A DNA stretch of 64,000 nucleotides from the NCBI GenBank assembly GCA_951812525.1, contig OX638316.1, forward strand, positions 2,142,630-2,206,629, written 5' to 3'. This document shows, in pieces, positions 1 to 64,000 of this stretch; the stretch's first letter is position 1; every line of letters starts with the position of its first letter. Source of the stretch: an uncultured Poribacteria bacterium (GTDB lineage: Bacteria; Poribacteria; WGA-4E; WGA-3G). The translations under genes were made by a program, and so were the position numbers. The notes below the pieces were generated by a model. That model saw only the letters and a list, made by a program, of their open reading frames with translations. It did no database searches and was not told the DNA's origin.

Positions 1-23
1 AAAGTGCGTGTAATTTAGAAATG

Positions 24-128
24 CGTTGGGTTTCACTCGGTATCTTTGAAATGAAGAGTGTATCGACTGGACATCAGTTATCTTTAAATCGCCAGCGGTC
101 CGAGATCATCCGTTCAACCCAACCTACG
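24..128. repeat. MITE-like dispersed element, copy A
   Basis: A 105-base segment begins CGTTGGGTTTCAC and ends CGTTCAACCCAACCTAC, so its ends carry an inverted GTTGGGTT/AACCCAAC pair. Copies with the same ends occur at 13054-13087 (shortened), 23054-23157 and 49177-49280. The interiors differ. It lies 61 bases beyond the stop codon of the minus-strand gene ending at 190. I see no gene in bases 1-189. Confidence 0.6.
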
Positions 129-189
129 ATTAAGTCCTTTCTGAAATTGACATCTATGGATTGAGGTATCGCTTCATACCATAGAGTGT

Positions 190-3100
190 CTAACTAACAG
201 CCTTAGCCTCCAACGCATCTAAAAGGTTTCTGGCGCGTTTTAGGTCTTTCGTATTGAGCTCTTCTGAAAACCAGGCGTATATCGGCTCCAACAACCTATA
301 TGCGTCTTGGTATCGGTCTTGGGTCTGCCATAATTCGCTTAAACTGAGTGCGGCTCGAAGTTCCCACGATTTTGCGTCTTGTTTGCGTGCTATTGTCAAT
401 GCGTTTTGAAAATAGTCTTCAGCTTGATTCTGTGCAACAGTTTCATTGCTTGGTGTCTCGGTTTTCTCTGAAAGCATGAGGTACAGATCGCCTTGCTGTC
501 GGGTGAGTTCGGCAGCATAGGAGCGTTCCCCTGTTCGATCGACGACGGAGAGTGCGGAATCAAGGGTTTGTAAAGCTAAAGTATGTTGTCCGGCACGTTG
601 ATATGCTTGCGCCAGCAGTCCTAAAAAAAGAGGGAGAAGCATTTCAGCCCGCGTTTGCTCCCATGCAGCAATGCCTTTGCAAATCATTGCGATCCCTTTT
701 TCTGGATTATTCTGTTCTGCGAGTGCCCATCCTTTCATTACCGTTGCAGCAGCTTCCCAACTCGAAAAGTCGTGTTCTTGGGATATTTTAAGCATCTCCG
801 TTGCAGCGGTGTCCACTTTTTCTACGTCGCCTTCATACTGATAAAGTACTGTTTTGAAGTGGAGTAAAACTGCGTCACTAAAAGGGTGATTTCTGTCTTC
901 ACCAATCGAGGCGGCTTCGTAAAGTTGAGATTCCGCTTGTGTAGGATAGCCCACACACCACAAGAGTGGTGCGGAATAAGCGAGCAGGGTCATACCCGGA
1001 TCCGCGACATAATGCAGGAATGTAGGGACTGGATGGTGTTGCGGTTGATAGACTTTAATTCCAGCCTCTAGGTGTTTCCAAGCGGTTTTGAACTCACTCA
1101 AGTAATAGAGTGTTGCCCCGAGTGCGCGACGCGCCTCGACTTCAAAAGCGAGGTTTCCCTCTTGTTTGGCAATTGAGAAGCACTGCTCACCGAGTTCACG
1201 TGCCGAGAGAAACCGTCCACGTACCAGATGGGATAGCCACAATCCGAATAAAACAGGGAAACGGAGGTCTTTTACATTGGTACTGACTGAGAATTCGGAA
1301 CTTTCGCTCGAAATGGATTCTTTGACTTCAAATGTGTCTAATAGTTCAAGTGCTCGTGTATAGGCGATTTCTACTTCCTCAGATGCATAGCCCTTTGTTG
1401 CAATCAGTGCTGTTCCGAGGGTTGTTTGCAATTCTAATTCTAATTGCGCGGTAGCCTCAATTTCCTGTGTGTTGGCGTTCTCCGACAAATTTTCGAGTGC
1501 TGCGAGTCCTTGTCTGATGTGTTGTACGCTTTCGACGTTTGCAGAATGTTCTAAAGCGCGGTGTCCGGCATGCTGCCAGTGATGAACCGCTTTTTCGGGA
1601 AGTCCAGCTTCTGTATAGTGATACGCGACCAACTCTGGTTGGAAGCCGTCGCCAATACCTCCGCTGCTATCCTGTAGTACTTCAGCAATCTGTTGGTGAT
1701 ACTGCTGCCGTCTACTCTTGAGCAGGGATTGGTAGGCGGTCTCACGAAGTAGTGGATGCCTAAAGGTATAGCGCACCTGGTTGTCGGGTGTCTCGTTGTA
1801 GTTGAGGATATATGCGTTTACTAATTCTCCCAATTTGATTTTTAGGGACGTCAGATTGATAGATGCATGATTTTCCAGATGAATGCCGGAAGCGACTTTG
1901 TAAAGCAATTCTCCTGTCCATTGCCTTCCGAGCGTTGCTCCGAGTTGCACGATTTCCTTGGCGGGACCGAGTTCGTCTAACCGAGCTGTCAACAGATCCT
2001 GTAAGGTAACAGGGATGTTTGTCGTTTGTGAGCGCGGTGTTGTATTATCGAGTGCGTCGGGCATTAAGGACAATGCACCACTTTCAAGCACCATTTGGGT
2101 CAGTTCTTCAACAAACAGCGGGACTCCCTCAGTCATTTCAGTGATCCGCTTTAGTAGATCTGGCGATAGTGATGTGTCGCCAGCGACATGCTGAATCATT
2201 GTTTCCGTTTGAGAGGGTGTTAGTGCCGCTAACGCCAAGGTACTTGCCCATGCAGGACGTAGGAGTTCCTCCAGGATTTCTCTATCAAGAGCAAAACTTG
2301 GAGCATTTCTGTCTGAGGCAGCTTGTTGATTTCCGTTTTCTTGAGACTGTTCGTTGTCCCGAAAGGTTTGCACGTTGGATCGACTGGACAGGATTGTGAA
2401 GATTCGAGCGTTTTCGATGCGTGTGATTAAGAGCGTAAGAAATTCTATGCTTGACGGATCGATCCAGTGCAAGTCCTCAAGGACGAAAAGTATCGGTTTC
2501 CGTTCAGCCATTTTCAGCAGTACTTGAACAAGTACTTCCAACGTCTGTTGTCGCCGTTGCCTGCCTCCCCATCCTGATGGATATGTGTTCTGTTCGATTG
2601 CTCTGCTATAAGCGCGAGCCCCTATACCTGTCTCCGTTTGTCGTTGGATCTCAAAAGGTATCTCCAGCAATTCAGCGAGGAGTGATAGTGTATCTGTGGT
2701 ATCTGTTTGTGCGTCGTTATCTGAATTTTCCTGTGCTAAGGTTGGGACGCTATAGTCACGTAGCAGATTTTCAAGTTTATCGAGTCGCGTCTGTGCCGTG
2801 TCGATGCTTGTAAACTGAACGACGTGTTCTTGGAACAGCGAAAGAATAGAATACAGCGGGCTATTCTGATAATACGGCGAGCATCTACCTTCTATAACGA
2901 CTGCTTCTGGATGGTGGTTGACGTGTTCCTGGATCACCTGTATACATCTCGACTTTCCGATGCCGGCTTCCCCTTCAATCAGGAGTGCTTGCCCTTTAGA
3001 AGCAAGGGCTTGTGCCCAACCTTGTTTGAGGCGTTCAACCTCCTGATCTCGTCCGATAAGCGGTGTCAGCCCACTTTCGCTGGCAATATCTAATCGGCTT

Positions 3101-3822
3101 TGTGCGGGAATTTCGCCCAATACTTGGTAGATATTCACGGGCTGTGAGATCCCTCGGAGCGGTGGTGCGCCGAGAGCATCACATTTAAAAAAGCCCTCAA
3201 CTAGCTGATGTGTTGTGTCGCCGATGACAATGCCGTTTGGCGGTGCTAATTTTTGCATTCTGGCGGCGACATTTGGCGTTTTACCGACGATGTCAATTGC
3301 TTCGGGAGATTCTTCGGCGGAGATATTCCAAACGACAACGAGTCCTGTATCGATGCTAATCCGCACGTTGATTTCTACACCGAAGGTGGTGTGAAGATAC
3401 GGGTTGAGTGTCTCCATAGCGGCGACGATACCGAGCGCAGCTCTCACGGCGCGGTGTGCTGCATCTTCGTGTGCGATTGGGTATCCGAAATAGACGAGGA
3501 TGCCGTCGCCGAAGTATCGAGCGATGTGCCCGTTTTGTGCTAAAACCACCTCCATGACACATGTCCGATATACCTCTAAGAGGTTCCGGAGTTCTTCGGG
3601 ATCTAATCTTTCGGCGAATGCAGTGGAATCGACGACATCACAGAAGAGGACGGTTAACTGACGACGTTCTGCGCCATGTGGCAATACTGCCTCCATAGCA
3701 AGGGTGTCCACTGCTGGGACTGGAGACGAATCTGAGGCATCACTGAGCGATGCGCCACATTCACCGCAAAATTTGAAGGGTGGATTTAAAAATCCACAAT
3801 TTGCACAACGTTTGTGCTGCAT
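190..3822 (-). CDS. zinc ribbon / class III nucleotidyl cyclase / AAA ATPase / TPR signalling protein
   Basis: This 1210-residue protein begins with a zinc ribbon (C6, C9, C19, C22). A class III adenylate/guanylate cyclase domain follows (about residues 50-230) with the metal-binding aspartates in CDVVDST and the FGDGI turn. Next is an AAA/NB-ARC-like ATPase with Walker A GEAGIGKS near residue 285, and then a long TPR-rich half. The order matches the large multidomain cyclase-ATPase-TPR regulators of many environmental bacteria, in which the ATPase and TPR parts are thought to sense partners and gate the cyclase. The ATG at 3822 is chosen because the zinc ribbon follows at once and an AGGA lies upstream. 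An in-frame start at 3855 would add 11 unconserved residues. The Crp-like regulator at 7618-8499 is a possible reader of cyclic nucleotide, but that link is inference. Confidence 0.88.
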   Translation of the reverse strand: MQHKRCANCGFLNPPFKFCGECGASLSDASDSSPVPAVDTLAMEAVLPHGAERRQLTVLFCDVVDSTAFAERLDPEELRNLLEVYRTCVMEVVLAQNGHIARYFGDGILVYFGYPIAHEDAAHRAVRAALGIVAAMETLNPYLHTTFGVEINVRISIDTGLVVVWNISAEESPEAIDIVGKTPNVAARMQKLAPPNGIVIGDTTHQLVEGFFKCDALGAPPLRGISQPVNIYQVLGEIPAQSRLDIASESGLTPLIGRDQEVERLKQGWAQALASKGQALLIEGEAGIGKSRCIQVIQEHVNHHPEAVVIEGRCSPYYQNSPLYSILSLFQEHVVQFTSIDTAQTRLDKLENLLRDYSVPTLAQENSDNDAQTDTTDTLSLLAELLEIPFEIQRQTETGIGARAYSRAIEQNTYPSGWGGRQRRQQTLEVLVQVLLKMAERKPILFVLEDLHWIDPSSIEFLTLLITRIENARIFTILSSRSNVQTFRDNEQSQENGNQQAASDRNAPSFALDREILEELLRPAWASTLALAALTPSQTETMIQHVAGDTSLSPDLLKRITEMTEGVPLFVEELTQMVLESGALSLMPDALDNTTPRSQTTNIPVTLQDLLTARLDELGPAKEIVQLGATLGRQWTGELLYKVASGIHLENHASINLTSLKIKLGELVNAYILNYNETPDNQVRYTFRHPLLRETAYQSLLKSRRQQYHQQIAEVLQDSSGGIGDGFQPELVAYHYTEAGLPEKAVHHWQHAGHRALEHSANVESVQHIRQGLAALENLSENANTQEIEATAQLELELQTTLGTALIATKGYASEEVEIAYTRALELLDTFEVKESISSESSEFSVSTNVKDLRFPVLFGLWLSHLVRGRFLSARELGEQCFSIAKQEGNLAFEVEARRALGATLYYLSEFKTAWKHLEAGIKVYQPQHHPVPTFLHYVADPGMTLLAYSAPLLWCVGYPTQAESQLYEAASIGEDRNHPFSDAVLLHFKTVLYQYEGDVEKVDTAATEMLKISQEHDFSSWEAAATVMKGWALAEQNNPEKGIAMICKGIAAWEQTRAEMLLPLFLGLLAQAYQRAGQHTLALQTLDSALSVVDRTGERSYAAELTRQQGDLYLMLSEKTETPSNETVAQNQAEDYFQNALTIARKQDAKSWELRAALSLSELWQTQDRYQDAYRLLEPIYAWFSEELNTKDLKRARNLLDALEAKAVS

Positions 3823-3915
3823 GATGTTTTTTGTCCTGCCACGGGACGAGTACAAAATATGCGCGGTGGGGTTAGAAACCGCACCTACCGGTTTTTTAGT
3901 GAACCTCGGAAGTAT

Positions 3916-3938
3916 CGCAAACTAACAGCTTGCGGTAC
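3916..3938. repeat. dispersed hairpin motif CGCAAACTAACAGCTTGCGGTAC
   Basis: This is a short imperfect hairpin, part of a family with copies at 34401-34424 and 39579-39602 that read CCACAAACTAACAGTTTGTG followed by GTAC. Here the arms have changed on both sides (CGCAA/TTGCG) so that pairing is kept. Just before it, 3863-3890 carries another dispersed motif, GTTAGAAACCGCACCTACCG, which is also present at 13111-13130. Confidence 0.5.
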
Positions 3939-3981
3939 AAGTCCTCTTTATCAAACTCGGGTTAGCGGAGTTCTGAAAAAA

Positions 3982-4698
3982 TCACTTTCTGAACTGGTTC
4001 AAGTATTCTTCAAGTTCGGTGTCGCGAGGATCCAACTTGTAAGCTTCTTGGTAGTTGTCGAGTGCCCTATCGGTTTTGCCTACCTTCATAAAAAAAGAGC
4101 CGAGGTTTCGATAGGCGACGCTGTGTGTTGGTTTCAAGTCTAATGCACGATAGTAGTGATCTCGGGCTCGCAACAGATAGACTTTTGTTTCTCCAATGAG
4201 GATGTTCACGGTGGTTTCATTTTCCCAACGTTGTCGATACACCTCGCCGCCGAGTTGTTTGGCGTGTGCCTCGATGGCATCGGCGACTGCTTCATCTCGT
4301 GTTTTGAGTACGATGACACCGGAGGTCGTTTTAGCAACGGCGGCTTTAAGTTCTGCTACTGCCTGGTCTGGTGTTTCTGCTCTTAGTTCTTTTTCCCATG
4401 AGGGCCAACTGGGTCCAGCGTATTTGAGACCTTGCTCGTAATAAACGGTCCCAAGGTCGTTATAGATTTCAGCATTTTCAGGACGCATTTTTAGCGCAGT
4501 GCTGTAAAGTTCGATGGCTTGTTTATATTTCCCGGCGTTGAAGGCATCTGTCGCGTGGGTGCGGAGTTGTTTAAATTCCTCACTTTCCAAGTTGACAGCA
4601 ATGCCCAGTTCTGCTTTGTCTCTACCGAAGAAATAGATTCCGCCAATCAGTAGGATGGCGACACAAACAGCGATAAGTGTGGGTAGTTGCAGTTTCAT
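3982..4698 (-). CDS. membrane-anchored TPR protein
   Basis: This 238-residue protein starts with one hydrophobic helix (residues 5-25, LPTLIAVCVAILLIGGIYFF), so it is probably anchored in the inner membrane with the rest outside the cytoplasm. Tetratricopeptide repeats follow: AFNAGKYKQAIELYSTAL near residue 52, and a second pair near 195-230 (AYRNLGSFFMKVGKTDRALD). Between them is a segment of about 90 residues without TPR pattern. No enzymatic motif is visible. TPR proteins of this shape act as scaffolds for protein assembly. It lies between the cyclase-TPR gene and the HtrA protease on the same strand, but the gaps of more than 100 bases do not force an operon. Confidence 0.75.
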   Translation of the reverse strand: MKLQLPTLIAVCVAILLIGGIYFFGRDKAELGIAVNLESEEFKQLRTHATDAFNAGKYKQAIELYSTALKMRPENAEIYNDLGTVYYEQGLKYAGPSWPSWEKELRAETPDQAVAELKAAVAKTTSGVIVLKTRDEAVADAIEAHAKQLGGEVYRQRWENETTVNILIGETKVYLLRARDHYYRALDLKPTHSVAYRNLGSFFMKVGKTDRALDNYQEAYKLDPRDTELEEYLNQFRK

Positions 4699-4816
4699 TT
4701 TTTTAGCTATAGCCTCTTGCTATGGTTTGCCGCGTTGGGCAGATTATCATTTTCTGATTGGATCGGTGCGTTACCATGAATGACATAGGCTTCTTTTGTC
4801 CTATGTTTAAAAACAC

Positions 4817-6277
4817 TTATCTCCGCCGATTGTTTCTATTAAAAGTGATGGGAATTGTTTTATCGACGCCGTTTCGTTCGAAATAGAGTTGCATCCCACT
4901 TTGCGTGCGGATAAGTTCGTCAACGACGAGTTTAAAAAATTCGAGCGAGTGAATTTTGATGTCGTCAATTTGATAGATGAAGTCCCCACGTTTGAGGACC
5001 TCGCTTAAGCCTTTCCCTCTCTCAACGTTTGAGATAATAATACCGGGCTGTCGATATTTGCGTGCCATTGCCTTATCGGGTTGAGAAAGCGTTATGCCCC
5101 ATCCAGACGGTGTATAGTCCCATTCCAACGTTTTCGGTGTAAATTCAGTCTGTCGCTTTTTGCCGCGTCGAATAAGCTCGCACGCTGTTGGTTGGTGGAG
5201 CGGGAGCAGTCGTGTGACTGTTTGAAAATCGTCTTCGCCCTTTATGCGGTGTCCTGAAATCTGTGTAATGACATCCCCGCGTTTAATACCTGCGTCGGCA
5301 GCAGGACTTCGTTTCTCCACTTCTGATACCAAAATTCCGGTGTTGTGCGACATGGACAACTTTTCTGCCAAATCTTCGGTCACGGGTTGGACTTCCTTAA
5401 TGCCGAGGTAAGGTGGAACAACACTGCCGTATTCGAGAATCTGCTGAATGACTTTTCTTGCCTTATTGACTGGAATTGCAAAACCGACACCTTGCGACCC
5501 ACCGCTCGTTGACCGAATAACAGTGTTGATACCGATCAGTTGTCCGTGTATATTTACCAATGCCCCGCCGCTGTTACCGGGGTTAATAGAGGCGTCTGTC
5601 TGAATGAGGTCTTCGTGATAGCGACTTTCGACAGCAAAGGCACGTTGGGTTGCACTTACAATGCCAACTGTGACCGTAGGCTGTGCGTCGCCTATAGATA
5701 AATTGAACGGGTTTCCGATCGCAACGACCCATTCCCCGATCAGCAGCGCGTCTGAATCGCCCCATTGAATTTCTGGCAGGGCTGCCCCAGCATCCACTTC
5801 CAGAAGTGCGAGGTCTGACAAGTAGTCGAATCCAATGACTTGCGCTGGGAATTCCCTCCCATCGGAAATTGTCACGGTGATGCTATCGGCGTCTCTGATG
5901 ACGTGATGGTTCGTTAGGACGTGTCCTTTTTTGTCGATAATAATGCCCGAACCGACTTCTCGGAGAGAGCGTCTGCGTCGGTAGGGCATATCGTCCCAGA
6001 GCCACCATTCAACAAACGAGGCGCGTGTCTCGACGGTACGGATTGCACTTATGTTGACGACTGCCGGACTGGCATGTGCTACCGCTGTGACAATCGCCGT
6101 CTGCCGCGATGCTGTGACCGCCTCCTGTGTCTTCTTACCTTGGAATTCAGCACCGTAAGCGGTCTCACAGCGTAAACCTAGATAAATAGAAAACGCACAC
6201 AGTGAGAGCAGTAGGATGTAACTGTAGCGATGACGTAAATATATCATGGACTGTTTTCTGCCGCAAGTCGTGGTCAT
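4817..6277 (-). CDS. HtrA/DegP-type serine protease with two PDZ domains
   Basis: This 486-residue exported protease has a hydrophobic N-terminal segment (about residues 18-42) acting as signal or anchor. The trypsin-like domain shows the catalytic triad: His in TNHHVI, Asp in LSDLALLEV and Ser in NPGNSGGAL. Two PDZ regions follow, the first with YLGIKEV and GIKRGDVITQISG. The second is more divergent (RGDFIYQIDDIKI). HtrA proteins degrade or refold damaged periplasmic proteins. The start is uncertain: ATG 6247 also fits and gives 476 residues. It follows the M28 peptidase gene by only ten bases on the same strand, so the two are probably co-transcribed. Confidence 0.92.
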   Translation of the reverse strand: MTTTCGRKQSMIYLRHRYSYILLLSLCAFSIYLGLRCETAYGAEFQGKKTQEAVTASRQTAIVTAVAHASPAVVNISAIRTVETRASFVEWWLWDDMPYRRRRSLREVGSGIIIDKKGHVLTNHHVIRDADSITVTISDGREFPAQVIGFDYLSDLALLEVDAGAALPEIQWGDSDALLIGEWVVAIGNPFNLSIGDAQPTVTVGIVSATQRAFAVESRYHEDLIQTDASINPGNSGGALVNIHGQLIGINTVIRSTSGGSQGVGFAIPVNKARKVIQQILEYGSVVPPYLGIKEVQPVTEDLAEKLSMSHNTGILVSEVEKRSPAADAGIKRGDVITQISGHRIKGEDDFQTVTRLLPLHQPTACELIRRGKKRQTEFTPKTLEWDYTPSGWGITLSQPDKAMARKYRQPGIIISNVERGKGLSEVLKRGDFIYQIDDIKIHSLEFFKLVVDELIRTQSGMQLYFERNGVDKTIPITFNRNNRRR

Positions 6278-6287
6278 CTATCGGAGA

Positions 6288-7667
6288 TTAACGTGTTAGT
6301 TTGAGGGAGATGCGATATCCCTCGAGTCCTGGATCGGTGTCAACAATTTTTTGGACTGCTTCGGCGTTGCGTCGTCTCGCCGGAAAATCGTCAGTGTTTG
6401 CGCATCGGAGTGCTATTCTTGCCCCAACTGCGCTGGCGGCACGTAGGTTCTCCAGTTGCACCTTTTCGAGCGTGTCGTAAGCGGTATGCCCGAAGCCTCT
6501 ACCCGCTGGTGGTGATTCAGGGTCGCCCATGTGGCATGAAGGCACACCTTTGAGGAAAAATGGAAAATGGTCGGAGTAGGAATGTACCTTTTGTCCGACT
6601 GGCATTTCGGCGTGCATCTGCTGGCGTGCCGTGTTAAAGAACGGTTCCAATGCGTCCCAGCAGTGAAGGACGATACCTTTGCGGCTCGCGCCGCCCGCCG
6701 CATCCATATTAAGCATAAACCGAATGTCGTCTAACTCAGAAGTGTGTGCGTCAATGTAACGGAACGCACCAGTAAGTCCGATTTCTTCCGTTCCAAAGGC
6801 GATGAACCGAACAGTCCGTTTAAGAGAATCGGCGGCGTAAGTGGACAGGGCGCGCGCCGCTTCTATCACAGATACCATTCCAGAAGCGGGATCGTGAGCA
6901 CCCTGGGAAATGTCGTGTCCGTCGTAGTGGCATCCCAAGATTATCATCTCTTCGCTGTTCTCATGCCCGGGTAGATCTGCGACGACGTTCCACGATGTAC
7001 GCGGTTCGTTGACATCTGTCGTCTTGAGTTTGAGTGTGACTTTTCCCGATCCCCGTGCCAGCAGTCGCTTCAAGAATTCGCCGTCCTCTTTACAAACGGA
7101 TATACCTGGGATGGGTGCTTCTCGGTTGTTTTGAAGACTTCCTGTTTCGGGTCCGACCCCTGGGTGTTCGCTGACGAAGATGAAACCGCTTGCACCAGCG
7201 AGGACGGCACGTTCAAACTTCTCTTTGCGATGTACCCATCTACCGAGGTCGGGGGGTGAGGCACTCAGTGCCATGACCAGTTTATCGGTGGCGGTGTTAC
7301 CGAGTGCTTCGTATTCGCCGGGACTTCCGTATCCGGCAGAGACGAGTTCGGTGGTGATGTCTCCAGCGGGGCAATAGGGAAGTGAGATACAGTGCAGTGT
7401 TCGTTGAATGGGTTCGATCACCTCAAGCGTTGCCGTCCCACGCGACCAACCGGCGTAAGGATACGCTTCAAGTTCAACGTTTTGTAGTCCGTAGCGTTTG
7501 AAGCACGCTGCGATAAAGTTTGCGGCTTCGTATTCCTCAGGTGTTCCGGCGAACCGTGCGCCGTATTCATCGCATAAGACTGTCAGGTTTTCCATTGCCT
7601 CTTGCGAGGTATAGATGTCACCGACCATCTGCTGGTCGATCTGCAAATAGGGGTTCGTCTTGCTCAT
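6288..7667 (-). CDS. M28-family zinc aminopeptidase
   Basis: This 459-residue protein is a peptidase of the M28 (aminopeptidase S/Y, PSMA-like) family. The two-zinc site is visible: HYDGHD and AHDPASG give the first His and the bridging Asp, TEEIG gives the catalytic Glu pair, NMDAAG a further Asp, and GFGHTAYDT the last His. A PA-like insert lies between residues 150 and 240. No clear signal peptide is seen, so it may be cytoplasmic. ATG 7667 (MSKTNPY) is preferred over an upstream in-frame start at 7724 that lies deeper in the preceding gene. Even so it overlaps the end of the Crp-like gene by 50 bases, which suggests translational coupling. Confidence 0.88.
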   Translation of the reverse strand: MSKTNPYLQIDQQMVGDIYTSQEAMENLTVLCDEYGARFAGTPEEYEAANFIAACFKRYGLQNVELEAYPYAGWSRGTATLEVIEPIQRTLHCISLPYCPAGDITTELVSAGYGSPGEYEALGNTATDKLVMALSASPPDLGRWVHRKEKFERAVLAGASGFIFVSEHPGVGPETGSLQNNREAPIPGISVCKEDGEFLKRLLARGSGKVTLKLKTTDVNEPRTSWNVVADLPGHENSEEMIILGCHYDGHDISQGAHDPASGMVSVIEAARALSTYAADSLKRTVRFIAFGTEEIGLTGAFRYIDAHTSELDDIRFMLNMDAAGGASRKGIVLHCWDALEPFFNTARQQMHAEMPVGQKVHSYSDHFPFFLKGVPSCHMGDPESPPAGRGFGHTAYDTLEKVQLENLRAASAVGARIALRCANTDDFPARRRNAEAVQKIVDTDPGLEGYRISLKLTR

Positions 7668-8499
7668 AGGTTTCGTTTTTCTCTTCTTGGATTTGCGGAG
7701 GTGTTTCCATTCTTGCCTTAGCAATCTTTTTTAATTGCCACGGATCAAGGACCTGAATGCGTCTAAATCGTTTCTCAAGGACTTTATGCTGTTTAAATTG
7801 GTTGAGGAGTGTTTCCGTTTTCTCAACGGAACTACCGATTAAGTGCGCCAATTTCTTTGTTGAAAGTTTACGTAGGGTACACTGCGCCCCGTGTCCTGTC
7901 AGGGTCTGATTCTGCTTCCGTGCGTTCGCGTAGTTTTGTAGAAGCAGTGCGAGCCGTGATGCGGAACTCCGGAACACAATGTTTAGGAGTAGGTTCGTCG
8001 GTTCTGGACGCGATTTGCTACGTGAAGTTGCGGGATTGAAATTCCTTCGTTTTGTGAACATCCGAGCAATCCTGGCTTGTAAGTATCTCTTCAGAAGTCT
8101 ACGCAATGTTTTTGGTGGCGGCATCGCTAAATGCGGTTTTCGTTTCAGGAAGTATTGGAAGTTCTTCACATTGACAATACCGACGACAACTTCCGTAAGC
8201 GTCTCAGCAGTGACATTCGGGTATGCTTTATCGTCTTCCCATTGGACGGCACCGAAGATTTCGCCAGGTTCCAGCAGTTCAAGGGTGACGGGTTCCCCTT
8301 CAGATGGTGTTTCGTAGATTTTGACGCGCCCTTCCTTGAGTAAGTAAACACCCTCGTCACAGAGCGGTTCTCCGTTTTTCAACCGTTTGTAGGTCGTGAG
8401 TTGTGCGAGTGCGCCGGCATCTGCTTCGGAGAGGTCGCTGAAAATATCTATCTGTTTAACAGACCAGAACCTTTCTGGAGTGTTTTGTTGTTTCACCAT
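7618..8499 (-). CDS. Crp/Fnr-type cyclic-nucleotide-binding regulator
   Basis: This 293-residue protein has an N-terminal cNMP-binding beta-roll (about residues 15-125, with GRVKIYETPSEGE and LELLEPGEIFGAV). A dimerisation helix and a winged-helix region follow (residues 195-255, RKLSTKKLAHLIGSSVEKTETLLNQF), as in Crp/Fnr regulators. The linker carries an unusually basic stretch of about 45 residues (RRLLKRYLQARIARMFTKRR). The short phosphate-binding cassette does not show the classic RSA motif, so the ligand is uncertain. The gene heads a set with the M28 peptidase and HtrA genes. A plausible promoter lies at 8570-8598. Confidence 0.85.
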   Translation of the reverse strand: MVKQQNTPERFWSVKQIDIFSDLSEADAGALAQLTTYKRLKNGEPLCDEGVYLLKEGRVKIYETPSEGEPVTLELLEPGEIFGAVQWEDDKAYPNVTAETLTEVVVGIVNVKNFQYFLKRKPHLAMPPPKTLRRLLKRYLQARIARMFTKRRNFNPATSRSKSRPEPTNLLLNIVFRSSASRLALLLQNYANARKQNQTLTGHGAQCTLRKLSTKKLAHLIGSSVEKTETLLNQFKQHKVLEKRFRRIQVLDPWQLKKIAKARMETPPQIQEEKNETYEQDEPLFADRPADGR

Positions 8500-8569
8500 G
8501 TTGTGGTCGTCCCGAACGTGTATTCTTTTGGTGTTATGGATTACGACTGTCCATCAGGAATTTCAGTTA

Positions 8570-8598
8570 ATTATAGCAGTGTGTTGCCAATAAAGCAA
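8570..8598 (-). promoter_or_regulatory. sigma70-type promoter for the Crp-like gene
   Basis: Read on the minus strand, TTGCTT (8598-8593) is separated by 17 bases from TATAAT (8575-8570). The -10 box is perfect and the -35 box moderate. It lies about 70 bases upstream of the start codon at 8499. Confidence 0.5.
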
Positions 8599-8599
8599 A

Positions 8600-9351
8600 C
8601 GAAATATGGTTTTTGGTTGTTAGTTTTCGGCGGTTAGTGGTGTATGTCTGAATCGAGGATTACACGGATTCCGCAGATTCTTGCCTTATTGAATTCACGT
8701 TGGAATAGAGATGTGCCGGTTTGTATGAGGGTCTAATTTCATAGTTTTCATAGTAAACTGGGAAAAGTGATAGGTTTGAAAAGGGGCTATGAACGTAGGT
8801 GGGAACTGGGTTTTTGGTGGTTTTAGAGGGATGCAGGTTTCATAGTTACTATGAAAATATGGTTGTTGGTTTTTTGTCAGAATCAGGATTTACGGGATTA
8901 GAGAATTTGCAGGATAAAGTGTTAGTCAATGTGATAGTGAAGGGGTCAGTTATTGTGACAGTGACAGTGTTAGTCAATGTGATAGTGAAAGGGTCATGTT
9001 TCGCTCGTTTCAAACTGCCTGTTGTCAGAATCGCGGATTATGCAGATGACGCGGAGGCGGTGTCTCGCGTTTTTTCTCTGAATCAGGATTTTCAGGATAA
9101 AACAGTCAATATGTGTTCAATCCAATCTATGTGCTAAATTCAAATTTACATTATATATGATAACATATTTAGTTTGGAAAGGCAAGTATATTTGTATGGG
9201 GGTATATCGTTGGTAGTGGATGGATTGCATAAGTTTTTTTCAAGTTCAAGTGGATGTGTGCTAAAAGATGGTGAGGTGGTGGCGTAGATATGTTGTTTCC
9301 TGTGAATTTAAGTGTGGATATACGGATTCCTTGAGAGTGGTATGTTGACGG
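8600..9351. other. gene-free, repeat-rich interval
   Basis: No convincing gene is seen here. The 112-codon open frame at 8799-9137 on the plus strand crosses simple repeats and shows no recognisable domain. The interval holds a perfect 19-base palindrome TTTCATAGTTACTATGAAA (8838-8856) and a related TTTCATAGTTTTCATAG (8738-8754). It also holds a 31-base direct repeat (8918-8948, 8966-8996) and several degenerate copies of an AATCAGGATT/ACGGATT motif (8651, 8880, 9080). Confidence 0.7.
8918..8996. repeat. 31-base direct repeat, 48-base period
   Basis: The copies at 8918-8948 and 8966-8996 differ at one base. The sequence between them (GTTATTGTGACAGTGAC) resembles the repeat itself, so the tract probably grew by local duplication. 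Confidence 0.75.
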
Positions 9352-10437
9352 TCAGGTAATGTAATAAGCGATAAAATCCTCGCTGTCAATGTCTGGCTGA
9401 CCTTGCCGGGCATAAAACGAAGAAAATCGTGATACGATGTCCTTTACAAAAAAGGGAGATATCTGAATTGAGGGTGTTTTAAATCTTTCATCAAAATCAG
9501 TCTTGTTCAAAGTGTTCAGTTTCCTGAAATTGAGAAATCCGCCTTCAAAGAAATCAGTTTTTGGCAGCCAATGATAGTAATCCGTATGATTGTTATTAGA
9601 AATAATTTTAAGCCTGTCTTTCTTCCTCCGATTTTGCCTAATACCGTCCAATGCAGCACTTACAATATCATTCTCTTTTTCGATCTCAACGAGGAGGATG
9701 CGATCTGTTTTGAATTCACCGTTTCTTCTGATAACAAGATCACACGCTGGACTCAGAACTACAAATGGTTGATTGTTCGTCTTTTCTTTCACAATACTTC
9801 CGGTTGTGATTTCTTCAGACACAGGTGGATATAGGTAAAATTCTTCAGGAAAGCAACGCTCTTCGTCTTCTTCAAGAAGTTGAAACAAATGATTCAGGGC
9901 ATATCGGAGGAGAGCCTTTTCAGTTCGTTCTGAATCTTCTGCTCCGTAGGACACCCATGCTTGTATCTGTGGTAAAAGGTTCTTGAGAAAAACTTCACTA
10001 AGTTGCTGTTCAATTAATCCTCTGCCTCCCATGATGTGAGTGAGTCCTGTATTATAAATTTCCCAAAACCGGTCTAGAAGTTCGTAGTATCCAGTTTCCC
10101 CTTTTGTAAAAACGTCAATAAGCATCGTTTTTTCATTCAGGTTATGGTTCCAATCTCCTGGATTTCCGGTAAATATCGCAATTGGGATCCGAAAAAATGA
10201 CTCTCTAATCTTTTCGACAACTTGAATTCCTTCATTACTTCGATGATTAGCAAGTTTCAAGTCAATAATAGCACCATCAAAGGAATTATCTAGTTTGTCT
10301 AATGCCTCCTCCAATGTTTTGCATTCGACTAGTTCAATATCTCGTTTTTTTTCGCGCGTGTAGTCTTCAAGATCATCCCTGAAACTCTCAAGTTCCTGTT
10401 CTATATCTTCAACTATAAGTAAACGTAATTTTTTCAC
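9352..10437 (-). CDS. receiver-domain protein with C-terminal SPACDL domain
   Basis: This 361-residue protein has an intact CheY-like receiver domain (residues 1-120): acidic pair E10-D11, phospho-acceptor D59 in AIIDLKL, the conserved Thr at 90 and Lys at 112. It has no DNA-binding output domain. An unassigned region of about 240 residues follows, centred on VVLSPACDLVIRR near residue 235, then an acidic-basic alternating segment. The start overlaps the stop of the dual-GHKL ATPase gene by four bases (ATGA), so the two are translationally coupled and the partner is probably the phosphodonor. The CDL motif could bind metal or be catalytic, but I cannot assign a function. Confidence 0.82.
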   Translation of the reverse strand: MKKLRLLIVEDIEQELESFRDDLEDYTREKKRDIELVECKTLEEALDKLDNSFDGAIIDLKLANHRSNEGIQVVEKIRESFFRIPIAIFTGNPGDWNHNLNEKTMLIDVFTKGETGYYELLDRFWEIYNTGLTHIMGGRGLIEQQLSEVFLKNLLPQIQAWVSYGAEDSERTEKALLRYALNHLFQLLEEDEERCFPEEFYLYPPVSEEITTGSIVKEKTNNQPFVVLSPACDLVIRRNGEFKTDRILLVEIEKENDIVSAALDGIRQNRRKKDRLKIISNNNHTDYYHWLPKTDFFEGGFLNFRKLNTLNKTDFDERFKTPSIQISPFFVKDIVSRFSSFYARQGQPDIDSEDFIAYYIT

Positions 10438-12599
10438 TTTTCACCTTCCATTTTGGGTTGAAGCCTGAAATGAGCACCTTCTTTAGATTCAAAAGCTTTC
10501 AGTTCAAACCCACTCCTGTCTGCAGCTTCTGCAGCTATCGCTAACCCCAATCCTGTTCCGTCTGGTTTGGTGGAAAAATGAGGTTCAAAGATCACTTCGC
10601 TCTCAATGAGATCTGTTTCAATTCCTGGTCCGGTATCGTGATAATCAATGTGAATCAGGGAACCCTCGTGGATCAGAAATTCAATCGTGATTTCGCGTGT
10701 TTCAGACTCTTTCTGACTGATCCAATAAAGACTATTGTCAACGAGATTCGTGAAGATCGCATAGATGTCCTGATGCCATACGGGAAATTTAAATTCGTCA
10801 GGGCATTTGATTTCAGCAGAGATATTATGAGATTTCATTTCGTTTTCAAAGACAGAAAATACATTCTCTATCGTTTTTTTCAACTCTAGAGGCTTTTTTG
10901 TGCCGCGTTTTCCCGCTGCCAACGGATCAAGCCTTTTAAAGAGGTTCACAAAGAATTGAGAGTTCTCAGCAATTCCATCAACGGTTTCCATAGCTTTTTC
11001 AAGGTCTTTTGAATCTCCATTTTTTTGAAATGAGTTGTATCTGCGCTTGAGATAAGGTATTCGGTTTCGGAAGTAGCTGAGAGGTCGTCTGGCTTCATGA
11101 AGTAAGACGTTAATAATTTTTCCTAAGGTGATTTGGCTCTGGTAAACAGCAACCGTTTGGCGAATTTCATCAGCAATTTTATTTTTATCTTCGGCATCCG
11201 CATTGATGTGCTTAATGATTTCGTCAGTTGTTATTCTATCAACAGCAGCCTTAGTTAGTTCCGTTTCTATATTCTGTTTGAGTTCATCAAAAGAAAAAAG
11301 ATTCTGTAAATTGCTTTCAACTTTGAAGGTGGGTCGGCTCAGACCTGCGCTCTTTCTATAATTGAAACGTCGCCATTCAAGTTCTGTTATGACTCGCGTT
11401 GTGATTTCTTTGAGATGATTAAAAGCTGTATTTTCCTTGAGTCCGTCCCTAGCACTTTTTTCAATTAAGTGAGATTGATCCTCGGACTGGATCTGCACAT
11501 ATCCAATTGCTTGATTACTGCCAATACAGCGTGTTGGATTCTGCACTCTTCGGGCATTGAGTTTCAGCCAATCAAAATCGGGATCTCCGAGCGGTCGAAT
11601 TCGAAATCCGTTTCGATAAACACCAATGCCGTTACTTGCATTCAGAATCTGTCTCGCTTCAAGTTTCTGGACATATTTTCCAAATTCATCCATAAAACCT
11701 CGCTTAATGAGAGCATCAATGGCATCTACCTCCCGGTCGTAAACACGAATATCAATGTCAAGTTCGCCGCAGCCAGTAGGAACTCCAAAATTGAACGTAA
11801 TCTTCTCTTCTATCGTGTTACGGGCTTTCTGCGATGAATAAGTCAACATTCCTGTACCGGCACTGCTGATTTTTCCAGATATTTTGTAATCATAAAGGTC
11901 AAAAAGTGGATACGGTTCAATAGTTTCGTTGATGTCGCTCACTTCCGGAAAACCGTTAACTGTCAAACTAATACGGAATGTCTCGCTTTTATCTTCATTG
12001 TTGAAGGCATTGATTATAGGTGAAGTGAGTTTTTTTAATTCAAACCGGAGTTTATCAAACTGTTTCTGATCCCATTCAGCGAGCATTTCACTCCCACCAT
12101 TGATAGTCAGCCGTGTGCCCGGAGCCTCAGAAACCCTCACTGTTTCTAATGGTATTTCTACATCATCCAAATATCGAGTAGTCTCAAAGTTACTCCATTC
12201 AAAATAGGCGGTTGTTTTCTCGCTTTTGGCGTTAACTGTTTCAAGAAGGAGATCTACCCCAAGAATGGACGCTGCATAGCGACCTACACCTTTACTGCCT
12301 TGCAGCACCCTTCCGGCAGGACTTTCTCGCCTTTCGCGCTTGTTGTCGGTTGATGGCACCAGCCATTTATTGATGACATCGTTTCTGGACATTCCATGCC
12401 CGTGATCGGAGATAATAATGGAATATCCACTATAGTCGGAAAACGCCTTAAATTCTATGTGCACATCAGGAGAATCAGCATCGTAAGCGTTCTTTACCAG
12501 CTCAAAAACAGCCGCATAATTATCTTGAATTAGATCGCGTCCGATCGTGAGAATGTGTCGTCCCGCGGGTCTAATCTTATAGGTTGCGTTGGTCTTCAT
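10434..12599 (-). CDS. dual-GHKL protein: Hsp90/MORC-like ATPase fused to histidine-kinase module
   Basis: This 721-residue protein carries two separate GHKL ATP-binding modules. The N-terminal one resembles Hsp90/MutL/MORC ATPases: N-box E33-D40 (ELVKNAYD), DHGHGM at 65-70 and GSKGVGR at 101-107. The C-terminal one is histidine-kinase-like: a dimerisation helix with HEARRPL near residue 500, N-box NLVDNS near 618, DTGPG near 655 and GTGLGLA near 681. ATG 12599 is chosen for the strong GAGGAGG eleven bases upstream. An in-frame start at 12674 lacks such a site. It sits between a small antitoxin-like gene and the receiver gene and overlaps the latter by four bases. Proteins combining these modules occur in predicted conflict (defence) operons; a phage-defence role is inference. 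Confidence 0.85.
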   Translation of the reverse strand: MKTNATYKIRPAGRHILTIGRDLIQDNYAAVFELVKNAYDADSPDVHIEFKAFSDYSGYSIIISDHGHGMSRNDVINKWLVPSTDNKRERRESPAGRVLQGSKGVGRYAASILGVDLLLETVNAKSEKTTAYFEWSNFETTRYLDDVEIPLETVRVSEAPGTRLTINGGSEMLAEWDQKQFDKLRFELKKLTSPIINAFNNEDKSETFRISLTVNGFPEVSDINETIEPYPLFDLYDYKISGKISSAGTGMLTYSSQKARNTIEEKITFNFGVPTGCGELDIDIRVYDREVDAIDALIKRGFMDEFGKYVQKLEARQILNASNGIGVYRNGFRIRPLGDPDFDWLKLNARRVQNPTRCIGSNQAIGYVQIQSEDQSHLIEKSARDGLKENTAFNHLKEITTRVITELEWRRFNYRKSAGLSRPTFKVESNLQNLFSFDELKQNIETELTKAAVDRITTDEIIKHINADAEDKNKIADEIRQTVAVYQSQITLGKIINVLLHEARRPLSYFRNRIPYLKRRYNSFQKNGDSKDLEKAMETVDGIAENSQFFVNLFKRLDPLAAGKRGTKKPLELKKTIENVFSVFENEMKSHNISAEIKCPDEFKFPVWHQDIYAIFTNLVDNSLYWISQKESETREITIEFLIHEGSLIHIDYHDTGPGIETDLIESEVIFEPHFSTKPDGTGLGLAIAAEAADRSGFELKAFESKEGAHFRLQPKMEGEK

Positions 12600-12685
12600 A
12601 GTTACCAATTCCTCCTCAACCTTTCCGAGATTTTTTGTGTGAAAAAATGGGGTTGAGTTTCCGACGTTATCCACGTTTCTCCCTT

Positions 12686-12898
12686 TTAAGATTTGGCTGT
12701 GCTGCCGGAAGCGACCTCAGGTTTAAGAATCAAGCCGTCCTTTTCGTCCTTTATAAAATTTTCATGTTCATCCGTGAGGAAATCACGTTTCTCCTGTTGT
12801 TTTATATTCTCGCACAGTGCGCGTAAATCATACTGAAAAGAGGCTGCCCACTCGTCGCGAATCCGATGAATTTCCTTGATAATTGAATCTTTCAACAT
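12686..12898 (-). CDS. small antitoxin-like protein
   Basis: This predicted 70-residue, highly charged protein contains IIKEIHRIRDEWAASF followed by YDL and a Glu/Lys-rich tail. It matches from memory a widespread short family (I..IR.E.A..F.YDL..I....K..E) often found as the partner of VapC-type toxins or alone. No PIN-domain toxin is next to it. ATG 12898 is preferred over 12973 because a sigma70-like promoter (12936-12964) sits between them, which would leave the longer start outside the transcript. It is the first gene of the dual-GHKL/receiver operon. Its role could be regulatory. Confidence 0.6.
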   Translation of the reverse strand: MLKDSIIKEIHRIRDEWAASFQYDLRALCENIKQQEKRDFLTDEHENFIKDEKDGLILKPEVASGSTAKS

Positions 12899-12935
12899 TT
12901 CAAGAAGTTTCCCATAAGAGATGGAAGATAAAATG

Positions 12936-12964
12936 AGTATATCATTAATTTTGGAAGATCTCAA
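12936..12964 (-). promoter_or_regulatory. sigma70-type promoter of the dual-GHKL operon
   Basis: On the minus strand TTGAGA (12964-12959) is followed by exactly 17 bases and TATACT (12941-12936). The start point would fall near 12929, upstream of the ATG at 12898 and downstream of the ATG at 12973. Confidence 0.6.
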
Positions 12965-13053
12965 GTTAAACATTCAGTGAGCGATAGGATACTGTGATGC
13001 TTGTCTGAATCTGGGATTTTAGTGTATTTTGTCAATGAACGGTCTTGGTGAGG

Positions 13054-13087
13054 CGTTGGGTTTCACTTCAGTTCAACCCAACCTACG
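13054..13087. repeat. MITE-like dispersed element, short copy B
   Basis: The two ends of the roughly 105-base element (CGTTGGGTTTCACTTC and GTTCAACCCAACCTAC) are nearly fused here, leaving a perfect small hairpin. This looks like an internal deletion. Next to it, 13108-13126 is a GTGCGGTT-AGA-AACCGCAC hairpin of another dispersed family. Confidence 0.6.
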
Positions 13088-13186
13088 ATTATTAATTTTC
13101 AGCTTCGGTGCGGTTAGAAACCGCACCTACCGTTTTGGCAATTAGCGGATGGTAGTCGGCGATTGGAGATCTATCTTTCAGCGTTT

Positions 13187-13903
13187 TTATGTCAAGAAGC
13201 GGTGGTAGAAAAGGGTTGTGAGTATTTTGTAGCCCGCTTTGAGGGTGCCGGTAAGGGTACCGGTAATTTTGGAGGTACCGATGCGTTTTCGGTAGCGGAC
13301 AGGGACTTCGCATGCGGGGATTCCTTGTTTGGCGGCTTTGAGTTGCATCTCGACTGTCCATCCAAAGGTTTTGTCTTGCATGTTTAAGGCGAGAAGTTGA
13401 GGATAGCGGATTGCTCGAAAGGGTCCTAAATCTGTATAGCGTACCCCGAAGAAGTGCCGTATTAAGAGACAGGCGAGCCAATTGCCGAATCGTGCTTGTG
13501 GTAGTAACGCTTCCCGTGCGTTGTAGGCTTTCCTCGCACCGATGACGAGAACGGCTCTGCCTTCAAGGATAGGTTGGAGGAGTCGAGGCATGTCCGTTGG
13601 ATAGTCGCTATAGTCGCCATCGAGAAAAACGACGATATCGGGTGGTGTTTCTGCGAGTGCAGCGATGCCTGCCAGACAGGCGGACCCGTAGCCTTTCCGC
13701 GGTTCATTCACAACCCGCGCACCGTTTTGTTCGGCGATTACAGCCGTGTTGTCCGTAGAGCCGTTGTCAACAACGATAATTTCGTGTATTATTGCGCCAG
13801 TGTGTCCGTCAGGTGTGCACACGGTCTTCGGAATATCAGTGATGACTTGGGCAATGGCGTTTTCCTCATTGAGTGCTGGGATGACAACTGAAATCGTTTT
13901 GAT
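13187..13903 (-). CDS. family 2 glycosyltransferase with an apparent AUC start
   Basis: This 238-residue protein resembles dolichol-phosphate-mannose-synthase-like GT2 enzymes. It has the N-terminal ISVVIPALNEEN strand, VVDNGSTDNT, the nucleotide/metal motif FLDGDYSDYP and a C-terminal basic segment. GT2 enzymes of this type move a sugar from a nucleotide donor to a lipid or polymer acceptor. The first conserved strand is encoded upstream of any ATG, GTG or TTG. The frame is open from 13903, where an ATC codon lies five bases after a perfect AAGGAGG (13909-13915). The first conventional start, GTG 13822, would remove the first beta strand. So either ATC is used or an ATG has been lost. No transmembrane helix is seen. 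It follows the moxR gene by 67 bases on the same strand. Confidence 0.78.
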   Translation of the reverse strand: MKTISVVIPALNEENAIAQVITDIPKTVCTPDGHTGAIIHEIIVVDNGSTDNTAVIAEQNGARVVNEPRKGYGSACLAGIAALAETPPDIVVFLDGDYSDYPTDMPRLLQPILEGRAVLVIGARKAYNAREALLPQARFGNWLACLLIRHFFGVRYTDLGPFRAIRYPQLLALNMQDKTFGWTVEMQLKAAKQGIPACEVPVRYRKRIGTSKITGTLTGTLKAGYKILTTLFYHRFLT

Positions 13904-13970
13904 GGTGTCCTCCTTTCCGATGACCTTGATCGGTGGCTCAAGATAATAGATTGGTGGACCCTGGTGATTT

Positions 13971-14978
13971 CTAGAACCTCACAGCAGGCTCCTGTACCGT
14001 GTCAAGCAGGCGTTGGATGACGGTATCGGAGTCAACGCCCTCTGCTTCAGCATGGAAGTTGGTTAGGATCCGATGTCGTAAGACCGCTGGGGCAACAGAT
14101 TTAACGTCTTCGCAAGAGGCGTTGTACCTGCCGCGTAGAATTGCTCGTGCTTTTGCACCTAAGATGAGATACTGCCCTGCACGAGGTCCTGCCCCCCATC
14201 GTATCCACTGCTTGATGAAATCGGGAGCGTCTTCCATTTTCGGACGCGTCGCGCGTGCGATTTTTACGGCGTATTGAACGACGTTATCGGCAGCTGGGAC
14301 CCGCCTGACAATTTTATGAAGTTCTACGATGGCTTCACCAGACAACGCGGTTTCGAGTTCTGGTATATCTGCTCCGGTTGTCGCGGCGACAATATCTGTC
14401 TCCTCATTTTCTGTCGGATAGTCTATCACAATTTTGAACATAAACCGATCCAGTTGTGCTTCTGGAAGTGGATAGGTTCCCTCTTGCTCGATTGGGTTTT
14501 GTGTGGCGAGCACGAAGAAGGGCTGCTCCAATTGGAATTCGGTTCCACCGGCGGTGACGTGATGCTCCTGCATCGCCTCTAAGAGGGCGGCTTGGGTCTT
14601 CGGTGGTGTTCTGTTGATTTCGTCGGCGAGGAGAATGTTGGCGAAAATAGGTCCCTGGATAAACCGGATAGTGCGGTGTCCTGTGGTCCGATCTTCCTCT
14701 AAGACATCGGTGCCGGTGATGTCAGCGGGCATCAGGTCTGGCGTGAACTGGATTCGCTTGAATTTAAGGTTCAGAATTTGTGCCAAGGTCCGAATCATGA
14801 GCGTTTTAGCGAGACCCGGCACGCCTTCTAACAGACAGTGTCCTCCGGCAAAAAGTGCCATCAACATCTGATTAATGACGTCTTCTTGCCCGATAATAGT
14901 TTTTTTCAGTTGTGCCAAAATTAGTTCTTGGCTTTGCATCAACTCTTCTATGGCTTGAACTTCTTCTGTTGCCGGCAT
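13971..14978 (-). CDS. MoxR-family AAA+ ATPase
   Basis: This 335-residue AAA+ ATPase belongs to the MoxR group: Walker A GVPGLAKT near residue 51, Walker B LLADEINR near 116, sensor 1 ATQNP, the LDRFM arginine-finger region and a C-terminal lid domain. MoxR proteins are chaperone-like ATPases that mature metal centres or cell-envelope complexes, usually next to a DUF58/VWA partner. No such partner is present. It is flanked by the glycosyltransferase downstream and the secreted transglutaminase-like protein upstream, so a cell-envelope role is plausible but inferred. Confidence 0.9.
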
Positions 14979-15085
14979 TTTCTAATTGTTTACCTCGCTG
15001 GGAATAGCAGTCAGCCATCAGCAGTCAGTTGCAGCGGTTCTGATTCGTCTGACTGGTTGCTGGCAACTGTGACTATTGAAAGAAT

Positions 15086-18040
15086 CTACTGCGTTAGTAT
15101 GAATCGTTTTGTTCCTCGATTTGAAGCGGCTCTAACAACCTCTTTGAGATGTTCGATGTTGTGCGGTGTTACTATTGGGGTCAGGAAACGGACAGTCTGA
15201 TGCATTTCGGCTTTACGCTTGGATTGGGTGTAGCGGAGTTGGATCTCAGCAACTTCGGTGTTCAGCGCGAGTTCTTCAGGGATGGTTTCTATTCTGAAGG
15301 GTGCCTCTGTGCTGACACTGACTTTGTCTTCAAGCGATAACGCCTTGCCGATGATAGCCGGATACATTCGACGCTCCTCGCTTAGCAACTCTGCATACGG
15401 GTGCTTAACGAGGGGTAATTCGAGCACGAATTGGCTACCAATGGCGTATAAATAGCCTTCGCAGGTCCAGGTGACCTCAACTTTCAACTCGTTTTCCAGT
15501 TTGAAAAGATCGGATGACTTGAACTCTATTACTTTGGCGCGATCGTCTAATTCCAGCTGTTTGTGCATGAATTCGGATCGTTCTTCGTTGGTATCAAACC
15601 TCGCAAGTTGACTCCGCAATCTTATGTTGAAGCTTCCAGTGACCGTTAGTTCTTGACGAACGGAGACGCTCATGTCCTTTTTAACTTGGACGTGGGTGTG
15701 GGTCCGTTTCAGATTCGATGTGGCGTCCAGGGAAGGGCTTTTCTGAAAGAGATAGAGTTTATTCTGTATGTCACGTGCATGCTCGGAAGCAGTATTTTCT
15801 GAACTATCGGCTTTATCTTCTGTTAGGAATTGTGGGTTGATAATGAGTGTCCATCTGCCTTGGTCGCTGGCAGGAAAATCACCGAAAGCACAAGTTTCTG
15901 ACGTTGGATCGAGCCAGATGAGTTCGTCGTCTTTATTTCCTTCGACCGCAAGAATCATGTGATTGAAATAGGCTAACGAAGGGACGGCTTCGACTTCCGA
16001 ACCGCCATCTGGAAGGTGGGCATTAACGCCGCGCGTATCACCGGCGGAGATGAGAACGGGATAGGAATTAATGCCTGCTGATGCGAGCATTGTGGACAGA
16101 AGGGTTGTTTTATCTTTACAATCGCCTCTACCGTCTTTCAAAACGAGGTTAGCAGGACGGGGTTTAATTGCCCAGATGCCAAGTTCATAACCGAGGTATC
16201 GGATGTTGGTTGCGACGTATTCATAAAGCCTTTTCACTTTTTCTTGTCGGGTCCAAGCACCCTTGAGGAGTTGTTCTGTCTTTTCGGCGATTTCTGGTGT
16301 AAGGGTATCTTGCTCCCGAATCAAGGTGGCATACCACGTCACGAGTTTATTCCAAGAATCGATTGAGGAGATGCTAATGCTGTAAGCGAGGTCTTGCGGT
16401 GCAGGCATCAGGTATTCCTCTTTCAAGGGTGGAACGTCTTGTGCCTCAAAGGTATAAGTTCGAGTATAGTTGCTTTCCGTAATCGTGGGTTTAATGGCGA
16501 GGAACGGGGCAGTATCGGGGCCAGTGGATGCTCCCGAAATCTGATAATACAACTGCTTTTTCTTTGGAATATGCACAGTCAGTCGATAATGTTGCACCGG
16601 TTGTGATGCTTGGAAGTAGACTTTGCGCCAGAATTCGCCTTGCATGACATGCCCAAGGTTATTCGTGGAGTAGGCGTAATCTATGATACATCCGTCGGTG
16701 GCACCGGGAATAGCGAAGTACATCAAACGTGCATCGACGTACAATCCGGCGTCCACGGCACTGGGTGGTATCAGATCGGTTATCACTTGGTTTGTGTCGA
16801 GTTCAACGACGTTGCCCTTCGGAGTCAACGTTCGTGCGTGATGGATCGTAACATCGTCTTTGCCGCGCATGTATGGAATGCTCACCTCGGCGAGGTCCAT
16901 GCCGTTTTCATTAAAGATTTTGACGACGCGTCGCATGGAATAGATATAACGGCTCTTTTCATCGATATCAACGTCGATACTTTCCCAAAGCACGATGGCA
17001 CCGTCATCTGGATACGCTTTTTGAGATGGGGCATTCTTGATGGCTTCTTGAATGGCTTTTTCGTCGGCTTCGCTGATGTAGTCATAGGGGAGTGGAGATT
17101 TATTGCCGCTATAGGCATCGTCGGAGGCGGTGGTTTCTGCAATTTCATGCGCATCTGATTCGGTAGGCGATGCTTCGGCGATAACTTCTGGTTCGGGTGG
17201 TGGACTCGGTAAAGCGGTACGGCGTGTGCCTAAAAACGTTTTTTCGGCGAGTTTACCGTCGTCTGCCTTTTCTTCAGTTTCGAGCGCGGTGGTTAGGTTT
17301 CGGGTGGCATTCCCGTCACCGTTATCATCAAGATGTGGGTGTTCGGATTGAATGGTGCCGAAGTCTTTATACCAGTCTTTCGTTCGTTCCTCTACGGATA
17401 GAAATGCTTCTAACAGTGAGATTGCCCCGTCGCTGTTGGTATCAGCGACAGCCGCGGAAAAGGCATTGACAAAAATATCTCCGAATCCTGCTTGTAGTGA
17501 ATAACCCTCATTCGGTGAACTTGAGGTCAGAATTATCCGTCCGGGTGCACTAAGTTGTGATACCAGTCTTCCACTATAAGGGAAGCCGAAGATTAGGATC
17601 TGATTTTCGGCAGGGATGCTGTTGATAAGCGTTATGTATTCCGTTTCACTAATATCTCGTCCCATTAAATTAAACTTTGGAGTGCCTCTACCAGTACGGG
17701 AGGCGTGTCCGAGCATGAACAGCAGGAACCGATCTGAGGGTTGGATTTTCTCAGTGAGTTCTGCGAACGCCGTTAAGATCGGCTCGCGTCTTGATTCGGC
17801 ATCGACAAGTCCGGGTTTTTCGGAATCTCCCATATCCTCAAAGAGGAAGGTGATTTGTGCTGGGGTATAGCCGTATTCATCGGTGAGTAGTTGATGGAAC
17901 CCGGAGGTGGCACTCCAGAATGCGTCGTAAAAGGACTTTTCGCCAGCAGCGCCACCGATAATCAGCACGTAATCGTCTGCGAAAGAGACCGGTGCAGAGA
18001 TTAGACAAATGACGAGAATTGTAAGTAGTAATTGACGCAT
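15086..18040 (-). CDS. secreted DUF3857/transglutaminase-like protein with caspase-like N-terminal domain
   Basis: This 984-residue protein has a signal peptide (residues 1-21, ending SFA). A caspase/C13-peptidase-like domain follows (about 22-235) with the His in LFMLGHAS. The expected nucleophile position reads FGFPYSG instead of a DSCYSG-type motif, so the Cys is missing and this domain is probably not a protease. An EF-hand-like DTNSDGAISLLEAF follows. The second half has a DUF3857 beta domain and then a transglutaminase core: Cys in RGDCKDKT, His in YFNHMI and Asp in IWLDPTS, all present. ATG 18040 is chosen because GGAG lies six bases before it. The protein probably acts in the periplasm or at the surface. 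The substrate is unknown. Confidence 0.82.
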   Translation of the reverse strand: MRQLLLTILVICLISAPVSFADDYVLIIGGAAGEKSFYDAFWSATSGFHQLLTDEYGYTPAQITFLFEDMGDSEKPGLVDAESRREPILTAFAELTEKIQPSDRFLLFMLGHASRTGRGTPKFNLMGRDISETEYITLINSIPAENQILIFGFPYSGRLVSQLSAPGRIILTSSSPNEGYSLQAGFGDIFVNAFSAAVADTNSDGAISLLEAFLSVEERTKDWYKDFGTIQSEHPHLDDNGDGNATRNLTTALETEEKADDGKLAEKTFLGTRRTALPSPPPEPEVIAEASPTESDAHEIAETTASDDAYSGNKSPLPYDYISEADEKAIQEAIKNAPSQKAYPDDGAIVLWESIDVDIDEKSRYIYSMRRVVKIFNENGMDLAEVSIPYMRGKDDVTIHHARTLTPKGNVVELDTNQVITDLIPPSAVDAGLYVDARLMYFAIPGATDGCIIDYAYSTNNLGHVMQGEFWRKVYFQASQPVQHYRLTVHIPKKKQLYYQISGASTGPDTAPFLAIKPTITESNYTRTYTFEAQDVPPLKEEYLMPAPQDLAYSISISSIDSWNKLVTWYATLIREQDTLTPEIAEKTEQLLKGAWTRQEKVKRLYEYVATNIRYLGYELGIWAIKPRPANLVLKDGRGDCKDKTTLLSTMLASAGINSYPVLISAGDTRGVNAHLPDGGSEVEAVPSLAYFNHMILAVEGNKDDELIWLDPTSETCAFGDFPASDQGRWTLIINPQFLTEDKADSSENTASEHARDIQNKLYLFQKSPSLDATSNLKRTHTHVQVKKDMSVSVRQELTVTGSFNIRLRSQLARFDTNEERSEFMHKQLELDDRAKVIEFKSSDLFKLENELKVEVTWTCEGYLYAIGSQFVLELPLVKHPYAELLSEERRMYPAIIGKALSLEDKVSVSTEAPFRIETIPEELALNTEVAEIQLRYTQSKRKAEMHQTVRFLTPIVTPHNIEHLKEVVRAASNRGTKRFILTQ

Positions 18041-18122
18041 TTTCTTCTCCAACCCCTAACCCTCTTTATGGGGGAAATCCTGCGGGTTTTATGGGGGGTT
18101 TAACCACCCTTTTCAGGGGGAA

Positions 18123-18611
18123 TTATGTAGGGGAAACTGCTATGAAATCACCGCTTTTTCCACCCGTCTTTTTTACCAGTTTGACATCAGCGATGACCAT
18201 CTCCCTGTCCACTGCTTTACACATATCGTAGACGGTCAATGCTGCAACTGACACAGCGGTGAGTGCTTCCATCTCTACGCCTGTGCGACCGACTGTTTGG
18301 ACTTCTGCTTCAATCTCAATCTTTGGTGTGTTAGCTGCAATAGCGAGTTCAACGCGGATTGACGTCAGCGCGAGCGGATGGCACAGCGGGATAAGTTCGC
18401 CAGTCCGTTTCGCCGCCATGATACCAGCAAGGCGTGCGACTTCTAATACATCGCCTTTCTTCATCTTTTGTTCGGCGATTAATTGAAGCGTTTCGGGTCG
18501 GGCGGTGATGTGTCCTCGTGCGATGGCAACGCGTAATGTTTCCTGTTTGCCGCCGACATCTACCATCCGAGTGTTGCCTTTTTCGTCAAAGTGTGTGAGT
18601 TTTTCGCTCAT
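18123..18611 (-). CDS. moaC: cyclic pyranopterin monophosphate synthase
   Basis: This 162-residue MoaC is of usual length. It catalyses the second step of molybdenum cofactor synthesis, rearranging the MoaA product into cyclic pyranopterin monophosphate. The family signatures are present: MVDV near the N-terminus, [24 protein letters not shown] and the final KxGGKSG. No other moa gene lies in the window, so the pathway is dispersed. It ends 82 bases before the start of the transglutaminase-like gene. Confidence 0.95.
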
Positions 18612-18650
18612 ATTTTGTGTTTACGGCAGAGCAGAGTCTGCCTACTACCT

Positions 18651-20279
18651 TTATACAGGATGTGCTGCCATAATCTGCTCATATTTTTCACGAAACCGCT
18701 GGAGATATTTTCCTTCGCCGTGATAGGCGGCGACATCTGCTGGGTTCGGTTCGATGGGTTCACCGCGTTTCAGGACTGAAGCACTGAAAGACTCAATGTC
18801 AAAAGATTCGGTATCTGCGTTATAGAGTGCGTTCACGCCTGCGACAGCGGCACCGAGGGCTGCGCCTCCCTTTTCCACTGGGAGCGTGGGTCTATTCCAG
18901 ATGCCTGCGACACGCCGCATGATTCCGGGACTGTCCGTCGCTCCGCCTGTCACAAACAGCGGTGCTTGTGTGTGTTTTGTGAAGACCTCGGAGTAAATGT
19001 AAAGGGCAGCGAGGCTCGTCTCAATAATACCGGTATAGTCTCTCGCTAAGGTTTTTTCTGGCGTGGTGCGTATTAGCTCAAATGCACCGGAGACGGGAAA
19101 AGATTCGGTTTTGGGTTGCCAGAACGTCATGAACTGCCCGGGTGCGATTTCTTGTAGTGCTGCTTCTGCGGGTGCGTATTCTTCTTTTGTAAAGCCGTAG
19201 TTGGCTCTCACGGCGTCCCATACCATCGCCCCGTTCGTGCGACATCCGAACATGAAGGGGCGGTTGATGCCGTCATACATGGCGTTGGCGAACCCCTCTG
19301 GGTCGAGTGTGTCGCCGTCCGTTGAGATCATGTTGACGAAACTGGTACCGAGACTCAACAAATCTCCGGCAACAGGAACTTTCGCTTGTGGATTATCGCC
19401 GGAGCCTGCTATCACTGCGCATTCGGGATCGAATCCGTATTTCTGGACGTAATACGCTGCGAGCTTACCGACAACGGAATCTGGGGGCGCGAGTGTTGGC
19501 AATTTCGACTGGAATGCTTCGACACCGCCAGGTAACCCATGAGCGGTTGCTTCTAACAGTGCGGCATCCCATACCTTCGTCCTATAGTTCATGAGCGACA
19601 TGCCGCAGGCGTTGCCGTAGTCGATCGGTACGTTCGCATTGCCCGTTAGCACGGCTGGAATGAAGCTGCTAATCAACTGGATTTTTGTTGTCGCGGCGTA
19701 GTGTTCAGGAGACTGTTCACCGACACGCCGCACGACAGTCCCCGTGAACCGAAGCGGTGCATCCGAACCAGAAAGGTTAATCATCTCCGATTTCCCACCA
19801 ACTCCGTTTCGGACGGCATCGGTTTGTGCAATGGTGTTAGCGGTCATCCAGATTGGGGCGTTGGGATACGAGAACACCTTCTCCAGTTGGGTTTTCAAGT
19901 CGGGAGTATCTTTGGAGTTGTGTGAACCTGTCAGTTGCGCTAAGAGTGTATCTGCGTCGCTGTTCAGATAGACGTGCCCGTGTTGTTGTCCTGAAGTGTT
20001 GATGAGAAGGATGGATTCAAGCGGTACACCGGCTTCGCGCATGTCGTTAAACAGTGCATCGAGTGAGGCGAGGTACATCAATGGCGGTTGCTCTGCTTCG
20101 CCTTCTTCTTTCGGCGGTAGGATATAGTCCTCCCCGATCCCGAATTGGTTGAGTCGTTCATCGGCGCGGTAGTCAAGCGAGTGCTCGAAGTATTTTTCTG
20201 CTGTGTCTATGTCAATGACGACAGCGGATAGGCTTTGTGTGCTTGAATCTAAACCGAGCGCGAGTCTTCTTTTTGACAC
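18651..20279 (-). CDS. FGGY-family carbohydrate kinase, xylulokinase-like
   Basis: This 542-residue sugar kinase has the two-lobed FGGY fold. The ATP-binding N-terminal motif reads LGLDSSTQSLSAVV, the xylulokinase-type signature SGQQHGHVYL is near residue 95, the catalytic Asp lies in VPIDYGNACGMSL, and the C-terminal signature is FVTGGATDSPGIMRRVAGIWNR. It most resembles D-xylulose kinases. The exact sugar cannot be read from sequence alone, and no isomerase or sugar transporter lies next to it. It starts 11 bases downstream of the trxB stop codon on the same strand. Confidence 0.88.
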   Translation of the reverse strand: MSKRRLALGLDSSTQSLSAVVIDIDTAEKYFEHSLDYRADERLNQFGIGEDYILPPKEEGEAEQPPLMYLASLDALFNDMREAGVPLESILLINTSGQQHGHVYLNSDADTLLAQLTGSHNSKDTPDLKTQLEKVFSYPNAPIWMTANTIAQTDAVRNGVGGKSEMINLSGSDAPLRFTGTVVRRVGEQSPEHYAATTKIQLISSFIPAVLTGNANVPIDYGNACGMSLMNYRTKVWDAALLEATAHGLPGGVEAFQSKLPTLAPPDSVVGKLAAYYVQKYGFDPECAVIAGSGDNPQAKVPVAGDLLSLGTSFVNMISTDGDTLDPEGFANAMYDGINRPFMFGCRTNGAMVWDAVRANYGFTKEEYAPAEAALQEIAPGQFMTFWQPKTESFPVSGAFELIRTTPEKTLARDYTGIIETSLAALYIYSEVFTKHTQAPLFVTGGATDSPGIMRRVAGIWNRPTLPVEKGGAALGAAVAGVNALYNADTESFDIESFSASVLKRGEPIEPNPADVAAYHGEGKYLQRFREKYEQIMAAHPV

Positions 20280-20290
20280 AAGTTCCTCCG

Positions 20291-21253
20291 TTAATTCCCC
20301 GGATAGGCGCGGTTTTCCACTTCTGCGACGAATTTTTCAGCGGCGATAGCGGCTGCGGCACCTGCACCGGCAGCGGTAATCGCTTGACGGAACACGTGGT
20401 CATGCACATCACCAGCGGCATAAACGCCGTTTATGTTTGTGCGTTGCATCTCGTCGACAATGATGTACCCTTGTTCGTCCATATTTATGACATCTGTGAA
20501 CAGCTCTGTGTTCGGAATATGTCCTACAAAGATGAATACACCGTCGATCGGGAAGAGTTGTGTCTCCCCGGTTTTAACGTTTTTGAGGGTGGCACCGGTC
20601 ACTTTTTCTGTATCACCCTTTATCTCTTCGACGACGGTATCCCAGATAAACTTGATTTTGTCGTTTTTGAAGGCACGTTCTTGCATAATCTGGCTTGCCC
20701 GAAGCTGATCCCGTCGGTGGACGATGTATACCTCGGATGCGTATTTGGTTAGAAAGATGCCTTCTTCTAATGCTGCGTCACCGCCGCCGACAACGATAAG
20801 TCGCTGGTTTTGGAAGAAGAATCCGTCGCAAGTGGCGCAGTATGAGACACCGCGCCCGCCGTATTCCTCTTCACCAGGGATATCGAGTGTACGCGGTGAG
20901 GCACCGGTGCATATAATCACGGATTTGGCGCGGTATTCTTTCTCGTAGGTCGTAATGGCGAACGGGTGTTGGGAAAAGTCGACCGCTGTCACGGTGTCGA
21001 ATTTAACTTCGGTGCCGAACCGCTCTGCCTGTTCTTGCATGCCTTGTATGAATACACCGGCTTCATTGCCGAAGAAACCTGGATAGTTTTCCAAGTCAAG
21101 GGTCAAGGAGAGTTGCCCACCGAGGGCATCACCTGTGATAAGGACAGGTTCAAGCATCGCGCGGGAGGTGTAGACACCTGCGGCAAAACCGGCGGTTCCA
21201 CCACCAATTATCACAATATTTCGATCTTCTATGTTATTTGTATTAGTGTTCAT
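20291..21253 (-). CDS. trxB: thioredoxin reductase
   Basis: This 320-residue flavoenzyme has the FAD-binding GGGTAGFAA near residue 17, the redox-active CATC (SYCATCDG, near residue 137), the NADPH-binding GGGDAALEEG and the C-terminal FAD motif GVYAAGDVHD. The length and motif order are those of bacterial low-molecular-weight thioredoxin reductase, which passes electrons from NADPH to thioredoxin. No thioredoxin gene is adjacent. It may supply reducing power to redox enzymes encoded nearby such as MsrA, but that is inference. Confidence 0.95.
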   Translation of the reverse strand: MNTNTNNIEDRNIVIIGGGTAGFAAGVYTSRAMLEPVLITGDALGGQLSLTLDLENYPGFFGNEAGVFIQGMQEQAERFGTEVKFDTVTAVDFSQHPFAITTYEKEYRAKSVIICTGASPRTLDIPGEEEYGGRGVSYCATCDGFFFQNQRLIVVGGGDAALEEGIFLTKYASEVYIVHRRDQLRASQIMQERAFKNDKIKFIWDTVVEEIKGDTEKVTGATLKNVKTGETQLFPIDGVFIFVGHIPNTELFTDVINMDEQGYIIVDEMQRTNINGVYAAGDVHDHVFRQAITAAGAGAAAAIAAEKFVAEVENRAYPGN

Positions 21254-21374
21254 ATTTTTAATTTTCCACCAAGCGATGGTTTATAGTCTTGGTTTCGCAA
21301 GGGTTTTCGGTTAAATCCTGCAAGCCTACGTTGTGGCTTGCTTAGCGCAGAATTAAGATTTCTCATTTCCAGTA

Positions 21375-22199
21375 TCAAGCACAGATGAGTCTCGGAATTC
21401 CGTCAATAATTGGGTAACGTTGCTCGCACGTTTCGCAGAAGAGACTGTGTTCTTCCCATGCGATTTCGCTTTTACACTGCGGGCAGACGAGAATTTCCTG
21501 TAATGTTTTTCTCTGACGACTTCGGTTTCCTTTTGCCAAGAACGCTTTAGCCCGAGAAACGATGCTCCGTGGCACTATGCTTTTAAGCAGTGGTAGCCAC
21601 TGACTTTCTGCGGTGGCATCTTTACCTGATGCGATGAACTTCTCAAGCGTCTCTGGAGATTCCAGATCCAGCGGTGAGTTTTGTTCTTTTAGTATCTCAT
21701 AGTCTATTTCGTCTTCCCATTCGTATTGGACGAGGAAAAGGTTGTGATGCGTAATGTGAAACCGTTTCCAGTGCTTGTCTTTTACCGCCAGTGTGTGAAA
21801 GAGTTGTCCAAATTCGGGACGCTTGCGGTTCTTTTGAAGTATCAGACGGTTATCAATCAGGTTGACTACCCAGTTGTGATAGTGCCATCCGTAAATCCGC
21901 TCGCCTATTTCAGAGGGCGTTTCAATGTAGCCCCGGTTCGCCACGCGCATTAATTCGGCGATAAGTTGTTTCGGATCTTCGACGTGTTCCAGCACGTGTG
22001 CACAGATGACGTAATCGAACGCCTTGTTGGCGAATGGGAGAAACTGTCCGTCTGCTTCTACGATGGGTCGATCAGCGATAATTTTACCACCGCGCTGTTC
22101 ATCGTCCTCTATGAATTTGTCACACAAGACATCGGAACGTGTTTTTGGATTATGACCACTTCCTATCTCTAAGACAAAATCGTCGGCGCGAATGTTCAT
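21375..22199 (-). CDS. class I SAM methyltransferase with Trm112-like zinc ribbon
   Basis: This 274-residue protein has a Rossmann methyltransferase domain. The SAM loop reads VLEIGSGHNPKT, followed by FDYVICAHVLEHVEDP. It ends in a Trm112-like zinc ribbon (CPQCKSEI, then CETCEQRYPIIDGIPRL), a combination common in methyltransferases acting on lipids, sugars or small molecules. Its start overlaps the stop of the next methyltransferase gene by four bases, so the two are a coupled pair. The substrate is unknown. Confidence 0.85.
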   Translation of the reverse strand: MNIRADDFVLEIGSGHNPKTRSDVLCDKFIEDDEQRGGKIIADRPIVEADGQFLPFANKAFDYVICAHVLEHVEDPKQLIAELMRVANRGYIETPSEIGERIYGWHYHNWVVNLIDNRLILQKNRKRPEFGQLFHTLAVKDKHWKRFHITHHNLFLVQYEWEDEIDYEILKEQNSPLDLESPETLEKFIASGKDATAESQWLPLLKSIVPRSIVSRAKAFLAKGNRSRQRKTLQEILVCPQCKSEIAWEEHSLFCETCEQRYPIIDGIPRLICA

Positions 22200-23026
22200 T
22201 TCTGGACGACCATGGTGATATAGGGGCTCAGATACGGCAAAGTGCCTGCAATAATTCTGCCTTTTATACCAAACCCGACAGCCTTTTTGACGATAGTAAG
22301 CCCGTTCAATCGGAAGAATTGGGCGAGATCGATTGGACTCGCATAATACGCGCTGTCTGCATCGCCGCCGATGGCGTCTGCCTGCAAATCGGGTTCCCGA
22401 TAAATAAAGCGCGGTGATTTCGCAAAAAATCGCTTCCGCACATAGAGTTGACAGTTTCGTATAAACTGTTTGAGTGCTTGCTGCTTTGTTTCACCCCAAA
22501 CGGGTCTGCCAGACTTGCCTGACATCAGGGATAGCCAGTCGAAAAATGGGATTAAGGGTGAACAGAGATTCGGTCCAGAAAGCACAATTTTTCCGCCCTT
22601 GCGGACAACCCGTATCATTTCGGTTATTGCTGTCTCTACGTCGGGCAGGTGTTCAATCAGTTCGTTTGAGCAGATAACATCGAAGGACTCGTCTTTAAAA
22701 GGCATCTCTATTACGTCACAAACATGATATCTGAGCCGCGGATTTTCCCAATCCCGTGCTTCCTCAAGGAAGAGCGGGGAGATGTCTGTACCGACGACAT
22801 CGAAGTCCGCCTGATTAAGGAGCCGCGCCGAGATCCCGTTTCCGCATCCCAAGTCGAGTATCTTAGAACCCGGAGGCGCGTGACGTACCACCAATTCTAC
22901 GTAGTGTCGGAGATAGACTTCGTCGTGTGCGTCTAAAAGTTTCTTGTAAGTTTCCGATGTTTCGTAGAATTCGCGCATCCGCTGGCGAGTTGACAGTGGT
23001 GTTTCAGATACCGGTGTTCCGAGCAT
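22196..23026 (-). CDS. class I SAM methyltransferase
   Basis: This 276-residue protein has the SAM-binding loop ILDLGCGNGISARLL, DIS at the end of strand 2, and the post-II motif FDVICSNELIEHLPD. The C-terminal half resembles polysaccharide- or polyketide-associated methyltransferases and ends in a hydrophobic stretch. It is coupled (ATGA overlap) to the zinc-ribbon methyltransferase downstream. No glycosyltransferase is in the pair, so the substrate is open. Confidence 0.85.
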   Translation of the reverse strand: MLGTPVSETPLSTRQRMREFYETSETYKKLLDAHDEVYLRHYVELVVRHAPPGSKILDLGCGNGISARLLNQADFDVVGTDISPLFLEEARDWENPRLRYHVCDVIEMPFKDESFDVICSNELIEHLPDVETAITEMIRVVRKGGKIVLSGPNLCSPLIPFFDWLSLMSGKSGRPVWGETKQQALKQFIRNCQLYVRKRFFAKSPRFIYREPDLQADAIGGDADSAYYASPIDLAQFFRLNGLTIVKKAVGFGIKGRIIAGTLPYLSPYITMVVQK

Positions 23027-23053
23027 ATATGTCTAAGTTTCTGAGTGCAAACA

Positions 23054-23157
23054 CGTTGGGTTTCACTTGTGTTTTGATGATTTCAGGTTTTTTGATGAAC
23101 CTTGAAAATCATCTGTTCTGTGCGATTTTTCGTGAGGGACCGTTCAACCCAACCTAC
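23054..23157. repeat. MITE-like dispersed element, copy C
   Basis: This 104-base copy has ends CGTTGGGTTTCAC and CGTTCAACCCAACCTAC. It lies 54 bases beyond the stop codon of the minus-strand cupin gene. The interior is unrelated to copies A and D. Confidence 0.6.
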
Positions 23158-23211
23158 ATGCTACTCAAGAAACCCTCTAAATCCCCTTATCAGGAGGACT
23201 TGCTTGATGGT

Positions 23212-23613
23212 TTATGAGCGGAGCGTGTTCCAGGGTGCCTCATCGAAGACATCAATGAGTTGGTATCCCTCATCGCCTTTAGATGGACTCAGGGTAACAA
23301 ACAGCTTCGCAGACTGAGAAGAGACGTTAAAGGATGCATGGACCATGTCTGCGGGAATGAACACCGAGTCGCCTGCGTTAAGTACCTGTTTCTTATCTTC
23401 GAGCCACTGTTCCACACTGCCTTCTATAACGTAAATGACCTCTTCTTGCTCAGGATGTTTGTGGAAATCGTGTCCGTATCCGGGCGAGAGGGTTACTTCC
23501 ATGGCGACGATGTCTTTGGCGTTTGTGCTCTCTGGACGACTGAGCCAACCAATTGTTCCCCAGTCAAGTTCGTCTCGTTCTACGTCGGCAGACGCAATAA
23601 ATTTTCCGTTCAT
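23212..23613 (-). CDS. cupin-domain protein
   Basis: This 133-residue single-domain cupin contains the metal-site motif 1 (HDFHKHPEQEEVIYVIEG) and motif 2 (GDSVFIPADMVHA). Small cupins of this type bind a metal and act as isomerases, dioxygenases or sensors of small ligands. No active-site feature fixes the substrate. It stands alone with no coupled neighbour. Confidence 0.85.
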   Translation of the reverse strand: MNGKFIASADVERDELDWGTIGWLSRPESTNAKDIVAMEVTLSPGYGHDFHKHPEQEEVIYVIEGSVEQWLEDKKQVLNAGDSVFIPADMVHASFNVSSQSAKLFVTLSPSKGDEGYQLIDVFDEAPWNTLRS

Positions 23614-23692
23614 AAAGTTATAAATTCTCCTTTTTGGTAGATAAAGAGATAGATGCGGTTTTAAACCGCACCTGATTGCAAAAAGTTTACGT

Positions 23693-24457
23693 TTACCTTT
23701 GAGATTTTAGCGTTCCCCACGTTGTGGATAATTTCCCAAGCGGATCGACCGGGGTCGTCATACCGATGTCCATCTCTGCGATAATTTCGTCTTCACTCAA
23801 GGCACGGTTCCAGACGCGAACTTCGTCAATGAGTCCGAGGAATTGACGATTGTTTTCGTGTGTTTTCCCGACGAGGACATCAGCGGTATCAGCAGTTCCC
23901 GGCAAAGGATTTTGACCAGCAAATTCACCAACGTTTTCACCGTTAAGCCAGTACCGGTGAACGCCGTCGTCTACGTGCGCTACGACATGCTGCCACTCGT
24001 TGAGTAAAACTGTTCCATTGCAAACGCTACCGCTGCCACCCGCACTGAGGTGGAGACATTCACTCGGAAATTCGGTGTAGAAACTGTAGGAGCGGGGACC
24101 ATTCCCTTTCGCGACAATACCTTGCCACCGTTGAGCGTTAGGACCTTGATGGCGTTCAGCGTTAATCCAAGCCATGACTGTGACACCCTCGTCAACGCTA
24201 AGAATATCGGCGTGTGGCACTTCAACCCAGTCGGTATCACCGTTCAGTTTGAGTGCTTTACCGAATTTACCGTCAACCAGCTCAGGCGCGCCAGCGGTGG
24301 TGCCATCATTTCCGTATTGCGAGTGATCTGTAACCGTATCGCCGTCAAGTTCATCAAAAGAGAAATAGAGGATAAGTGAGTCATCAGACGAATCAGCAGC
24401 GTAGGCAAAAGATGCCGTTAGTGCAACAATTGCTAATGTAGAGAGAAATAGTTTCAT
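23693..24457 (-). CDS. secreted LamG/concanavalin-fold protein with VDP-TTWG tail
   Basis: This 254-residue protein has a signal peptide ending AYA (residues 1-20) and one LamG/concanavalin A-like domain: LILYFSFDELDGDTVTDHS, then the typical VTVMAWINA, YWLNGENVG and LIDEVRVWNRALSEDEI. The last residues (PVDPLGKLSTTWGTLK, then SQR) form a tail shared with four other secreted proteins in the window. LamG domains usually bind carbohydrate or protein partners outside the cell. It is a tandem paralogue of the gene at 24550-25323, with long identical stretches such as GPRSYSFYTEFPSECLHLS. Confidence 0.85.
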   Translation of the reverse strand: MKLFLSTLAIVALTASFAYAADSSDDSLILYFSFDELDGDTVTDHSQYGNDGTTAGAPELVDGKFGKALKLNGDTDWVEVPHADILSVDEGVTVMAWINAERHQGPNAQRWQGIVAKGNGPRSYSFYTEFPSECLHLSAGGSGSVCNGTVLLNEWQHVVAHVDDGVHRYWLNGENVGEFAGQNPLPGTADTADVLVGKTHENNRQFLGLIDEVRVWNRALSEDEIIAEMDIGMTTPVDPLGKLSTTWGTLKSQR

Positions 24458-24549
24458 TTTTTCTCCTTAATTCGATGGCAGAAGGTGCGCGCTTAGATTT
24501 CATAGGGGTTAAACCTTACAAGAATCAGAAGCGCGCAGGTAGACGAATT

Positions 24550-25323
24550 TTATCGTTGTGAGGTCTTCAGATGTCCCCAAGTTGTGGTGATTTTCTGGCG
24601 TGGATCGACGGCGAAGATCTCAAAAAAGCCGCTCTCCATGTGATCAATTACTTCATCCTCAGTCAAGGCACGGTTCCAGATGCGGACTTCGTCAATGAGT
24701 CCGAGGAATTCGCGTTGCCCTTCGTGTGTTTTTCCAACGAGGACATCAGCCGTATCGGCTTTACCGGGCGGGGGTGGTTTTCCGGGGAAATCGCCCACAT
24801 TCTCGCCGTTTATCCAATACCGATGTGTGCCGTCATCAACTTGTGCGACGACGTGTTGCCACTCATCAAGTGCGACTTTTCCATTGCAAACGCTTCCTGA
24901 ACCGCCGACACTGAGGTGCAGGCATTCGCTCGGAAATTCGGTGTAGAAACTATAGGAGCGGGGTCCGTTGCTCTTGGCAACGATACCTTGCCACCGCTGT
25001 CCACCGGGACCTTGATGGCGTTCTGTGTTAATCCATGCCATAACAGTGACGCTCTCATCAACGGTAAGGATTTCCTCGTGTGGTACGACGACCCAGTCGT
25101 CTTGACCGTTAAGTTGCAGTGCTTTGCCGAATTTGCCCTCAACATGCTTCGGCGCGCCAACGATTTCGCCGTTGTTCTCATACTTTGAATGGTCGATGGC
25201 TTGATCGCCGTCGACTTCATCGAATGAGAAATAGAGAATGAGCGAATCCTCTGGCTCATTTAACGCGTAGGCAGAAGTTGCTGCAAACGCGATGAGGGTT
25301 AGAATAACAAATAGGTTTCTCAT
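24550..25323 (-). CDS. secreted LamG/concanavalin-fold protein with VDP-TTWG tail (paralogue)
   Basis: This 257-residue protein is a close paralogue of its neighbour: a signal peptide ending AYA, one LamG domain ending in LIDEVRIWNRALTEDEV, and the C-terminal tail AVDPRQKITTTWGHLK plus TSQR. The two genes are about 90 bases apart, so they arose by tandem duplication. Conserved cysteines (SECLHLS and VCNG) could form a disulphide, consistent with an exported location. No catalytic motif is visible. Confidence 0.85.
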   Translation of the reverse strand: MRNLFVILTLIAFAATSAYALNEPEDSLILYFSFDEVDGDQAIDHSKYENNGEIVGAPKHVEGKFGKALQLNGQDDWVVVPHEEILTVDESVTVMAWINTERHQGPGGQRWQGIVAKSNGPRSYSFYTEFPSECLHLSVGGSGSVCNGKVALDEWQHVVAQVDDGTHRYWINGENVGDFPGKPPPPGKADTADVLVGKTHEGQREFLGLIDEVRIWNRALTEDEVIDHMESGFFEIFAVDPRQKITTTWGHLKTSQR

Positions 25324-25392
25324 TTTACCTCCATAAAAGTCCCCTTAAGACAGAACAAGGGACATGCCCGCCTGCCAAGTGGAGAATTTTAA

Positions 25393-27093
25393 CTAATCTA
25401 TTGGAACAATTTCACTCGCTTCAATCGCTATAAACCTTCGATTGACAGGGAGATGTGTCTCCCGGTCAATGTGTCCGCTGGTCCAACGGATTTCAAGGCG
25501 TTCAATCTGTTCCGCTTTACCAACGCCAAAATGGGTGCGTAGATCGTGGAAGGAGAGATAACTCCCACCACTCTGCACCTCCCGATATTGGATGTGCGTT
25601 TCGGTTACGATCTTGATTCTCGCACCGATTCCAGAACGATTGCTTTTCTGACCGACAACCTGAATTTGTATCCAATTATTTTGGTTGCCGACCACATTTT
25701 GGAGCAGGTCTGGACGCTGGTTGCAGTTGGTGACGAGGATATCAAGGTCTCCGTCGTTGTCATAATCACCGACAGCAGCACCACGACTGACTTTTTCCAG
25801 TGCTAAACCGTCTATCTCTGACGTAACATTGACGAACGTGCCGTCGCCGCCATTCCTGAACAGTAGATTCCGCTGCGGATAGCGAACATGCTTCTCTAGA
25901 ACGGTAATATTGTCCATCAAATGTCCATTGGCGACAAAGATGTCTTGGTATCCGTCATTGTCGTAGTCAAAGAATCTAATGCCCCATCCCAGATAGCCGT
26001 GTGTTACCTCTGCGATGCCTGACGTAATTGTATTATCGGTAAAGAAGGTGCCGTCGTGGTTGTGGTAAACGGTGTTGGTTTCGGTCTGGTAATTGCTGAC
26101 GGTCAGATCGAGCTTTCCGTCGTTGTTGTAGTCACCGAAATCCGTTCCCATTCCGGCTTCCTCTTTACCCATATCATTATAGCATACGCCTGAAAATAAT
26201 GCAACCTCTAAAAAGTTGCCGTTTCCGTTGTTTTGGAATAGAAAATTCGGGTCCTGATCGTTTGCGACGTAGAGGTCTATATCGCCATCGGTGTCGTAAT
26301 CCCCGAATGTTACGCCTAATCCGTGTTGGGGGTGTAGGTCTGACGAACGGAATAAGTTTGACATATCCGTGAATGTGCCGTTCCCGTTATTTTTATAGAA
26401 AGTATCGTGAACCGCTGGATACGCGTGCGGTCCGCAGTAGACATGGACTCCCCGCTCCTCACATCGGATGTCATTCTCCGGTGTGTATGCGGCATAGTTG
26501 GCTACGTAGAGATCCAAGTGTCCATCGTTATCGACATCAGCGAAGGCACAACTTGTTCCCCAGTTTGGATTGCCAACTCCGGTATGGGTTGTCACGTCTG
26601 TGAAGGTGCCGTCACCGTTGTTTTGATAGAGCTGATCTTCACCGAAGTTGGTGACGTACAGATCAAGGTCTCCGTCGTTGTCGTAATCAGCAACAGTCGC
26701 GCCGGTGCCATAAGCCGTGCTACCTACGCCTGCTTCCTCAGTGACATCGGTGAAAGTTCCGTCTCCGTTGTTTCGGTAGAGTGTATTGGGTTGTGCGTGG
26801 TTTGATGGGTTGTCTGTCTGGATTGCGCCGTTGACGAAGTAGATATCGAGATCGCCGTCGTTGTCGTAGTCGAAGAATCCGCCACCGGATCCGAGAAATT
26901 CGTTGAAGAGTCGTAAGCCGCTCCTGCCGTCGGTATGCACGAACGTCAATCCTGCGGTGTCGGTAGTGTCGATGAAAATTTGTTCTGCTGGCGCAGTTGG
27001 GCAATATAGGGAGCTTATGAATATCGCTATAATTACAGATGCGAGGAGATGATAGAACGGGACGATTCTGTTAGGGAGGTAGTTGTTTCGCAT
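25393..27093 (-). CDS. secreted FG-GAP/ASPIC-UnbV (CRTAC1-type) protein
   Basis: This 566-residue protein has an N-terminal hydrophobic signal segment (residues 10-35). About seven FG-GAP/VCBS repeats follow, each with a calcium-loop motif such as DYDNDGDLDIYFVNG or DVDNDGHLDLYVANY. The C-terminal ASPIC/UnbV domain contains RSGIGARIKIV and LRTHFGVGKAEQIERLEIRW. The repeats are expected to fold as an integrin-alpha-like beta propeller binding calcium outside the cell. The function is unknown; binding or adhesion is likely. It follows the TPR gene by 10 bases, so the two form an operon. A second member is at 58637-60307. Confidence 0.87.
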   Translation of the reverse strand: MRNNYLPNRIVPFYHLLASVIIAIFISSLYCPTAPAEQIFIDTTDTAGLTFVHTDGRSGLRLFNEFLGSGGGFFDYDNDGDLDIYFVNGAIQTDNPSNHAQPNTLYRNNGDGTFTDVTEEAGVGSTAYGTGATVADYDNDGDLDLYVTNFGEDQLYQNNGDGTFTDVTTHTGVGNPNWGTSCAFADVDNDGHLDLYVANYAAYTPENDIRCEERGVHVYCGPHAYPAVHDTFYKNNGNGTFTDMSNLFRSSDLHPQHGLGVTFGDYDTDGDIDLYVANDQDPNFLFQNNGNGNFLEVALFSGVCYNDMGKEEAGMGTDFGDYNNDGKLDLTVSNYQTETNTVYHNHDGTFFTDNTITSGIAEVTHGYLGWGIRFFDYDNDGYQDIFVANGHLMDNITVLEKHVRYPQRNLLFRNGGDGTFVNVTSEIDGLALEKVSRGAAVGDYDNDGDLDILVTNCNQRPDLLQNVVGNQNNWIQIQVVGQKSNRSGIGARIKIVTETHIQYREVQSGGSYLSFHDLRTHFGVGKAEQIERLEIRWTSGHIDRETHLPVNRRFIAIEASEIVPID

Positions 27094-27103
27094 AAAGGTA
27101 GGC

Positions 27104-28372
27104 TCATCGTGTCGTTTTCGGATTTTTCTTTAGACGTTCCAAGTTATGCAGTGCCTTCCAAGCGTCGTCATCATCAGGTTCAATCTGGACGATGTGTCGG
27201 TAGGCATCTATTGCCTTCTGAAGGTGTCCTTGTTGTGTGTAAATTTCGGCTAATCCGTGATACGCCAGTGTAAGTTGTGGCATTTCCTCTATTGCTTTGT
27301 GTAGGTGCGATTCTGCTTTATCGAACGCCTTTATTAAGGTGTAGAGCCAGCCCAATCGGACGTGTGCTTCTACGGCGTTTGGATTCAATTCGAGGACTTT
27401 CTGGAAGAGTGGTATCGCCTGCTCAGGCATGTTGAGGTTCATGTAGAGTCGTGCCAGTTTGTCGTATCCGGTTGTAAAGGTTGGGTTCAACCGTATCAGT
27501 GCCTGATATGTAGCGATTGCGGCAGTGGTATGTTTGTGTGCGAGGTGAATCTCTGCTAATTTCAGTCGAAGCGTGGTATTCGTAGGATCTTCCGCCAATG
27601 CGCTTTCGATTGCGTACGTCCGATCATAGTAAGTTTTCATCAGTTGGAACGACTTGAGTTGTTGTGTTGCTGCTGCGGTATTTCCAAGTAGCCTGTATGC
27701 CTTGGCAAGATTATAGTAGACGCTCTGAACGTAAGGTTTTTTCTCGATTGCCGTCTGATAATGCGCCACCGCTTGTTCGGGTTTGTGCTGCATGAGGGCA
27801 ATCAAGCCGAGCCATTCGTAGACTTCGGCGAAATCGGGATTGTATGCGAGGGTCTGTTTGAAGGCGGTGAGTGCGGCGTCGAACTTTGCTTGGTGTGTGT
27901 AGATGTATCCGAGTCGGTAGTGCGTATCGGCGTCGGTTGGACATCTCTGGACGGCTTCTGTGGCGTGTTGTTCTGCGATGTCCAATTTGCTCTGCTTGCA
28001 GTAGATTTCGGACAGAGCGAGGTGGGTTAGTCCGTAAAGCCGGTCGTTTGTTGAGGCATCATTTGTGTCTGCAATTGTAAAGATTTGGTTGAACGTCTCA
28101 ATTGCTAATTCCAATTCGTCTTGCAACTTATAGACGTTCGCGAGTTGGAAACGAGCAGCTGCATTTGTCGGTTGCCGGGATAAGATCGATTTAAAGGTAT
28201 CTACTGCCTGTGGGTAGAGTCGCAGTTTGACGTACGCCACACCTTGTTGAAATTCTGGTGGCGTTTCAGTCCTGCTGACGGAAGGCGTGAGAAAAAAAAT
28301 AGTGGTCAGGATCAGGACCGAATGAATACACTTTTTAGGCATCCAGTGATTGTGTTTGCGACCTGCTTCCAT
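27104..28372 (-). CDS. exported TPR-repeat protein
   Basis: This 422-residue protein has an N-terminal hydrophobic segment (about residues 14-32) and then about ten tetratricopeptide repeats through to the C-terminus, for example AYVKLRLYPQAVDTFKSIL, DTHYRLGYIYTHQAKFDAAL and AYHGLAEIYTQQGHLQKAID. ATG 28372 is chosen because AGGA lies eight bases upstream. Starts at 28342 and, overlapping the CMD gene, 28465 are also in frame. It lies directly before the CRTAC1-type gene, and TPR plus FG-GAP/UnbV is a recurring pairing. I infer that it helps assemble or present that protein. Confidence 0.82.
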   Translation of the reverse strand: MEAGRKHNHWMPKKCIHSVLILTTIFFLTPSVSRTETPPEFQQGVAYVKLRLYPQAVDTFKSILSRQPTNAAARFQLANVYKLQDELELAIETFNQIFTIADTNDASTNDRLYGLTHLALSEIYCKQSKLDIAEQHATEAVQRCPTDADTHYRLGYIYTHQAKFDAALTAFKQTLAYNPDFAEVYEWLGLIALMQHKPEQAVAHYQTAIEKKPYVQSVYYNLAKAYRLLGNTAAATQQLKSFQLMKTYYDRTYAIESALAEDPTNTTLRLKLAEIHLAHKHTTAAIATYQALIRLNPTFTTGYDKLARLYMNLNMPEQAIPLFQKVLELNPNAVEAHVRLGWLYTLIKAFDKAESHLHKAIEEMPQLTLAYHGLAEIYTQQGHLQKAIDAYRHIVQIEPDDDDAWKALHNLERLKKNPKTTR

Positions 28373-28387
28373 GCCGAATTTCCTGAG

Positions 28388-28416
28388 CAAATTTTGCCCA
28401 CATGTGGCAAAATTTG
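28388..28416. repeat. 29-base palindrome, CAAATTTTGCC arms
   Basis: CAAATTTTGCC and GGCAAAATTTG are perfect inverted arms around the seven-base centre CACATGT. It sits between the stop of the CMD gene and the start of the TPR gene. Related ATTTTGC sequences recur at 28833-28930. Confidence 0.7.
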
Positions 28417-28431
28417 TCTTAGTTTTGCATT

Positions 28432-28752
28432 CTACGACTGTTTGTCCACCACATCTTGAATCCAAGACAAGGCGGCCATGCTCGACGACCAGCCGATAGA
28501 GGTTACGGCGAGCAGTGCGACTTGTTGCAATTCTTCTCGCGTAATGCCTTCTCGGAGGGCGCGCCGGGTATGCGAATGTACGGCACCTTCAGATTTTGCA
28601 CCGATAGCCAGTGCGAGTTTGATGAGCCTTGTGGTCTTTGGTTCGAGCGGACCAGCGGTGCTAGCGGCTTCGCCCAATGCCTGATAGGCTTTCCAGACTT
28701 CGGGGTATTCTTCAATCACATTTTGGAGAAAGTCGGGTAATTTATCTTGCAT
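28432..28752 (-). CDS. carboxymuconolactone decarboxylase (CMD) family protein
   Basis: This 106-residue single CMD/AhpD-fold domain contains the region LIKLALAIGAKSEGAVHSHTRRALREGIT. In AhpD-type peroxidases this segment carries a CxxC pair. Here it reads SEGAVHSH, so the redox cysteines are absent and a peroxidase role is unlikely. The sequence resembles YurZ-like CMD proteins of unknown function. It is probably the first gene of the run CMD, TPR, CRTAC1. Confidence 0.85.
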   Translation of the reverse strand: MQDKLPDFLQNVIEEYPEVWKAYQALGEAASTAGPLEPKTTRLIKLALAIGAKSEGAVHSHTRRALREGITREELQQVALLAVTSIGWSSSMAALSWIQDVVDKQS

Positions 28753-28770
28753 AGTTTGTGTAAAATAAGT

Positions 28771-28930
28771 CGGGATTCAGAAATCCCTCCTACAGAGTAT
28801 TTGTGTAAAGTAAGTCGGGAAATGTAAAGCAAAGACAAATTTTGCCGCGTAAATCATTCTCACTGCGAAGCAAGAATGCGCATGTGGCATTCTGCGGGCA
28901 AAAAATGTAAAGCAAAGACAAATTTTGCTT
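28771..28930. repeat. cluster of dispersed repeats
   Basis: It contains a 24-base direct repeat, AATGTAAAGCAAAGACAAAT followed by TTTG, at 28821-28844 and 28904-28927. It also holds an AGTCGGGATTCAGAAATCCC plus TCCTAC motif of the family seen in tandem at 51627-51720, and an imperfect hairpin GAATGCGCATGTGGCATTC near 28873-28891. No gene is seen in this gap. Confidence 0.65.
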
Positions 28931-28977
28931 TAATAGCACAATTTGGAGATTCCTCCTACAGTGGAATCCGGACGCTT

Positions 28978-29181
28978 CTATCCTGTTTTCTCTTTTGATG
29001 ATTCTGTCTCTTGTTGTGTTGCGGTTTCGTTCTCATTCGCCTCTTCTTCACTTAGCCCGGATTTAAAGTTTGTGACGCTTTTACCGAGTCCACGCGCTAA
29101 TTCTGGCAGACGTTTGCCGCCGAATATGAGTAACACAACAGCTAACACAATTAGTAATTCCCAGGGACCAAGGCCTAACAT
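28978..29181 (-). CDS. tatA: Sec-independent protein translocase subunit TatA
   Basis: This 67-residue TatA/Hcf106 protein forms the channel part of the twin-arginine translocation system that exports folded proteins. It has one N-terminal transmembrane helix (PWELLIVLAVVLLIFGGKRL), the conserved FGGKRLPEL hinge, an amphipathic helix (ARGLGKSVTNFKSGL) and an acidic Glu/Thr-rich tail. ATG 29181 is chosen because GGAGG lies seven bases upstream. TatC is not in this window, so the Tat genes are dispersed. Confidence 0.95.
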   Translation of the reverse strand: MLGLGPWELLIVLAVVLLIFGGKRLPELARGLGKSVTNFKSGLSEEEANENETATQQETESSKEKTG

Positions 29182-29381
29182 ATTTATGCCTCCATGCTTA
29201 CGTAATGTTTGTGCACTGCGAGGATGCACACTATACTTGGGGTATATTTTACCATATAAAAAAAAATGTGTCATGTGAAATTGGGAGTAGTTGTCAGTTA
29301 TCAGTTGTCAGTTATCAGTGACGAGGTTAGGAAGTCTTACCAGTGAGCGAGAACTGGTGTGCTGATCACCGTAAAAATGTA

Positions 29382-29410
29382 TTGACACAGGAGGCGAGGC
29401 GTGGTATAAT
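29382..29410 (+). promoter_or_regulatory. sigma70-type promoter of serA
   Basis: TTGACA (29382-29387) and TATAAT (29405-29410) are both perfect consensus boxes with the ideal 17-base spacer. The start point would be near 29417, giving a leader of about 60 bases before the serA ATG at 29477. Confidence 0.85.
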
Positions 29411-29476
29411 TAGGGTAGTTTGCAAGCGGTGTGCAAAGTATCGTTTTGTGAGAATAACAGTGGAAGGATTTGGATT

Positions 29477-31063
29477 ATGAATAAGGTGCTGGTCAGCGAT
29501 TTGCTGTCGCAGCAAGGGTTAGATGTTTTAAGAGCAAACGACGATTTTGAGGTGGATGTCGATCTCAATCTCTCGCGTGAAGCGTTACTGGGACGGATTG
29601 CTGCCTATGATGCCTTACTTATTAGAAGCGCGACGAGGGTAACGAAAGATGTTATTGATGCAGCGACGCGGCTAAAGGTTATTGGTCGCGCTGGTGTTGG
29701 CGTGGATAACATTGATGTGCAGGCAGCGACGCGAAATGGTATTTTGGTTGTTAACACTCCCACGGGGAATACAATCGCGGCGGCAGAACATACGATTGCG
29801 ATGCTGTTGGCGTTGGCACGTAACATAGTGCCGGCGGGGATTTCGCTGAGAAACAGGAATTGGCAGCGGAACGACTTCATCGGAGTTGAGTTGTACGGAA
29901 AAGTTTTCGGTACTGTTGGACTTGGCAGGATTGGACGAGAAGTCGCTTGTCGTGTGCAGGCTTTCGAGATGCAGGTAGTCGCCTACGATCCGTATATTTC
30001 AGCGAGCGCGGCAGAAAAAATGGGGATCCGGCTTGTCGATCGGGAGACGCTTTTTCGGGAATCGGATTATATTTCCGTTCATACGCACCTGAACGCTGAG
30101 ACCTATCATAGTATCGGCGAGTCAGAGTTTGCGATGATGAAGCCGAGTTGTCGCCTGATTAATTGCGCCCGCGGTGGTATCGTTGATGAAGATGCGCTCT
30201 ACTATGCCTTGAAGGCAGGTGAACTCGCTGGTGCTGCGTTAGATGTCTTTGAAAACGAACCTGCGACCGATACGCCCCTGTTGGATTTGGAGAATTTGCT
30301 CGCGATACCCCACCTCGGTGCCTCAACATCTGAAGCACAAGAGCATGTCGCTATTGAGATAGCACAGCAGGTGATAAACGCGCTCCGCGGGCAACCTGTC
30401 GCCAATGCTGTCAATCAACCGAAAATCGATCCACGGACTCTTGATATTCTGGGTCCATATCTGGAACTTGCCGAGAAGATTGGCAGTTTTCACTCCCAGA
30501 TTGTTGAGGGACAAATATCAGCGATTAAGATCCATTATAACGGTGCGCTCTTTCAGAAAGAAGACGTTACACCGTTAACTGTTGCTGTGCAGAAGGGGCT
30601 TTTGGCACCGGTGCTGACGAACGTTAATTATGTGAATGCCCCCTTTCTGATTAAGCAACGCGGGATTTCTATTACGGAAACGAAAAGCGAGATGGAAGCG
30701 GATTTTGCGAACTCCATCGCTATTGCGGTGACGACAGACAAGGGTGAGGCGGTGATTGAAGGCACCGCTTTCGGTAGTAAGGACATCCGCATCGTCCGCA
30801 TAGATCAACTGCATATAAATGTGAGACCGACTGGGTATATTCTTCTGATTTATAACAGCGATCAGCCGGGTATGATAGGTTTGATGGGGACAATCTTAGG
30901 TGAGCACGGTATCAATATCGCGGATATGACGGTCGGACGGTCAAGCTTATGGGAACTGGCTGTGACGCTTATTAATGTGGATACTCCTGTGCCTCGCAAC
31001 GTTTTGCAGACTATCGCTGCACAAAAAAAGATTGACTTTGTAAAACAGGTCTTTTTGCCGTGA
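29477..31063 (+). CDS. serA: D-3-phosphoglycerate dehydrogenase with ACT domain
   Basis: This 528-residue enzyme oxidises 3-phosphoglycerate to 3-phosphohydroxypyruvate, the first step of serine synthesis, and has the length of the long form. The substrate domain contains LIRSATRVTKDVID, the NAD-binding fold GTVGLGRIGREVACRVQ, the catalytic Arg in NCARGGIVDE and the catalytic His in IPHLGASTSEAQEH. An intervening ASB-type domain and a C-terminal ACT domain (ILLIYNSDQPGMIGLMGTIL) follow, the latter the likely serine sensor. ATG 29477 has AAGGA eight bases upstream. A textbook promoter precedes it. Confidence 0.95.
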   Translation: MNKVLVSDLLSQQGLDVLRANDDFEVDVDLNLSREALLGRIAAYDALLIRSATRVTKDVIDAATRLKVIGRAGVGVDNIDVQAATRNGILVVNTPTGNTIAAAEHTIAMLLALARNIVPAGISLRNRNWQRNDFIGVELYGKVFGTVGLGRIGREVACRVQAFEMQVVAYDPYISASAAEKMGIRLVDRETLFRESDYISVHTHLNAETYHSIGESEFAMMKPSCRLINCARGGIVDEDALYYALKAGELAGAALDVFENEPATDTPLLDLENLLAIPHLGASTSEAQEHVAIEIAQQVINALRGQPVANAVNQPKIDPRTLDILGPYLELAEKIGSFHSQIVEGQISAIKIHYNGALFQKEDVTPLTVAVQKGLLAPVLTNVNYVNAPFLIKQRGISITETKSEMEADFANSIAIAVTTDKGEAVIEGTAFGSKDIRIVRIDQLHINVRPTGYILLIYNSDQPGMIGLMGTILGEHGINIADMTVGRSSLWELAVTLINVDTPVPRNVLQTIAAQKKIDFVKQVFLP

Positions 31064-31123
31064 CAATGAATCTTGTGTCTTTACCGAAACGGTGGCCGAA
31101 CCGACGAAAAAAGGACAGAAAAC

Positions 31124-32527
31124 TTGGATGCTAAACAGAAGTGTTTATTTATTAATGACGAGATTCCAAAAGCAAGATTGTTTGAAAGTGAAAAACGGGA
31201 TGTCCATCCCGATTGTAATACCTCGTGGCGTATCTCTCCGGAACCGTTTTGGATCCCCGAAGCGGATTTAAGATGGTTTGAAGAACTCGGCACTCATCTT
31301 TTAAATTTCTATCGCGCATGCAACCTACTCTATTCTCAAAGCGTTCGGGGTATCCAGCCCGCTTGGGTGGCTGAGTACTTGGAATTTGGGAAACCGGAAA
31401 CAGTTATCCAATATGGACGCATGAACCGTTTTAAGAGCCAACTGCCTGGTGTCCTACGTCCAGATATTCTGCCTACTGCCGATGGCATGGCGATTACGGA
31501 ATTAGACTCCATTCCGGGATTTATTGGTGCGACGGGTTGTCTCTCAAGGCTTTATGCGGAACTGGGTTATTCTATCGTTGGTGGTAGCGATGGGATGGTG
31601 AGCGGATATGCTGAGATGATCCGGGCTTTGGCGAAAAAAGATGATCCGACGCTTGCAATTGTCGTTTCGGACGAATCGGAAGACTATTGGGCAGAGATGG
31701 TGTGGCTGGCTGCGGCACTTTGTGAGGCTGGAGTGAAAACTTTCACCCTCAAACCGCACGAGGTCATTTTTACCGAGGATGGACTGCTCGCCGAAAGTGA
31801 AGAAGGTAAGGTCGTTGTCGATGTGTTATATCGTTTCTATGAGTTGTTTGATCTACTGAATATCCCGAAATCGGAGTTGATGTTCTATAGTGCGAAGAAA
31901 CGTTCTGTCGTGATGACACCGCCGCCGAAATCCTATTTGGAAGAGAAGTTGTGTCTTGCGCTTTTTCATCATCAGGCACTTCAACCGTTTTGGAAGCGGC
32001 AACTCGGCAGAAAGACTTATCCGTTCTTACAAGAAGCAATTCCAGAGACATGGATTATGGATGCGCGTCCGTTGCCTCCGCATGCGGTGATTCCTAACTT
32101 GGAGGTAAATGGAAATGCCGTAACAGACTGGCGGCAGCTTGGTGCCGTGACACAGAAACAGCGGGAATTGGTTATCAAGCCGTCCGGTTTTTCCGAGCTT
32201 GCGTGGGGTAGCCGTGGCGTGGCGATCGGGCATGATCTGCCTACGGAAGATTGGGAAGCGGTTATTGAAAACAGCCTTGAGAATTTTGAGAAGGGTCCGT
32301 ATGTCCTACAGAAGTTCCATACGGCGCAACGGGTGCGGATGCAGTATTACGATTTCGATCGCGAGGATGTCCAAGAGATGCCGTGCCGTCCGCTCCTCCG
32401 TCCATACTATTTTGTAGCGGGGGATACGGTTAAACTCGGTGGCATGCAGGCTGCGGTCTGTCCGGCGGATAAGAAGATTTTACACGGTATGGTGGATTCT
32501 ATTATCGTGCCGTGCGCACAAATGTGA
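31124..32527 (+). CDS. possible circularly permuted ATP-grasp protein
   Basis: This protein of about 467 residues has no confident assignment. The C-terminal third has an ATP-grasp flavour: ELVIKPSGFSELAWGSRGVAIG, then GPYVLQKFH about 35 residues later, like the glycine-rich nucleotide grip and following strand of glutathionylspermidine-synthase-like ATP-grasp enzymes. The N-terminal region has SQLPGVLRPDILPT and AITELDSIPGFIG, which fit the substrate end of permuted forms. TTG 31124 is chosen because AAGGA lies eight bases upstream. A longer TTG start at 31073 has no such site. It lies between serA and phyH on the same strand. A ligase role is inference. Confidence 0.65.
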   Translation: MDAKQKCLFINDEIPKARLFESEKRDVHPDCNTSWRISPEPFWIPEADLRWFEELGTHLLNFYRACNLLYSQSVRGIQPAWVAEYLEFGKPETVIQYGRMNRFKSQLPGVLRPDILPTADGMAITELDSIPGFIGATGCLSRLYAELGYSIVGGSDGMVSGYAEMIRALAKKDDPTLAIVVSDESEDYWAEMVWLAAALCEAGVKTFTLKPHEVIFTEDGLLAESEEGKVVVDVLYRFYELFDLLNIPKSELMFYSAKKRSVVMTPPPKSYLEEKLCLALFHHQALQPFWKRQLGRKTYPFLQEAIPETWIMDARPLPPHAVIPNLEVNGNAVTDWRQLGAVTQKQRELVIKPSGFSELAWGSRGVAIGHDLPTEDWEAVIENSLENFEKGPYVLQKFHTAQRVRMQYYDFDREDVQEMPCRPLLRPYYFVAGDTVKLGGMQAAVCPADKKILHGMVDSIIVPCAQM

Positions 32528-32543
32528 GGAGGGTAGTTTGATA

Positions 32544-33371
32544 ATGCAATTAAGTGAGAAGCAGCTCGCGCAATTCCGAACTAATGGGTATCTTGCCATC
32601 GAGGGGTTTTTCGATCCGGTTGAAGCGAAAGCACTCCGACTAGAATTAGAACGGATTTACGATACTGAACTCAAGAACGGAACCGGTATCAATTGTGCGG
32701 TGCAAGCGGACGGGACCCAACGAGACGACGAAGGTGAACGACAAAACCTTCAGGTAATTCCGCTTAACAACCGTAGCGACTTGCACAAGGCATTGCCCTT
32801 TCATCCGAGGGTCATCTCCGTGGTTCAGCAGCTTATCGGGGATGAATTTATGTTAGAACTGGATCAGGCGTTCTGGAAACCGCCTAAAGTTGGTATCGGG
32901 ACGAGTTGGCACCAAGACAACGCCTATTTCAAGATCGCCGATCCGTTGCGCGGTACGGCGATGTGGATTGCTATCCACGATGCTAACGTTGAGAACGGGT
33001 GTATGCACGTTATTCCGGGCAGCCATCGAGAAATGTATGAACACTACCATGACCCGTTGAGCGACCATCACATTCGGTGCGATCCTCCTGAAGAGCGTGC
33101 TGTGCCGATTGAGTTAAAAGCGGGTGGTGTCCTTTTCTTCTGCTACGGCGTGGCACATTGCACCAGGTCGAACCTCTCTGATAAAGAACGCGCAGGCGTT
33201 GCCCTCCATTTCCTCCACAACGATTTCGGTGGTAGGGAGCTTTGGGAAAAAGGTAACGCAGCCAAGCCGATGCTTCGTGGTCCTCTCGCCACCGGTGGAG
33301 AGACAGAGTTTGGTGAAAAGTTTGAAGGCAGATGGGAAGAACTCATGAACGCTGTGCTGACATCTGATTAG
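32544..33371 (+). CDS. phytanoyl-CoA dioxygenase (PhyH) family protein
   Basis: This 275-residue Fe(II)/2-oxoglutarate-dependent dioxygenase shows the iron ligands: the HxD of SWHQDNAYF near residue 118 and the distal His in CYGVAHCTRSN near 207, with Arg shortly after for the 2-oxoglutarate carboxylate. The start helix FRTNGYLAIEGFFDP is typical of PhyH proteins. They hydroxylate varied lipids and small molecules, so the substrate cannot be named. ATG 32544 has GAGGAGGG upstream. It starts 17 bases after the ATP-grasp-like gene and is closed by a strong terminator. Confidence 0.88.
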   Translation: MQLSEKQLAQFRTNGYLAIEGFFDPVEAKALRLELERIYDTELKNGTGINCAVQADGTQRDDEGERQNLQVIPLNNRSDLHKALPFHPRVISVVQQLIGDEFMLELDQAFWKPPKVGIGTSWHQDNAYFKIADPLRGTAMWIAIHDANVENGCMHVIPGSHREMYEHYHDPLSDHHIRCDPPEERAVPIELKAGGVLFFCYGVAHCTRSNLSDKERAGVALHFLHNDFGGRELWEKGNAAKPMLRGPLATGGETEFGEKFEGRWEELMNAVLTSD

Positions 33372-33404
33372 ATTCAGCTCTATTTTATTTTTCTGAAATT
33401 ATGC

Positions 33405-33457
33405 AACCTTTCCTACCTTAAAGCACGTCTTTAAGGGTTAGGAAGGGTTCTTTTTTT
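33405..33457 (+). terminator. strong intrinsic terminator after phyH-like gene
   Basis: AACCTTTCCTACCTTAAAG (33405-33423) and the near-complement CTTTAAGGGTTAGGAAGGGT plus T (33429-33449) form a stem of about 19 pairs with a loop of about five bases. A run of T follows from 33451 to 33457. Confidence 0.88.
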
Positions 33458-33554
33458 GCACAACAGACATCTCTTATATTGCATCTGCTTAATGAGTTCC
33501 AAAAAACAAACCTACATCTCCGATATAAAAGCACCTCACGTGAGGATAAAGAAA

Positions 33555-34370
33555 ATGAAACATCTACTTGGCTATGCGGCGTTCCTTTCCTTGCTATTTA
33601 TCACAGTGGGATATACTACGGCAGATTTTGCTGACAATCTTGTTGTTTACTTTACGTTTGACAATGTTAAAGGCAATCGGATTCTTGATGAATCCGGCAA
33701 CGGTCTAGATGCCGAGGTTATCAAAAATACTAAATTTGTTGAGGGCAAGTACGGGGATGCGATTCACATCACGCGTGAGACTGAGGATTGTGTGAATGTG
33801 CCTACTGCTGATGAACTGGAAATTGGCGATGCGATTACGATGATGGCGTGGGTGTATCATGATGATTGGACGGGGAGCTCTTCCCAATGGTTTGATAAAG
33901 GGTGTTATTCTAAGATAATTAAATCTTACGGCATGGTGGTCTATGATAAAAAGGATTTTCCCGAACTTGGTGCTCTTGAGAATGGCTCAGGGCTATCGAT
34001 GATTTTGGCAAACGATGCCGAGGTGCATACACATATCGTTTCTAATAAAATGAAGAATAGAACATGGCATCACATCGTCGGAACTTATGACGGTAAAGCC
34101 ACGAAAATCTACTTTGATGGAGAAGTAATTCTTGAGTCGCCTTCAGGATTTGCGTTCTCTGGCATCAACGACGAGGATTTGCGAATTGGATGTGCTAAAG
34201 GTAAACCCGAGTATGCCTTTGAAAATGGCTTTATTGATGAGGTCGCGATCTGGAGTCGCGCCCTTGGTGAAGATGAAATCAGAACTGCCATGCGGGGTCC
34301 GTTATTCCCTGTTTCGCCGAGAGATAAGGTTGCTACGACGTGGGGTGATATTAAGCGGAAGGCGTTTTAG
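33555..34370 (+). CDS. secreted LamG/concanavalin-fold protein with VSP-TTWG tail
   Basis: This 271-residue protein has a signal peptide (residues 1-23, ending TTA) and one LamG-type domain: LVVYFTFDNVKGNRILDESGNG, VNVPTADELEIGDAITMMAWV, YDGKATKIYFDGEV and FIDEVAIWSRALGEDEI. It ends with the tail PVSPRDKVATTWGDIK plus RKAF. The gene at 42896-43687 is its close paralogue, and the two flank the sigma-factor and selenoprotein genes. ATG 33555 has GAGGAT upstream and starts the signal peptide. A longer frame would place 33 residues before it. Confidence 0.85.
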   Translation: MKHLLGYAAFLSLLFITVGYTTADFADNLVVYFTFDNVKGNRILDESGNGLDAEVIKNTKFVEGKYGDAIHITRETEDCVNVPTADELEIGDAITMMAWVYHDDWTGSSSQWFDKGCYSKIIKSYGMVVYDKKDFPELGALENGSGLSMILANDAEVHTHIVSNKMKNRTWHHIVGTYDGKATKIYFDGEVILESPSGFAFSGINDEDLRIGCAKGKPEYAFENGFIDEVAIWSRALGEDEIRTAMRGPLFPVSPRDKVATTWGDIKRKAF

Positions 34371-34848
34371 TAATAGGCTTGGCATGTTTTGCTGTGTACG
34401 CCACAAACTAACAGTTTGTGGTACGATACACTTTTCCAGAAGTTAATGATCCTGATAATAAATAACTAATTAGGGTCATTTCGTTTAATAGCATATAGGT
34501 CGTTTCACGGAGAAAGGCAGAATGCAAGTCCAAGAAGCCTGTGAAACCGTCACTTAAAAAATACTCCGTGAAAGCTCCGTGAATTCACCAGTTAAAATAC
34601 AACCCATTTGTCGAAAACTGAATGACCTTGAATCGGTGCGGAATGTAAGCTAAGACAGATTGAGCATAATACCACAATTTCAAACCATACCTACTAGCGG
34701 AGTGGGTAAATCCTATCCTAAATTACTCCCAGATAAAATCTTTCCTATTTTTTTATTTTTTTCGATGTGATGCACGTTTTCTAATCAACGTTTCGTCTTT
34801 AATAATAAAGGATGTTAACCATATTGCATTTGATTAGGAGGGAATCGC
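34371..34848 (+). other. leader and promoter interval before the first sigma-factor gene
   Basis: There is no gene in these 478 bases. They contain the dispersed CCACAAACTAACAGTTTGTG hairpin (34401-34420) and an inverted repeat TTTCACGGAG (34503-34512)/CTCCGTGAAA (34564-34573), with a second CTCCGTGAA at 34575-34583 and a small GTGA...TCAC hairpin inside. Further down is the motif block 34749-34810 shared with the interval before the first selenoprotein gene. Confidence 0.6.
34749..34810 (+). promoter_or_regulatory. candidate shared promoter before sigma factor 1
   Basis: After a T-rich tract comes TGCACGTTTTCTA (34771-34783), and 15 bases later TTAATAATAA. The same arrangement, with an identical 13-mer, occurs at 38086-38149 before the first selenoprotein N gene. 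The boxes do not fit sigma70 spacing, so an alternative sigma factor is possible. Confidence 0.5.
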
Positions 34849-36558
34849 GTGGAACGAGAAGATGATGTTCAATTGATTCACAAAATTTTATCGGGCAACG
34901 ATGCTGCGTTTGGCACCTTGGTTGAAAAGTATCAAAAGAGTGTTCATTCGCTTGTATGGGGGAAGATTGGCGATTATCACGATGCCGAGGATATTATGCA
35001 AGATGCCTTCCTTCAGGCATACAAAAAACTCGCGACACTCAAAGATCCCAATCAATTTGCTGGGTGGCTCTATGTCATTGCTAATCGGCTTTGCATTGAT
35101 TGGGTGCGGAAGCAAGACTGGATGGGAAGACAAAAGTTTGTGATGCAATCGCTGGAGGACACACCTGTGGCAGAGATCGAGAAGTCCTCTTATGCACATC
35201 ACGTCTCGGAACAGTGGGACACAGAGAGCACCGAGCATAGCCATGAGTTGGTGAAAAGACTTTTAGCAAAACTACCGGAGCGTGAACGTACGGTCGTGAT
35301 GCTCTACTATCTTGACGAAATGACAACGAAAGAGATCGGTAAATTCTTGGGTGTGTCGGTGAACACGATTACCAGTCGACTCCACCGAGCGCGAAAGCGT
35401 CTACAAGCAGATCAAGAACTCCTCGTTCATGGAATTCTCGGTGATGAACAGTTATCAGAAAATCTAATGGAGAACATTATGCAGCAATTAGAAAATATTC
35501 GCAGCAAGTTTGATTCGTTTATGGAGCAGGCGAAATCTGACCCTACATCAGGAGAGGATATCCTTACGGAAGCCTACAACCAGGTCGAAGCAGCACTTAA
35601 GGGTGAAATCACACCTGAATTGGCGCATCTCGCTGATGAGATATACGAGTATATGGGCAAACTCGGATTGGAGAAGAGTGTCTCTCTGCACCGTAGGTAT
35701 CTGACTGTCGCTTTAGATAGTAAGGAGCGTTTCTGGTCGCATCAGGAATTAGTGGGTAGCCTCGCTATGCTTCAGAGAAACACGGAAGTGATTGAGGAAC
35801 AGACTCGGCTTTATCGTTGGACGTGCGAAAATATGTCTGATGAATATGTTTTGAAGGTTATTGACCAGTTGACCGAAGCTTACTGTTGGACAGCGGAAGG
35901 TCGTGTTGATGAGTGGTTACAACTTTATAACGAAGCCTCTGAACGCTTAGAGAACCCTGAAGTGAGTCGCTACGAACATTGCTGGTTCCTGCAAGCCGGC
36001 GCAGAGGTCTTACGCGCCAACGACAGGTTAGATGAGACGCTTCTTGGAATGGAAAAGTTGGAACGTGCTAACGGCAAACCCGATTGGGAGCATTATTTCG
36101 GATTCTGGTTGGCTGTAAGAACAAATCGACTTCTGGTGTATAGCAAACGGGAAGACTGGAATCGTTTTGATCAGGTTTTTACGGAGGCGCGTACGTTTAT
36201 CGAAGGAGAATTGGAAAAACGGAATGCCGGTCATTCTGTAAATCTCTATAACCTTACATGGGCTGCGCACGATGTCGGTTGTTGCCTGTTGTGGTCGAAG
36301 AAGTATGACGAGGCGAAACATTTCCTACAGGTTGCCGTTGATTTGAACGACTACGACGCTTGTGGTCACTTCTTTCTTGCGGTAAGTATTTGGGCTTCTG
36401 AGAAGGACAGAGAAAAAACTTTGTGTCATTTAAAGGCGACTCAGGACTTTGTACTGAATTCTAATCGGGATATGTACTACCCCAATTTTCTTGAGACCCC
36501 TGAATTTTCGGATGTAAAAGATGATAAAGCATTTCTGGAAGCTCTGGGACAGAAGTAG
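34849..36558 (+). CDS. ECF sigma factor with long TPR-like C-terminal extension
   Basis: This 569-residue protein starts with an ECF sigma factor (about residues 1-190). Region 2 runs AFGTLVEKYQKSVHSLVWGKIG, DAEDIMQDAFLQAYKKL and FAGWLYVIANRLCIDWVRK. Region 4 runs LPERERTVVMLYYLDEMTTKEIGKFLGVSVNTITSRLHRARKRL. About 370 helical residues follow, with a TPR-like pattern toward the end (YDEAKHFLQVAVDLNDYDACGHFFLA) and no transmembrane segment, so the extension is cytoplasmic and may act as a built-in sensor. It starts at GTG 34849 after a perfect AGGAGG. The sigma part is closely related to the sigma factor at 39705. No separate anti-sigma gene is visible. Confidence 0.88.
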   Translation: MEREDDVQLIHKILSGNDAAFGTLVEKYQKSVHSLVWGKIGDYHDAEDIMQDAFLQAYKKLATLKDPNQFAGWLYVIANRLCIDWVRKQDWMGRQKFVMQSLEDTPVAEIEKSSYAHHVSEQWDTESTEHSHELVKRLLAKLPERERTVVMLYYLDEMTTKEIGKFLGVSVNTITSRLHRARKRLQADQELLVHGILGDEQLSENLMENIMQQLENIRSKFDSFMEQAKSDPTSGEDILTEAYNQVEAALKGEITPELAHLADEIYEYMGKLGLEKSVSLHRRYLTVALDSKERFWSHQELVGSLAMLQRNTEVIEEQTRLYRWTCENMSDEYVLKVIDQLTEAYCWTAEGRVDEWLQLYNEASERLENPEVSRYEHCWFLQAGAEVLRANDRLDETLLGMEKLERANGKPDWEHYFGFWLAVRTNRLLVYSKREDWNRFDQVFTEARTFIEGELEKRNAGHSVNLYNLTWAAHDVGCCLLWSKKYDEAKHFLQVAVDLNDYDACGHFFLAVSIWASEKDREKTLCHLKATQDFVLNSNRDMYYPNFLETPEFSDVKDDKAFLEALGQK

Positions 36559-36596
36559 GACAATCAATCATGTCCAATTGATTTGGTTTTAGCCTT

Positions 36597-37868
36597 ATGA
36601 AACTTCTTGATGCTATCACAGCGGGGGTAAAGCCCCTTTCCCAAAATAAACTCCGTGCAGGATTGTCCATTCTCGGCATTCTTATCGGGATTGCAGGTGT
36701 GCTGTGCATGGTCGCTATCGGCGAAGGTGGGAAAAAAATCATTACCGAAGACATCGAAAAGCTTGGCGGCGCAAATCAGTTCACGCTCTGGACGCGCAGA
36801 TCCATTTTCAAACGCCAACGGCTCGTTCGACGCACCACTGAACGATACACCTTTGAGGATGCTTATGCTATTGAGGCGGAATGTCCTGAAGTCCTATATG
36901 TCTTGCCGAATCATGAATCTTTTGAAAATTTTGTTAGCACGCGAGCTGGAAATCAAACCAGGGCATTTACGGAGGCTGCTACTGCGGACTATGCCCGCGG
37001 CATGAACTGGGAGCTACAAGCCGGTAGATTCCTCACCGAAAACGATGTAGAGACGGCAGCACAGGTCTGCGTCTTGGGATCTGAAATCGCTACTGAGTTG
37101 TTTGGAGATGTATCTCCAGTCGGGCAAGAGGTAAAGGTCCGGTTTTACTATCAGTGGCAGCAGAAGCCGGTACGGATGCGCGTTGTGGGTGTGATGAAAC
37201 CGAAGGGTCGTAGCCTCACCTGGGAGTATTGCTTGGATGATGCTCTCTGTGTTCCATTGACGACCTGTCAACAACGGCTTACGGGTAATCGCCACGTTGA
37301 ACACTTGATTGTCTTTTTTAAAAAGGGTGCCGATGTTAACAAGGTCATCGCTTCTGCTAAGGATGTTGTGCGTAAAAGACACCGTGGGCAGGACGACTTT
37401 ATTGGACACTATATACCAAAACTGACGTTTCGGCGGCTGGAGCACATCCAAAAAGTGATAAAAATCGCCTTGGGGAGCATTGCTGGTTTCTCGTTGTTGG
37501 TTAGTGGTATCGGCATCATGAATATTTGTCTTGTCTCTGTTGGTGAAAAGACGCGGGAGATAGGTTTACGTAAGTCGATGGGTGCGAAACAGATTGACAT
37601 CTTTTGGCAGTTCTTGTCGGAATCGATTTGTCTGTGTTTCTGTGGTGGGGTGCTTGGCATCGCTGGCGGTTGGGGTGCGGCGCAGGGGATGGCATGGCTG
37701 GCGATGCGGATTGTGCCAGTTGTGGATGCGTGGCCTGTCGAGTTATCCTTACCGTGGATACTGACCTCCGTCATTTTCTCAATTGTCATGGGCGTGGGTT
37801 TCGGTGTGTATCCTGCGATGCAAGCAGCGCGACTGTCACCTGTCGATGCGCTCCGCACCGAGAATTAA
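36597..37868 (+). CDS. MacB/FtsX-type ABC transporter permease without an ATPase partner
   Basis: This 423-residue permease has four predicted membrane helices: one near residues 23-43 (LSILGILIGIAGVLCMVAIG) and three in the C-terminal FtsX region (SLLVSGIGIMNICLV, FCGGVLGIAGGWGAAQGM and LTSVIFSIVMGVGFGVYPAMQAARLSPVDALR). A periplasmic domain of about 230 residues lies between them, as in MacB-like mechanotransmission transporters. The usual ATP-binding subunit and HlyD adaptor are not adjacent. The gene starts 38 bases after the first sigma factor, so it may share its transcript. The nearest adaptor is at 49284, on the other strand. Confidence 0.88.
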   Translation: MKLLDAITAGVKPLSQNKLRAGLSILGILIGIAGVLCMVAIGEGGKKIITEDIEKLGGANQFTLWTRRSIFKRQRLVRRTTERYTFEDAYAIEAECPEVLYVLPNHESFENFVSTRAGNQTRAFTEAATADYARGMNWELQAGRFLTENDVETAAQVCVLGSEIATELFGDVSPVGQEVKVRFYYQWQQKPVRMRVVGVMKPKGRSLTWEYCLDDALCVPLTTCQQRLTGNRHVEHLIVFFKKGADVNKVIASAKDVVRKRHRGQDDFIGHYIPKLTFRRLEHIQKVIKIALGSIAGFSLLVSGIGIMNICLVSVGEKTREIGLRKSMGAKQIDIFWQFLSESICLCFCGGVLGIAGGWGAAQGMAWLAMRIVPVVDAWPVELSLPWILTSVIFSIVMGVGFGVYPAMQAARLSPVDALRTEN

Positions 37869-38236
37869 TATTTACACTTGTAAGATTTAATATTATGTGA
37901 AAGAAGAAAAAGAACCTGATATCCAAATCTATGCAGCCGAAAAGTATCAATGAGAAAGACGGTTAACTAATTCGTCATTTAATATCTGTTCGTCTTAATG
38001 GATGAAGCCGAGTATACATCAATTCATAACATTTCTGTCTTCCACCATCGTATCTCACCCGGACAATTTCTAAAAAATCCATATTTTTTCATTTTTTTTC
38101 ACACCTTGCACGTTTTCTACACCAAGATCGCATCATTATATAATAATTGCATCATGTGTATCCAGAACGAGAGGCGTTTATAATGCCTGAAGGATGTAGA
38201 CGATACGCGTGAGTATGTCTTAAAGGAGTTTTCAAA
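37869..38236 (+). other. intergenic interval before the first selenoprotein gene
   Basis: These 368 bases hold no credible gene; the 61-codon frame at 37998-38183 has no domain. They contain the T-rich tract and TGCACGTTTTCTA block at 38086-38149, and AAGGAG eight bases before the ATG at 38237. Confidence 0.65.
38086..38149 (+). promoter_or_regulatory. candidate shared promoter before selenoprotein N homologue 1
   Basis: A T-rich tract is followed by TGCACGTTTTCTA (38107-38119), identical to 34771-34783, and 16 bases later by TTATATAATAA. Similarity to the first sigma-factor upstream block extends about 20 bases to the left. This suggests the two genes share a regulator. Confidence 0.5.
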
Positions 38237-39490
38237 ATGAAGAAAATATGGTTCGTTTTTTCAGTTTTTGTCGTGCTGGTGTTGAGTTTAAGCGTGAGTC
38301 TTCAAAGTTGTACCGCCAATAAGATAAATATAGAAGACACGTTGCATGGGAATGCAACGCTACAGGTGGATGCATATTGGGACCCGATCGCGGATTCTTC
38401 GCTGAATCTCCCTAATTATTCACCGAAACACGCTGCCCTTTTTAACGACCTTTCCCCGGCACGTCCGAGTCAAGAATATGACGCAGACGCTTTCAAAGCC
38501 TTTTTCCCGAAAGGAAACGCTGCCGTCGGCGATCTATGGGAACTTGACCCCAACACGATTGTTTCCTTTCTTCGACAGTTTCATTCGGGTGCGACTGCAG
38601 AGATGCATATAAACCCCGGGAGAGAGTTTGTTCATCAGGTGTTTAACTTCACTGTGTATCGATCAGGACCCGGATTCCAGTCAGAAGGGGCATTCGCGTG
38701 TCTGCGTGCACTTTCGCCATCGTATGGGGAAATTGACTTCAGAATCCATGCCGAATTTCTACTTGATAGCGATGCTGATGCTTACTTTACACCCGCACAA
38801 TTTACTGGACGTTTGATACTCAATCGGGACAATGGAACGGTTCGGGAGTTTTGGCTCTATTTGCCACCTCGCAATACCAATGTTGATATTAATGCCTATA
38901 ATTCAGCAGATATGGTTTTCGTGCCGCGTATGGAACTTATCGGACGAAACGTCCATGATCAAGGGGATATTGTTTGGGAGACATCCATCACGGAAAAAGA
39001 GGCGAGCGACTTGTTGGAGGCTTCCTTCTACAAGTTTGCCGAGATTGAGAGACTCTCTATTGAGGAGGTTATTGTCCAAGCACAAGCAGAAAATCGTCCA
39101 ATTCACGTTCTTATGACATGGGGTGTATTTGATGATGAATCGTGCTGAGCGAGCGGCAAAACATTGAGAGTGGGTCCACTCTCTTCATCAAAAGTTATTA
39201 AGCTGCTCAATAAACAATTTGTCAATGTATTCGTTCTTCTGGGTGATTTACCCGAACTCCAGAGTGGGTCAAGAGGTGAACAGATAAGCAGATTGGCACA
39301 AACGCTTGCCACGACGGTTGAAGATTCTGTTGCACAGGGTGCGGGTCGTTCGGTCAACAGTTTTGTTTTATCACCTGAGTTGGAGTTGGTAAGTCATTTA
39401 CCTTATCGAATAAAGCATAAGATGGGTATTAACGAAGAAGAATACGTAACGTTTCTAAAGGATGCTTTGGCAGCAGTTAAGAAGCGTTAG
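38237..39490 (+). CDS. selenoprotein N homologue 1 (selenocysteine at in-frame UGA)
   Basis: Read through one TGA (39146-39148), this is a 417-residue exported protein. The N-terminal segment ends LQSC (C25), a possible lipoprotein site. The body carries hallmarks I recognise from vertebrate SELENON: GAFACLRA, FRIHAEF (168-174), FTPAQFTGRL (184-193), AENRPIHVLMTWGVFDDESC, then UGA (residue 304) and ASGKTLR. Human SELENON has DDQSCUGSGRTLRE at the same place. After the UGA the frame stays open with the matching region VIKLLNKQFVNVFVLL and a thioredoxin-like ending to 39490. A SECIS-like hairpin follows the UGA. Vertebrate SELENON is a membrane oxidoreductase linked to calcium handling and protein folding. 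Here a redox role outside the cytoplasm is inferred. A start with AAGGAG eight bases upstream supports expression. Confidence 0.88.
39146..39183 (+). promoter_or_regulatory. Sec UGA and SECIS hairpin 1
   Basis: The TGA (39146-39148) is followed 17 bases later by GAGAGTG (39166-39172), loop GGTC (39173-39176) and CACTCTC (39177-39183). This is a perfect 7-bp stem with GG at the start of the loop, 25 bases from the UGA. It fits the bacterial SECIS rule (short stem close to the UGA, loop with a leading G, as in E. coli fdhF). Confidence 0.82.
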
Positions 39491-39578
39491 ATAGGGATAA
39501 CGTGAGTTCGGTAAAAAGGTCTTGTGCCGCAAATTTGCCTCGGGTGAGAGTGCGGTAGCTCTGAGGTTGCTTCTTATG

Positions 39579-39602
39579 CCACAAACTAACAGTTTGTGGT
39601 AC
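39579..39602. repeat. dispersed hairpin CCACAAACTAACAGTTTGTG + GTAC
   Basis: This copy lies between the first selenoprotein gene and the second sigma-factor gene. It is identical to the copy at 34401-34424 and related to 3916-3938. The arms CCACAAAC/GTTTGTGG pair perfectly around TAACA. Confidence 0.6.
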
Positions 39603-39704
39603 AATACCTGAAGTTTGTTGTGATTCAGGCATAGCACTGTGAGCATCGTTTGTAGTGAAAATGTGAGAACAACCAGATGTGTTGAGGCATTATGGAGAAT
39701 CCCG

Positions 39705-41027
39705 ATGATGGAAGATGATGTTCAACTAATTCACAGAATTTTGTCGGGCGACAACGAGGCGTTCACTGCTTTGGTCCGAAAACACCAAAAGGGTGTTCAC
39801 GCATTGGTGTGGCGGAGGGTTGGGGATTTTCATTTAGCTGAAGAGATTACGCAGGACACGTTTCTTCAGGTATACCAAAAACTCCCAACACTCAAGGATC
39901 CGCGTCGGTTCGCCGGTTGGCTGTATGTCGTCGCGAATCGATTTTGCGGTCAATGGATCCGAAAAAACAAATCTACAGTAATCCGGTCGCTGGAGACTAT
40001 AGCTATGGATGAGTTAGATAGATCGTCTTATGCACATCATGTATTGGAGCAGCGAGAAGAAGAACTCACCGAACAGCGCCATGAACTTGTCAAAAGACTT
40101 CTTGCAAGGCTGCCGGAGAGTGAACGGACAGTGGTGACGCTCTACTACCTCGGTGAAATGACGACGAAAGAGATTGGCAAATTCTTGGGTGTGTCGGTGA
40201 ATACGATTACGAGTCAACTCCAGCGTGCCCGGAAGCGTTTACAACAGGACGAGGAGCTTTTGGTTCAAGAGATGCTTGGGAGTGTTCCATTGTCTGCGAA
40301 CCTCGCGGAAAGCATCACGCGGAAAGTTATCGATATAAAACCGACACCATCTCCAACTGGCAAACCGTTAATACCGTGGGCATCTTTTAGTGTAACAGCG
40401 GTTTTGATTGTATTACTACTCGGTGTCAGCAATGAATATTTAGTTCGTTCCCAACAATCTTATAGTTTAGAGGCGACCTCAGAGATAAAAATTGACTTTG
40501 TGGAAACATCCGTGAGACCAATCATAAGTGTTAAACCTGCTCCGAGAACCCAACTTGGTCGAAAAGATACATCGGGCGAAAATAGTCGATCCAACCCACA
40601 AACGGCTGCGTTGCAAGTCGCGGGAATGCAAACGCAGGAGACAGGCGTACCCATAGAAGAAACGCGGCGAATTCAGACAGAGGTGTTAGACTTTTTTCGG
40701 ACACCTGAGAGAGGTCGTCAGGATTACACCGTTGTCAGCATAGATGCCACGGCGTTTGAAGATGGTGGTACGCTCACTATTGACATCCTCGTTGGCAGTG
40801 GCAAAGCAGCGGGTTCATTTGATCTGTTTAGTGGTGATAGTGAACTTCCCGCAGAAGGCACACCTACCAACGCACTCGTCAGCGAGTGGGGAATTCAACC
40901 CGGTGGAACGGGGGCGGTCTTTTATCGCTTCGACCGAGGTCAAGTCTTTCAATTAGGTGCTACTGGTGATTGGTTCAGTGAGAAGGGGAGCGTTAATGCT
41001 TTTCACGCACTAATTTCTATTCGGTAA
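39705..41027 (+). CDS. membrane-anchored ECF sigma factor with shared C-terminal domain
   Basis: This 440-residue protein has an ECF sigma factor in residues 1-190: region 2 around FLQVYQKL and FAGWLYVVANRFCGQWIRK, and region 4 LPESERTVVTLYYLGEMTTKEIGKFLGVSVNTITSQLQRARKRL. It is followed by one predicted transmembrane helix (about 224-246, PWASFSVTAVLIVLLLGVS), a low-complexity linker, and a 115-residue domain (326-440). That domain is shared with the second selenoprotein: LDFFRTP, QDYTVVSIDATAFEDGG, GSFDLFSGDSELPAEGT, WGIQPGGTG and YRFDRGQ. The domain should lie outside the cytoplasm and the sigma part inside. ATG 39705 has GGAG seven bases upstream. It is 40 bases before the second selenoprotein gene, so an operon is likely. 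Confidence 0.88.
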   Translation: MMEDDVQLIHRILSGDNEAFTALVRKHQKGVHALVWRRVGDFHLAEEITQDTFLQVYQKLPTLKDPRRFAGWLYVVANRFCGQWIRKNKSTVIRSLETIAMDELDRSSYAHHVLEQREEELTEQRHELVKRLLARLPESERTVVTLYYLGEMTTKEIGKFLGVSVNTITSQLQRARKRLQQDEELLVQEMLGSVPLSANLAESITRKVIDIKPTPSPTGKPLIPWASFSVTAVLIVLLLGVSNEYLVRSQQSYSLEATSEIKIDFVETSVRPIISVKPAPRTQLGRKDTSGENSRSNPQTAALQVAGMQTQETGVPIEETRRIQTEVLDFFRTPERGRQDYTVVSIDATAFEDGGTLTIDILVGSGKAAGSFDLFSGDSELPAEGTPTNALVSEWGIQPGGTGAVFYRFDRGQVFQLGATGDWFSEKGSVNAFHALISIR

Positions 41028-41067
41028 TCCGTCAATTCATTACTTTAATTTTATCAAGAGATCTGAA

Positions 41068-42732
41068 ATGAAAACATCGCGTATTGCTTGTCTGATTTTC
41101 GCCCTGTTTTTGCAATATGGGTTTGCAGATGAGACACCTACCTCCAACAAAATTATACTTACGCTTGACAACGATGCCAAGGTGTATGTTAAAGGTTTCA
41201 TTGCTCCAATTACGTACACCAAACATAACTTCCATGTGACGTGGGATGCGTTGGCGAATTTACGAGTTGCTGAGCCTGAAAAGTATTATCCTACCTCGAC
41301 CTTTCAGGTGTTTCTTCCAACTGAAGCGCGCTTGTATAAAAGAAAAAATAAAACTTTTCTGCAGGGATTGCGGGGCTTTTTTCGCAAAAGTTCTACAAAA
41401 AACGGAAATAGTGTTTCTGTCAGCGAAATCTGGCAAATTGAACAAGACGGGTTGCTGGAATTGCTAAGACAACTTCACCCGAATCCACATCTGGATATGC
41501 ACATCAATTCGGGAGATTCCGGTGGGGCGTGGGCATGCTTGCGCGCTTATAATGCCGAATTTGCAGATATTGTATTTCGTATTCATGCTGAATTCAGGTT
41601 AAAGAATGGTTGGTTTACGCCTTCACAGTTTACTGGACGTCTCGTTATTGATCGGGTTGAAGGGAAAGTCGTCTTCTTCGAGATGTACGTTCCCGACGGC
41701 ACAATCAACTTTGATGTCAACCGATACCATGGTGACGGTCCCTCTTTTGGCTCGGATACCGGCTTTTGTCCGAAAATCGAACTCCGTGCTGGTGCGGAAG
41801 ATGTAATTCAAGACCGCCAATTTTCTGAATCGATCACTTTAGCTGAAGCCGAGCGGATCCTGACGCTGCATTTTTACAAATCACAACAGATTAACTGGGT
41901 ATCGGTAGACGAAGCGTTAGAGATGGCGCAGGTGCAACAGAAACCGATTCACGTTATTTCAATAGGTGGTCCGCTTGATGATGAAGCGTGCTGAGCGAGC
42001 GGAAAAGGCTTAAGAGCAGTTGCTCTTTCTGATGATCAGAACGTTGAATTCTTGAATGAAAATTTCATCAACACTTGGGTGGTTGATACCGATATGGAGC
42101 GCTTGCGTGATACGAAAGGCACCGGCGAAATGTCCGCTTTGACCCGAACAATCGTCTGGAGTTGGAAAAGAGACTCAACGATAAATTGTTTAGTTATTTC
42201 GCCTGCACTTGAACTTATGGGAAGGCAAGCTGTTAATGAGTTCCTTCGTGGCAATATGGAAAAGCAGTACCGATTATTTCTTATAGAAGCCTTAGGAGGA
42301 AAACGCCCTGGGCTTGGTGAGAAAGGTCCGGTTCCTTTATCAAGCAGTCGGAGCGTTGTGCTTAGCCGTGTGCAGCCTTCAATAGAGGTATTAGACACTT
42401 TTCGGACACCGGTGGCAGGTTTTCAAGATTATACTGTTGTCATAATTGATGCCACGGCGTTTGAAAACGGTGGTGTTCTCACTGTTGATATCCAAGTCGG
42501 GAGGGCATCTCCGTTAGGTTCGTTTGATCTGTTCGATGGTAATAGCGAATTTCCTGCAGAAGGCACATCTGACGGAGCACTTGCCCATGCTTGGGGGATT
42601 CAACCCGGTGGAACAGGGAAAATTATATATCGGTTCGACAAAGGACAGATTTTCCGACTCAGGGCAACTGGCGGTTGGGTCGGTGAGGCAGGGAGTATGA
42701 ACGCTTTTCGGGCGCGGATCTCTGTTCAATAA
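41068..42732 (+). CDS. selenoprotein N homologue 2 with extra C-terminal domain (selenocysteine at in-frame UGA)
   Basis: Read through TGA 41992-41994, this is a 554-residue exported protein with an N-terminal signal peptide ending GFA. It has the same selenoprotein N hallmarks as the first homologue: GGAWACLRA, FRIHAEF (170-176), FTPSQFTGRL (183-192), QKPIHVISIGGPLDDEAC, UGA as residue 309 and ASGKGLR, followed by VEFLNENFINTWVV. The C-terminus adds a domain absent from vertebrate SELENON as I know it (residues 439-554: FRTPVAGFQDYTVVIIDATA and AWGIQPGGTGKIIYRFDKGQ). This domain is shared with the sigma factor directly upstream. The SECIS-like hairpin is at 42012-42027. The downstream part has no ribosome site of its own. 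Termination at the UGA would give a protein without the C-terminal half of the thioredoxin-like region. Confidence 0.88.
41992..42027 (+). promoter_or_regulatory. Sec UGA and SECIS hairpin 2
   Basis: The TGA (41992-41994) is followed by AAGAGC (42012-42017), loop AGTT (42018-42021) and GCTCTT (42022-42027). This is a 6-bp stem with G in the second loop position. The loop starts 24 bases after the UGA, against 25 in the first gene. The stem bases differ from SECIS 1 but pairing and distance are kept. Confidence 0.75.
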
Positions 42733-42895
42733 TCTGGAAATGTCAACCGTTAAATAGCACAGGGATCGACGTTATAACTATCTGCATTGCTAAAGAAAAA
42801 CATATTGCCTTTTCTCCTGTTTCGTGATAGACTCTAATTACTTCCAAACAAGCGTATTTTTCGATGTAAGAGAATCCCAGAAGAGGAGAAAAGAA

Positions 42896-43687
42896 ATGAA
42901 GCAACTGTTTATCTACGCCGCGCTGTTTTGCGCATTGTTGTTTATGATGGTGGGGTACACCACAGCAGACCTTGCTGAAGGTCTCGTTGTTTACTTCACG
43001 TTTGAAAATGTCAGTGGCAAGACGATAGTTGACGACTCTGGTAACGGGCTTGATGCGGATATTATTGCCAACACTAAAATTGTGGACGGCAAATATGGGA
43101 AGGCAATTTTTATCGAGAAGGAAGGTCCCGATTGTGTGAATGTTCCTGCTTCTGATGAACTGAAAATCACCGGCGAGATCACAATGGCAGCGTGGATTTA
43201 TCAGGAAGCTTGGAACACTAATGCGCAGTGGTTCGATAAGAATTGCCATAACGGCGGCGAGCATAGCTCCTATGGCATCGGTGCTTTTGGTGACGGTGTG
43301 AATTTCAATATGTTTTTAGGCACGGGTAACCAGAGGCCTACCCTGAACAAGCCGCACAACATGGACGCAAAAACTTGGCTTCACGTCGTTGGCACCTACG
43401 ATGGGTCAACCATGAAGGTTTATGTTGATGGTGAGGTAGCAGCTGAACAAGACCAAAAGTTTGATTTCCAAGGCACCAATGATCAAGATTTGCGGATTGG
43501 ATGCTCTAAGGATAGACCGCAGTACACCTTTGAGAATGGTTCTATTGACGAAGCGGCTGTCTGGCGGCGCGCGCTCAGTGCTGATGAAATCAATGAAATA
43601 ATGAACGAGGGTTTCCTCGCTGTTTCACCGCTTGATAAGGCTGCAACGACATGGGGTAATATTAAACGAGGAACTGGCGGACGCTAA
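42896..43687 (+). CDS. secreted LamG/concanavalin-fold protein with VSP-TTWG tail (paralogue)
   Basis: This 263-residue paralogue of the gene at 33555 has a signal peptide (residues 1-24, VGYTTA), one LamG domain (LVVYFTFENVSGKTIVDDSGNGLDA, VNVPASDELKITGEITMAAWI, IDEAAVWRRALSADEI) and the tail AVSPLDKAATTWGNIK plus RGTGGR. ATG 42896 has GAGGAG nine bases upstream and begins the signal peptide. It follows the second selenoprotein gene on the same strand with a gap of 163 bases and is followed by a terminator hairpin. Confidence 0.85.
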   Translation: MKQLFIYAALFCALLFMMVGYTTADLAEGLVVYFTFENVSGKTIVDDSGNGLDADIIANTKIVDGKYGKAIFIEKEGPDCVNVPASDELKITGEITMAAWIYQEAWNTNAQWFDKNCHNGGEHSSYGIGAFGDGVNFNMFLGTGNQRPTLNKPHNMDAKTWLHVVGTYDGSTMKVYVDGEVAAEQDQKFDFQGTNDQDLRIGCSKDRPQYTFENGSIDEAAVWRRALSADEINEIMNEGFLAVSPLDKAATTWGNIKRGTGGR

Positions 43688-44008
43688 ATTATGCTATTAA
43701 GACGAAATCTGTTTTAGCTTCAGCATTCGCTATCTCGCGTAGAGTTCATCGGCACAGGTGTTATCTAAGCACCTGTGCTTTCTGCTATAAAATAGGACTG
43801 TTTAGTTTTCGGTTTCGGATTCAGCGTCAGTTGATGGATTAGGGCTTTGGTAAAGAAAAAAAGGCGAGGTTAGAAACTTTGCCTACCAAGAGTGGTGAAT
43901 GGGTTTTCGGTCGCGATCGGGAGATCGCTCCTACAGTGAGATGCCTTAGATAGGTGATAAAAACTGTTGGGAGACCAGATAACCCTGTATAAATAAGGGC
44001 AGAGAAAA
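43688..44008. other. intergenic interval with terminator and dispersed repeats
   Basis: These 321 bases hold the terminator at 43752-43783, a GGTTAGAAACTTTGCCTACC motif near 43870 and a GATCGGGAGATCGCTCCTAC motif near 43915, both related to dispersed families in the window. No gene is seen. Confidence 0.6.
43752..43783 (+). terminator. intrinsic terminator after LamG gene
   Basis: GCACAGGTG (43752-43760) pairs with CACCTGTGC (43770-43778) around a nine-base loop and is followed by TTTCT. The T-tract is short, so efficiency may be moderate. Confidence 0.6.
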
Positions 44009-45088
44009 ATGGTAAAAATTGGAATTGTTGGTATCGGATTTATGGGCATGATTCATTACTACGGGATTCAGCGCGCGACCGATGCCGAAGTGGTTGCTAT
44101 TTGTACACGAGATCAAAAAAAACTTGCCGGTGATTGGACTGGAATCCAAGGTAATTTTGGACCCCGCGGCGGCATGGAAGATCTCTCAAATGTTCGGAAA
44201 TATAGTGAGATTGACGCATTCCTCGCCGATGAAGAGGTAGACTTGGTCGATATTTGTTTGCCGACACATCTCCATAAATCGGTCAGTATGGCATCCCTTG
44301 AGGCAGGGAAGCATACCCTTGTTGAGAAACCGATCTCTATCTCTATGGACGATGCTAATGAACTCGTCGAACTCGCAGAAAGGATAGGCGCGGATCGGAA
44401 GGCAGCCGTTCAAAGTCCATGTTTCTTGATGGTTGCGCATGTGCTACCTTTCTTCGCCGAATACGCTTATGCGAAGCGAGTGGTGGAAGAGGGAAAATAC
44501 GGTAAACTGCTCGGCGCGCATTTCAAACGAATTATCTCTAAACCGAGTTGGTCGCGTGATGTCGCCGATATTGAAAAGAGTGGCGGTCCCGGCATTGATT
44601 TGCACATTCACGACACCCATTTCATTCAATTGCTCTGTGGTGTTCCTGATGCTGTGTTTTCACAAGGCAAGATCGCCAGTGGCAACTATGTTGACTACCT
44701 GACGACGCAATACATCTATAACGATAAGGAGCTTTCGGTCAGTTGTTCATCTGGTGCGGTGTCGCAACGCGGACGTGCTTTCTCGCATGGGTTTGAAATC
44801 TATCTCGAAAAAGCGACACTGCTTTATGATTTCTCAACGTTAGCGGGTGAAGCGTCTACCGCAGTACCGTTGATGCTTCTGAACGATGAGGGTGAGGTGG
44901 AACAGGTGGATTTGGGCGATGTTGATCCGATTGATGCCTTCACCGCTGAACTGCAGTATGCTGTTGACGCTATTGATTGGGAAAACGAACCTGCTGCACT
45001 GTCGGGTGTCGGTGCGAGGGATGCGCTGCTACTCTGTTACAAAGAGGCGGAATCGGTTAGAACTGGTGAGATCGTTCCTATCCGTTAG
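44009..45088 (+). CDS. Gfo/Idh/MocA-family oxidoreductase
   Basis: This 359-residue NAD(P)-dependent oxidoreductase has an N-terminal Rossmann fold (VGIGFMGMIHYYGI), the family EKP motif (HTLVEKPIS) near residue 110, and a C-terminal dimerisation/substrate domain containing GPGIDLHIHDTHFI, where the catalytic His lies. Members act on sugars, inositols and amino sugars. The substrate cannot be named here. ATG 44009 has GGGCAG at a fair distance. It stands alone between two intergenic intervals. Confidence 0.88.
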   Translation: MVKIGIVGIGFMGMIHYYGIQRATDAEVVAICTRDQKKLAGDWTGIQGNFGPRGGMEDLSNVRKYSEIDAFLADEEVDLVDICLPTHLHKSVSMASLEAGKHTLVEKPISISMDDANELVELAERIGADRKAAVQSPCFLMVAHVLPFFAEYAYAKRVVEEGKYGKLLGAHFKRIISKPSWSRDVADIEKSGGPGIDLHIHDTHFIQLLCGVPDAVFSQGKIASGNYVDYLTTQYIYNDKELSVSCSSGAVSQRGRAFSHGFEIYLEKATLLYDFSTLAGEASTAVPLMLLNDEGEVEQVDLGDVDPIDAFTAELQYAVDAIDWENEPAALSGVGARDALLLCYKEAESVRTGEIVPIR

Positions 45089-45157
45089 GGTATAAATGTT
45101 AGGGCGCGCGTCCTTATTTCGTTGTTTCGGCACGTCGGAGCGTGCCTACTACTTTTA

Positions 45158-46285
45158 ATGACTTCTTTCTATTCTGTTAGCAACATTGGTGAGGTGTATG
45201 TGCCTGTTGAGTGTCGGGACGCTGTTTTTGCGCGTGCCCGGGTCAAGGTATTCGCACATCAAGAATTAAGGCATCTCAACCGGATTTTCACCCATATCCG
45301 ACACGGTGGTGTTGCTGTTGTGGAGGGGCAGTGGGAACAAATTACGGAGGTCATGGACTATATCCAACGCCACAAACAGGATTTAGTCCAGCAACTGCCG
45401 CGTAACGCTAGGAAACAGGATCGCAGAACGTCGCGCGGGAGATCCGCGAGTCGTGATTTGCAAGAAGCCTTGGCAAGGCTCATGTGTTGGGCGGATGCGG
45501 ATGGTATATTGCAGGTTGAACCGACACCTATCCTCCCTTACCTCTTGGAACTGGTCGGTGAACCGAGCGGCGCGAATGCAGACAAGCCCTTTCTTTTGTC
45601 TCTAACAAAAATTCAACAGATTCAGAACGCGCTGGCGGATGCTTATCCTATCCGTGCGCTCGATGCTTCGCTTGTTGCTTCCGAAAATGTCTTGGCACCG
45701 CGTTCTCAGGAGACGGTTGAATGTTTTCAAGAAGCGTTGCAATATGTTCGCGAACACAATCCCACTGTGGTCGCTGATGTCGGATGTGGGAGCGGATGTT
45801 TGACTTTATTGGCACGGCAGGAGTTAGGTGAACAGGCTGAGGTGTATGCCTCCGATCTGCTTCCCGAAGCGGTTGCGACAACGAAGTTGAACCTTCAGCG
45901 ACTGCTTCCAAATTCAGGTGCTGTACAGGTGATGCCTCCTGGTGATCTTTTTGATCCTTTTCCTTCACATCAATTTGATACTGTTATTTTCAATGCGCCG
46001 TGGGTTGTTGCCCGTGTCCGCAATCGCGCCGAGCTTGCTATTCACGATGAGAAACAGGAAACGGTGAAACGCTTTTTTGCGCAGGTCTCGAATTTCTTGA
46101 AACTGGACGGCACGATTTTATTGGGTTATGCTGATGCCTCAGGACCTAAGGCGATTGGGAATTTGGAAACGATGATCGCTGTGGCTGGCTTTAGGGAGGT
46201 TGCTCTCTTTAAAAGGCGGGTTGCAACGCACAGATCGAAGCGGAAATGGGAACAGATTCGGGTGTATGTTTTGCGTCGAGTGTAG
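45158..46285 (+). CDS. class I methyltransferase, PrmA/HemK-like
   Basis: This protein of about 375 residues has a SAM-dependent methyltransferase domain in the C-terminal half: VLAPRSQETVEC, VADVGCGSGCLTLLA and the motif IV FNAPWV, where HemK-like enzymes have NPPY-type sequence. About 170 N-terminal residues are unassigned (a helical, basic region). It may methylate a protein or RNA side chain, but the NAPW change makes a glutamine-directed activity uncertain. The start is uncertain: ATG 45158 lacks a clear ribosome site, and TTG 45122 would add 12 hydrophobic residues. The CGGCACGTCGGAGCGTGCCTAC hairpin before it is probably part of a dispersed repeat. Confidence 0.75.
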   Translation: MTSFYSVSNIGEVYVPVECRDAVFARARVKVFAHQELRHLNRIFTHIRHGGVAVVEGQWEQITEVMDYIQRHKQDLVQQLPRNARKQDRRTSRGRSASRDLQEALARLMCWADADGILQVEPTPILPYLLELVGEPSGANADKPFLLSLTKIQQIQNALADAYPIRALDASLVASENVLAPRSQETVECFQEALQYVREHNPTVVADVGCGSGCLTLLARQELGEQAEVYASDLLPEAVATTKLNLQRLLPNSGAVQVMPPGDLFDPFPSHQFDTVIFNAPWVVARVRNRAELAIHDEKQETVKRFFAQVSNFLKLDGTILLGYADASGPKAIGNLETMIAVAGFREVALFKRRVATHRSKRKWEQIRVYVLRRV

Positions 46286-46762
46286 ATGATTTGTTATACT
46301 GAATGCTATGGACACGGTAATAATCGGGCTTGCCAAATTTTGACGGATGTGAGATACTCTTAATATTAAAGTCGGATGGCATCCATACAAGTGGTACTTA
46401 CTGTTTTTTTCTCTTTCCACCGTACCAGCGGATAGGAACAAGGTACGCGTTTGAATATCTAAGGAGATTCAGTGGTAGCTACTTTAGTGATGCCTGAAAG
46501 TTAAGGAACGGCGTTAGCAAGGACTTGGCAGTCCTAAGTGAGAATGCTATTCCACAAGAGTCGCTCTCAGTATTGCTGACTAGGTTTCCTAATCTCGTTT
46601 CCTCCGCGGTGCGGCTTCAAATCAACGCCGAGTGCGCGTGTGGCACTCCGTGAGATCGTCACTCCTTCCTAAAAATTAAATAACCCTGTACGACTTGATG
46701 TCTGGTGAATGAGCAACCGAGAAAACGGTATACTAAAAAATATCTATAGGGAGGTCGTAAAT
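46286..46762. other. 477-base interval without a recognisable gene
   Basis: No gene is supported. AAGGAGATTCA lies before a GTG at 46472 that opens only a ten-codon frame, possibly a decayed start. The region near 46540-46660 has small inverted repeats such as GAGTGCGCGTGTGGCACTC. A ribosome site for the next gene (AGGGAGG) is at 46748-46754. Confidence 0.5.
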
Positions 46763-49063
46763 TTGAGCACAGCAAAATACCCCAATCGAGATGCGCTCCG
46801 TGAAGCAAACGACATATACCTAGATGCCATGCGTCCTTTCGTTGTCCATCATTTGAAGCAGGTTCAAGGAGAAACAGTCGAACATTTAATTGAAGAGACA
46901 TTGGCAGATAAACAAGCAGATAAATTCTGGCAAATATTAGACGAGACTGGGGATGTTAAATCTGCAATTGACTTCAGTTATTTCCCTTTAATCATCCGAG
47001 ATCATTGGCACCATGTCTTTGCACAGCGGTTCAACAAGGATATGATTGTACAGAGCATGTTATGGCTGATAAGGGATGGTCGTAATTCTTGCGAACATCG
47101 AGGGACAAAAGACTTAGACTCCGAATTCGTCCGAATAAATTTATTTCATATTGCTGATGTCTTGGGCAAAATCAGCAGACCAGACAAACAGCGTGAGGTT
47201 GAGAGCGTCCGGGATAAGCTCTTTTCAGATGACACTGCGGAACGCCTCGCGGACGCAGAGAGGCACTTAAAAACTGTGAAAGCAGAAAATGCCAAATACG
47301 AGAAATCCCTCGCGGAATCAGAGAAAAACTTAGAGACTGCGGAGTCAGAGAAGAACGAATGCGAAAAAGACAACACAGTACTGTCAAATCAGGTAGATGA
47401 GAAAGAGAGAGGGCTTAAGAAATTATCAAAGCAGTTGAAGAGAGCGAAAACGGAGAAGGACAACAGTAAAAAGAACCTTGCAGGGACAAAAAAACGTTTA
47501 GTTAAATCCGAAGCAGCAAAAGCTGACTATAAGGCACGTCTTGATGTTACGTCAAAGGAGTTAAAGGAGACGAAGGCGGAGTTGAAGAAGTCCGAGGCAT
47601 GTCTTACTGTCGAATTAAATAAACTCTCAGCAGCCCAAGCCGAAAAAAGTGCTTTTGAAGAACGCCTCGCGGCTATGCGAAATCTACTCACGACAGCAAT
47701 GATCGGAAGCAAGGAAGTTCAGGCGGTATTTCCACCCCTTGGCACTGATTCTGCTGTCCGGATACTTGACCGACGAGGGACAGATAAACCCAACTATCTT
47801 TTAGGGCTGCTGGAACAAAAACAACCCACTATTATCTATGTCCAAAGTGAAGAGAAAATCAATCTGTTGTTAAAACTTGTCGGATCAGAGAACGCAGATG
47901 TTATTGGAAAACATGATGAGCAAACCTCTGATGCACAAGAAATGGAAATTCTGGAAAAGCTTGAGAATGGCGAACTAATTGCTGTTGTTTCAAATGCTAT
48001 GTTTTCTGCGTTGACCTCAAGGCATTGTGTTGAGCACTTTGTTTTCTGTCACCTTGTCCCGGGATTAGATGAATTCTTCAAACAATGTAAACCTGCTTTT
48101 ATGTCAGAAAAAAATGCTTATCTTCATCTCATCTACGAGAGTAAGGAAAATATTGAAGAGTTAGCGGAAACGTACCCTAGTGAAGAAGCGTTGAGAACCC
48201 TGTACCAAAAATTTAAAGACCATACACCAACAGAGAGAAAGTACATTAATCCTAAAAATCTTTATAATAAACTTTGTCAAGAGAGCGAATTGAATATGAC
48301 GAAACTGGGCATTGAGACAGGTTTTTCTATCTTTGAGGAGTTGGGGTTCTTAGAACAGAACGAAGAGGGTATAAGACGCTTATCAACCACCCGAACGGAG
48401 TTAGAAGAATCGAAAACCTATTGTAGAGGCGATAAACTGAAAAAGGAGATGATGAATTGTCCAGACTTTCAGTATAAACAGTCCATTGAACAGATCTGGG
48501 AAAAAATACAAAAAGCACTGCACGTGGAGAATGAACAGGTAGACCCCGCAAACAACATTCATAAAATATCTTCCGAAATTCCTGAAGTAGAAGATGATAT
48601 GGAACTGACAATAGTCAAGGAACAAAATAAGGCTACATTACCCACCGCTGACGTGTGGCCACAAAGGGGTATGAGTGCTTTCAATGTTTTACGACAGCGC
48701 GCTGCTAATACTTCCGATGACTTTCAGATTAGAGAGAGTGGCGAGACTTTGTCCTCTTCATTGGTGGAGGGCAAAAGTGAAAACTACCTAAGCAAATATA
48801 ACCTCGCTATGGAGTTCGTGCAAGAGCATGGAGTTAGCGCATTTGAGCAAGGCATAGCACAACTTGTTGAAGATCGGGAGGATCCGGACTACAACTTCAC
48901 GATAGACGAAAGAATCATGCTGGATGTTTTCCAAGATGCTCTCCAGGATTTCCAGACAAAATCTGAGCAGTCTAGAGAGGTGGCTAAAATCGATAGCATG
49001 GTAGACGACACAGCTGCGGAAGAAAGTCACACACCCAAACCTTCGGCACTAATGCTAAAGTGA
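46763..49063 (+). CDS. HEPN domain / coiled-coil / RecJ-C-like protein
   Basis: This protein of about 766 residues has an N-terminal Swt1-type HEPN domain (DALREANDIYLDAMRPFVVHHL, and the RX4H motif RNSCEH at about residues 107-112) typical of HEPN ribonucleases. A long coiled coil of about 150 residues follows (AESEKNLETAESEKNECEK). The C-terminal region, with IIYVQSEEKINLLLKLV, the Leu/Glu-rich EELGFLEQNE and SKTYCRGDKLKKEM, resembles the end of RecJ proteins. No catalytic helicase or exonuclease motif is visible. TTG 46763 is chosen because AGGGAGG lies eight bases upstream. ATG 46709 is also in frame. HEPN proteins often cut RNA in defence systems. It stands alone, with no partner gene visible. 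Confidence 0.75.
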   Translation: MSTAKYPNRDALREANDIYLDAMRPFVVHHLKQVQGETVEHLIEETLADKQADKFWQILDETGDVKSAIDFSYFPLIIRDHWHHVFAQRFNKDMIVQSMLWLIRDGRNSCEHRGTKDLDSEFVRINLFHIADVLGKISRPDKQREVESVRDKLFSDDTAERLADAERHLKTVKAENAKYEKSLAESEKNLETAESEKNECEKDNTVLSNQVDEKERGLKKLSKQLKRAKTEKDNSKKNLAGTKKRLVKSEAAKADYKARLDVTSKELKETKAELKKSEACLTVELNKLSAAQAEKSAFEERLAAMRNLLTTAMIGSKEVQAVFPPLGTDSAVRILDRRGTDKPNYLLGLLEQKQPTIIYVQSEEKINLLLKLVGSENADVIGKHDEQTSDAQEMEILEKLENGELIAVVSNAMFSALTSRHCVEHFVFCHLVPGLDEFFKQCKPAFMSEKNAYLHLIYESKENIEELAETYPSEEALRTLYQKFKDHTPTERKYINPKNLYNKLCQESELNMTKLGIETGFSIFEELGFLEQNEEGIRRLSTTRTELEESKTYCRGDKLKKEMMNCPDFQYKQSIEQIWEKIQKALHVENEQVDPANNIHKISSEIPEVEDDMELTIVKEQNKATLPTADVWPQRGMSAFNVLRQRAANTSDDFQIRESGETLSSSLVEGKSENYLSKYNLAMEFVQEHGVSAFEQGIAQLVEDREDPDYNFTIDERIMLDVFQDALQDFQTKSEQSREVAKIDSMVDDTAAEESHTPKPSALMLK

Positions 49064-49176
49064 CTAAGGAACAGATCAGAGAAGTCCGTGCTTGGCATGT
49101 GGCAGGTGCGTCGTAAATCCCAGAAGTTAACAGAGACACCTAAGCCCTTATCTAAAGAGACAGGGGTGTATTGAAG

Positions 49177-49280
49177 TGTTGGGTTTCGCTGGATTTTCGG
49201 AGTGTTCAAGTGCCTTGGAAATGTGGCGTTTTTTGTGTTAGAAGCATCCGATTTTGTTTGTTCCGCTCAACCCAACCTAC
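49177..49280. repeat. MITE-like dispersed element, copy D
   Basis: This 104-base copy begins GTGTTGGGTTTCGC and ends CGCTCAACCCAACCTAC. It lies only three bases beyond the stop of the HlyD-type gene. The interior does not match copies A and C. Confidence 0.6.
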
Positions 49281-49283
49281 GTG

Positions 49284-50906
49284 CTAATCCCTAACAATTG
49301 ATATTGGTGTTCCTTCCTGTAATCGGTGTTGTTCACCAATAATCACCTGTGTGCCGTTGAGGAGGCGCGAGGTAATCTCTATTTCGCCACCGTAAATACT
49401 ACCTATACTTACCTGTTCGCGATGCGCTGCGTTCTCCTTAACAGTAAAAACAAATCCGCTTCCGTTCTTAATATGTAAGACTGCATGCCAAGGAAGCAAT
49501 TGTACATTTTTGCGTTCACCTGTTTTGATGGAAACTGTGATGGCTGCTCCCGGTCTTAGACCGTTGTTGTGGGAGAGTGATCCTATAGAATTCGGGATTG
49601 TTGCGTGGACAAGCACGGTGTTGTCTTCGGAGTTAACTGTTGGACTAATGAAATCAATTGTGCCAACGATGTTTTGAATGTCAGCGTTCGTGGAAATCAG
49701 GATGAGTTCGCCGCTTTTGATGCGGCGTGCATCTGCGACAGGCATACTCCAGATGGCTTTGAGGACATCAACTCCGATCATTGTGAATACCGGTTTTCCT
49801 GAAGGCGACGCGGCAGATTGGACATAGTCGCCTACGCTCAGATGGCGTGTTTCAACGATGCCGTTGATTGGGGATGTGATGGTTGTATCGTTCATTTGTT
49901 CCTGCGCGGTTTTGAGTTGTTCTTCAGCTTGACGAACGCCCGACCTCGCAATTTCGATTTCGTGTTCCCAGGATTTTGCTTCGACGAGTTTCTGCACTGC
50001 GCTGAGATCGGCTTCTGCTTGTGTAACCTGTGATTCTGCCAAAGCGATCTCGCGCTCCCAACCGCGGATTTCCACCAGTTTCCGAGCGACCTCTAATTCT
50101 GCTTTTGCTTTCTCCACAGACGGATGCCTCGCGCCTTCCTTAAACTGATTGGCTGTAACGATGGCTTCTTGATAACGGGTTTGTGCGACTTTCAAGCGGT
50201 TTGCTGCTGCTTCAAAATCGCTATCGCTGATGTGTTGTTTCTCATGGAGCGACTTGGTTCGCTCGTAATCCAACTGCGTTTTGTCGAGTTCCACTTTCGC
50301 TCGTTCTAACCCTTGCTCTGCATTTGTTTTGGATTTTTCGATTGATTCGACTGCGGCTTGGTAAGATGCTTCTGCCTGTACGAGTTGGTTGCGAATGCGT
50401 ATTTCAGCGAGTGATCTCGTCTCCACAAGTTGTGACTGTGCTGTCAGTGATCTTTCCTGTGCGACTGCCAGCTGGGATTTAACACGCGTCTCGGCGTTTG
50501 CTTCCGTTGACGTGAGTTGCGATTTCGCGATGCTTAATGCCGACTCTGCACGTATCACGGCAAGGGTGGTATCTCTGGAATTGATTTCTGCGAGGGTATC
50601 CCCTTTTGCGATTTTTTGTCCGACTGTCGAATTCAACACAGCAATTTTTCCCGGAATATTAGCGAATACTTTTATTTCTGATTGTGGTTCTAAGTGTCCA
50701 GTGTATTGCTTCGTGGAGACAATCGTGCCGCGTCGTGCTGTCGTGACAGGTACTGGTACTGGTGATGCCTCTTGTGCAATGGCACTCCCGATACTAAAAC
50801 AACAGATAACGGTGAGAAATTTTATCACGCGTGATTTTAGAGGCGTGTGTGCGAGTTTTAACATCCTCGCTCGTGTGTACGCTTTCAAAGCGTGTCTATT
50901 TGGCAT
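49284..50906 (-). CDS. HlyD/RND-type efflux adaptor protein
   Basis: This protein of about 540 residues is a periplasmic adaptor of the MFP family. It has a hydrophobic N-terminal segment (near residue 28-45, ending SAIAQ), a lipoyl/barrel half (YTGHLEPQSEIKVFANIPGKIAVLNSTVGQKIAKGDTLAEI) and an unusually long helical hairpin with repeated AES, QAEADL and AQEQ segments. The second barrel half (ITSPINGIVETRHLSVGDYV) and a C-terminal membrane-proximal domain follow. It would bridge an inner-membrane pump to an outer-membrane channel. No pump gene is adjacent. The 10-base overlap with the msrA stop is real if ATG 50906 is used. ATG 50864 (526 residues) avoids it. Confidence 0.85.
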   Translation of the reverse strand: MPNRHALKAYTRARMLKLAHTPLKSRVIKFLTVICCFSIGSAIAQEASPVPVPVTTARRGTIVSTKQYTGHLEPQSEIKVFANIPGKIAVLNSTVGQKIAKGDTLAEINSRDTTLAVIRAESALSIAKSQLTSTEANAETRVKSQLAVAQERSLTAQSQLVETRSLAEIRIRNQLVQAEASYQAAVESIEKSKTNAEQGLERAKVELDKTQLDYERTKSLHEKQHISDSDFEAAANRLKVAQTRYQEAIVTANQFKEGARHPSVEKAKAELEVARKLVEIRGWEREIALAESQVTQAEADLSAVQKLVEAKSWEHEIEIARSGVRQAEEQLKTAQEQMNDTTITSPINGIVETRHLSVGDYVQSAASPSGKPVFTMIGVDVLKAIWSMPVADARRIKSGELILISTNADIQNIVGTIDFISPTVNSEDNTVLVHATIPNSIGSLSHNNGLRPGAAITVSIKTGERKNVQLLPWHAVLHIKNGSGFVFTVKENAAHREQVSIGSIYGGEIEITSRLLNGTQVIIGEQHRLQEGTPISIVRD

Positions 50907-51438
50907 TTTTGAGTTTGTCCTTGAAATCCTTTGTGAATTTTCGCATCTTGGGATGGATCACAAATTGACAGTACGGCTGCCTCGGATTCAATTGAAAATA
51001 GTTTTGATGGTAATCTTCGGCAGGATAGAAGGTGTCTATTGGTGTAATTTCTGTGACAATTGGTGCATCCCACATATCGGATGCATCCATGTCTGTTTTA
51101 GATTTTTCTGCGATGCGTTGTTGTTCTTCCGAGTGATAGAAAATCGCGGAGCGGTACTGGGTGCCGACATCAGCTCCTTGTCGATTTAAGGTTGTTGCGT
51201 CGTGCGTGTGCCAAAAAACTTCCAGCATCTCCTCGTAAGAGATAACGCTGGAGTCGAACTGGATCTGAATCACTTCGGCGTGGCCCGTCATTCCCATACA
51301 GACGGCTTGGTAGGTTGGGTTGACAGTTGTTCCACCTGTGTATCCTGAGACGACCTCGTGGACGCCTTGCAATTGTAAAAAAACTGCTTCAACACACCAA
51401 AAACAGCCTGCTCCAAATGTCGCTGTCTCTAATTGCAT
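50896..51438 (-). CDS. msrA: peptide methionine sulfoxide reductase A
   Basis: This 180-residue MsrA reduces the S-form of methionine sulfoxide in proteins, using thioredoxin. The catalytic GCFWC (FGAGCFWCVEAVF) is at residues 11-15, with the conserved GYTGG and TYQAVCMG downstream, GHAEV, and YHQNYF near the C-terminus. Here the nucleophile is cysteine, not selenocysteine. It overlaps the start of the adaptor gene by about ten bases. Confidence 0.95.
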   Translation of the reverse strand: MQLETATFGAGCFWCVEAVFLQLQGVHEVVSGYTGGTTVNPTYQAVCMGMTGHAEVIQIQFDSSVISYEEMLEVFWHTHDATTLNRQGADVGTQYRSAIFYHSEEQQRIAEKSKTDMDASDMWDAPIVTEITPIDTFYPAEDYHQNYFQLNPRQPYCQFVIHPKMRKFTKDFKDKLKNAK

Positions 51439-51789
51439 TTTTTGTTGGCGGTTTTCGCGTTGTGGCGAAGTCCGCGCTTCTCCTTAAATAGTGATAATAA
51501 TGTAACTTGCGTTACGACAATCGGGTTTCAAATTCTGTATTACATGGGCTTTTTCTGGAACGGAATCCCGGATTTTTTAGTTTACGGCATTTTACCTTTT
51601 GGTTAGAAATCCGTCCTACAGAAAGGGTCGGGATTAGGAAATCCCTCCTACGGGAAGGGTCGGGATTAGGAAATCCCTCCTACAGGAAGAGTCGGGATTA
51701 GGAAATCCCTCCTACGGGAAAACTGGATGACTCTAACGGAATCAGACTAAACTTGCAAAAGGTAGAAAACTGTGCTATATTGTGAGTTT
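51439..51789. other. intergenic interval with a tandem repeat
   Basis: These 351 bases separate msrA (minus) from the HEAT lipoprotein gene (plus), so promoters for both should be here, but none is obvious. The main feature is the 32-base tandem repeat described below. No gene is seen. Confidence 0.55.
51627..51720. repeat. 32-base tandem repeat, three copies
   Basis: GTCGGGATTAGGAAATCCCT plus CCTACGGGAAGG occurs at 51627, 51659 and 51691, with G/A differences. Each unit has a small inverted GGATT/AATCC core. Single related units occur near 28771, 43915 and 55190. Confidence 0.8.
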
Positions 51790-52461
51790 ATGAAACATTT
51801 CCTCTTTCTCTCCATCTTCCTGTGCCTCATAGCATGTGAATCGCAGGAGCAACGGGCAAAAACGCTTGTCACTCAGTTCGGAGCAACAGAAGCCGTTCGC
51901 AGGACTGAAGCGATGAAGGCTCTAATTGAGATGGGAGCACCGGCTGTTGATGCCTTAATTTGGGGGTTGTCCAATGAAAATCCTCAGATTCGCGAGATGT
52001 CTGTGTGGACACTTAGTGAAATCAAGACGCCTGCTGCTCGTATTGTGCCTGCTATTATCTCCTCCCTCACCGATCCTGAAGAAACTATCCGCGTTGTTGG
52101 TTCGGTTGCCCTTCAGAATTTAGGGGAACCTGCTGTGCCGTATCTGATTGATGCCTTAGCGGCACCGTCGGCTGAGATTCGATTGAATGCTGCATACGCG
52201 TTAGGTGAGATCGGCACGTCGCATGATACAATTATTCCTGCGCTCATCGACACACTCACCGATCCGGTGTGGAACGTGCGTCGGCTTGTTGTGCGTGCGT
52301 TGGTTAGGATAGGCACTCCCGCAATTGATTCGTTGATTCAGGCACTGAATTCACCGGATCAAGATCTCCGCCGCATGGCAGAACGGGCTTTAAACGACAT
52401 CGGCACGCCACAGGCGCGCAGGGCGATTGCGGATGCCAAGAGACGATTGATTGATCGTTAA
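51790..52461 (+). CDS. HEAT-repeat lipoprotein
   Basis: This 223-residue predicted lipoprotein has a lipobox LIAC (residues 14-17) after a hydrophobic leader. The rest is about five HEAT/PBS-lyase-type repeats, seen in MKALIEMGAPAVDALIWGL, SVALQNLGEPAVPYLIDAL, AAYALGEIGTSHDTIIPALI and RALVRIGTPAIDSLIQAL. HEAT repeats form a curved helical scaffold for binding proteins. ATG 51790 begins the leader. It ends two bases before the opposing stop of the DUF6178-like gene, so the two genes converge. Confidence 0.83.
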   Translation: MKHFLFLSIFLCLIACESQEQRAKTLVTQFGATEAVRRTEAMKALIEMGAPAVDALIWGLSNENPQIREMSVWTLSEIKTPAARIVPAIISSLTDPEETIRVVGSVALQNLGEPAVPYLIDALAAPSAEIRLNAAYALGEIGTSHDTIIPALIDTLTDPVWNVRRLVVRALVRIGTPAIDSLIQALNSPDQDLRRMAERALNDIGTPQARRAIADAKRRLIDR

Positions 52462-52463
52462 AT

Positions 52464-53435
52464 CTATTCAGACGAAATCTTTTGCCCTTCCATACGGAGA
52501 CAGTCATCCCAATAGGCAACAGCGTAAGTTTTTACAGCATCGGATTGATGTGTCTGCTCAAGATACTGTGAGATCCAGTCGAGTAACTGTTGGCGTAGTG
52601 ATTGTCGAATTTCACCCCCAACATAAGCGAGTTCGTGGAAGTCTTGACGTGCTTCTTCGTCTAACTGGAAGTCGATTTGGCGGTACAACACGAGGTTAAT
52701 TATCAAGCCGAGTGTGAGTCGTTCAATAGGATTCGGGAAGATGCTGAGTGGCGGATCGAGCGCGAACAGGTTCTCGAGCGGTAAAGCTTGAACGTAGCCG
52801 GATCGATTTTCGATGTTTGCCAACTGACGATCGATTGTGTCAATCTCAGCCAAGTGAATGAATGATCTTGGGTTTTCTGTATCTCTGATTGTCACCTGAA
52901 GCGTGCGAATTGTTGTCCTGTAGGTTAATAACGCCTTAAGAAATTCGAGTTCGGTCTGTGTATAGATTTGGATACTTTCAGTTTCTGTATCCGTGTGGGT
53001 GGAACCGAGGATGCTTTCTTCATCGGGTGTAGGGGGCAGAATTGCGCTGTGTTCTAAAAGATGCCCTGCCCGCTCTAACAATTTTTCTGTGAGCGTATTA
53101 CCGATTTGGAAAAACTTGACGACCCGAGTTTTACAGAGTAGTCGAACGGCTTTGTCAAGATCGCCTTTGCTGCCATATTCTAATCCGAGGCTGGTGAGCG
53201 TGAAGGCAGTTTGAATGTGCATGCGGAGTGCGGATTCATCGGATAGGTCTGATGTCTTCATTATAATGAGTTTGTGGGCAATAGCGGCAATGTTCTGATA
53301 GAGCGTATCCGCCTGCTCACGAGGAATGCCACCGAGATCATTCCCGTGAGCGAGTGCTTGCGCAAGGAAGAGTCGTCCATCGAGGCTCGCCTCGGCAACA
53401 AGAGAAAACCTATTTGTCTTTGTTGTTTGATTCAT
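52464..53435 (-). CDS. DUF6178-like protein, C-terminal half
   Basis: This 323-residue protein has no certain function. It begins inside the last codons of the preceding 271-residue protein, and together the two make about 594 residues, the length I recall for single-chain DUF6178 proteins. So a split gene is likely. Its own start is plausible: ATG 53435 with GAGGA (within the Asp/Glu run of the preceding gene) five bases upstream. The two frames differ by +1, so a frameshift, natural or an assembly error, could join them. The protein is helical with no catalytic motif seen. Confidence 0.65.
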   Translation of the reverse strand: MNQTTKTNRFSLVAEASLDGRLFLAQALAHGNDLGGIPREQADTLYQNIAAIAHKLIIMKTSDLSDESALRMHIQTAFTLTSLGLEYGSKGDLDKAVRLLCKTRVVKFFQIGNTLTEKLLERAGHLLEHSAILPPTPDEESILGSTHTDTETESIQIYTQTELEFLKALLTYRTTIRTLQVTIRDTENPRSFIHLAEIDTIDRQLANIENRSGYVQALPLENLFALDPPLSIFPNPIERLTLGLIINLVLYRQIDFQLDEEARQDFHELAYVGGEIRQSLRQQLLDWISQYLEQTHQSDAVKTYAVAYWDDCLRMEGQKISSE

Positions 53436-54225
53436 CGTCTTCCTCGTCGTCATCAAATGTGAGTGACTCTAAATCGACCTTTTCCATGAGATCGGCTTCG
53501 GTGACATCAATGCCGGTTTCCTTATCACGTGCTTCGACCCGTTCTGCTCTCTCGGCTTTGACGGTATCGAAAACAGCGGCGAGTTCGGCTTCAACGTTAT
53601 CCTCTAGATTAATTGCGGAGAGTTCATTGATGAAGATGCCGAAAATTTCGTGGTCTGCTTCCCAGATGGCATCGCAAATTGCTCGTGCGCGTTCGTCAGC
53701 GTAATCGATGCCTGGGGAACCGGGGTCCATGAATTCATTTTCAAGGAGCATCGCAGCGTACTGGTTTTTCACTACGATGCGCCCGTGAAGGAGGACAGCC
53801 AACAGCCGGATGTCGAGTTCTCTGAGAAACCGTCCGAGGTCGTCCCGTTCACATTCAGACAGTTCAAAAAGCCAGAGGTCCAATGACTCTTCATCAATTT
53901 TTCCATCGCGCCAGACAGCAATATCGAGTAGTTCCTCAAATTGCTGATTTGAGAGACACGGCAGTAGTACTGAAGCGAGTCCTGTGCCGAGCATCGTGTC
54001 CAAGACTTGGAGTACATCCTCAGTAGGGCTTTCTTGAATAAGCTCGGTACAATCAGGCACGAGATAGTAAAGCTGCTCTCGCGCTTTCGGATTGCGGGTC
54101 GCGGTGAGAATCTCCAGTTGCTGATTCTTTTCGTAGCTTTGAAAGAGTTGCTCTGCTTCGCGCGTCGATAGAGACAGCAGCTTCTTACTTTCGGAGCGTG
54201 GGGCTATTGTTTTGGGACTGTGCAT
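53410..54225 (-). CDS. DUF6178-like protein, N-terminal half
   Basis: This 271-residue protein resembles, from memory, the N-terminal part of DUF6178 proteins: a helical region with VLQVLDTMLGTGLASVLLPCL, FEELLDIAVWRDGKIDEESLDLWLFEL and LDIRLLAVLLHGRIVVKN. It ends in an acidic run (FDDDEEDDESNNKDK). The start at 54225 has a perfect GGAGGAG five bases upstream. The end overlaps the start of the next gene by 26 bases in a +1 frame. Confidence 0.7.
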   Translation of the reverse strand: MHSPKTIAPRSESKKLLSLSTREAEQLFQSYEKNQQLEILTATRNPKAREQLYYLVPDCTELIQESPTEDVLQVLDTMLGTGLASVLLPCLSNQQFEELLDIAVWRDGKIDEESLDLWLFELSECERDDLGRFLRELDIRLLAVLLHGRIVVKNQYAAMLLENEFMDPGSPGIDYADERARAICDAIWEADHEIFGIFINELSAINLEDNVEAELAAVFDTVKAERAERVEARDKETGIDVTEADLMEKVDLESLTFDDDEEDDESNNKDK

Positions 54226-54281
54226 GCCGACTCCTCCGTGTGAAACGAGTTCCAATAACAGATGACACTTTTGCCATTACC

Positions 54282-55046
54282 TCAAAAGTTGTTCCTCACG
54301 AAATTGAGGTTTTGCGCCGCGGATGCCACTGGGTCATCCTTACCGGGCGTTTCGAGTACAAACCAACTGTCGTATCCGATAGCGTGTGTAGCGTCAAAGA
54401 CTGCTGGAAAATCGACATCACCTTCGCCTGCGTGATTGCCTTGGGTGTCCTTGATGTGCATCTGCGAGATTGCGCTGCCCAAACTCCGAATCTCGGACGG
54501 GGAGTCGTAGCCGAATGATGTTGCGTTACCCATGTCATAATAGACGCCGACGGCTGAGGAGCCGACGTTATCAATAATCCTTTGGTGCTGCTCGGCACTT
54601 AAGGTTGATTCAAGGGCAAGAGAGACACCGTATTTTTCAGCGGTTTCGGCAGCGGCTTTCAACCCGTCTATGAAACGCGGGGTGTCGATATGGTCGTCTT
54701 CGATCTGACCGTTCCCAAAAAACGGCACTAGAATTACCTTCGCTCCGAGTTGTGGCGCGATCTCTGCGAGATATTGGAGCTTCGCGATGCCTTCGGTTCG
54801 TGTGCTGTCGGTCGGATGCATGAACGTGTAAGCGGTGAAACCGCCGGGTGATAGAGAGGGTACCTCTACGCCAGTTGCTTCCGCTAAACTATTCACCTGA
54901 TCGATTCCGCCGTCTTGCCAGAGTATGTGTTCACGGTAGTCGGTTCCCATACAAACCTCGACACCATCAAACCCGATTTCTTTGGCTTTCTGAAATGATT
55001 CTTCCAAGGAACCGGGTAACATTCCGTCCCTAATACCTACCTTCAT
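54282..55046 (-). CDS. sugar phosphate isomerase/epimerase-family TIM-barrel protein
   Basis: This 254-residue protein has the xylose-isomerase-like TIM-barrel (AP endonuclease 2) fold. It shows GFDGVEVCMG near the first strand, VILVPFFGNG, ESTLSAEQH, VYYDMGNATSFG with a likely metal-binding Asp, and MHIKDTQGNHAGEGDVDF, which holds His and Asp ligands of the metal site. Members isomerise or epimerise sugars or related small molecules, and the exact substrate is not readable. ATG 55046 has a strong TAGGAGGT upstream. Confidence 0.87.
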   Translation of the reverse strand: MKVGIRDGMLPGSLEESFQKAKEIGFDGVEVCMGTDYREHILWQDGGIDQVNSLAEATGVEVPSLSPGGFTAYTFMHPTDSTRTEGIAKLQYLAEIAPQLGAKVILVPFFGNGQIEDDHIDTPRFIDGLKAAAETAEKYGVSLALESTLSAEQHQRIIDNVGSSAVGVYYDMGNATSFGYDSPSEIRSLGSAISQMHIKDTQGNHAGEGDVDFPAVFDATHAIGYDSWFVLETPGKDDPVASAAQNLNFVRNNF

Positions 55047-55486
55047 AAGTCTACCTCCTAAAGGATATAAGCTGCGATTCTAACTGAATTTCGCATTAAT
55101 TCTGATTTTAACATAGTCTTAACCCGAATTGCAAGGAGATGTGTAATTTTTTAATTGGTTATAAGTTATAAGTTATGAGTTATGAGTCGAAATTTGGGAA
55201 GCCCTTCTACAATGGCGATTGGCAATTAGCGATTGGTGGTTAGTGGGTACAGCATAATTTGGAAACCTCACCTACCGAGAGGGTAGAACGTAAGGTAATG
55301 GAAAGGAAAATTAAAGCTGAGGGACCTTGGGCTTGTAGGAGATAAAATTGATTTTTTTCAATTGATGTGTTAAAATATTTGAAACCAATTATCTGTACGG
55401 ACGAACCAAGAGTCATCTGAGAAGAAGAAACTTCTTTGGATACCAAACATATTGTCCTGTACGAAAAAATTAGAAAGGATTATGTA
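55047..55486. other. 440-base interval with simple repeats and a promoter
   Basis: It contains a run of the type GGTTATAAGTTATAAGTTAT (55158-55188), a GGCGATTGGCAATTAGCGAT tract (55212-55231) and the promoter at 55348-55376. No gene is seen. Confidence 0.6.
55348..55376 (+). promoter_or_regulatory. sigma70-type promoter before the secreted concanavalin-fold gene
   Basis: TTGATT (55348-55353), 17 bases, TAAAAT (55371-55376). It lies about 110 bases before the ATG at 55487. Confidence 0.5.
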
Positions 55487-56257
55487 ATGAAACGTATTAC
55501 TTGCATAGTTGCAATGCTGTTACTATCTTTGGGTCTCATCTCTGGCGTTTTCGCCCAGAATTTGGTGACCGATGAATTCGATGGAACTGGTCAAGACCTT
55601 CAGTCTTTCTGGAAGGTCAAGGACGGCGATAAGAGTCCTTGGGAACTAGCAGGCGGATCACTCGTTGCCGAGGCAGGTTTCGATCAGAATTTGTGGGGTG
55701 ATGACACCTCCACACGTTTCTATCAGGTCGTAGACCAAGACCAGTTTGACATTGAAACGTCAATGGTTGTTGATTACGCCGATGCCTGTACGGTTGCTGG
55801 TATTGTAGTGTATTCTGCGACGACAAAGGATAGCCAAAATCGCGATGGCGAATGGGTGACGTTAAAGTTATGGGGACGCGGTGCTGAGCAGAACAACAAC
55901 GCCGTGCTTCAGTACCAGCGTCGCCAGAATGATGCTGCGCCTTATGTTGGGGTACAACCCGACTACATGCCAGATCAAGGTGTTATTCCGATTGAACTCC
56001 GCGTCAAACGCGATGGCGACGAATATGAGTCATGGTTCAAACCGAATGCCGAAGGCGATTGGGTCTCGGTGAGTAAGGTGACCAACGAACTTGAGGAGCC
56101 TCTTGAAGTCGGTATCTACGTCGGTATCTGTGAGGGAGAGGGTCCAGGTAGTATGACTGTCACTTTTGACTATTTCCGAGAGGCATCAAGTGTTGTAACA
56201 CCAGTTGATCCGCGGGACAGGCTCGCTGTTACGTGGGGTGAACTGAAAGGACAGTAG
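55487..56257 (+). CDS. secreted concanavalin-fold protein with VDP-TWG tail
   Basis: This 256-residue protein has a signal peptide (residues 1-24, ending VFA). Its beta-rich body resembles DUF1349-like/concanavalin folds (DEFDGTGQDLQSFWKVKDGD, FDIETSMVVDY, VTLKLWGRGAEQNNNAVLQYQ, VGIYVGICEGEG). It ends with PVDPRDRLAVTWGELK plus GQ, the same tail as the four LamG proteins although the fold differs. ATG 55487 has AAGGA upstream and begins the signal peptide; an upstream frame would add 17 residues. A carbohydrate-binding or enzymatic role is only a guess. Confidence 0.8.
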   Translation: MKRITCIVAMLLLSLGLISGVFAQNLVTDEFDGTGQDLQSFWKVKDGDKSPWELAGGSLVAEAGFDQNLWGDDTSTRFYQVVDQDQFDIETSMVVDYADACTVAGIVVYSATTKDSQNRDGEWVTLKLWGRGAEQNNNAVLQYQRRQNDAAPYVGVQPDYMPDQGVIPIELRVKRDGDEYESWFKPNAEGDWVSVSKVTNELEEPLEVGIYVGICEGEGPGSMTVTFDYFREASSVVTPVDPRDRLAVTWGELKGQ

Positions 56258-56450
56258 GGACGAACGTAGTTCGTGACTTTTCTGAATTGCTGGCGGCTAT
56301 GCCCCACATGCTATTCGCTATTGGGTTCATAATGTCGCCAGTTCTTTTTATGATGCTAGGCATAGTGTGCTAGGTAGTCGTTAAAGTGCAGCAGAATATG
56401 TGGAAGCAAATTTTTATGTTTATTTTTTATCGTGCTTTGAAAGAAGGTTT

Positions 56451-57071
56451 ATGGCTACATTTTATAAAGGGTCGGGAATTGGTACGCATTGGTATATCCG
56501 CGATTCCCGACGCTTAGGTTTTACGGCACGTGCTCCTGAAACAGATCCGACAACTGCAGCACTGATAACTCACATCACAGCGGGTACTATTGACAGTCCA
56601 TATATTTCACTAATCCGTTCCTACGCAGTGGCGTGGGATTATGCCGTGAGGGGTGGTACTGATATACCTACACCGGATAAGCCAGGCTACGTTTATGAGG
56701 TAGAAATTGATATGCCGTTGCCTTCAGGACTCAAAATCCTAGATCCGATCAAGGAAGTTGCGCTGAACTTACCGTCCCCTATTGATGTTGATTCCGAGGA
56801 AGAGCATGGCTTTTACCAACATAATGGGCTGCCAAGCTTTTTACTGGGAGTTGTCAGTCCTGGAAATATGGCACATTTTCAAGTAGGACGGCAGCCTCGA
56901 CCACCGGGTCCGGGAGTGCCTTGTCCCCCTAATCTCGCACCTCGGTTAGAGGCGCTCGTGAATGCCCTCCGAGACGCTGAGATTTTGTTACATGGGCACA
57001 TACCGCCCTCTTGTGTCAAAAATCGTTTTGAAGTGGCGTTTACCGCATTGGATGAGGAGGAGTCACAATGA
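56451..57071 (+). CDS. protein with possible ADP-ribosyltransferase-like fold
   Basis: This 206-residue protein is of unknown function. The segments FYKGSGIGTHWYIRD near the N-terminus and SPYISLIRSYAVAWDYA near residue 60 recall ADP-ribosyltransferase folds, in which an arginine-rich start and an S-T-S-like strand precede a helix. An EEE run near residue 120 could hold the catalytic glutamate. I cannot confirm this. No signal peptide is seen. It overlaps the start of the next gene by four bases (ATGA), so the pair is coupled, as toxin and partner genes often are. Confidence 0.6.
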   Translation: MATFYKGSGIGTHWYIRDSRRLGFTARAPETDPTTAALITHITAGTIDSPYISLIRSYAVAWDYAVRGGTDIPTPDKPGYVYEVEIDMPLPSGLKILDPIKEVALNLPSPIDVDSEEEHGFYQHNGLPSFLLGVVSPGNMAHFQVGRQPRPPGPGVPCPPNLAPRLEALVNALRDAEILLHGHIPPSCVKNRFEVAFTALDEEESQ

Positions 57072-57727
57072 GCATGTATGAAGTTCATATTGTTGACCTA
57101 AACGGATTACAAAACTATGAGTTCATTCAGTTCCTTCGGGTAGAAATACTTAATGTGCGGGGATATGCTCCGACCTTCTTCGGACGGGTTCGGTACTCTC
57201 TCGATGGCGTTGAGCAAGACGAAGGTTTGCCTATGGATTTAAGTAAAGGAATTTTCATTGCCACTCTCAGGGATGACCAGTTAGGAAACGTTTCACGGGA
57301 GAAGTTGGAACAAACTTTACAGGAGGCATCGGTGAAAATTATTGAGACTGTTCGGAAAGACCCAAACATGAAGAAACTTCTGCTTGATTATTCGATGTAT
57401 AATGAGAATTGTTCTGTCGAGAAGTTGCCGGACACTTCTGGAATTGTTCTCAAGAGCATATTGAAGGATTTCCCTCACCTGAAGTATGATGAGAATCTTT
57501 CTAAGCCACCAGATCGTTTACGTTGTCGTGTTGTTAATCCAAAAAAGCCGCGTCAGGCGGATGATATTTTTGAGATAGCCCGTAGGTTAAGTGATGCCAC
57601 TGATGAGAACTATTCGGTGGTGACGTATGGTGGTAACTCCGATGGTGATGATAATTTTGATAAGACTTGGACATGGTTCGCTATAAGGAAATTCAATTTT
57701 CAAAAAGTCAGTTCTGACAAGACCTAG
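57068..57727 (+). CDS. conserved-looking partner of the possible ART protein, function unknown
   Basis: I do not recognise this 219-residue protein. It is acidic with alternating charged segments (LEQTLQEASVKIIETVRK) and no signal peptide or transmembrane helix. Its start overlaps the stop of the preceding gene, so the two proteins are made together. An immunity or chaperone role is inference from context only. Confidence 0.6.
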   Translation: MSMYEVHIVDLNGLQNYEFIQFLRVEILNVRGYAPTFFGRVRYSLDGVEQDEGLPMDLSKGIFIATLRDDQLGNVSREKLEQTLQEASVKIIETVRKDPNMKKLLLDYSMYNENCSVEKLPDTSGIVLKSILKDFPHLKYDENLSKPPDRLRCRVVNPKKPRQADDIFEIARRLSDATDENYSVVTYGGNSDGDDNFDKTWTWFAIRKFNFQKVSSDKT

Positions 57728-57744
57728 CAGATTTTCGCCTTGAG

Positions 57745-58623
57745 ATGAAACGCGCCTATTTTACGATTCTTGTCCTCGCCCTTGGTATCTGTAGCGGTTC
57801 GGCTGCTGAACTTAGTCCGGCTGCCCAACGGGTTCTCGGTACTGTAGAATGGGTTTCTATTCCTGCAGGCACCTTTCTAATGGGTTCGACCCCTGACACA
57901 GCAGCAGCTGCTTACGAAGACGCGAGATTGCGGAGTTCTATGCTGGAGTGGCATACGTTTGAAGCGGAATCGCCCCAGCATCGGGTTTACTTGGACGCTT
58001 ACGAAATTTCGCGGTATGAGATCACGAACGCGCAATATCGTGCCTTTGTTGAGGCGACGGATCGTCCCACACCGCGTGGACACAATAGCGAAGAGACATG
58101 GGCAGATGAAACGCTCAACGGCGACACGCAACCTGTCGTCGGTGTTACATGGTTTGACGCGCAAGCGTTCGCGGAGTGGATCGGTGGTAGTCTCCCGACT
58201 GAAGCACAATGGGAACGTGCTGCACGCGGTGCCGAGGCGCGCATATACCCGTGGGGAGACACACCCCCGAAGGCACGTCAACATGCTAACTTTGCGCGTC
58301 GCTACAATCGTCCGATGCCGGTCGGACAGTTTCCGAAAGGTGAATCACCAGACGGTATTGCGGACCTTGCTGGGAATGTGTGGGAGTGGTGCCTTGACGA
58401 ATATGGTCCAACGGTTTATCAACGGAGCAGTAGAGATGTACCCCCAAATCCGATGAATCTTCGCTTCCGAGATGTGCTACGTGCTCGAGTTATTCGTGGT
58501 GGTGCGTGGGATGTAGGTAGTGTATTCCTTCGTTCCAGTTTGCGTTTCAAATTCTATCCTTTGGATTCAGCTCATACGATCGGGTTTCGGGTTATCCGCC
58601 CGCGCCCAGAAATAAAAGAGTAA
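57745..58623 (+). CDS. secreted SUMF1/formylglycine-generating-enzyme-like protein
   Basis: This 292-residue protein has a signal peptide (residues 1-21, ending SAA) and a SUMF1/FGE-sulfatase domain: SIPAGTFLMGSTP, DAYEISRYEITNAQYRAFVEAT, GSLPTEAQWERAARG, DLAGNVWEWCLDEYG and RVIRGGAWDVGSVFLRSSLR. The paired C-terminal cysteines of true formylglycine-generating enzymes are not visible, so this is a family member of other function. It is followed after 13 bases by the CRTAC1-type gene, so an operon is likely. Confidence 0.87.
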   Translation: MKRAYFTILVLALGICSGSAAELSPAAQRVLGTVEWVSIPAGTFLMGSTPDTAAAAYEDARLRSSMLEWHTFEAESPQHRVYLDAYEISRYEITNAQYRAFVEATDRPTPRGHNSEETWADETLNGDTQPVVGVTWFDAQAFAEWIGGSLPTEAQWERAARGAEARIYPWGDTPPKARQHANFARRYNRPMPVGQFPKGESPDGIADLAGNVWEWCLDEYGPTVYQRSSRDVPPNPMNLRFRDVLRARVIRGGAWDVGSVFLRSSLRFKFYPLDSAHTIGFRVIRPRPEIKE

Positions 58624-58636
58624 CCTTCCTGTCACC

Positions 58637-60307
58637 ATGTTCCAACAAAAGCAGTATCCATTCCTTTTATTCGTACGCATACTAACCTTTTTCCTTCTCC
58701 TTATATTTCCACAGTTGAGCAGTGCTGAATCCTATTTTCGTGATGTGACTGATGCTATGAAACTGGATTTTCGGCATATCAGTGGATTTTCTGCGGAGCG
58801 CCGACTCGTTGAGACGATGGGTAGTGGTGGTGCTCTTTTCGACTTTGATAATGATGGTGATCTGGATCTCTATCTGGTTCAAAGCAAATCGCTCTCTTCG
58901 TCAACCGTACCTCTACCTAAAAATCGACTCTATCGAAACGATGCAGGTGTTTTTGTTGACGTTACAGAATCTGCGAGCGTCGGTGATACCAGCTATGGAC
59001 TCGGTGCTGTCGCTGCGGATTACGATTCTGACGGGTATCGCGATCTATATGTGACAAACTTCGGGGAGAATGTGTTGTATCGTAATAACGGCGATGGCAC
59101 GTTTACTGATGTAACCGAGCAGGCACAGGTGGATTGCCCGTTGTTGAGTGCGAGTGCGGCGTTCGCTGACATTGACCGGGATGGTGATTTGGATCTCTAT
59201 GTTTGCAACTACATCGAGTATGCGCTAGAGACCGACATTCCATGCTTTTACAAAAACAGTTTGCGTATCTATTGCGGTCCGAAAGAATATCAGGGTATCG
59301 CCGATGTGTTGTACCGCAACAACGGAGACGGAACATTTACAGATATTACAAAACCTTCGGGTGTTTATGAACCGACGACGCGTGGTCTCGGTGTTGTCTT
59401 TACGGACGTAAATGGTGACGATTGGGTAGACATTTACGTCGCAAACGATATGTCTCCCAATACGCTTTTTATTAATCAGGGCGATGGGACTTTTCAAGAG
59501 GAAGGGGTATTTCGCGGCGTTGCCTATAACGGTGACGGCATTGGGAACGGTTCAATGGGCGTAGATGCCGGGGACTATGATAACGACGGTGATATAGATC
59601 TCTGGGTATCGAATTTTTCAATGGAGGCAAACTGCCTCATGCAGAACGATGGCGATGGCTATTTTGAGGATGTGACGTTTGACACGGATCTTGCCGAACC
59701 TTCCTTCTATGCGCTCGGTTTTGGCACTCGCTTTATTGACTTTGACAACGACGGTTGGTTAGATTTGCTCGTAGGAAATGGGCATATCTGGGATAATGTT
59801 AGGCAGATTGACGCGACACAGAGTTATGCGCAGCCCGTTCAGTTGTTCCATAATCAGGGGTACAAGCAGCCTGATTCCATAGGTTTCGTCGAGATTACCA
59901 CTGAAGCGGGGTTAAATAAAACGTCTTATGTCGTCCGCGGGATGCTGTTTGGGGATATAGATATGGATGGCGATGTGGATGTTGTGATTTGTCAGTCGAA
60001 TCGTCCGACGGTTATCCTTAGCAATGAGGTAGGCAATACAAACGCGTGGCTGACGGTAAAATTGGTCGGGACAGATGGCAACACCGATGCGATCGGTGCG
60101 CAGGTGCGGGTGGAAACAGGCGGGACAACGCTCCTGCGGGAGGTTATCTGTGGGGCAAGCTATTTGTCAGGTAACGACCTCCATCTCACTTTTGGATTGG
60201 GCAGTGCTACACGGGTTGACAATCTCCAAATTCGCTGGCATAATGGAGGCGTTCAGGAATTAGGAGAGATACCGGTTCGACAGTCTATAACGTTTTCTCA
60301 GTATTGA
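58637..60307 (+). CDS. secreted FG-GAP/ASPIC-UnbV (CRTAC1-type) protein
   Basis: This 556-residue protein is a paralogue of the one at 25393. It has a hydrophobic leader (residues 8-28, ending LSSA), FG-GAP/VCBS repeats with calcium loops (FDNDGDLDLYLVQS, DYDSDGYRDLYVTNF and DINRDGD-like variants), and a C-terminal ASPIC/UnbV domain (TDAIGAQVRVE, NDLHLTFGLGSATRVDNLQIRW). It is likely an extracellular calcium-bound beta propeller. Its stop codon overlaps a sigma70-like -35 box of the next gene. Confidence 0.87.
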   Translation: MFQQKQYPFLLFVRILTFFLLLIFPQLSSAESYFRDVTDAMKLDFRHISGFSAERRLVETMGSGGALFDFDNDGDLDLYLVQSKSLSSSTVPLPKNRLYRNDAGVFVDVTESASVGDTSYGLGAVAADYDSDGYRDLYVTNFGENVLYRNNGDGTFTDVTEQAQVDCPLLSASAAFADIDRDGDLDLYVCNYIEYALETDIPCFYKNSLRIYCGPKEYQGIADVLYRNNGDGTFTDITKPSGVYEPTTRGLGVVFTDVNGDDWVDIYVANDMSPNTLFINQGDGTFQEEGVFRGVAYNGDGIGNGSMGVDAGDYDNDGDIDLWVSNFSMEANCLMQNDGDGYFEDVTFDTDLAEPSFYALGFGTRFIDFDNDGWLDLLVGNGHIWDNVRQIDATQSYAQPVQLFHNQGYKQPDSIGFVEITTEAGLNKTSYVVRGMLFGDIDMDGDVDVVICQSNRPTVILSNEVGNTNAWLTVKLVGTDGNTDAIGAQVRVETGGTTLLREVICGASYLSGNDLHLTFGLGSATRVDNLQIRWHNGGVQELGEIPVRQSITFSQY

Positions 60308-60332
60308 CACGCCTCTTTATCGGTGTTATGGT
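60304..60332 (+). promoter_or_regulatory. candidate promoter for the 118-residue gene
   Basis: TTGACA (60304-60309), 17 bases, TATGGT (60327-60332). The start codon at 60341 is only eight bases from the -10 box and no ribosome site precedes it, so the transcript could be leaderless. Confidence 0.45.
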
Positions 60333-60340
60333 AGACTACT

Positions 60341-60697
60341 ATGAAAGTTGTTGAAGAGAGAGAAGCGTGGATTCACACGCATTTCATACTTGATAGTTTT
60401 TATGTTACGGAGCAGGAACGTCGGCAGATTTCTATCGGCGTTGAGCCGGAGTTGATGCAACTCGGACTCCAGTATGGGCTGAAGTATAACATCGCGCCGT
60501 CAAAACATCGCGCCATTATTGTGCTTGAATGTATCCCGTTTGATCCAGTCAAAGCGATCATCAAAAAACTGATTGATGACGTAATCGAAGATTTTCCTGT
60601 CAGACTCCCGGAACAGCGGAACGTTGTCACGAATATCACGGTCTCGGATCCGGACTCAGAGCCGGCGAATGTCAATGTCCAAGCCCCGGTGCAGTAA
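60341..60697 (+). CDS. small protein of unknown function
   Basis: I cannot assign this 118-residue protein. It has no signal peptide. The body is helical with conserved-looking LKYNIAPSKHRAIIVLECIPFDPVKAIIKKLIDD. It ends in a low-complexity Pro/Val tail. Its last 26 bases overlap the end of the enolase-superfamily gene, which runs the other way. Confidence 0.5.
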   Translation: MKVVEEREAWIHTHFILDSFYVTEQERRQISIGVEPELMQLGLQYGLKYNIAPSKHRAIIVLECIPFDPVKAIIKKLIDDVIEDFPVRLPEQRNVVTNITVSDPDSEPANVNVQAPVQ

Positions 60698-62024
60698 GGA
60701 CTTGCGTTCCGACGGTGCCATCGGTGATGTTGAAGATTGATGGGAATTCGTCGCGCCAGTTATCATTTGCCCCTGGACAAAATTGGCGGGCATTACCCTC
60801 AATCGCTGTCACGCCCGGAATGCGTGCGGCAAGTCCAGCGGAGTGCAAAAAGGACGCTCCGGGACACGTTAGATCCTGCACGGCGAGGAACATGTCGTAT
60901 TCTGCGGCGGCGGCACCCATCAGCAACGCTTCGGACTGCCCTTTACACGCCTTAAGCGCGACACCAGAGTACCCCTGCTCACGCGCAAGTAAGAAAGTCT
61001 CAAAGTCGGTTAGCGATTCGTCAATCACTACCGGTTTTATCTCAGCGGCTTTGTGCATCTTGTTTTCGGGGTGTGCCTTCAGGTTACGGTCGGTCGGTTG
61101 TTCAATGTAGGCGAGACGTTGGAATGCTGCGCGCTCTGTCTCTTGAATCTGGCTAAGGAATGCCAAGAGATATTCAACATCTTGACAGGTTTCGTTGAAA
61201 TCGGCGGAGTAGTGCCATGTGTTGATGCCGCGTTTCGCTTGTGTTTCTGCGGTGACTTTGTCAATGGCAAGGACGCGCGCCACATCCCACGCAAGATCGT
61301 CACCATTCAGTTTAATCTTCAGATGCGTCAATCCATCGGCGACGATCCATTCGGGGAGTGTCTCTGGTAAGCCGTCGTTGAGGCGTTCTGCGATATCGTC
61401 ATCGGTAAGTGGGTCCAGTGCACCAACCAGATGGTAGAGTGGCATGTTTGGCTTCGGTTGGCGTGAAGTATATTGGTCGAGATATTTTCCAGTGAACCGT
61501 TCGTTCAAAAAGTGTGACAGATCCGCTTCAATGAAATCTTTACCTAATCCATCGTAACTATTGATGCCGTTTGCTTTGCCGAAAGCGTCGTGAATTGCTG
61601 CATCAATGGGACTTGTTGTAACGACGGAGCAGAGTTTTGGCATCGGTGATGCGAGTTGCATGGTATCAGACAACGCATTGGCGATTCGTAAAAATTCGGG
61701 CTCAAGTACTTCGGAGAGTTCAAGTGGATGGGCGCAAAGCGTGCAGTCCTGCGTTGCGGCTACTGCCAATTCGGCGAGTCTTTTCATCGCTGCGAGGCTC
61801 TGGTCAAAAGGCGCATAGCGAGGTGGAAATGCCCAGACATTGCCGAGCGGCATTGAACCTTTTCCTTCTGCCTCTTTCCCATCGCGTGTCTGAACTTGCA
61901 TGCGGACGTTAAAAAGAATACAGTGGTCTGTCGGCACGCCACCGAACTTGAGCGGGGTCCGGTATTGGTGTTCTTCAAAGTCGTATTGAACGTCAAGGAT
62001 ACGGATATCTGTCGGTTTTGGCAT
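60672..62024 (-). CDS. enolase-superfamily enzyme (mandelate racemase / muconate cycloisomerase type)
   Basis: This 450-residue protein has the capping and barrel domains of the enolase superfamily. The KxK motif of the barrel is THLKIKLNG (about residue 245), metal-binding acidic residues are the Asp of SADFNE, Glu of YIEQPTD and Asp/Glu of VIDESLTD, and LKACKGQSE gives the second catalytic Lys. Members abstract a proton next to a carboxylate in acid sugars, dipeptides or muconate-type compounds, and the substrate is not determined. ATG 62024 has GAGGAAATT immediately upstream. It is divergent from the SHMT-like gene 106 bases away. Confidence 0.85.
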   Translation of the reverse strand: MPKPTDIRILDVQYDFEEHQYRTPLKFGGVPTDHCILFNVRMQVQTRDGKEAEGKGSMPLGNVWAFPPRYAPFDQSLAAMKRLAELAVAATQDCTLCAHPLELSEVLEPEFLRIANALSDTMQLASPMPKLCSVVTTSPIDAAIHDAFGKANGINSYDGLGKDFIEADLSHFLNERFTGKYLDQYTSRQPKPNMPLYHLVGALDPLTDDDIAERLNDGLPETLPEWIVADGLTHLKIKLNGDDLAWDVARVLAIDKVTAETQAKRGINTWHYSADFNETCQDVEYLLAFLSQIQETERAAFQRLAYIEQPTDRNLKAHPENKMHKAAEIKPVVIDESLTDFETFLLAREQGYSGVALKACKGQSEALLMGAAAAEYDMFLAVQDLTCPGASFLHSAGLAARIPGVTAIEGNARQFCPGANDNWRDEFPSIFNITDGTVGTQVLTAPGLGH

Positions 62025-62130
62025 AATTTCCTCATTGCAATGTGTATTTTCTCTCATCGTAACCTATTTCTTACGGCACGTCAAGCACTTTCTCTATCCC
62101 TTGTTCTAAATTAAACGGAGGCTTCTTTCA

Positions 62131-63369
62131 ATGACCCATAACCCAAAGGTTCAACAACTCACTGCACTTCTCGAAAAGCATCATACATATCGGGAAACCT
62201 GTCTCAACCTCATCGCTTCGGAGAACACGCCTTCGCCGTTAGTAGAGGAGCTTTTTGACGAACGATTGGCGCGGCGGTATGGGAATTATTCTGGTACTGA
62301 CATTTACCAACGGAATTACAAGGGCAACCGCTATATTGCTGAGATAGAGGCCTACACGCAGGAGTTAGCAAAGGAACTCTTCGGCGCAGCGTATGTCGAT
62401 TTCCGCCCACTGTCAGGAAACATCTCAGGAATTGGAACAACGTTCGCGTTAGCAGAGCCGGGTGATACAGCATTAGAGGTACACAACGGACACCACTATG
62501 CCGAAAAACTGCTGTCCTCGCCACTCAAAGTAGAACTACGGTCAATTCCGATTCCGTGGGACGGACGGCGTTCAAATATAAATCTTGATGAAACACTTGC
62601 ACTGATTGCGGAATACAAGCCCAGGATCATTAACGTCGGTTCCGGTGTATTTCTTTTTCCACAACCTGTCCGGGAGTTGAAAGAGGCGATGCGCCAAGCA
62701 AACCCGGATTCTTATCTCATCTACGATGCCTCACACGTCATTGGACTCATTGCTGGTAAGCGGTTTCAATCGCCGTTTGAAGAGGGCGCGGATGTGATCA
62801 TTTCCAGCACTCACAAAACCCTTGCGGGACCTCAGGGTGGAATGATTTTGACGAACGATGCATCTATTGCTGAACGGGTTGCGAGGGGACTCTATCCGTT
62901 GCTAATGAGTAATCACCATTTGAATCGTCTTCCGGCATTGGCTGGAACGTTTATAGAGTGGATGGAATGCGGTGAGGCACAGGCAGATGCGATTGTTGCG
63001 AACGCAAAAGCACTCGGTCAAGCGTTGGCGGAACGCGGTGTTCCAATACTCGGTGCCGATCTCGGTTTCACAGAGTCGCATACCTTGATACTGATTGTAG
63101 ATGCGTATGGGGATGGCGGCGCGCTCGCGACGCATCTGGAAGCGTGTCATATTATTGCGGGTGCGGCGGGGTTGGCACCGGAAGTCGGGAAATCTGGATT
63201 GCGTATGGGTGTTCAAGAGGTTACTCGATGGGGTATGACACCAGCGGATGCGCCGGATATCGCTGAATGTATTGTCTCTGCGCTTTCTGGTGGTAGTCCT
63301 GAAGAGCTCAAGCCAAAGGTCGCAAAGGTGGCGAGCCGTTTTGATACAATCCAGTTCACCGTTGATTAG
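62131..63369 (+). CDS. serine hydroxymethyltransferase-like PLP enzyme
   Basis: This 412-residue fold-type I PLP enzyme resembles serine hydroxymethyltransferase (SHMT), which interconverts serine and glycine with tetrahydrofolate. It has NLIASENTPSPLVEELF at the start, YDASHVIGLIAG with the PLP-contacting Asp, and the Lys-containing STHKTLAGPQGG. The substrate-loop region RPLSGNISG differs from the usual SGAQAN of bacterial GlyA, so it may be a divergent paralogue. GGAGG lies eleven bases before ATG 62131. It is followed at once by the ankyrin gene. Confidence 0.8.
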   Translation: MTHNPKVQQLTALLEKHHTYRETCLNLIASENTPSPLVEELFDERLARRYGNYSGTDIYQRNYKGNRYIAEIEAYTQELAKELFGAAYVDFRPLSGNISGIGTTFALAEPGDTALEVHNGHHYAEKLLSSPLKVELRSIPIPWDGRRSNINLDETLALIAEYKPRIINVGSGVFLFPQPVRELKEAMRQANPDSYLIYDASHVIGLIAGKRFQSPFEEGADVIISSTHKTLAGPQGGMILTNDASIAERVARGLYPLLMSNHHLNRLPALAGTFIEWMECGEAQADAIVANAKALGQALAERGVPILGADLGFTESHTLILIVDAYGDGGALATHLEACHIIAGAAGLAPEVGKSGLRMGVQEVTRWGMTPADAPDIAECIVSALSGGSPEELKPKVAKVASRFDTIQFTVD

Positions 63370-63389
63370 AACCTATAAGGGAAGTTCTT

Positions 63390-64000
63390 ATGACCAATAA
63401 GCAAGCGTTTATTACAGCCGTAGAGAATGGAGACGTAGAGACAGTCAGAAACCTGTTGGCGAGTGACCAAACCCTCGCAGCACACATTGACGCGCCGTGG
63501 TTTAGTTTCGATGCTCCGGCGATCGTGTTTGCAGCGTCGTCTGGCAACCGTGAACTTATTGATGTTCTGCTTGATGCTGGAGCGGACATTGATGTCAAGA
63601 GCAGTTGGTGGGCAGGTGGGACCTCGGCGTTACAGCATGCTGCGGGTGCTATGTTGAGTTACAATAGAGAACTCGCCGAGTATCTGATTGAGCAGGGAGC
63701 AACTGTTGACGCACATTCCGCTGCGGGTTTGGACATGTATGAGACGCTTGCTGGATTGATTCGGGAGGACTCTGAAGTTGTCAATGCGCTGGGGAGTGAC
63801 GGTATGTCACCACTTCATTTCGCGGCGACACCACGAATCGCTGAAATGCTGCTTACGCACGGGGCAGATATAAATCTGCGGGACCGCGATCATAACGGTA
63901 CGCCTGCGCAATGGACAATGAGAAGACTGCCTGAGGTGTGTCTCTATCTTCTTGAGCGGGGAGCTGAGGCGGATGTTGTCCTCTATTGTGCGATGGGTGA
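63390..64000 (+). CDS. ankyrin-repeat protein (partial, runs off the window)
   Basis: The first 203 codons are visible. It starts at ATG 63390, 20 bases after the SHMT-like gene. Ankyrin repeats are clear: AFITAVENGDVETVRNLL, ASSGNRELIDVLLDAGADI, and SPLHFAATPRIAEMLLTHGADINLRDRDHNGT. No signal peptide is seen. Ankyrin repeats bind proteins, and the function cannot be told from this part. Confidence 0.85.
   Translation, partial: MTNKQAFITAVENGDVETVRNLLASDQTLAAHIDAPWFSFDAPAIVFAASSGNRELIDVLLDAGADIDVKSSWWAGGTSALQHAAGAMLSYNRELAEYLIEQGATVDAHSAAGLDMYETLAGLIREDSEVVNALGSDGMSPLHFAATPRIAEMLLTHGADINLRDRDHNGTPAQWTMRRLPEVCLYLLERGAEADVVLYCAMG

Follow-up and report, generated by a model that had tools for sequence, protein, structure and literature searches.

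A probable selenoprotein N-like family in Poribacteria, with members encoded beside a predicted transmembrane sigma factor

Selenoprotein N works in the lumen of the endoplasmic reticulum (ER), where it is anchored to the membrane, and its defects lead to human congenital myopathies. In the human protein (SELENON), selenocysteine (Sec) 462 is part of an SCUG motif, and disease mutations occur at Gly463, Arg466 and Arg469 (PMC8967691; PMC3541580). A thioredoxin-like domain has been described for this protein, also termed SEPN1 (PMC7474598), and algal SELENON is found almost only in the Sec form (PMC7539508). Bacterial selenoproteins as a kind are already known, as is the SelN-like catalytic domain. 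A 2026 catalogue of 119 prokaryotic selenoprotein families and subfamilies does not include SelN (PMC13188914, Table 1), and no report of a bacterial SelN, of a Poribacteria selenoprotein or of SCUG in bacteria was found in the literature searched, in which subscription journals were poorly covered. Within that literature, the bacterial SelN-like family described here, its expansion and the domain that it shares with sigma factors appear to be new.

The gene under study lies in a window of 64,000 nucleotides (positions 2142630–2206629) taken from a host genome of 5.06 Mb in one contig, the named relatives of which are all Candidatus Poribacteria metagenome-assembled genomes. It occupies positions 41068–42732 of the window on the forward strand, stop codon included, and would encode 554 residues with one UGA read as Sec. 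The predicted product begins with a signal peptide (41068–41127, MKTSRIACLIFALFLQYGFA, assigned from the sequence by a simple hydropathy rule), followed by a mostly beta N-terminal domain (41140–41853, residues 25–262), a thioredoxin-fold domain with a C-U pair (41875–42303, residues 270–412) and a C-terminal beta-sandwich domain (42343–42729, residues 426–554), all on the same strand. The in-frame UGA (41992–41994, forward strand) corresponds to residue 309, and a bSECIS-like hairpin, AAGAGC-AGTT-GCTCTT, stands at 42012–42027 of this strand with its loop 23 nt past the UGA. On rechecking the sequence, the coordinates, the DDEAC-U-ASGKGLR motif and the frame open to 42732 given in the initial annotation were all exact. 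The second gene that it had reported, with the same architecture and motif, was likewise recovered at 38237–39490 on the forward strand, with 31% identity over the SelN part. This paralogue has a predicted lipoprotein signal, a UGA at 39146–39148 and a hairpin at 39166–39183, and is without the C-terminal domain. When every TGA of the window was scanned, only those of the two paralogues joined a long frame to more than 100 open codons (245 for gene 41068–42732 and 113 for the paralogue); the next-best TGA was followed by 61.

A point overlooked in the initial annotation is that gene 41068–42732 is a member of a large family. The host genome holds six SelN-like genes with exactly one TGA each. 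Among 180 distinct Poribacterial homologues, the Sec column carries TGA in 175, Gly in four and Ser in one, with Cys, Trp, TAA and TAG in none. A homologue of the query was found in 65 of the 85 genomes of the phylum (E 1e-10), and a DNA-motif scan for C-U-[GA]-S-G-[KR] with TGA returned 276 sites (summed from the table) in 63 genomes, at most 12 in any one genome; the same pattern read backward as a control returned none. All 67 loci of one contig-collection scan belonged to Ca. Poribacteria, a count that leaves room for distant homologues elsewhere, the patterns being taken from a single protein. No homologue was found in IMG/VR or in plasmid and phage collections, and the SelN part matched no model in Pfam, NCBIfam or PADLOC.

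The recurrence of TGA at one column upholds the earlier argument that two paralogues with UGA at the same position and homologous continuation do not represent nonsense mutations. The check proposed alongside that argument was for purifying selection before and after the UGA, and such selection was observed in both parts. Against eight orthologues, the median dN/dS of gene 41068–42732 was 0.20 upstream of the UGA, 0.17 in the thioredoxin part downstream and 0.19 in the C-terminal domain. Were these genes pseudogenes or the result of sequencing errors, the UGA would be a nonsense mutation and the part beyond it would be decaying. Nothing beyond the stop codon itself favors such a reading, which is refuted by the equally low dN/dS on either side and by the recurrence of the same codon at the same column; the frozen hairpin described below also speaks against it, and its probability is negligible.

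The host genome encodes a complete set for Sec insertion, with SelA (515 bits), full-length SelB (336 bits), SelD and a tRNA-Sec (78 bits) that adjoins selB. A tRNA-Sec was found in 72 of the 85 genomes of the phylum. The selD of the host genome (L022:1417–2526) has an in-frame TGA of its own (KCAGUASK). In-frame UGA codons in conserved genes could also arise if the lineage used a variant code in which UGA is read as an amino acid, as it is in codes 4 and 25. In the window, however, TGA is a normal stop and ends 13 of the 41 genes, each SelN-like gene of the host genome has a single internal TGA, and a further TGA, which is likely the true stop, occurs within 25 codons past the last domain in 42 of 197 SelN-like frames with the C-terminal domain. 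Reassignment is refuted because the same genome uses UGA as an ordinary stop, which leaves it next to no probability and settles the check on the code that had been raised with the first description.

From +8 to +11 after the UGA synonymous codon usage is almost frozen, and this constraint relaxes on either side. The frozen bases form a six-pair stem with a loop of AGGU or AGUU, and all six pairs are formed in 151 of the 175 TGA sequences. Compensatory changes are evident at stem pair 3, which is G-C in 113 sequences, A-U in 25 and G-U in 14. The mean minimum free energy of the hairpin is −8.95 kcal/mol, compared with −2.21 kcal/mol for 2440 control pieces of 26 nt from these genes. Under a stricter control, random synonymous recoding within amino acids, the mean z for hairpin stability was a modest −1.43, because the encoded amino acids themselves favor the hairpin. 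In gene 41068–42732 the hairpin has 6 bp, the loop AGUU, a spacing of 23 nt and an energy of −10.3 kcal/mol (40-nt piece). Its size, loop G, spacing and energy are within the bSECIS model of PMC13188914 (Fig. 2). The family resembles the catalogued bacterial selenoproteins in insertion machinery and bSECIS layout and differs in that no SelN family is in their table. It differs from SELENON in having the hairpin directly past the UGA, the SECIS of SELENON being in the 3′UTR. SelB and tRNA-Sec, guided by this hairpin, would insert Sec at the UGA.

The copies that have lost Sec bear on how strictly it is needed. Gly, encoded by GGA or GGC, occupies the Sec site in four orthologues of gene 41068–42732 (L025, L029, L030 and L033), and Ser (TCA) is found in one copy (L098:2580–4226). 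In the tree, the Gly copies fall at no fewer than three separate positions among Sec orthologues (L033; L025; L029 with L030). A different place is taken by the Ser copy. The loop G has been lost from the hairpin in the two GGC copies, L029 and L030, where the loop reads AACU; in the two GGA copies and the Ser copy, hairpin and loop G are both intact. Since Gly replaced Sec at least three times, Sec is not indispensable in the clade of gene 41068–42732. Judged from these sequences, Sec is repeatedly dispensable here, with Gly and never Cys as the substitute. The Gly copies show that a residue other than Sec can be tolerated at the site, which would suit leaky termination, that is, mainly a 308-residue product with a minor extended product carrying near-cognate Trp or Cys in place of Sec. 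Such termination would remove most of the thioredoxin domain, because the UGA is at its active-site position. Neither Trp nor Cys is found at the site in any copy, and the Sec machinery and a bSECIS-type hairpin are present, so that leaky termination has a very low probability. In gene 41068–42732 the UGA falls at a redox-type site that is conserved, and the coding sequence beyond it is conserved as well. The gene very probably encodes a bacterial SelN-like selenoprotein, with Sec predicted at residue 309.

An AlphaFold2 model of the protein was built on 38 sequences (mean pLDDT 83.7). In this predicted structure, residue 309 lies between a strand (294–299) and a helix (313–319), and the best structural matches of residues 270–412 are DsbH (Z 12.7, rmsd 4.0, 121 aligned), AGR3 (Z 12.1, rmsd 2.4, 115 aligned) and ERp18/Rp19 (Z 12.1, rmsd 2.4, 114 aligned). 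ERp18/TXNDC12, AGR2/AGR3 and DsbH are without the other two domains of the SelN-like protein, and to our knowledge none of them is a selenoprotein. In the alignment of 38 sequences Cys308 never varies, the U+1 column is Gly/Ala, the U+4 column is Lys/Arg (Lys in 37 of 38) and U+7 is Arg in all 38; in gene 41068–42732, U+1 is Ala and U+4 is Lys. Human Gly463, Arg466 and Arg469 match the conserved columns U+1, U+4 and U+7, respectively. The family and animal or algal SELENON are alike in the Sec that follows Cys in a C-U-G motif, in the thioredoxin-like domain, in having a basic U+4 residue and an Arg three positions later (U+7), in the near absence of Cys forms and, for the bacterial copies predicted to be exported, in the N-terminal signal. 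They are unlike in the added C-terminal beta-sandwich and in copy number, which reaches 12 per genome in the bacteria, with many copies in tandem. No EF-hand, a possible further point of difference, was detected by Pfam in 38 bacterial members at E up to 1, in a run made without an animal-protein positive control.

The likeness to SELENON might instead be convergent, a C-U motif having evolved separately within a thioredoxin fold, in which case the bacterial family would be unrelated to it. The failure to detect an EF-hand and the lack of a Pfam model would agree with this, as would the outcome of PDB searches (2026 copy) with phmmer and with profiles, in which no solved relative was found that would allow direct comparison. 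The coincidence of the published disease positions with conserved columns argues against convergence. A stretch of SELENON also aligns over the catalytic domain, with scores of 147 and 196 compared with shuffled means of ∼32, which is a lead and not a test. Convergence is improbable. For the catalytic thioredoxin-like region, the original claim of a SelN homologue finds support in the published residue positions, with the aligned SELENON stretch as a lead.

The N-terminal domain modelled alone gave a pLDDT of 87.7 and a pTM of 0.85. Searches of solved structures gave no clear match (Z 5.2 at best; Foldseek E 0.25), from which novelty of the fold does not follow. By a simple hydropathy rule, a hydrophobic N-terminus is present in 30 of 31 SelN copies linked to a sigma factor, where it is predicted to be a signal peptide or a lipoprotein signal, and is missing in 103 of 116 copies in arrays. 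This split suggests that the family has two branches, one linked to sigma factors and exported, the other arrayed in tandem and signal-less. The protein of gene 41068–42732 is probably exported, and export is not general for the family because most tandem copies are without a signal peptide.

The initial annotation had singled out 116 extra C-terminal residues as a feature of this gene. The extension is real, but it is not special to the gene; in the fetched loci, which overlap in part, 197 of the 219 SelN-like frames contain at least one copy of the domain, as do 39 sigma-factor frames. It was also overlooked that this domain is common to a membrane-anchored sigma factor encoded between both paralogues (39705–41027, forward strand), in which it is 66% identical. 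ECF-type sigma-70 regions 2 and 4 were found in this protein, followed by a predicted transmembrane helix, which is our reading of a hydrophobic stretch, and then by the shared domain. In seven near-complete genomes, all nine sigma-factor genes with this domain, recognised by open frames of 442–472 codons, lie beside a SelN-like gene. Other ECF sigma factors with C-terminal extensions also carry, after regions 2 and 4, a predicted membrane helix with another domain behind it, but here that domain is the one found on the neighboring selenoprotein. In the predicted structure, residues 426–554 form a beta-sandwich with a fold like that of PliG, collagen-binding/pre-peptidase and GOLD domains (Z ∼9–12), although identity is 4%–18% in those comparisons, and no sequence-family match was obtained for the domain.

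A second ECF sigma factor (34849–36558, forward strand), which has a long C-terminal extension with a weak TPR match, is without the shared domain and is regarded here as a neighboring gene. Within 34849–37868 it is followed by a putative MacB/FtsX-like permease, named from its sequence. In several other loci (L056, L058–L061, L064, L100, L111 and L112), a second, very large sigma-like frame of ∼770–1100 codons lies downstream of the SelN-like gene and the sigma gene with the shared domain, and this order is repeated. Promoter and terminator scans around gene 41068–42732 gave results at chance level.

From the sequence and the model, Sec309 would lie beside the invariant Cys308, just ahead of the first helix of the thioredoxin fold, and the pair may act as a thiol/selenol oxidoreductase outside the cytoplasm, like selenoprotein N in the ER lumen. 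A role in recognition is proposed for the C-terminal beta-sandwich. Since this domain also follows a predicted membrane helix in the sigma factor, the arrangement judged likeliest is one in which the two proteins either recognise a common ligand outside the cytoplasm or interact directly; expression would thereby be tied to conditions outside the membrane. That the shared domain makes the pair a redox sensor, by coupling enzyme and sigma factor, is speculative and draws on linkage and domain sharing. A full two-gene redox-sensing module is put forward tentatively and may well prove wrong. In it, the beta-sandwiches of both proteins would touch, or bind a common ligand, on the outer side of the cytoplasmic membrane, and the Cys-Sec pair would govern the sigma factor, placing transcription under selenium-dependent redox control; the signal-less tandem copies would be a second, cytoplasmic branch with its own role. 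The best reading is a bacterial SelN-like selenoprotein family, part of which is tied to a transmembrane sigma factor.

Such a family would enlarge the bacterial selenoproteome beyond the 2026 catalogue and points to heavy use of a single selenoprotein family. Its many natural variants, including Sec-to-Gly changes, would offer varied material for the structure and enzymology of SelN. The family is in keeping with the published enrichment of SelA and SelB in sponge symbionts (PMC5649159). Because a SelN-like family is present in a phylum of sponge symbionts, it becomes testable whether SELENON arose by descent or by transfer, either way, between host and symbiont.

At L059, L071–L073, L075, L083, L084, L087, L092, L103, L105 and L113, between three and six SelN-like frames stand in tandem on one strand. 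In many of these arrays the ends of the frames overlap, and some frames carry two or more C-terminal domains. A locus of the same order and another family (G014:C41:68573–72040) has four motif sites at a spacing of ∼1.15 kb, which suggests a tandem array of SelN-like genes that lack the C-terminal domain and may represent the older state.
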